DNA of 22,214 nucleotides from a virus, in the IMG/VR virus record IMGVR_UViG_3300035698_004215, positions 1 to 22,214 of that record, one strand, 5' to 3'. The notes under the pieces are model-generated. The model was not told where the DNA came from and searched no databases. It worked only from the letters and a program-made list of their open reading frames with translations. The translations under genes were made by a program, and so were the position numbers. This document shows positions 1-22,214 of this stretch, one piece after another (the first letter of the stretch is position 1; each line of letters opens with the position of its first letter).

Positions 1-91
1 CTCTAGTTACATGTTGCCCAACTAACGCACCACCTAGAAATACTAAAAGAGCCAATATTATCCCCGTTAACATCCATTCTCCTTTATCCAT
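1..91 (-). CDS. Small single-span membrane protein, cut by the window edge
   Basis: A reading frame begins at the minus-strand ATG at 91 and runs off the left end of the window after 30 codons. A strong AAGGAGG ribosome site lies seven bases ahead of the ATG. The product begins MDKGEWMLTG and continues into a hydrophobic stretch (about residues 8-25) typical of one membrane helix with a very short N-terminal tail. It overlaps the end of the 138-residue gene by eight bases, which fits the packed leftward operon. The function is unknown. A holin-like or membrane-anchor role is possible, but the visible part does not show it. The C-terminus is not in the window. Confidence 0.7.
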   Translation of the reverse strand, partial: MDKGEWMLTGIILALLVFLGGALVGQHVTR

Positions 92-500
92 TTAAAACCT
101 CCTTTATAAGAACCAATTTATCTTCAGCTTGTTGACGTGTTTTGAAACAGTTTCCTACTTTAATCAGTCTATCGTCTACGCTATTATCTGTTTTATATCT
201 ATATTCAACACATATATCAGCAGCAATGTAGTAATATTTACACTCAGATTTCGGCTCCCATCGCTCCACCTTCTTAATAATCAATGAGGCTTTCCAGTCT
301 GGGCAGTTAAATTTGCCAAGAAACTGTTGGCGTTCCCCATAATCGTTATCGCCAACCCAGATGCTACAATATCTTTCTATCGGAACGCTTTCAAACCAAA
401 CAACATTGCCGCTAATATCACAAGCAATCGCAACCGCCTTCGGTATAGCATTTAGTATCGTTTCTGCATGATCGTAGTAGTTTGGTAAACTCTTCTCCAT
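84..500 (-). CDS. Hypothetical phage protein, 138 aa
   Basis: The function is not recognised. I place the start at the ATG at 500, not the in-frame GTG at 509. The ATG overlaps the TAA of the upstream gene by one base (TAATG), and GGAAGG sits at a usual distance ahead of it. The C-terminal half has an aromatic, strand-rich stretch (KYYYIAADICVEYRYK), then a GNCFKTRQQAE segment and a terminal helix. The 'GN.F.T.eeA' ending recurs in many small phage hypothetical proteins of similar length. No membrane segment or catalytic motif is visible. It is the longest gene of the left arm apart from the Imm-5-like gene. Confidence 0.8.
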   Translation of the reverse strand: MEKSLPNYYDHAETILNAIPKAVAIACDISGNVVWFESVPIERYCSIWVGDNDYGERQQFLGKFNCPDWKASLIIKKVERWEPKSECKYYYIAADICVEYRYKTDNSVDDRLIKVGNCFKTRQQAEDKLVLIKEVLNG

Positions 501-658
501 TATAAACACCTTCCCTTTCCAATCCCATTAATAAAATCAGCACAATAATTAGTTTGCTCACTAGCTATCAACTGTTCCCTTTCATAGCCTCTAAGAAGCT
601 GTACTTGCTCCTTAAGGGCCTCTACAAGCTGTTCCTTGCTTACTGGTTCATTGCTCAT
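500..658 (-). CDS. Small helical protein, 52 aa
   Basis: A 52-codon frame starts at the ATG at 658, with an AGGGG ribosome site six bases upstream. It ends in a TAA that shares one base with the ATG of the next gene. The product begins MSNEPVSKEQLVEALKEQVQ and is mostly a charged amphipathic helix, then a tail ending FINGIGKGRCL. This tail is encoded by the same bases that form the ribosome site of the downstream gene. The function is unknown. The one-base coupling and good ribosome site make it a real gene despite its size. Confidence 0.7.
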   Translation of the reverse strand: MSNEPVSKEQLVEALKEQVQLLRGYEREQLIASEQTNYCADFINGIGKGRCL

Positions 659-669
659 AACATTCCCCT

Positions 670-786
670 TTATAGTTGCCCCAATAAATAATCAATATCT
701 TCTAACATCTCCTCCATTGGTTGTTTATTCAATGCCCCTTCAAATGCATATTGAACAAGATCATCTAAATCTATTCGATATTCCAT
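670..786 (-). CDS. Acidic micro-protein, 38 aa
   Basis: A 38-codon frame begins at the ATG at 786, with AAGGAGG eleven bases ahead that also overlaps the end of the preceding gene. It ends at 670, eleven bases before the next gene's ATG. The product begins MEYRIDLDDLVQYAFEGALN and is strongly acidic and helical, with EEMLEDIDYLL near its end. No family is recognised. Small acidic phage proteins sometimes mimic DNA or bind host enzymes, but nothing in the sequence shows this here. Confidence 0.6.
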   Translation of the reverse strand: MEYRIDLDDLVQYAFEGALNKQPMEEMLEDIDYLLGQL

Positions 787-790
787 GGTG

Positions 791-979
791 TTATGCCTCC
801 TTTTTGTTGTCTTGCCCAAACTCTGATTTATCACTCATAAATTCAGCCATTTGTTTAACGGCCTCACAAAATAAAACATTACAAGTATTATCGTCCTTCC
901 AGTCTATGCCGTTTATCTCTGTGTAAAAGTCACTTATAACTCCAGCGATTAAATCTTTCTTGTTACTGTACTTTGCCAT
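791..979 (-). CDS. Hypothetical protein, 62 aa
   Basis: A short soluble protein that starts at the ATG at 979 behind AGGGG, part of which is the tail of the preceding gene. It begins MAKYSNKKDLIAGVISDFYT and ends in a charged DNKKEA tail. The sequence looks helical, with two cysteines (NVLFCEAV and an earlier NTC) and no membrane segment. It lies six bases after the Imm-5-like gene and four bases before the next gene's ATG, so it is probably translated from the same message. The function is unknown. Confidence 0.7.
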   Translation of the reverse strand: MAKYSNKKDLIAGVISDFYTEINGIDWKDDNTCNVLFCEAVKQMAEFMSDKSEFGQDNKKEA

Positions 980-985
980 GTTATA

Positions 986-1648
986 CTACCCCTGTCCTGT
1001 TATCCCATTTAGCAATTCAAGGCCATAGTTAAGTATCTTTAGTCTCATTTCTTTTCTGGCGGCAGTAGCAGAAGCAGAATAAGCAGAATAAGCAGCAGAA
1101 TAAGTAGCAGAAGCAGCATAAGCATAAGCAGCAGGATAAGCATAAGCAGCAGTAGCAGAAGCAGCATAAGCAGAATAAGCATAAGAATAAGCAGAATAAG
1201 CATAAGCAGCAGGATAAGAAGTATAAGCGGCAGTAGCAGAAGCAGAATAAGCAGAATAAGCAGCAGAATAAGCATCATAATAAGCATCATAATAACCCTC
1301 ATGATAAGCAGCAGAAACAACATAAGCTTTTTTAGCAATCTCCTTGTTTTCATCACTAGGGTTATTGATACATGCCTTGGCTGCTTCAATAGCCTCTCTC
1401 GGCCTCTTGTCACAAGGATATTTATCTTCAAATATATCAATAACCTGTTCAGCGGCAAAGACCGCATAAGGCACGTATTGCTTGTAGCTCATAACCCTCA
1501 CAATAAGCCATCCTGCATCTTCCAGCTCGTCTTGCTTGACAAGCTCCTTTAAGACCTCAATACTATCGGTTTTATCCTGTTTAAGAAACCATTTAATGCC
1601 ACTTTGGCAAGCGTTCTTTTCTTTCAACCATTCTTTAGTGATTTTCAT
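986..1648 (-). CDS. Imm-5-like 'putative immunity protein' with Ala/Tyr/Ser repeat
   Basis: The 220-residue product has the pattern of the Imm-5-like family, annotated in phages and bacteria as 'putative immunity protein'. An N-terminal block runs from KEWLKEKNACQSGIKWFL through EVLKELVKQ. A conserved WLIVRVMSYKQYVPYAVFAAE segment (about residues 48-68, given here only in part) follows, then KRPREAIEAAKAC, and a C-terminal ARKEMRLKILNYGLELL helix closes the domain. Between about residues 115 and 200 lies an unusually long run of Ala, Tyr and Ser, with some Pro and Thr, built from GCT, TAT and TCT codons. Family members often carry Ala-rich repeats here, and this one is very expanded. The start is supported by AGGAG and a four-base ATGA overlap with the upstream gene. 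Family membership comes from recalled motifs, and the biochemical role is unknown. Confidence 0.75.
   Translation of the reverse strand: MKITKEWLKEKNACQSGIKWFLKQDKTDSIEVLKELVKQDELEDAGWLIVRVMSYKQYVPYAVFAAEQVIDIFEDKYPCDKRPREAIEAAKACINNPSDENKEIAKKAYVVSAAYHEGYYDAYYDAYSAAYSAYSASATAAYTSYPAAYAYSAYSYAYSAYAASATAAYAYPAAYAYAASATYSAAYSAYSASATAARKEMRLKILNYGLELLNGITGQG
1059..1272. repeat. 46-bp perfect direct repeat bracketing a triplet-repeat tract
   Basis: Positions 1059-1104 and 1227-1272 are identical over 46 bases and lie 168 bases (56 codons) apart, inside the Ala/Tyr/Ser region of the Imm-5-like gene. Between and beyond them, the DNA is almost entirely AGC, ATA and AGA triplets (GCT/TAT/TCT on the coding strand). 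Because 168 is a multiple of three, recombination or slippage between the copies would shorten or lengthen the protein without breaking the frame. Confidence 0.9.
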
Positions 1649-1842
1649 ACGTACTCCTGTCCTGTTATCGCTCTTAATATCCCATTAATACAGCTAACAT
1701 AACCGCCTTCATAACCTTCCATGCCTTGCAGATACCATACACAAGCCAAATGTGACACGATCTGGTCCTCTTCACTCAATTTATAATTAGGTGTCTGTCT
1801 TAACTTAATCTTCAGGACATCCATTTTACTTAATGTTTTCAT
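1645..1842 (-). CDS. Hypothetical protein, 65 aa
   Basis: It starts at the ATG at 1842 behind GGAGG and ends in a TGA that overlaps the ATG of the Imm-5-like gene by four bases (ATGA), so the two are probably translationally coupled. The product begins MKTLSKMDVLKIKLRQTPNY and contains SEEDQIVSHLACVWYLQGME. It is soluble and helical, with no recognised domain. Its C-terminus, INGILRAITGQEYV, resembles the LNGITGQG ending of the Imm-5-like protein, and the shared bases also form the next ribosome site. Confidence 0.75.
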   Translation of the reverse strand: MKTLSKMDVLKIKLRQTPNYKLSEEDQIVSHLACVWYLQGMEGYEGGYVSCINGILRAITGQEYV

Positions 1843-1867
1843 GATTGCGCCTCCAATAGTTTAACTA

Positions 1868-1942
1868 TTAATATACAAACCCTAAGGACTCAACATCTTT
1901 TTTGCTTTTCGGCAATTCCAACTCTTTAATTTCTTTTCTCAT
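1868..1942 (-). CDS. Candidate micro-protein, 24 aa
   Basis: A 24-codon frame starts at the ATG at 1942 with a strong GGAGG nine bases ahead, in a leader nearly identical to that of the 75-residue gene further upstream. The product (MRKEIKELELPKSKKDVESL, then GFVY) is charged and probably helical at its N-terminus. It fills most of an otherwise empty gap between two genes of the operon. The copied start cassette is the main argument that it is translated. Its size leaves room for doubt. Confidence 0.5.
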   Translation of the reverse strand: MRKEIKELELPKSKKDVESLGFVY

Positions 1943-1977
1943 CTCAACACCTCCATTGTTCCCTACATTAATAAGTT
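1940..1977 (-). repeat. Duplicated translation-start leader, copy 1
   Basis: This 38-base block, ending in GGAGGTGTTGAGATG on the minus strand, matches 2207-2245 except for three substitutions and one single-base gap. It covers the ribosome site and start codon of the 24-residue gene and begins with AACTTATTAATG. Confidence 0.85.
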
Positions 1978-1981
1978 ATTG

Positions 1982-2209
1982 TTATTTGATTACATCATAT
2001 TCAAATCTTCCATTAGTATATTTTTGGAGCCTAAAGCGACTAGCACCACTATTAATATGATTCCTAATCATTTCGGATTTCAGCTTGTCGGTAGATAAAG
2101 AATTAACGGAATAATTATCAATTCTGACTTGACCATATTTGTCAACATTAAGATTTTTCTTCTTCTCCTCAATAGATAAGTAAATCATATCATCAATTAA
2201 GTTTTTCAT
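1982..2209 (-). CDS. Hypothetical protein, 75 aa
   Basis: I place the start at the ATG at 2209, nine bases after a strong GGAGG, rather than at an in-frame upstream ATG at 2236 that has no ribosome site and overlaps the duplicated leader. The product begins MKNLIDDMIYLSIEEKKKNL. It has a helical N-terminus, a basic middle, and a RFRLQKYTNGRFEYDVIK end that looks like a beta hairpin. No family is recognised. Its leader is a near copy of the one before the 24-residue gene. Confidence 0.7.
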   Translation of the reverse strand: MKNLIDDMIYLSIEEKKKNLNVDKYGQVRIDNYSVNSLSTDKLKSEMIRNHINSGASRFRLQKYTNGRFEYDVIK

Positions 2210-2245
2210 CTCAACACCTCCACGTGTTCCATGCATTAATAAGTT
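2207..2245 (-). repeat. Duplicated translation-start leader, copy 2
   Basis: The partner of 1940-1977. This 39-base block holds the ribosome site and ATG of the 75-residue gene. The first 16 bases (read on the plus strand, including the start codon and GGAGG complement) are identical in both copies, as is the distal CATTAATAAGTT. Confidence 0.85.
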
Positions 2246-2358
2246 TAGTTTACGTCTATTAAGTCTTCCATTCTTTCGTCCAATAAATCGAAATCGGTAA
2301 TAATCAATCCGTATCCATCTAGTCTTTCTATGGCATCAATCATTTGCTCTTTTGTCAT
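2245..2358 (-). CDS. Acidic micro-protein, 37 aa
   Basis: A 37-codon frame starts at the ATG at 2358 behind GAGG and stops inside the duplicated leader of the next gene. The product begins MTKEQMIDAIERLDGYGLII and is acidic, with TDFDLLDERMEDLIDVN at its end, suggesting two short helices. It is the first gene after the internal promoter at 2415-2442, so it probably heads a shorter transcript. The function is unknown. Confidence 0.65.
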   Translation of the reverse strand: MTKEQMIDAIERLDGYGLIITDFDLLDERMEDLIDVN

Positions 2359-2414
2359 GATATTGTTCCTCTCGTGTAGTAACCTTTTTAATAAAACTTT
2401 AACACCTGAATATC

Positions 2415-2442
2415 ATTATACTGATTTAAAACACCCTGTCAA
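2415..2442 (-). promoter_or_regulatory. Consensus sigma-70-type promoter inside the left arm
   Basis: On the minus strand, TTGACA (2442-2437) is separated by 16 bases from TATAAT (2420-2415). Both hexamers match the bacterial consensus exactly. Transcription would start near 2408 and run leftward through the 37-residue gene and beyond. The -35 box overlaps the stop codon of the upstream membrane-peptide gene. Confidence 0.75.
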
Positions 2443-2555
2443 CCTTTTTGATTAAATAATTCTATCAGCATAAACAACCCAACCAATCCACTAAAAGATC
2501 CAATTAACCAAATGATCGTTACATGCGCTTGATTGCTAATCTCGTATAATTCCAT
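2439..2555 (-). CDS. Single-span membrane micro-protein, 38 aa
   Basis: A 38-codon frame begins at the ATG at 2555 with AAAGGTG ahead. The product begins MELYEISNQAHVTIIWLIGS and continues with a Gly/Leu/Phe-rich stretch, giving one clear membrane helix at about residues 12-32 and a short NQKG tail. Its TGA stop lies within the -35 box of the internal promoter. It overlaps the broken gene upstream by 20 bases. The function is unknown. Small single-span phage peptides of this size include holin, lysis-inhibition and superinfection-exclusion proteins, but no specific evidence points to any of these. Confidence 0.6.
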   Translation of the reverse strand: MELYEISNQAHVTIIWLIGSFSGLVGLFMLIELFNQKG

Positions 2556-2764
2556 GGTATGCACCTTTCGTTACTTTCCATTTACTAGACATAACGTCTA
2601 AATTACTGTCTAGATTAATAACTAACATCCATTCGCTACTATTATATGTGATTCCCAAATTGTTCCTAAACGTCGATCTGTTTCCATAGTATTGTTGATA
2701 CGTTCAATATAACGAGAGTGTTCATACAATTCGGCTATTGAACTATTAATGGTTTATAAGACAT
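2536..2764 (-). pseudogene. Frameshifted small gene (76 aa if two one-base gaps are repaired)
   Basis: A strong GAGGTGG ribosome site precedes the ATG at 2764, but the frame stops after nine codons. Adding one base to the AAA run (2755-2753) and one to the GGG run (2656-2654) gives an uninterrupted 76-residue product. It begins MSYKTINSSIAELYEHSRYI, passes through RRLGTIWGITYNSSEWMLV, and ends SKWKVTKGAYHGIIRD at a TAG at 2536. The three segments read like one soluble protein, and each lies in a different frame. This could be genuine decay or homopolymer errors in the assembly. A product from the ATG at 2626-2628 alone would be 30 residues, without a visible ribosome site. Confidence 0.6.
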
Positions 2765-2766
2765 CG

Positions 2767-2985
2767 TTATACCACCTCAAAAGTTAACCAACCATTAATA
2801 TGCTTAACTTGTGTCTCACTCAACCTGATACGCTTATTAGCGTAGTACTCCTTATAAAAATCATCATTAGCTAATTGCGCCAGTCTTTCCCTCGCACTAT
2901 ATACATCTCGAGCAAAGAAAACTCCCTTAGAAGCAATCACATCATCACTATATCTCACCTTTTCTTGTGTTTGTTGATTCATCAT
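2767..2985 (-). CDS. Hypothetical protein, 72 aa, first gene of the leftward arm
   Basis: It starts at tandem ATG codons (2985 and 2982) after GGAAGGTGG and ends two bases before the ATG of the broken gene. The product begins MMNQQTQEKVRYSDDVIASK. It has a helical middle (SARERLAQLANDDFYKEYY) and a basic segment (NKRIRLSETQVKHING), and it ends WLTFEVV. No DNA-binding motif can be assigned with confidence. As the gene nearest to the control region on this strand it would be transcribed first, from one or more of the leftward promoters there. Confidence 0.75.
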   Translation of the reverse strand: MMNQQTQEKVRYSDDVIASKGVFFARDVYSARERLAQLANDDFYKEYYANKRIRLSETQVKHINGWLTFEVV

Positions 2986-3036
2986 GCGCCACCTTCCGTT
3001 AAACTACTTTTAACAAAACAATTTACTTACTTGATT

Positions 3037-3065
3037 AATATACACTATTCAGGACAACAATACAA
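3037..3065 (-). promoter_or_regulatory. Weak leftward promoter candidate
   Basis: On the minus strand, TTGTAT (3065-3060), 17 bases, then TATATT (3042-3037). The -10 box is one base from consensus and the -35 box matches at half its positions. It would place a start about 45 bases before the 72-residue gene. Confidence 0.3.
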
Positions 3066-3210
3066 CACTTATTTAAAATACTTTCATGCTACATTCATTT
3101 AAAAGCAAAAGATCCTATAGGACAATAAGACAGTGTTTCGGAAATACCGAATTACTAGGGGAGACACATAAAACACACAGAACACGACCAAATAGCCTAT
3201 CTATGGAAGT

Positions 3211-3240
3211 ATTATATTAACTACTAATAGAGCAATACAA
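3211..3240 (-). promoter_or_regulatory. Leftward promoter candidate with perfect -10
   Basis: On the minus strand, TTGTAT (3240-3235), 18 bases, then TATAAT (3216-3211). The -10 box is exact and the -35 box is poor, so it may depend on an activator if it is used. Confidence 0.35.
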
Positions 3241-3355
3241 ATACCATGATATTGGCGCAAATGAACGCCAACAAGTCAAAATCAAGAGAAATATACAAAC
3301 TCACATAAAGCACCAATATAATATGCGAAATAGTCATAATGCAATCATATTGTTG

Positions 3356-3450
3356 CAAGAGCCTAAACACACTATCACCTAATTATCAACCGCTATAAAC
3401 TTCTTTAAAGAACAGTTGATAGTGTGATAATGGAAGGGTTTTTAGGCTTG
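3356..3450. repeat. Nested dyad, possible cruciform or operator array
   Basis: GCCTAAA (3361-3367) pairs with TTTAGGC (3441-3447), with a flanking CAAG/CTTG. Inside it, CACACTATC (3368-3376) pairs with GATAGTGTG (3418-3426). TTATCAAC at 3383-3390 can pair with GTTGAT at 3415-3420 as an alternative. The centre is the perfect palindrome TTCTTTAAAGAA (3401-3412). The competing pairings suggest protein-binding half-sites or an RNA with alternative folds rather than a simple terminator. No U-tract follows on either strand. Confidence 0.6.
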
Positions 3451-3491
3451 AAATGTTCGTGAGAAATCGTCATATTCTGTTCTCTTAATTC

Positions 3492-3530
3492 TTGTCAATT
3501 GGGCATATAAAGTGCCCATAATTGAGACAA
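3492..3530 (-). promoter_or_regulatory. Hairpin at the 5' end of the main leftward transcript
   Basis: TTGTC-AATT-GGGCA pairs with TGCCC-AATT-GACAA around a seven-base loop, with two-base bulges. The leftward promoter at 3538-3566 would start transcription at about 3531, putting this hairpin at the very start of that RNA. It may stabilise the 5' end or serve as an operator in DNA form. Confidence 0.5.
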
Positions 3531-3537
3531 AAGGGGC

Positions 3538-3566
3538 ATTATACTGACTTATCAACAAGTTATCAA
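3538..3566 (-). promoter_or_regulatory. Strong leftward promoter
   Basis: On the minus strand, TTGATA (3566-3561), 17 bases, then TATAAT (3543-3538). One base differs from the full consensus. The -35 box lies inside the second copy of the tandem TTATCAACAAG repeat, and the spacer contains the first copy, so a protein bound to the repeats would block or direct this promoter. Confidence 0.6.
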
Positions 3567-3570
3567 CAAG
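3549..3570. repeat. Tandem TTATCAACAAG repeat (DnaA-box-like)
   Basis: Two perfect, adjacent 11-base copies (3549-3559, 3560-3570). The core TTATCAACA differs at one position from the bacterial DnaA box TTATCCACA. A further TTATCAAC lies at 3383-3390 and a CTATCAAC in reverse at 3415-3422. They could be replication-initiator sites, phage repressor sites, or both. They overlap the leftward promoter. Confidence 0.6.
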
Positions 3571-3594
3571 AGGCCCAAGATAGACCAATATCTA

Positions 3595-3606
3595 ATTAAC
3601 GTTAAT
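3595..3606. promoter_or_regulatory. Palindromic operator candidate ATTAACGTTAAT
   Basis: A perfect 12-base palindrome 28 bases upstream of the -35 box of the rightward promoter and just behind the leftward one. Symmetric sites placed between divergent phage promoters often bind dimeric repressors or activators. No partner protein is identifiable in this window. Confidence 0.4.
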
Positions 3607-3634
3607 ATATTATCACTTATTATCCGTTAAGGGA

Positions 3635-3663
3635 TTGACATGTTCTCCAATTAGTAGTATAAT
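3635..3663 (+). promoter_or_regulatory. Perfect consensus rightward promoter
   Basis: TTGACA (3635-3640), a 17-base spacer and TATAAT (3658-3663): all twelve positions and the spacing are ideal. Transcription would begin near 3670, 42 bases before the GTG of the first rightward gene. A promoter this strong needs no activator and should be used by host polymerase immediately after infection unless repressed. Confidence 0.8.
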
Positions 3664-3711
3664 GACTACATAATAACAGTTACACAAAACACAATTCAAA
3701 AGGTAAATAGT

Positions 3712-3849
3712 GTGTTAAAGATGGATCTAAGTATATCAATACGCGAGAAAATCAAGACTACTACAATACGAGATATAGATTCCGAAAGCCTGATAAGTGA
3801 AATCATTGGCGGATTACAAATCATTGAAGAAGTAAGAAGGGGTGTTTAG
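3712..3849 (+). CDS. Small protein, 45 aa, first rightward gene
   Basis: I choose the GTG at 3712 because AAAGG lies eight bases ahead. The in-frame ATG at 3721 would give 42 residues and is too far from that site. After MLK the product reads MDLSISIREKIKTTTIRDID and ends GLQIIEEVRRGV. It is a charged, helical, soluble peptide. Its TAG shares one base with the GTG of the next gene (TAGTG), showing coupling. It is the first coding sequence behind the consensus promoter. The function is unknown. Confidence 0.6.
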   Translation: MLKMDLSISIREKIKTTTIRDIDSESLISEIIGGLQIIEEVRRGV

Positions 3850-4049
3850 TGATAAATATACTAGTAATAGCAATAGTAGCAATAGTAGCGATAATAGTAA
3901 CGTCTGTTTATCGACTAGCCATTAAAACTATAGAGTATCGCAAAGCAATCAGGATCAAGAAGACGATGGAAACATTTAGTAACGGTCTATCAGGTATGCT
4001 TAACACTCCAAACATCAAGTGGTTTAAACTGGCTAGTAAAGAACGTTGA
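3849..4049 (+). CDS. Membrane-anchored small protein, 66 aa
   Basis: It starts at the GTG at 3849, overlapping the previous TAG, with AAGGGG ahead. The first 20 residues (INILVIAIVAIVAIIV and so on) form one strong membrane helix, encoded by a repetitive stretch of ATA/GTA/GCA triplets at about 3858-3902. A basic segment (KTIEYRKAIRIKK) and a soluble tail ending KWFKLASKER follow. The positive charges after the helix favour a cytoplasmic C-terminus. The function is unknown. A membrane effector, lysis accessory or replication anchor are all possible. Confidence 0.7.
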   Translation: MINILVIAIVAIVAIIVTSVYRLAIKTIEYRKAIRIKKTMETFSNGLSGMLNTPNIKWFKLASKER

Positions 4050-4108
4050 TCGGTGATATATTATACATATTAGTGTTGGCCTTATGTATGGGCATTATAT
4101 TAAAGTAG
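4046..4108 (+). CDS. Possible hydrophobic micro-peptide, 20 aa
   Basis: A 20-codon frame opens at a TTG that overlaps the TGA of the previous gene by three bases (TTGA). The peptide would be almost wholly hydrophobic (MIGDILYILVLALCMGIILK), like one membrane helix. The only upstream purine stretch is a weak AAAGAA, so translation would rely on coupling. It may equally be chance in AT-rich DNA. Confidence 0.25.
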   Translation: MIGDILYILVLALCMGIILK

Positions 4109-4160
4109 CTTAAAACGTATTTAAACGACATAAATAAAGACTAATAAAGGATTTATTCGA

Positions 4161-4559
4161 TTGAGTGGCAAATCTATCTATTGCGGAGGCTTACCAAAAG
4201 CATTGATACCGGTTAAAGAAAACATCAGTGTAAAGCAGAAGATGATACTGTCAAGATACATGAATCTAGTAGACAAGAAGAGCATTACTAAACCCTCATT
4301 CCTACTAACTCCAGAAGGACAACGCGGCGTAGATGTCGCTATGAAGCTGGAACTAAAGGAACAACAGATAATAGCGCAAAAGGAATTAGGCGCACCGCAG
4401 CAGAACAGTCTATTAGTCATATTACGAGAGGCTGAAGAGCGCGGCATCATAGACGTTACACCTAAAGCAGTTGAGATTGACCGAATCAGTAAGATGTCCG
4501 TAAGTCGTTTAGATAAAGAGCTTATGAAGGATATCGATTCTAGACCCTCCAATGACTAG
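4161..4559 (+). CDS. Hypothetical protein, 132 aa; positional candidate for small terminase
   Basis: It starts at the TTG at 4161, nine bases after AAAGGA. The product begins MSGKSIYCGGLPKALIPVKE and is then mostly helical and charged, with a central GVDVAMKLELKEQQIIAQKE segment that could form a coiled coil and an acidic LDKELMKDIDSRPSND end. No helix-turn-helix or Walker motif is obvious. Small terminases vary greatly in sequence and usually sit just before the large one. Size and location fit, but a 281-base gap and a 61-residue gene intervene. The assignment is inference from position only. Confidence 0.6.
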   Translation: MSGKSIYCGGLPKALIPVKENISVKQKMILSRYMNLVDKKSITKPSFLLTPEGQRGVDVAMKLELKEQQIIAQKELGAPQQNSLLVILREAEERGIIDVTPKAVEIDRISKMSVSRLDKELMKDIDSRPSND

Positions 4560-4840
4560 GTGTGCTCTTACCCTCTGCAGATGATCATAGTAGCTTACAA
4601 GCCAACACACGCACATATAACTGTATCATTATGACACAGTAACACATGAGATGGGCCTTTCAATGAGGTAGATGTAGGACAATGGTAGTATAGGTAGATG
4701 ATTAATATGGTGCATGTGGGAAAGTGAAAACCCCCAGGCGGGGGACCACTATATATATATAATAGTCGGTCGGAAATATTTTAACATATTTGCAAGTCAT
4801 TGTAACAATAATGTGACACTACACTTAGGAGTTTTCCTTT
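4560..4840. other. Gap ahead of the terminase cluster with GC hairpin and AT tract
   Basis: 281 bases without a gene. Notable contents are the CCCCC-AGGC-GGGGG hairpin (4731-4744), an immediately following AT alternating tract with ACTAT/ATAGT symmetry (4747-4766), and a CACTACAC-type start cassette at 4816-4831. No promoter with both boxes was found. A packaging site (pac or cos) often lies beside the terminase genes and commonly pairs a GC-rich nicking sequence with a bendable AT stretch, so this is the best place in the window for one. Confidence 0.5.
4721..4744 (-). terminator. Possible leftward Rho-independent terminator
   Basis: Read on the minus strand, a five-base all-GC stem with a four-base loop is followed by TTTTCACTTT. 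On the plus strand no T-run follows. It would stop antisense transcription from the late region before it reaches the early genes. The T-run is short, so efficiency is uncertain. Confidence 0.4.
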
Positions 4841-5026
4841 ATGGGTTGGATAACACGCGGCACTAACAAAGGTAAATGGAAAAGTCCGGATGGGTCTGTT
4901 GTGAGTATACGCCCTGAGCTTACAGACGTCGTATTGGGGCATACAGTAGATGAGCATGTGTCTATTAGTATTGCGGCTGCGGCATCAAGGAGAGCGGCGA
5001 AACATAGGATGAGGATGGGGAGTTAA
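4841..5026 (+). CDS. Small basic protein, 61 aa
   Basis: It starts at the ATG at 4841, nine bases after AGGAG within the CACTACAC-type cassette. The product begins MGWITRGTNKGKWKSPDGSV, has a short strand-rich N-terminal half, and ends in an Ala/Arg-rich helix (AAAASRRAAKHRMRMGS) that could bind nucleic acid. It lies two bases before the terminase start, whose ribosome site (GGGGAG) is inside its last codons, so the two are coupled. A packaging accessory role is plausible from this context, but no family is recognised. Confidence 0.7.
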   Translation: MGWITRGTNKGKWKSPDGSVVSIRPELTDVVLGHTVDEHVSISIAAAASRRAAKHRMRMGS

Positions 5027-5028
5027 TA

Positions 5029-6573
5029 TTGGCAGCATACACAAAGGCTCAGAAAGATTTCTTAATAGATAAATTCACGAAAGGCAAGAAGGACCTTCCT
5101 GCTTTCCGAGAGCATATCCTTGAGAATCCTGAGGAGGAGAGGCTGACATGTGCGCCTTTTCATTTTGAATGGTCAGATATTCTTCTTAAGGAGACTGGTC
5201 ATTTCTGTATTGAGGGTTATAGGGAATCAGCAAAAACCCAGTATATTCTAAGAGCGTTCCCTTTATATAATTTGGTGTATCCAGAGAAGAGCCGTCGTTA
5301 CGTCCTATTTGTATGTCGTAACCAGGAGACTGCTGAGAAGCGTCTGAAGGACATTAAGAATGAGTATAAGGCGAATGCGCTATTGAATGCAAGATTAGGT
5401 AAGATTAGCGAAGATTCAGCTGCCGTATTCCAGATAAGTGTATTTGATAATAACGGGTCTTCTATCGTTGTTCGTTATGAAGCACATGGGAAAGCTGGCA
5501 GTATCCGTGGTGCGTCATGGGGGGCGTTACGTCCACAGCTTATCGTAATGGATGATTTACAGAACAAAGATGATATGGACAGTGAGAGGGCGTTAGAGCG
5601 TGACTGGGACTGGTTTCTAGATGATGTATTGCCTTTGACGTCTAAAGGGCGTATCTTCTATATATCTAATAATCTTGGAGAGAAATGTATAGCAGAACGT
5701 ATCTTTGCTGCTAAGGGGTATTTTGGTCCTACTAAGCAGTTCACGTGTAGGAAAGTTAGCAGAACATCTGCACTTGACTTACAAGGCACACCAAGCTGGC
5801 CATCAAAGGATAATCAGCCTGGCATTCTAGCTGAACGAGATGCCTTTGCTCTTAACGGACGAGCTTCAATCTGGATGCGAAACAATATGTGCGAATGTGT
5901 GGCGGCTGAAGATAAAGTGTTTCAACCTGAATGGTTCCATTATTATCCGGTCTGTGAGACTGAGAATTTGGCTCGCTCCTGTAATATATTCTGTAGATGC
6001 GATTTAGGACTGACCTCAAAGGACACAGCGGACTATTGTGCGTTTGTCGTAGTTGGTGTTAATGAACTGAACTATTGGTATGTTCTTGATGTTCATTATG
6101 GGCGCTATAGTCTTAGCGAACGTGTTGATAAAGTCTTTGAGATTAATAGACTCTGGGAACCCATGAACTTCGGAATAGAGAACGCAGCTGGCTCTGACCT
6201 CATTATTGGGGAAGTTAATAAGCAGATGCCAGTGCGGAATAATTTCGTAAGGGACCTTTTTGAATGCACACATGGTGGCAAGAAGAAAGAGTTACGGATT
6301 CAGGCCATGCAACCGAGATTCTCTAGTGGTTCCGTTTGGTTCCCTGATGAAGCTCCATGGCTTGCTGAACTGCAACATGAGCTATCTATGTTCACCATGT
6401 TAGGTCTTACTACCGTGCATGATGACTTAATGGATGCGTTAGCTTATTGTGAGCAAAAGACCTATGCTCCTGTTAATAATCCAGGCAATAAGAAGAGGAC
6501 GCAACAGAACCGCAATAGACTGGGCGCTCCGAAAACTAAGAATAGTGGTGGTGCTAGATGCAGAATCGGATAG
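5029..6573 (+). CDS. terL: Terminase large subunit (ATPase-nuclease)
   Basis: The motor that cuts concatemeric DNA and pumps it through the portal. The 514-residue protein shows the ATPase domain in order: a Walker A variant GYRESAKT (63-70), Walker B LIVMDD (171-176), and a coupling segment FYISNN (210-215). The nuclease domain follows with the first acidic residue in CRCDLG (D325), a second near FGIEN (E384), and HDDLMDAL (about 464-471) supplying the last ones. The length is normal for the family. The start is the TTG at 5029, six bases after GGGGAG. The C-terminal tail is basic and Asn-rich. The next gene overlaps by 16 bases. The family is clear; its packaging type cannot be read from sequence alone. 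Confidence 0.95.
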   Translation: MAAYTKAQKDFLIDKFTKGKKDLPAFREHILENPEEERLTCAPFHFEWSDILLKETGHFCIEGYRESAKTQYILRAFPLYNLVYPEKSRRYVLFVCRNQETAEKRLKDIKNEYKANALLNARLGKISEDSAAVFQISVFDNNGSSIVVRYEAHGKAGSIRGASWGALRPQLIVMDDLQNKDDMDSERALERDWDWFLDDVLPLTSKGRIFYISNNLGEKCIAERIFAAKGYFGPTKQFTCRKVSRTSALDLQGTPSWPSKDNQPGILAERDAFALNGRASIWMRNNMCECVAAEDKVFQPEWFHYYPVCETENLARSCNIFCRCDLGLTSKDTADYCAFVVVGVNELNYWYVLDVHYGRYSLSERVDKVFEINRLWEPMNFGIENAAGSDLIIGEVNKQMPVRNNFVRDLFECTHGGKKKELRIQAMQPRFSSGSVWFPDEAPWLAELQHELSMFTMLGLTTVHDDLMDALAYCEQKTYAPVNNPGNKKRTQQNRNRLGAPKTKNSGGARCRIG

Positions 6574-7052
6574 GAAGCGATAGTCATATTGGGCATGTTG
6601 AGGTGGTGGAGGTTGACGAGACTCCAGAGTTCCTTGCCTTCCATAATAGACTTATACAACTTGACCCCAATAACATTATTAAAAGCTCTGAGAGTGAAAC
6701 ATTAATGCTTGATAGCACTAGAAGATTCTTTACATTGTTCAATGGGGAGCGAGTTGGCACAATATCTTTGTTTCAGTCTGACATTAAACGAGACGTTCAT
6801 TGCATAACAGCCTATAAGGATCACGATAATCCGTTCCCTATAAGAGTCTCTATTGAGATGTATAGGTTATTTGTAGGGCTTGTAGGGGCTGAAGTCATTA
6901 ACCTATACGGTTGGGTTGCCTTAAACAACAGGATTCTTAATCGCACTATGAGAGCTCTTGGCTTTGAACAGACCACTAGTTTCATTGAGCGTGGACATCA
7001 ATTCAATATGTATTATTCTAATCTATCTATAGGAGGAGAACACAATGGCTGA
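6558..7052 (+). CDS. GNAT-fold acetyltransferase-like protein, 164 aa
   Basis: The product has the outline of a GNAT N-acetyltransferase fold. A central strand (GERVGTISLF, about 74-83) is followed by a helix over IEMYRLFVGLVGAEVINLYG, then the end pattern NRILNRTMRALGFEQTTSF, which matches the GNAT 'N..a.r.y.klGF' finish. GNAT-like proteins are common between terminase and portal genes of podoviruses, and the T7 internal virion protein gp13 has been related to this fold. The acetyl-CoA loop is degenerate, so catalysis is uncertain and a structural role is possible. It overlaps terL by 16 bases and the next gene by eight. Confidence 0.6.
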   Translation: MQNRIGSDSHIGHVEVVEVDETPEFLAFHNRLIQLDPNNIIKSSESETLMLDSTRRFFTLFNGERVGTISLFQSDIKRDVHCITAYKDHDNPFPIRVSIEMYRLFVGLVGAEVINLYGWVALNNRILNRTMRALGFEQTTSFIERGHQFNMYYSNLSIGGEHNG

Positions 7053-7308
7053 AATATTCACAGCAGCATTATCAGCGCAGTCTGCAAGTAAAGAGAGACA
7101 TGCTCGTAAAGCAGCGGCCCATGATGCTGACGTTGCAGCTCAACAGTTAGAGGCTGATGCCCTACAAGCTGAACAGGACGCTGAACTAGCTGCCACTGAG
7201 AAGGCACGAAAGAGACAGGCGTCACAGACTCAAACTATAAACACAAGTCCACTCGGTGACACAGAGACAGCGGCCACTAAGAAACCAACGTTATTGGGGA
7301 CAACCTAA
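7045..7308 (+). CDS. Coiled-coil protein ahead of portal, 87 aa
   Basis: It starts at the ATG at 7045 behind a strong AGGAGGAG. Residues 10-58 are rich in Ala, Glu, Gln and Lys with heptad spacing (for example ADALQAEQDAELAATEKARK), indicating a long helix or coiled coil. The end carries SPLGDT and KPTLLG, short motifs I associate with similar small genes placed just before podovirus portals. Its TAA overlaps the portal ATG by one base. The function is unknown. A capsid-internal or connector-associated role fits the location. Confidence 0.75.
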   Translation: MAEIFTAALSAQSASKERHARKAAAHDADVAAQQLEADALQAEQDAELAATEKARKRQASQTQTINTSPLGDTETAATKKPTLLGTT

Positions 7309-8957
7309 TGGCTAAAAAAGAACTGAAAGCTAAAAAGAAAGCACCTAGTCAATCTGAGATGACGCAAGCTCAATATGAGATTAAGAAATATGAGCAATTG
7401 AAGAATGATAAGAGCACTGTGCAGAATAGACTCAATCAGATAGCGCATTACATTTTCCCACGTAAATATAACATTGACGTTAATGGGGATAACACAACTA
7501 CTGACCTACCAACAGACGTATATGACGGGACCGCAATCTACTCGCTAAAGGTCTTAGCAGCTGGTCTGGCTTCTTTCCTTACGAATCAGTCCTCTAAATG
7601 GTTTGTTTTCACCGCAGGTGCTGACCAAGAAAGTCCTATAGCTAAAATGTGGTTACAGAAACTAGAGAAAGCATGTTATAGGCTTTTCAATGATTCTAAT
7701 TTCTATAGCGCAATGGCTGAAATGTATAAGACGTTGGGTGCGTTTGGGAACGGTATTCTCTATAGTGAAGAGGATAAAGAGAAAGGTAAATTCTATCAGA
7801 CCTTTGATGTTATGAATTGCGCCTTTGAGACAGATGGCAAGAATCGTATTATAGGAGTTTATCGGGAGTATTACTATACAAGCCTCCAGTGCATCGAAGA
7901 GTTCGGGGAATCTAACGTTCCAGAAGTAGTTATCGCTGACATTAACGGTGGAACAGGCAGTAAAAAATTCCAGATATTACATGTAGTGAGACCAAGGAGA
8001 CGTTATGAAGAAGGCAAGATGGACGTCAAGAATAAGAAGGTCGCATCAACATACTATCTAATGCAAACTAAAGATATATTAAAGGAATCAGGGTTCGATA
8101 AGTTCCCATATAATGTAGCGAGATTTGAAACTAATCCAAATGATCCATACGGTTATGGGCCAGCGGAAGATGCATTACCTGACATTAAGAGCCTTAACCA
8201 GGCGGTCTACGACTGGCATGAAAGTGTTCAGATTGCTAACCGTCCTGTAATTATATTCCCATCTGACTCTTACGGAACACCAACAGACGTTGCACCAGGA
8301 GACATCATCTTTAAGCAAGGTGGAGACCCTAAAGAGAAGATTGAAACTATTGGGGGCACTAACCCGAATATCACTCTTGAGATGCTGAAGGACATTAGAG
8401 ATAGGATTCAAAAAGCCTTCTTCGTTGAAATGTTCATGGCTGTATCTAATGAGACAAAACGAATGACGGTCCCAGAAGTGCAGAAAAGAATATCGGAACA
8501 GATGAACATTGTTGGTTCTTCTCTAAACTCTCTTACAGGAGAACTATTAGAGCCAGCTGTAATGGACGTTGTTGATACTGTCATTAAGCTAGGTTGGGTT
8601 GAGGAAGCTCCAGAAGAACTACAAGAACTTAACGTTCGGTTCGTTGGTCCACTAGCAAGAGCGCAACGTAACGTTGATGCAAATGCCATTCAAGGCTGGA
8701 TTCAATCTGTTCAGCAAATGGCTCAGACTCCAGAATTGGCATCAGCTCTCGACGTTATCAATGCGACAAACAGCGCAACTACCCTAGCTGACATTATGGG
8801 CGTTCCTGTAGAGGACGTTAACGGACCAGAAGAAGTTAAAGTTATTAGAGATGGTAGGGCTAAGGCTCAATCAGCACAAATAGAGCAAGCTAACGCAGCA
8901 CAGGCAGCTCAGACTGGCAAAACTAATAGTGAAACTCAAAAGAACTTAGAGGCCTAA
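7308..8957 (+). CDS. Portal (head-tail connector) protein, T7 gp8 type
   Basis: Forms the twelve-subunit ring through which DNA enters and leaves the head. The 549-residue product matches the T7-type head-tail connector family: an N-terminal helix RLNQIAHYIFPRKYNI (about 43-58), the wing segment VLAAGLASFLTNQSSKWFVF (about 82-101), and the conserved NDPYGYGPAEDALPDIKSLN block (about 278-297). A long clip/stem region follows with RDRIQKAFFVEMF and RMTVPEVQKRISEQM. The C-terminal 50 residues are Ala/Gln-rich and probably form the barrel helix. The start overlaps the previous stop (TAATG), with GGGGA upstream. The length is typical. Confidence 0.95.
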   Translation: MAKKELKAKKKAPSQSEMTQAQYEIKKYEQLKNDKSTVQNRLNQIAHYIFPRKYNIDVNGDNTTTDLPTDVYDGTAIYSLKVLAAGLASFLTNQSSKWFVFTAGADQESPIAKMWLQKLEKACYRLFNDSNFYSAMAEMYKTLGAFGNGILYSEEDKEKGKFYQTFDVMNCAFETDGKNRIIGVYREYYYTSLQCIEEFGESNVPEVVIADINGGTGSKKFQILHVVRPRRRYEEGKMDVKNKKVASTYYLMQTKDILKESGFDKFPYNVARFETNPNDPYGYGPAEDALPDIKSLNQAVYDWHESVQIANRPVIIFPSDSYGTPTDVAPGDIIFKQGGDPKEKIETIGGTNPNITLEMLKDIRDRIQKAFFVEMFMAVSNETKRMTVPEVQKRISEQMNIVGSSLNSLTGELLEPAVMDVVDTVIKLGWVEEAPEELQELNVRFVGPLARAQRNVDANAIQGWIQSVQQMAQTPELASALDVINATNSATTLADIMGVPVEDVNGPEEVKVIRDGRAKAQSAQIEQANAAQAAQTGKTNSETQKNLEA

Positions 8958-8960
8958 CAC

Positions 8961-9338
8961 ATGAAATATAGTAGCGCTGAAATAGTTAATCCAGATTTCT
9001 ACATTGATTTCATAGAGATGCTGACTAACGAGAATGGTAAAAAGGCTCTGGATAAATTGACATGGTATTTAGGTCTTGACGGTTTCGATAAGGACAGTCA
9101 CATAAACGCTTATAGAACGGGGGCTAGAGATTTACTCAGCCTTCTTAAAAAGTGGGGTGATCCTCAATATAAGAAACAGTTAGAAAACAGAAGGGAAGTT
9201 TATGACAGAGTTAAACACGAATCCGATAACAAATGGAGCGGAAACAGTAGCGCCAGTATCGGGGAGTTCAGTGGAGCAGGTAAGCCAAGAAGCAAATCAG
9301 GAAACAGTAACGGAAAGTCCGACATCATGGTTCGATAA
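8961..9338 (+). CDS. Bbp19-like protein, 125 aa, with long overlap into the scaffold gene
   Basis: The first 85 residues resemble the Bbp19-like phage domain found directly after podovirus portal genes: a helix with ENGKKALDKLTWYLGL, then an INAYRTGARDLLSLLKKW motif. It starts at the ATG at 8961, three bases after the portal stop, with AGAGG ahead. From about residue 82 the coding sequence overlaps the start of the scaffold gene for 137 bases in another frame. This final part (Ser/Gly/Asn/Lys-rich, for example KPRSKSGNSNGKS) looks disordered and is probably a late extension. The family assignment rests on recalled motif pattern. Confidence 0.65.
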   Translation: MKYSSAEIVNPDFYIDFIEMLTNENGKKALDKLTWYLGLDGFDKDSHINAYRTGARDLLSLLKKWGDPQYKKQLENRREVYDRVKHESDNKWSGNSSASIGEFSGAGKPRSKSGNSNGKSDIMVR

Positions 9339-10071
9339 TGTGCCAGAAGAGTATAGGGAAAATGCTTCTCTCGTATCTCTAAAGGACAAAGACTTCGGTG
9401 AGTTCGTAAAGGATTATGCTAATAAGGATAGTCTAGTTGGCAAGAAGGGCGTTATATTACCAGACCCTAATAGTCCAGAGGACATTGCTCGTTACAACAA
9501 AGAGATTGGCGTTCCAGAATCAGCCGACCTTTATGAGAGTCAAGAATTTGACATTCCAGAAGAAGTCAGTCAGTTTATTGACACAGAGAGAGCTGAAGGG
9601 TTTAAGGAGCTAGCACATAAATACGGCTTGACTCCCGACCAATACAAGGGACTAGTTTCCGAAGTAATGGCGCAGGACATTGGAACTATCAAAGACAGAC
9701 AGGCAGCGGAAGTTGAAACTGCAAATCAGACTAAGACGGACCTCCGAAACGAGTGGGGCGAGAAAACAGATGAACGAATAGCAAGAGCGCAAGGGTTAAT
9801 AGACAATTTCGCAGATGAAGCATCACATGAGTTCTTTAATTCCAACAATAAGGATACAGGACTTATAAGATTTCTAGACGGTATTGCCCAACAAATGTCA
9901 CCAGATTCAATTGCTTCATCAGGAACGGCAGCGGTTAAGATGAACGGTCAACAGGCACAAGCTAGAATGACGGAAATTCTAGGACATGACGCATACTTCA
10001 AGGCTGGCATTAAAAGTCCTGAACAGAAATCGTTACAGTCAGAATACGCTGAATTATCGAAATTGATTTAA
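9202..10071 (+). CDS. Capsid scaffolding protein, 289 aa
   Basis: Guides capsid assembly and then leaves the shell. The product is acidic and largely helical. A disordered N-terminus (MTELNTNPITNGAETVAPVS) is followed by WFDNVPEEYRENASLVSLKD, then the conserved LVGKKGVILPDPNSPEDIAR segment with IGVPESADLY, a pattern shared by podovirus scaffold or capsid-assembly proteins. The rest is coiled-coil-like with a short C-terminal helix (EYAELSKLI). AAGGGA precedes the ATG at 9202, inside the preceding gene. Its location immediately before the capsid gene supports the call. It is the counterpart of T7 gp9. Confidence 0.85.
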   Translation: MTELNTNPITNGAETVAPVSGSSVEQVSQEANQETVTESPTSWFDNVPEEYRENASLVSLKDKDFGEFVKDYANKDSLVGKKGVILPDPNSPEDIARYNKEIGVPESADLYESQEFDIPEEVSQFIDTERAEGFKELAHKYGLTPDQYKGLVSEVMAQDIGTIKDRQAAEVETANQTKTDLRNEWGEKTDERIARAQGLIDNFADEASHEFFNSNNKDTGLIRFLDGIAQQMSPDSIASSGTAAVKMNGQQAQARMTEILGHDAYFKAGIKSPEQKSLQSEYAELSKLI

Positions 10072-10189
10072 TAGTTGGGTAGCCTGAAATGGTCCGACAG
10101 AATACCGCACTACAAAAGTCCTTTATGGGTAGCTTTTGAGAAGAAAGTAACTAACTAACTTAAAAGCACTACACACAAGGAGCACTATA

Positions 10190-11047
10190 ATGGCAACAGA
10201 AACATGGAATGCAAATGCGTTCAGTCCTATCTTAATGACTGAATTGCAACGAAAAGGTGGATTGATGGAAACGGTAATGGTTGACAGTGGCTTGAATGAC
10301 GCTGAATATGAATACCGTGACACTATGGGTAAACTTGATTTAAAACGAAAACAGGGTCGTTTACAGGACACTGCATGGGAAGAAATTACTAAATATAGAC
10401 GCCGTATCATGCGTGAAGAATTTACTAAACATATCATTCTTGATAAGTTTGATAAGCTGAACTGGAAAGTTGACCCAACCGCTGCAATTCCACAGGAACT
10501 CGCAATGGGCGCTAAACGGACTATCGACGATCTTATCATCACTAACATGACCGCTGACGTAAAGACTGGTCAAGCTGGTGGAACAACTACTCCTTTTGAT
10601 GCTAATAACATAGTAGCTCATGACTCAACTAACATCACTAAAGCTAAAATCATTGAAGCTCGTAAGATATTGCGTGCGAACTACGTTGATTTCTCTGAAG
10701 AGCTGTATATGGTTATTGGTTCTGAACAGGAAGCTGCAATGCTTGCTATTGATGAGTTTATTAGTGCTGATTACATTGCCAACAAACCTATGGTAAATGG
10801 ACAGATTGGTACAGTGTTGGGTCTTAATGTTGTAATCAACGAAGGTCTTGATGTATCATCTTCAGTTCGTAAATGTCTTGTTTACCCTAAGAGTGCTTTT
10901 CAGCTTCTCATTGCTGATGAGTTCAAGACTCGTATGGATGAAGTTCAAACAAAAGAATACGCTTCTGGTTTCTCAGCTAGTTTGGCTATCGGTGGTTTGC
11001 GTATGTATGAAGGTAAAGTAGCGCAGATTTTATGCGACGAATCTTGA
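10190..11047 (+). CDS. Major capsid protein, HK97-type fold, 285 aa
   Basis: The main shell protein. It begins MATETWNANAFSPILMTELQ and continues with a basic arm and an E-loop-like region (RDTMGKLDLKRKQGRLQDTA). The A-domain part includes EELYMVIGSEQEAAMLA and NGQIGTVLGLNVVINEG, typical of phage capsid proteins of the podovirus group that includes BPP-1-like phages. The final segment SLAIGGLRMYEGKVAQIL is the closing strand pair. The start follows AAGGAG in a cassette shared with the next gene. A 118-base gap precedes it and holds no clear promoter, only a weak CAAAAG/CTTTTG dyad at 10113-10138 and a repeated GGGTAGC. Confidence 0.92.
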   Translation: MATETWNANAFSPILMTELQRKGGLMETVMVDSGLNDAEYEYRDTMGKLDLKRKQGRLQDTAWEEITKYRRRIMREEFTKHIILDKFDKLNWKVDPTAAIPQELAMGAKRTIDDLIITNMTADVKTGQAGGTTTPFDANNIVAHDSTNITKAKIIEARKILRANYVDFSEELYMVIGSEQEAAMLAIDEFISADYIANKPMVNGQIGTVLGLNVVINEGLDVSSSVRKCLVYPKSAFQLLIADEFKTRMDEVQTKEYASGFSASLAIGGLRMYEGKVAQILCDES

Positions 11048-11071
11048 GGATAATTAACATCTAATCGTAGC

Positions 11072-11101
11072 TAGGGGTGGGGGCATTGTGTCCTCGCCCT
11101 A
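11072..11101 (+). promoter_or_regulatory. RNA hairpin after the capsid gene
   Basis: TAGGG (bulged G) TGGGGGCA pairs with TGTCCTCG CCCTA around a three-base loop, giving about 13 pairs, some of them G-U. No U-tract follows, so it is more likely a processing or stability element than a terminator. It lies between capsid and decoration genes. Confidence 0.55.
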
Positions 11102-11125
11102 ACACTACACACTAAGGAGCACATT

Positions 11126-11557
11126 ATGGCAATAGTAGACGCAGTAGGCACACAAGCAGCATTGATCGCAGCTAAAGGGCAGGCATCTCGTCCAAATCAG
11201 GGCGGTTCACCAATGACTTTTTCTGACACAGTAACTTTCGCAGCAGCTGACGCTGGTTCAGTTGGCACGGTATGTGGTACTCTTCCAGCTGGTCTGATGA
11301 TTACAAACATTCAGTTAGCATTTGCAGACGTTAGTGCAGATGGAGCAACAGTTGACGTTGGTGATAGCGCTGATGCTAACAGATACATTGACGGTGTTGA
11401 TGTAGCTACAGGCGCTGGTTCTTTTAATTCTGGCTTAATTCTAGCTGGACAGAACTATGTAGTTGGAACAGCTTCTGGCGATAACCAGATTCTTATCACG
11501 ACAGCTGACGGTGCTTGCGCTGGAGCGATTAAGATTGTTATTACAGGTTCAATGTAA
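11126..11557 (+). CDS. Probable head decoration protein, 143 aa
   Basis: A Gly/Ala/Asp/Thr-rich, strand-rich product that begins MAIVDAVGTQAALIAAKGQA. It contains a repeated pattern of short strands with VGTVCGTLPAGLMITNIQLA and GDNQILITTADGACAG, ending IKIVITGSM. It lies just after the capsid gene, has the same AAGGAG start cassette, and is bordered by two hairpins, all of which suggest a high-copy virion protein such as a cement or decoration protein. No family is recognised, so the role is inferred from location, composition and expression signals. Confidence 0.7.
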   Translation: MAIVDAVGTQAALIAAKGQASRPNQGGSPMTFSDTVTFAAADAGSVGTVCGTLPAGLMITNIQLAFADVSADGATVDVGDSADANRYIDGVDVATGAGSFNSGLILAGQNYVVGTASGDNQILITTADGACAGAIKIVITGSM

Positions 11558-11575
11558 GAGAGTAGTTTAATAGAT

Positions 11576-11604
11576 TGGGAGTGGGGCTAAATACCTCACT
11601 TCCA
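11576..11604 (+). promoter_or_regulatory. RNA hairpin after the decoration gene
   Basis: TGGGAGTGGGG pairs with CCTCACTTCCA around a seven-base loop, giving 11 pairs in RNA, two of them G-U. As with the hairpin after the capsid gene, no U-tract follows. The two together may trim or protect a messenger segment for the abundant head proteins. Confidence 0.55.
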
Positions 11605-11640
11605 TCTTGTTATCATAAATATATATAAAGGAGCTTTAAT

Positions 11641-12201
11641 ATGGCAAGTGACGTTCAGATATGTAATTTAGCATTAGCGAAAATAGGACAGACTCCAATA
11701 TTAGCTTTGTCTCAGAACGCTCCAAGGGCAGAGAAATGTAATGCAGTGTATAGCTTATTACGTGATGCTGAACTATCTGAACATAACTGGAAGTTCGCTG
11801 TGGCATATAGTGAGCTAACCGTAGTTGACGAGGATCAAGATTCAGAATACACTTATTCGTTTCAGTTACCTTCCGATTACTTAAAGGAAGTTAAGATAGA
11901 TAGTAATAGCCTTGACTACAGAATAGTTGGTGACAAGCTTTATACGGACGCCGATGAAATCAGCATTGAGTATATTAGACAGGTTGCTGACTCTGGTGAG
12001 TTCTCGGCCCCGTTTGTAGATTTACTGGCAGCTCGCATTGCAAAAGAGTTAGCATGGGGCATCACGAACAACAGAACCCTTAGTATTGATTTAGCTGAAG
12101 ATTATGTGATTGTCCGAAGACGCACTACAGGGATCGATTCTCAGCAAGGCAAGCCTAGACGTATGTTTCGTAATTTAATGAACGAGAGCAGGCGCCTATA
12201 A
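11641..12201 (+). CDS. Tail tubular protein A (head-tail gatekeeper), T7 gp11 type
   Basis: Binds under the portal and starts the short tail. The 186-residue product begins MASDVQICNLALAKIGQTPI, followed by LRDAELSEHNWKFAVAYSEL. The NLAL.kiG and L....WnFA patterns are hallmarks of the T7 gp11/tail tube A family. FQLPSDYLKEVKI and a helical LLAARIAKELAWGITNN follow, again as in the family. The length is close to T7 gp11 (about 196). The start at 11641 has AAGGAG ahead. Its TAA overlaps the ATG of the next gene by one base. Confidence 0.9.
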   Translation: MASDVQICNLALAKIGQTPILALSQNAPRAEKCNAVYSLLRDAELSEHNWKFAVAYSELTVVDEDQDSEYTYSFQLPSDYLKEVKIDSNSLDYRIVGDKLYTDADEISIEYIRQVADSGEFSAPFVDLLAARIAKELAWGITNNRTLSIDLAEDYVIVRRRTTGIDSQQGKPRRMFRNLMNESRRL

Positions 12202-12629
12202 TGAGCAGGCTATTAGTAGTTGGGTCTGGTGAAAAGGGCATCATTAATATAATGGCCGGCTATCATGTGATGGTGATTAATAAAGAGATTCGTGATTGGC
12301 CTGAAGCACAACATTTCGTGTCAGTTCATCACTTGTTCCACACTAAAGGGAATGCAACTGGTCATGCTCATAGACACGATGAAATAGCTGACTGTTTCTG
12401 GAGATTCAAGAACAATGGTGGGACATCGGGCCTGTTCGCTATGCACGTTGCCATAAAGCTCGGTTACGAGAAGATAGCACTATATGGTATTCCTCTTAGT
12501 GGAGAATATGGTGGTAAGCCAGTCACCAACACATGGCGTGAATACATAGAAAAGAACGATTGCAAGAATGTTAGAAGCTATTCTGGTGAAACAATGAAAC
12601 TATTAGGCGATGCGAAAGGTTGGTTCTAA
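12201..12629 (+). CDS. Rossmann-like protein among tail genes, 142 aa
   Basis: Not a usual tail component. The product begins MSRLLVVGSGEKGIINIMAG, a strand then a Gly-rich turn as in nucleotide-binding folds. It later has HHLFHTKG, then GGTSGLFAMHVAIKLGYEKI, the strand ALYGIPLSGEY, and an NVRSYSGETMKLLGDAKGWF end. This 'G.S.l.a...A..lGy..i.l.GiP' pattern recalls the MptE/DUF115-like and sialyltransferase-like Rossmann proteins seen in some phage genomes. It is coupled to tail tubular A by TAATG and lies three bases before the next gene. The enzymatic activity and substrate are unknown, and the fold is inferred. Confidence 0.6.
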   Translation: MSRLLVVGSGEKGIINIMAGYHVMVINKEIRDWPEAQHFVSVHHLFHTKGNATGHAHRHDEIADCFWRFKNNGGTSGLFAMHVAIKLGYEKIALYGIPLSGEYGGKPVTNTWREYIEKNDCKNVRSYSGETMKLLGDAKGWF

Positions 12630-12631
12630 GT

Positions 12632-14587
12632 ATGAAATCTAGTCAAGCATATACGAATGTCACTGCTGGTCTTATTGGACCGAAACAGTCAGGTCGTTTT
12701 GATATAGCGCAATATGGCGTTGGAGCTCAGACTCTAGAAAACTTTGTAGTTGAATATTATGGAGGAGCTGCACGAACTCCAGGAACTCGCTATGTGGCAG
12801 AAACTAAAGATAGTACTAAAGATAGTGTCCTTATACCATTTGTGTTCAGCACAGTTCAGGCTTACACCATTGAAGCTGGCGATCAATACATGCGTTTCTT
12901 TAAAGATGGCGGCCAGATTCTGTCTGGGGCAGTTCCATACGAGCTCCCAACTAACTTTCTAGAAAGTGAACTTAGAGACATCGGTTATACGCAAGATGCT
13001 GACAAGCTATACATTGTAGCTGAAGACCATGAACCATCAGAACTTACTCGTTCAGCTCACGATTCTTGGACATTAACTGATATTGATTTTGTAGGTGGAC
13101 CACTCATTACACGAAATACAACTATCACGAAAACACTACAGGCTGATTCAGCTACCGGCACAGCAACAATAACAGCAGATGGTCACACTCCTTTCTTAGT
13201 TGGTCATATCGGTTCTATATGGCGCCTAAATGACGGTTACTTTAAAATTACAGCATTCACTGACACCACTCATGTTACAGGCGTTGTGCAGGGAGAAGAT
13301 AATCTAGGTAGTACGTCCGCAGAATGGGATTGGGCGGAAGCAGCTTTCTCTGACGTGCGAGGCTATCCATCAGCAACAACCTTTTATGAAGAGCGTCTAG
13401 TGTTCGGTAAACATCCAGCATTTCCACAATCAGTATGGATGAGCAAGCCTGGCATATTCAACGACTTCACTATTGGGGCAGCTGACACTGACGGTATCTT
13501 CTTTGAGATTAAAGCGAAACAAGTTAACGCAATCAAATGGTTCGATAGTGGCACTTTCTTGACAGTTGGCACATCGTCTGGCTTATTCCGAATTACACTT
13601 GATGGAGTATTAGCGTCAGTCAGTTTACTTGAGACTACAGGAGTTGGTGGCAATGAATCAGTTCGTATTGGTGGCCTCATGCATTTCGTAGAGAGAGATA
13701 CCAGAACAGTCGCTGAACTAGTGTTCGATTACAATTCAGACAGTTACCAGGCAGTTGATATAACGAACCTAGCGAAAGTTGTCACAGAAACAGGCATTGT
13801 AGATTTCTCGTATCAGAAAAGTCCAAATAGCATATTATGGGGTATCCGAACAGATGGCGACCTCTGCTCTCTCACACGCATAGTTCCAGATAAAATTAAG
13901 TCATGGCACACACAAATTACAAGTGGTCTTTATAAAGCAATAGCCACCATTCCAAATGGGGAAGAAGACCAAACTTGGTTTATAGTAGAACGAGAAATAA
14001 ACGGGAACACTGTCCGTTACATTGAATACCTCGAATCTTTTGATTTCGGTGAGGATCAGGAGGACGCTTTCTTTGTTCATTGCGGGCTAACGTATGACAG
14101 CACCGCAGCGACAAGCATTTCAGGTCTAGACCATCTTGAAGGCGCCGAGGTATCCATTCTAGCTGACGGAGCTCCCGTTCCTAATCAAACAGTAGTTTCA
14201 GGTGCAATTACTCTGGCGAAAGCTGCAAGTGTAGTTCAGGTTGGATTACCGTATACTAGCACGATTAAAACTATGCGTCTAGAGCAAGGGTCAGTAACAG
14301 GAGCTTCACATGGTAAATTGGCCCGTATATACGGAGTTACACTGAATGTGTATAAGTCACTAGGTGGTTCATACAAAACTGACGAAGACAGCGGTTTCTA
14401 CGAGATGATTTGGAGACGAGGAGATGATGTCGGTGGTGTTGCAACGGAACTTCAAACTGATAGCATAAAGGACTTAGATTTAACTGGCGCCGTATCAAAG
14501 GACGTTTACATAGAGATTAAACAGGACCAACCATTGCCAATGACTATAATTGGGATTTATCCTAGAATGGACACTAACGATGGATAA
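12632..14587 (+). CDS. Tail tubular protein B / tail nozzle, 651 aa
   Basis: Forms the lower tube of the short tail. I prefer the ATG at 12632 over the TTG at 12620, which directly abuts the AAAGG site. The protein begins MKSSQAYTNVTAGLIGPKQS with the family's GRFD...Y..GA...NF.V...GG...RPGT-type N-terminus (here VEYYGGAARTPGTRYVAE). It continues with FYEERLVFGKHPAFPQSVW and WFDSGTFLTVGTSSGLFRIT, then a late ISGLDHLEGAEVSILADGAP immunoglobulin-like piece. These features match podovirus nozzle or stabilisation proteins in the role of T7 gp12, though the sequence is closer to the BPP-1-type version. The length is somewhat shorter than T7 gp12. Confidence 0.88.
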   Translation: MKSSQAYTNVTAGLIGPKQSGRFDIAQYGVGAQTLENFVVEYYGGAARTPGTRYVAETKDSTKDSVLIPFVFSTVQAYTIEAGDQYMRFFKDGGQILSGAVPYELPTNFLESELRDIGYTQDADKLYIVAEDHEPSELTRSAHDSWTLTDIDFVGGPLITRNTTITKTLQADSATGTATITADGHTPFLVGHIGSIWRLNDGYFKITAFTDTTHVTGVVQGEDNLGSTSAEWDWAEAAFSDVRGYPSATTFYEERLVFGKHPAFPQSVWMSKPGIFNDFTIGAADTDGIFFEIKAKQVNAIKWFDSGTFLTVGTSSGLFRITLDGVLASVSLLETTGVGGNESVRIGGLMHFVERDTRTVAELVFDYNSDSYQAVDITNLAKVVTETGIVDFSYQKSPNSILWGIRTDGDLCSLTRIVPDKIKSWHTQITSGLYKAIATIPNGEEDQTWFIVEREINGNTVRYIEYLESFDFGEDQEDAFFVHCGLTYDSTAATSISGLDHLEGAEVSILADGAPVPNQTVVSGAITLAKAASVVQVGLPYTSTIKTMRLEQGSVTGASHGKLARIYGVTLNVYKSLGGSYKTDEDSGFYEMIWRRGDDVGGVATELQTDSIKDLDLTGAVSKDVYIEIKQDQPLPMTIIGIYPRMDTNDG

Positions 14588-14619
14588 GGACATGATTACT
14601 TATAGGGAGGGGTGTTAAT

Positions 14620-15198
14620 ATGGCTGCTGGATATGGAGCCGCAATCGGGGCTGTTATAAAGATGGGTGGTGTTGGTACCAAAGCATATGGAACCTACGCT
14701 GCCGGACAAGCTGAAGCAAACGCTATTAGATACAACAACGCTATTGCAGGAAGTGCAAATGGAATTAATCAGGCATCATTTCAATTTGATATTGATAGAC
14801 AGATAAGTGCTGGTGAATCGTTTCTTGCAACACAAAGAACGGCTATTAGTAAAAGTGGCATTGCTCTTAACGGGTCTGCCATTGAAGTGATGATAGATAG
14901 CGCGAAAAATATTGAGCTTGACACGTTCAGGTTGACGTTTGCTAAAGACATTGCTCAATATGAACATAATGTAGCAAGTAGAGATGCTGAAATTACTGCA
15001 AAGTTCGCTAAAAAGAATGCTAGAATATCTGCTGTGAGTGGTGTTTTAACTGCTGGTCAGAACGCTATGGCTAAAAAGTTTACAGCTCCTAGTAGTGGGT
15101 CTGGCACAACAAATTTAGGTAGTGGAGTGGTAGCCTCATCAATGTCAAGTGGTTCTAATGCAATAACAAGTAGTGCTTCAAGCGCACCGATAGGTTAA
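14620..15198 (+). CDS. Internal virion protein, T7 gp14 type, 192 aa
   Basis: Part of the ejected core. It begins MAAGYGAAIGAVIKMGGVGT, a hydrophobic Gly/Ala segment that can insert in membrane. AAGQAEANAIRYNNA and a helical region with ATQRTAISKSGIALNGSAIE follow. The 'GQ.eA.a......A', 'a..GV.l.GS' and 'D.A...eLD' pattern is that of T7 gp14-like proteins. The end is Ser/Gly-rich and disordered. The length is almost the same as T7 gp14. GGGAGGGG precedes the ATG. It is the first of three consecutive ejection-protein genes. Confidence 0.8.
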   Translation: MAAGYGAAIGAVIKMGGVGTKAYGTYAAGQAEANAIRYNNAIAGSANGINQASFQFDIDRQISAGESFLATQRTAISKSGIALNGSAIEVMIDSAKNIELDTFRLTFAKDIAQYEHNVASRDAEITAKFAKKNARISAVSGVLTAGQNAMAKKFTAPSSGSGTTNLGSGVVASSMSSGSNAITSSASSAPIG

Positions 15199-15213
15199 CG
15201 GAAAGGTTGTTAC

Positions 15214-16683
15214 ATGAAAGTTCCTAGATATAAAAGTAGTGGTGGTGGACTTGCGAAAGCTAGACCATCTAGAACAACTGCTAATACGACACAGCTAGCA
15301 AACCTTAATGTCTGGAATGGTGAGAATGCTATTAAGTTTGGTGACGAACTAATTGACAGAGAAGCTAAGTTAGATGCTGAAGTTGCTAAGATGAACAACG
15401 AGAACCAGAAGATTCAAGCTAACAACATGTCTGCTCAGAATATCGCTGATGCTAACGATAAACTAGCTGGAATTACAGACCCAGAAGAAATACAGAAAGT
15501 TACTGATGAATTAAAGGCTAAAAACCTTAACGATTCTTCTATTATAAAAGATGGAAATACACGAAACACTTGGAACCTTAATAATCAAAAGAATCTTATA
15601 AGCGCTTCAAGCAAATTCAAGAATAACGCTAGAGCTACATTAGGTTCAAATTATACAAAGAATCTCAACAACACTTATAAAAATACTATCATTTCTGCTG
15701 TTGATACAGGCAATCCTCTTGACGCTTATGTTGAAATGAGTGATACGCTGAACGCAGGTCTTGACAACAATTATCTAGATAAAGAGTATGTTGACGAGAA
15801 GATTGAAAGTTGGCAGCAGGAAGTTAAAGTTAAATCGTTAGCGCTTGAAACAAAGAAGAATCCAGAAGCTATTGATGCCGCATTAAAGGATACTGAAAGT
15901 GCGTTATCTAAAAGTCTTAATGACAAAGAGAGAGTTACAGCTAAGGCTGACGTAACAAAGGCTTTAAAGACTGTTGAGACTAACAAGAAAAAAGCTGTAT
16001 TAGCATTGCAGCATGCTACATTCCAAGCATACACCGACTTAATTTCATCTGGCGAAGGTTCAACTATATTGCCATCAGAAATTGATGAACAAGTTCGGGC
16101 TGAACTTTTAACTGGAAATGAAGGGCAGATGGTGAAAGATGGTGTGATTGAAGACGCAAATGCAAAAGGTTTGCCTTCAAGTGCGCTAGTTGCGTTGAGA
16201 CTAGCAAGGTCCGATGCCGTTAAAAGTGGATGGTTTGGTAAAGAACCTACAGATGAGGGCAAGAATAAATATTACGCCCTGCTTACTGATTTCAAGTTAA
16301 GAGGTTACGAAGACGAGTTCAAGATGACAGATGCAGAATACAAATTAGAGATGAATCAATATGCGTCAGATAGAGTTGAGTTAAAAATGTCTGGAAAGAA
16401 TTCACAAGAATATATGTCAGACATTATACGTAATGCTGTTAATACCCAAGCTTGGAACTATCAAGAGGCAGCTAATAAAGTGTATGATGAAATGTATGCA
16501 AGTCAAGATAAACCATGGGGAGACACTGAAATACAAGAAGCATTGTCTCGTCACTTACCTGGCTATGCTGACAAACTAGATGCCACTAAAAAAGAAATAG
16601 CAACAAAGGAAGCGCAAGCACCTTTATCTGATGAAGCAAAAGAGTTTTCAGCTAAATGGTTAGGAGAAGAGTCAAATGGATAG
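15214..16683 (+). CDS. Internal virion (ejection) protein, gp15 position, 489 aa
   Basis: Mostly helical, Lys/Asn/Glu/Ala-rich, with no cysteine-rich or enzymatic motif. It begins MKVPRYKSSGGGLAKARPSR (basic and flexible) and then has long helical segments, for example AKLDAEVAKMNNENQKIQA and KDTESALSKSLNDKERVTAK. The size and place between the gp14-like and gp16-like genes give it the role of T7 gp15, although it is shorter. Sequence similarity is not claimed. GGAAAGG lies ahead of the ATG at 15214. Its end overlaps the next gene by eight bases. Confidence 0.7.
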   Translation: MKVPRYKSSGGGLAKARPSRTTANTTQLANLNVWNGENAIKFGDELIDREAKLDAEVAKMNNENQKIQANNMSAQNIADANDKLAGITDPEEIQKVTDELKAKNLNDSSIIKDGNTRNTWNLNNQKNLISASSKFKNNARATLGSNYTKNLNNTYKNTIISAVDTGNPLDAYVEMSDTLNAGLDNNYLDKEYVDEKIESWQQEVKVKSLALETKKNPEAIDAALKDTESALSKSLNDKERVTAKADVTKALKTVETNKKKAVLALQHATFQAYTDLISSGEGSTILPSEIDEQVRAELLTGNEGQMVKDGVIEDANAKGLPSSALVALRLARSDAVKSGWFGKEPTDEGKNKYYALLTDFKLRGYEDEFKMTDAEYKLEMNQYASDRVELKMSGKNSQEYMSDIIRNAVNTQAWNYQEAANKVYDEMYASQDKPWGDTEIQEALSRHLPGYADKLDATKKEIATKEAQAPLSDEAKEFSAKWLGEESNG

Positions 16684-19600
16684 AGCAGCGTTTACAGACA
16701 AAATGGAGAATGACAAGCAATTTAGTTCTGGCTTTAACGCTCTGTCTACCGCTGATCGTTCTGTTATTCTTGATAGAGTTAACGCAGTTGATGCGGCTAA
16801 ACCAGCTACACAGGACTTAACTGAGCAGTCCAGCTCAATGACCATTGGTTTAACTAATCCTTTCGCTCAACTCGGTAACACAGATGGCATGATACAGGCG
16901 TCTAAGAATATATTCAATAAAGGTGTCGAGAGCGTTAAGGCTCTAGAAGAAGGTGCTCTTGTCAACCCTATGATGACAGGTAAACGAACAGACATAGCTA
17001 AAGGTGCTTTACAGGCGTCAATTAGCTTCGTTGGGGCATTCGGTAGCGCAATAGAGTCAGAGGCTCGCACAATGAGCTCTCAGGAAACAATGGTTGATTC
17101 TCTGGGAAGACTTGCGGTATGGGGGACAGATGCTCCTACTAGCCAAAAGATCAGAGAAACATTACCTGTAATTATGCGAAAGATTCCAGCTATTGAATAT
17201 GATAGACAGCTCATAGGTAAATACACTAACATTGATGATATGGTGGCTGACGCAGGTAAGTTAGTTCAGGACATGGCTAATACGGCGTTAGAGTTTAAGC
17301 CATACGCTCCAGAAAACAAGCTAGTAGGAGATATTGGTGGTGGCATGGCGTCTATGGGGTTAGCTATACTATCAAAAAATCCAGCTCTTGCATCTACTAT
17401 GTTTGGAGCTATTACTAAAGGTCAGACTTGGCAGGAGCTTAAGACTAAAGATTGGAGCGATCAAGAGGCTCTAGCAGTTGCTGACCTTTCAGCTATTGTA
17501 ACAGTTGCTTCTGAATATGCATCACTTGATTTCATTATGAACAAGGTTAATGGCTCAAACGCTCTCTACACTGGCGGCATATCTGCTATCTCTGAATTCG
17601 TTCAAGAGTTCATTGAGAATAAGGCTATCGGTAATCTAAGTAAGATTGTTGGAGCATCAGATAAATCATGGGAAGCTATTACTAAAGAGGCATTGTATAG
17701 TGGGTTCATTGCTACATTTAGTGGTGGTGGGTTCGGAGCTTTTAAGTCAATGATGAACACTTCTAACATGTCTACAAGGCTGAAAGATTTGGGCGTTCCA
17801 GCTGATAAAGTTGACACTGCCATTAAAGGTCTGTTCTCGGCTAGCAAAAAGCATCGTGAGGATGCATTGGTAACTGTTTATAACGAGACCATCGGCAAGA
17901 CTCTAGAAGATGCAAAGCCAGCTATTCCTGTCGCTGACGAAGTTGCTGAGTTTAACGAGATAACTAAAGAGCCTGTTGATATTAAGATTAGCGATGAGGT
18001 AAAAGATGACGTTAAAGCTGAAGCTGAGATTGTCACTAAACTAAAAGCTGTTACAGAACTAATTAATGCTACTAACAGTGACGCTCCTAGCTCTCTTGTT
18101 AAACAACGTGACGCAATGGTTGAAGTTCTAGAAGGTCTTGTTAACGAAGATAATACTGTTGATAAGGATATTAAGAAGAAGATTAAGAAAGCGACTACCA
18201 CAGAAAAGAGCAAGGTTGAGCTAACCGAACAACAGTTATTAAGTCTTGTGTTAAGAGCTCAATCCAAAGGCGCTACTGTCGGGCAGAAAGCTGCTCTTGT
18301 AAAGTTTAACGAAAAGATGGCTGAAGTTAAAGCTGAGAAAGTTAAAGGCTTAAAAATAAAGGCCGTCAAGAAGATTATAGACAGGGCTGTTAAAAGTAAG
18401 AATATAGACCCTGTATATCAACAAGTTCTAAGCAATATCGGCAAGCAACAAAAACAATCAGAACGAGCCAAGAAAGCAGAACAGATTCGTGAGTTATATG
18501 AGCAAGCTGAAGCTGAAGGTTTCGATGTTGTAGTTCCAGAAAAAGCATTGTCTGATTATGGTTCTATTGACATGGAAAACATGACAGTTGAGCAAGTTGA
18601 CGCTCTCTATGCCATTGTTACTAAAATGAATAAGCTAGGGCGTATGAAGAATAAGTTGTTAACAGGTAAGGCTACAGATACACTAGATTCTGTTACTACC
18701 GATATAGAGCAAAGTATCGTGGACAGTGGAGTTGACATTAATGAACAGCTTACTAAACAGGAACGTGTTAAAAAGGGTCTTGATAAGCCTAACAAGCTAG
18801 GTGAAATTCTGCAAGGAATCGACATGGCTCTCAGCAAACTTGAGTTCATGGCCCAAAAGCTAGACGGTGACGTTCAGGAAGGTGCTGCGTGGAGAGCTTT
18901 ATATCAGCCTCTATATGACGCATCAAACGCACAGTTCATAATCCATAATAACGACATGGCAAACATCAAGAATAATATCGAGAAGAACGGAATTACTGCT
19001 GACGTTATCAACAAAAAACATGAAGTTGCAGGAGAGTCATACACCACCGAGCAGATAATGGCAATGTATGCTAACAGCAAGAATGCCGACAATACTAATA
19101 GGCTTTTAGAGGGTCACGATATTACTGAAGCTCAGATGAACGAGGCTATAGGGAAATTGTCTTCTAAGGAGAAAGCATTTGTTGATGAAGTTATAAGCAT
19201 CATTCAGGCTAAAGGCGAACTTTTACAGGGCGTTTCTTATGAAGTTGAAGGCGAGATAATGGATTTAGTTGAGAACTATTTCCCTATTGTCTATAAGGGT
19301 TCTGTTGAAACTAAAGCTAAAAGTGCTTCTGATTTTGATTACATGAAGAACACAATTGGACTAGGCCAAGGGTTCAAGAAGAAGAGAACGGAAGGAACCG
19401 GGCAACCACTTAATCTTGATTTCATGCACGTTGCTATCAATCACATCGAGAAAGTTAACCATTACGTTACTCACGCTGCTGCGATACAAGATATTAAGCG
19501 AGTGTTAGCACAAGACACAACTCAGGGAGCTATTAAAGCTGCTTTAGGAAAAGATGCTGTGCAAGTTTTACGTGACCACATCAAAAATGTAGCCAACCCG

Positions 19601-20719
19601 TCTGGTCAGTTTAGTTCTTTCACCGGACAGAAAGCTACTAGATTCTTAGAAGCAATGAAGAATAACGTCACCGCTGCTGTATTGGGACTCAATCCGGTAA
19701 CAGCAATGGTTCAGTTTTTATCATACGGTCAAACAGTTAACGAGCTTGGTGTTGCTGCATCTTCTAGAGGGCTTAATGAATTCATTGCTGACATGGGACC
19801 TATACTAGATTTCATGCGAGCTAACAGTGCTCAGATGGAGAATAGAGATCAGTCGCTAGACAGAGAAATTAGGGATGCTTGGAACGCAATGCAGGCACAA
19901 AAGTTGTTACAAGGAAAGACGCATACTAAAGATTTGTTCTTTGCACTAATCAAAGGTGTTGATAACTTCACTGTAGGCGCTACATGGTGGTCTGCTTTTC
20001 AAGAGAAGATGGATGAGACTGAAGGCAACAAAGAGGCTTCGATTAGTTATGCTGACAGAATCGTTAGAACTACTCAGCCAATGATGACAGCTAAAGATAT
20101 GCCGGCTATTGCTCAAAAGGGTAGTGGCTTGCGATTCCTCGTTTCTTTCTACTCTGCATTCAGCACAACATATAATATATTGTCTAAAACCGGCAGACGT
20201 TTACGTGTTGGTTCTGACGACTGGAAGAAGAAGTTAGCTACAGCATTTCAGACGTTGCTATTAACTATCATTGCTCCTGCATTAACAGGTGAGTTCATTA
20301 AGAGTGCAGGACAGGCAGAACTAAAAGATTACGCAATTGCTCCGGCCAAGTTTCTTGGTGCTACTGTTCCTTTCCTTGGTTCAGCACTATATGCAGCTAC
20401 TAGCTTTGGTGGTTCATCTTTCCCTTTTATGAAAGCAATCGAGGCTCCCATTAAAGGTGCTGTAGACACTAGTAAAGTAGGTCTCAAGAGCCTGAAAGAC
20501 GGGCAATTATCTTTAAGGGATGCTGGCAAGATAGCTAAAAGCACAGTGGACGCAATTGGTTATTCTACTGGCATGCTACCAGCGAATACGATTGGGAAAG
20601 CTATTATGGGAGCTATTGACCTACAAGAAGGAAAAACAACTAACCCTTTAAGATTGTTTATAACAAAACATGCATTGCGTGAGAATAAGAAAAAGAAAAT
20701 CAAACGAAGCAATTTCTAA
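16676..20719 (+). CDS. Large internal virion (DNA ejection) protein, gp16 position, 1347 aa
   Basis: The longest gene. The product is ejected with or ahead of the DNA to make a path through the cell envelope (role of T7 gp16, about 1318 residues). It starts MDRAAFTDKMENDKQFSSGF behind AGGAG. Hydrophobic Gly/Ala-rich segments lie near 218-245 and 340-355. A long charged helical region spans about 430-790. A C-terminal block from about 1140 contains VRTTQPMMTAKDMPAIAQKG, RFLVSFYSAFSTTYNIL and two hydrophobic stretches (about 1186-1206 and 1226-1250), then ends in the basic ENKKKKIKRSNF. That last third resembles large polyvalent-protein domains of the LPD38 kind. I see no lytic transglycosylase motif at the N-terminus, unlike T7 gp16. 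Confidence 0.8.
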   Translation: MDRAAFTDKMENDKQFSSGFNALSTADRSVILDRVNAVDAAKPATQDLTEQSSSMTIGLTNPFAQLGNTDGMIQASKNIFNKGVESVKALEEGALVNPMMTGKRTDIAKGALQASISFVGAFGSAIESEARTMSSQETMVDSLGRLAVWGTDAPTSQKIRETLPVIMRKIPAIEYDRQLIGKYTNIDDMVADAGKLVQDMANTALEFKPYAPENKLVGDIGGGMASMGLAILSKNPALASTMFGAITKGQTWQELKTKDWSDQEALAVADLSAIVTVASEYASLDFIMNKVNGSNALYTGGISAISEFVQEFIENKAIGNLSKIVGASDKSWEAITKEALYSGFIATFSGGGFGAFKSMMNTSNMSTRLKDLGVPADKVDTAIKGLFSASKKHREDALVTVYNETIGKTLEDAKPAIPVADEVAEFNEITKEPVDIKISDEVKDDVKAEAEIVTKLKAVTELINATNSDAPSSLVKQRDAMVEVLEGLVNEDNTVDKDIKKKIKKATTTEKSKVELTEQQLLSLVLRAQSKGATVGQKAALVKFNEKMAEVKAEKVKGLKIKAVKKIIDRAVKSKNIDPVYQQVLSNIGKQQKQSERAKKAEQIRELYEQAEAEGFDVVVPEKALSDYGSIDMENMTVEQVDALYAIVTKMNKLGRMKNKLLTGKATDTLDSVTTDIEQSIVDSGVDINEQLTKQERVKKGLDKPNKLGEILQGIDMALSKLEFMAQKLDGDVQEGAAWRALYQPLYDASNAQFIIHNNDMANIKNNIEKNGITADVINKKHEVAGESYTTEQIMAMYANSKNADNTNRLLEGHDITEAQMNEAIGKLSSKEKAFVDEVISIIQAKGELLQGVSYEVEGEIMDLVENYFPIVYKGSVETKAKSASDFDYMKNTIGLGQGFKKKRTEGTGQPLNLDFMHVAINHIEKVNHYVTHAAAIQDIKRVLAQDTTQGAIKAALGKDAVQVLRDHIKNVANPSGQFSSFTGQKATRFLEAMKNNVTAAVLGLNPVTAMVQFLSYGQTVNELGVAASSRGLNEFIADMGPILDFMRANSAQMENRDQSLDREIRDAWNAMQAQKLLQGKTHTKDLFFALIKGVDNFTVGATWWSAFQEKMDETEGNKEASISYADRIVRTTQPMMTAKDMPAIAQKGSGLRFLVSFYSAFSTTYNILSKTGRRLRVGSDDWKKKLATAFQTLLLTIIAPALTGEFIKSAGQAELKDYAIAPAKFLGATVPFLGSALYAATSFGGSSFPFMKAIEAPIKGAVDTSKVGLKSLKDGQLSLRDAGKIAKSTVDAIGYSTGMLPANTIGKAIMGAIDLQEGKTTNPLRLFITKHALRENKKKKIKRSNF

Positions 20720-20731
20720 CAGGAGGATTAA

Positions 20732-21853
20732 ATGACAATTAGCGCAACAACTCCAAAGATTATTTATCTACCGAACGGGACGCAGACGGTGTTCACGGTT
20801 CCGTTCACATTCTTTGATGATGACGATTTAGTTGTCACGGAGAAACTAGAGGCGAGTCCTTATACTGAGGTTGTATTAGTCCTTAACACTGACTACACTG
20901 TAACAGGTGGAGATGGTGCTGTCGGGTCTATAACGCTCTCTACGGCCACTCTAGCTACCAAGAAATTGATCATACTGTCTGAGTTAGCTGACGTTCAAGG
21001 GACTGATTATATTAATAATAGTGACTATGACCAGAACGTATTAGAAGCATCTCTTGATAAGATAGTTCGCATGATTCAACAGAAAGATGAGATTATTGAT
21101 CGTTGTTTGAAATTTGATATTGGAGCAGATAGTGTTGAGTTGCCAACTGATGGGTCTGGTTATCTCTATTATAATGGAACTGACTTCTCGTTAGATGATT
21201 TGACTTACACCACTACAGATTATGCTGGAACTATTACGGCAGGTGTTGATGCTAGTAAGCCAGCAAGTCCGTCTGCTAAAGACATCTATTATGCTCTCGA
21301 CACCAAGAAACGCTATTTATGTGTTACCGCTGGTTCATGGGACTATGATGGAGTATTCTATGATGTTACTGTAGGGGGCGATTTAGGCGTTACTGGGGAC
21401 ACTACACTTACAGGCACATTAGGAGTCACTGGAGACGTTACAGTAGCGGATATGAGCTGTAGTGGCACATTAAGCCTTGCTACAGGAGCTCTTGATGGGT
21501 TTCTAGATGAAGACACTCTCTCTTCTGATAGTGCTACTGAGGTTGCTAGTCAGCAGAGTGTTAAGGCTTATGTTGATGCTAGCGCGGTTACTATAAAGAC
21601 TGGCACAGTAGCTCACGCCGGAACCATACCTTTACCTTCTGGATACGATGAAGCAGATTGCTATTGGATGGTATCTCATGAACAGTATTATCATGATGAT
21701 ACTATTGGTGGCAGTGGTGAAGAGGGTAAAAAGTATCATGAATGTTCTGTCACCGCTAGTCGCGTAGTAACGTGTAGAACAAGCGTTGGCTCATATGGTT
21801 CAAATGATGCTCATAATGGTACGGCTAACTATATTATAATTGGTAAAAAATAG
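20732..21853 (+). CDS. Tail fibre / tailspike adaptor, 373 aa
   Basis: Binds the host surface. The N-terminus (YLPNGTQTVFTVPFTFFDDD, LNTDYTVTGGDG, then NVLEASLDKIVRMIQQKDEI) matches the podovirus fibre adaptor that docks on the tail, about residues 1-125. The middle has VELPTDGSGYLYYNGTDF and two LGVTGD repeats (from about 218 and 230), typical of beta-rich shafts. A SATEVASQQSVKAYVDA segment (about 268-284) marks a trimer junction. The last 85 residues form a small receptor-binding module (GTVAHAGTIPLPSGYDEADC, later VVTCRTSVGS, ending ANYIIIGKK). AGGAGG precedes the start. It is short for a fibre and has no enzyme domain. Confidence 0.85.
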   Translation: MTISATTPKIIYLPNGTQTVFTVPFTFFDDDDLVVTEKLEASPYTEVVLVLNTDYTVTGGDGAVGSITLSTATLATKKLIILSELADVQGTDYINNSDYDQNVLEASLDKIVRMIQQKDEIIDRCLKFDIGADSVELPTDGSGYLYYNGTDFSLDDLTYTTTDYAGTITAGVDASKPASPSAKDIYYALDTKKRYLCVTAGSWDYDGVFYDVTVGGDLGVTGDTTLTGTLGVTGDVTVADMSCSGTLSLATGALDGFLDEDTLSSDSATEVASQQSVKAYVDASAVTIKTGTVAHAGTIPLPSGYDEADCYWMVSHEQYYHDDTIGGSGEEGKKYHECSVTASRVVTCRTSVGSYGSNDAHNGTANYIIIGKK

Positions 21854-21863
21854 GAGACAGAAT

Positions 21864-22214
21864 ATGTATTATATTGTTAATTCAAGCGATGACGTTATTG
21901 CTAAATGTGCTTACGTGCCTGATGCTGCCGACTTAGCTCAACGTGGAGAACGTTTCATTAGTGCAGACAACGATTATAGTCTACGACTTTCTAAAGTTGA
22001 GGATGGCGCTATTGTTCTTAGTGAAGAACCCGAACCAACATTTGCATACAACTTCAAACGCTTCATGACAAGCCTATTAGCCGACAGCACTCTATCAGCT
22101 CTAGCAAAAGACTGTTATTACGGTGCTCTATCAGACTGTCTAAGCACATCAAACTGGCCAGCTCTAAACATCATAGCTGCAACAATGATAGCTGACCCAG
22201 ACAGTGCAGGAACA
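21864..22214 (+). CDS. Hypothetical protein after the fibre gene, cut by the window edge
   Basis: An open frame of 117 codons from the ATG at 21864 to the end of the window without a stop. AGGAG overlapping the fibre stop codon is the ribosome site. The product begins MYYIVNSSDDVIAKCAYVPD, followed by ADLAQRGERFISADNDY, a pattern I have seen in short proteins following phage fibre genes. A helical part with FKRFMTSLLADSTLSALAKD follows. It may be a fibre-associated or assembly-helper protein. The function is not established and the C-terminus is missing. Confidence 0.75.
   Translation, partial: MYYIVNSSDDVIAKCAYVPDAADLAQRGERFISADNDYSLRLSKVEDGAIVLSEEPEPTFAYNFKRFMTSLLADSTLSALAKDCYYGALSDCLSTSNWPALNIIAATMIADPDSAGT

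Follow-up and report, generated by a model that had tools for sequence, protein, structure and literature searches.

The window analysed here, the whole 22,214-base stretch of the IMG/VR virus record IMGVR_UViG_3300035698_004215, carries terminase, head-tail adaptor, major head and tail genes. At positions 986-1648 on the minus strand, within a leftward cluster of small genes of unknown function, lies an open reading frame (ORF) of 220 codons, which overlaps the neighbouring ORF 1645-1842 by 4 bases and has an AGGAG at 1654-1658, 5 bases upstream of its ATG. An imperfect direct repeat of 25 bp (84%; GATAACAGGACAGGRGT), at 987-1011 and 1652-1676, takes in the closing part of an ORF together with the ribosome-binding region of the ORF that follows, ahead of both ORFs 986-1648 and 791-979, and looks like a duplicated gene junction. 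A second duplicated stretch, a 33-bp direct repeat (82%) with the core TCATCTCAACACCTCCA, is found at 1923-1955 and 2190-2222, 267 bp apart, one copy overlapping the start of ORF 1982-2236.

The 220-residue protein begins with an N-terminal domain of the type MKITKEWL...AC..G..WF... (residues 1-53; 1490-1648, minus strand), followed by a helical core with the pattern YAxFAAEQVIxIFExKYPxDxRPRxAIEAAK (residues 55-107; 1328-1486, minus strand), a low-complexity Ala/Tyr/Ser tract (residues 108-197; 1058-1327, minus strand) and a conserved C-terminal helix, RKEMRLKILNYGLELLNGIT (residues 198-217; 998-1057, minus strand). The initial annotation had described the tract as almost pure GCT/TAT/TCT, with identical 46-base copies 168 bases apart at 1059-1272, and both descriptions hold. 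Ala is encoded by GCT in 34/37 cases, Tyr by TAT in 24/24 and Ser by TCT in 15/15, and 86/90 codons are NNT, while in the large ORFs of the phage the same codons account for 54%, 70% and 32%, respectively. The 46-bp repeat GCGGCAGTAGCAGAAGCAGAATAAGCAGAATAAGCAGCAGAATAAG, at 1059-1104 (residues 183-197) and 1227-1272 (residues 127-141), is exact and maximal, is the longest exact direct repeat of the whole window and encodes YSAAYSAYSASATAA; its copies are offset by 56 codons and even share a rare GCC codon (residues 140 and 196). Further exact repeats of 23, 22 and 20 bp occur, and TRF reports overlapping periods of 9, 12, 21 and 39 bp. Under codon Markov chains fitted to the same tract, the median longest repeat was 23 for order 1, with P(>=46)=0.0003, and 29 for order 2, with P=0.015; the order-3 chain, which largely memorises the tract, gave P=0.26. 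Given the order-1 and order-2 values, the 46-bp pair most likely arose by genuine duplication within the tract and exceeds what low complexity alone would produce. The shifted minus frame at 1045-1467 is open through the tract for 140 codons and encodes a hydrophobic peptide rich in Leu, Ile and Met; the open frame follows mechanically from the triplet repeat, but a frameshift would produce that peptide.

In profile searches, residues 8-148 matched phrog_38757 significantly (E 1.2e-29, 104 bits), an entry of unrecorded function. Neither it nor the entries phrog_21347 and phrog_18326 records a function or a variable tract. Residues 55-107 correspond to the start of the Imm5_like profile (PF21805), which scored 12 bits, below its curated cut-off of 25, and the Imm5 profile matched weakly, also below cut-off. 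The Imm5_like cut-off was, however, passed by four relatives (L025, 32.1; L010, 32.6; L018, 44.2; L094, 34.1), with which the core motif of the window protein aligns, and its structural model is mostly alpha-helical, with the tract at low confidence. Imm5_like and Imm5 (PF14423; named in PMC3482391) are putative immunity proteins of polymorphic toxin systems. The likeness consists of the helical core motif YP-D-RPR-AI-AA followed by Ala-rich helices; unlike Imm5_like proteins, the window protein carries an additional N-domain, its low-complexity tract is expanded, and beside its family no toxin gene was found.

Alignment-based scans returned 16 viral and 3 genome loci and then 80 viral loci, partly on the same contigs. 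About 100 viral relatives follow the same plan. In nearly all loci the N-domain is succeeded by the YP-D-RPR-AI-AA core, then by an Ala-rich tract, and at the C-terminus by a helix of the KEMxxKIxxYGIxLL type. A hypothetical protein of the Methanosarcina virus MetMV (AZF89938.1) is 44.7% identical over the first 102 residues of the window protein and follows the same plan, including Ala-rich tract and C-terminal helix, but its tract is built of A/D/V/Y and most often uses GCG for Ala, and its host is archaeal. Salmonella phage 9NA gp10 and its homologues in Sergei, Solent, PDP46 and 536P12 have the same type of N-domain (the 9NA and PDP46 proteins match our N-domain model weakly), an AAY/AAD tract, a short C-terminal helix and a natural series of tract lengths; unlike the window protein, they have a divergent core, and the best PHROG of the PDP46 protein is phrog_21347. 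Nothing on the window-protein family turned up in the literature searched for phage proteins of the Imm5-like kind, for ydhT and for intragenic repeats of phages.

The proposal that the tract expands and contracts without loss of frame, so that its length differs between phage isolates, is supported by these relatives. For the window phage itself, sequence scans found no near-identical relative: the best terminase relative, on a 6.9-kb contig, is 69% identical, and the contigs of terminase relatives are short and end before the variable-tract gene. A blastn search of window positions 5029-12900 against a phage collection gave no match, and single-sequence scans of viral_contigs and genome_contigs held no close relative, although alignment queries did find relatives. 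In 9NA, Sergei and Solent, 900/900 bp upstream, 282/282 bp of the N-domain and core and 39/39 bp at the 3' end are identical, and yet the tracts measure 95, 42 and 76 codons, respectively; tract length is thus not constant across related phages. The loci L012 and L014, identical at 314/315 bases of the N-domain and core, differ by a single in-frame block of 45 bp, and L021, which matches the MetMV region without a difference over 4,309 bp, differs from L026 by 60 bp, again in frame. In the more diverged pair of 536P12 and PDP46 the tracts are 88 and 64 residues, a difference of 24 codons. All length differences in the compared pairs are multiples of three.

The codons of the tracts bear on how these blocks arise. 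Among 68 tracts, whose borders were set by a simple Ala-richness score, the dominant Ala codon made up on average 86% (0.86) of Ala codons, against 43% (0.43) for a null drawn from the same loci, and in 54/68 tracts the share was above all 200 null draws. Which codon dominates varies from phage to phage: GCT in 36 genes, GCC in 25, GCG in 14 and GCA in 6. This homogenisation of Ala codons, with a favoured codon that differs between phages, means that new tract DNA is copied from the tract itself, through slippage or recombination between in-frame repeats of which the 46-bp pair is an example, followed by point mutation. The evolution of tract length is thus driven by in-frame recombination or slippage. 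Selection appears to act on the protein, since the DNA words differ while the pattern of Ala plus Tyr, Asp or Ser is kept. The whole gene, too, occurs in 2-4 nearby copies with different tracts in L066, L105, L110, L020 and L076; the arrays at L105 787-2620, L110 1973-4154 and L066 1311-2604 have similar cores and different tracts.

An AlphaFold2 model of the window protein, built with 32 sequences, is confident for the N-domain (pLDDT ~91-96), the core and the C-terminal helix (block 201-210, pLDDT 93), while the tract is predicted to be mostly helical at low confidence. As the pLDDT of the tract is mostly 27-49 and it contains two prolines and much Tyr, the window protein's own tract may not be a regular helix. 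In 59 tracts of the family, delimited by the same Ala-richness score, the non-Ala residues recur with a period of 3.4-3.8 residues, which is that of an alpha-helix, and this period is weak in the window protein. The hardly repetitive relative L094 is predicted to be all-alpha (pTM 0.80), with the tract region partly at low confidence, and it matches Imm5_like across the tract region. Fold searches of the PDB with the window-protein and L094 models gave no significant match among solved structures, and a search of viral folds gave none either, its best match being named Imm-5-like (prob 0.84 but E 0.56). We infer an elongated helical excursion for the tract, with both of its ends meeting at the core.

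The genetic setting is of the accessory type, both for the window gene, in its minus-strand cluster of small genes, and for related genes. Repressor and N-like genes are neighbours in GF-2, an antirepressor gene in phiKX1, and the terminase gene terL adjoins the related gene in 9NA and PDP46. A search beside the family for a recurrent neighbour gene, toxin included, found none, and a PADLOC search for defence families returned nothing. In the phage of L020, which has two copies of the gene, an ORF of pentapeptide repeats (ADLRS) lies at ~5114-5750, ~2.1 kb downstream of the gene start, and a related ORF is found ~1 kb downstream of the gene in L100.

Taken together, the interpretation that we consider probable is that the 46-bp repeat belongs to an alpha-helical arm of variable length, carried by a phage accessory protein that is a relative of the Imm5_like family. 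The sequences show that the Ala-rich tract connects the conserved N-domain and core with the conserved C-terminal helix and that, in near-identical relatives, it gains and loses blocks of whole codons between identical flanks. The tract, predicted to be a helix or a helical hairpin, would leave and re-enter a closed helical core, and its length could therefore change without breaking the predicted fold. The protein would be a non-virion accessory that binds a host or rival-phage target, in the manner of immunity or anti-defence proteins, and a change in repeat number would adjust the reach or the surface of the binding arm. Considering the accessory-gene settings and the relation to Imm5_like, we favour such a putative role in binding inside the cell, of an immunity or anti-defence kind, with an arm tuned by its length. 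This functional half is put forward as inference only, because no toxin or target gene is conserved as a neighbour and no solved structure matches. A further reservation about the reading is that short-read assembly may have collapsed part of some tracts.

The main competing explanation, which we regard as considerably less than an even prospect, is neutral drift in length: the tract would be a spacer of irrelevant length, in which slippage goes unchecked as long as the frame and a helix-compatible composition are kept. It would account for the range of tract lengths in complete relatives, from a few to ~150 residues with tracts delimited by the Ala-richness score, and for the order of patterns within the tract, which differs even between phages with identical flanks; that no conserved partner gene was found also fits. 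However, composition (Ala plus mainly Tyr, Asp, Ser, Asn and Arg) and helical period are kept across genes that use different codons, nearly all relatives keep the tract, and single phages retain tandem paralogues with different tracts.

It is very improbable that the repeat is an assembly artefact, the tract having been duplicated or collapsed from short reads. The window comes from IMG/VR and probably derives from such reads, but a normal read is longer than either 46-bp copy, the copies lie in differing contexts, and the family pattern recurs in ~100 records as well as in 9NA, the one relative whose sequencing method was considered, which was Sanger-sequenced with reads of 660 bases (PMC4153490); because such reads can span its 285-bp tract, the tract length in 9NA is not a short-read artefact, and we rejected this explanation.

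Slightly less credible still is the comparison with contingency loci made in the initial annotation, by which the repeats would serve as an on/off switch for the gene or adjust its expression in a population (phase variation). The tract is hypervariable and differs in length between close relatives, as it does at such loci. The comparison is nevertheless not supported: every step between close pairs is a multiple of three, complete relatives read through the tract without frameshift to the C-terminal helix, and in-frame steps that leave frame and gene intact cannot switch the gene on or off. Moreover, the tract lies deep in the coding region and is neither a promoter nor a short simple repeat, and the out-of-frame product would be the Leu/Ile/Met-rich peptide described above. 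Phase variation was rejected accordingly. The idea that the repeat acts as DNA, as iterons or a packaging or replication site with the protein incidental, is the most implausible of all and was also rejected, as the dense direct-repeat array and the position of the related gene next to terL in 9NA and PDP46 are outweighed by conservation of the amino-acid pattern and the flanking protein domains but not of the DNA word, with GCT, GCC, GCG or GCA tracts in different relatives.

The N-domain extends beyond the proteins with Ala-rich tracts. We built a 53-aa HMM of it, which defines the modular MKITKE family; the window protein (E 2.7e-24) is in the model by construction, and independent members with other repeats score from 1e-16 to 1e-5. 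In these the N-domain is combined with 9-mers of the GSSGDxARI type (GF-2, L115), GxGIxA 6-mers (L022, L023, L123), 6-mers of the GVNGSY type (L117) and PALEEYQRIKQ 11-mers (L024, L122); MORN_2 repeats occur in L126, where the N-domain match is borderline (E 0.04). The repeat types named here should not be read as a census, the relatives having been found with queries from the Ala-rich branch, except in a scan by N-terminal DNA pattern alone. That scan gave 22 matches, repetitive or Ala/Ser-rich after the N-domain, one being cut by a contig end; the short L121 and a 120-aa copy on the L013 contig show this character weakly. Pfam had no match for the N-domain in the proteins tested, and NCBIfam none in the window protein.

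Proteins of the YdhT type, namely the phiKX1 protein annotated ydhT, an ORF of Escherichia phage 503046 and the collagen-like protein of Edwardsiella phage GF-2, have a similar N-domain start and then tandem repeats, but with ~9-residue units of the GSSGDxARI type in place of Ala-rich helices. The 503046 ORF (tblastn to GF-2, E 5e-12) adjoins a cytochrome-b-like gene, and we take it to be YdhT of E. coli. At the DNA level, the E. coli genomes searched contained nothing related to the N-domain of PDP46 or GF-2. A bolder and, in our estimate, unlikely extension of these findings is that the N-domain is a conserved docking module set on interchangeable, fast-evolving repeat scaffolds, and that repeat recombination is a general way of diversifying binding surfaces in host-phage and phage-phage conflict. 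The scaffolds would be Ala-rich helices, 9-mer, 6-mer and 11-mer repeats and perhaps MORN_2, and the module would be used by phages and, through YdhT-like proteins, by enterobacteria. If true, such diversification would be distinct from diversity-generating retroelements.

In-frame repeats of variable length are familiar from bacterial surface proteins, and in the present case they turn up repeatedly in small phage proteins that form a widespread, unannotated family. The isolated Salmonella phages 9NA, Sergei and Solent, with identical flanks and different tracts, are a ready-made allelic series for testing the role of the tract, and an N-domain common to unrelated repeat types could guide the annotation of YdhT and of many hypothetical phage proteins. 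As to the record named 'Escherichia phage 503046', the region with the YdhT-like gene beside the cytochrome-b-like ORF (L138 1501-2313) looks like bacterial chromosome and not phage.
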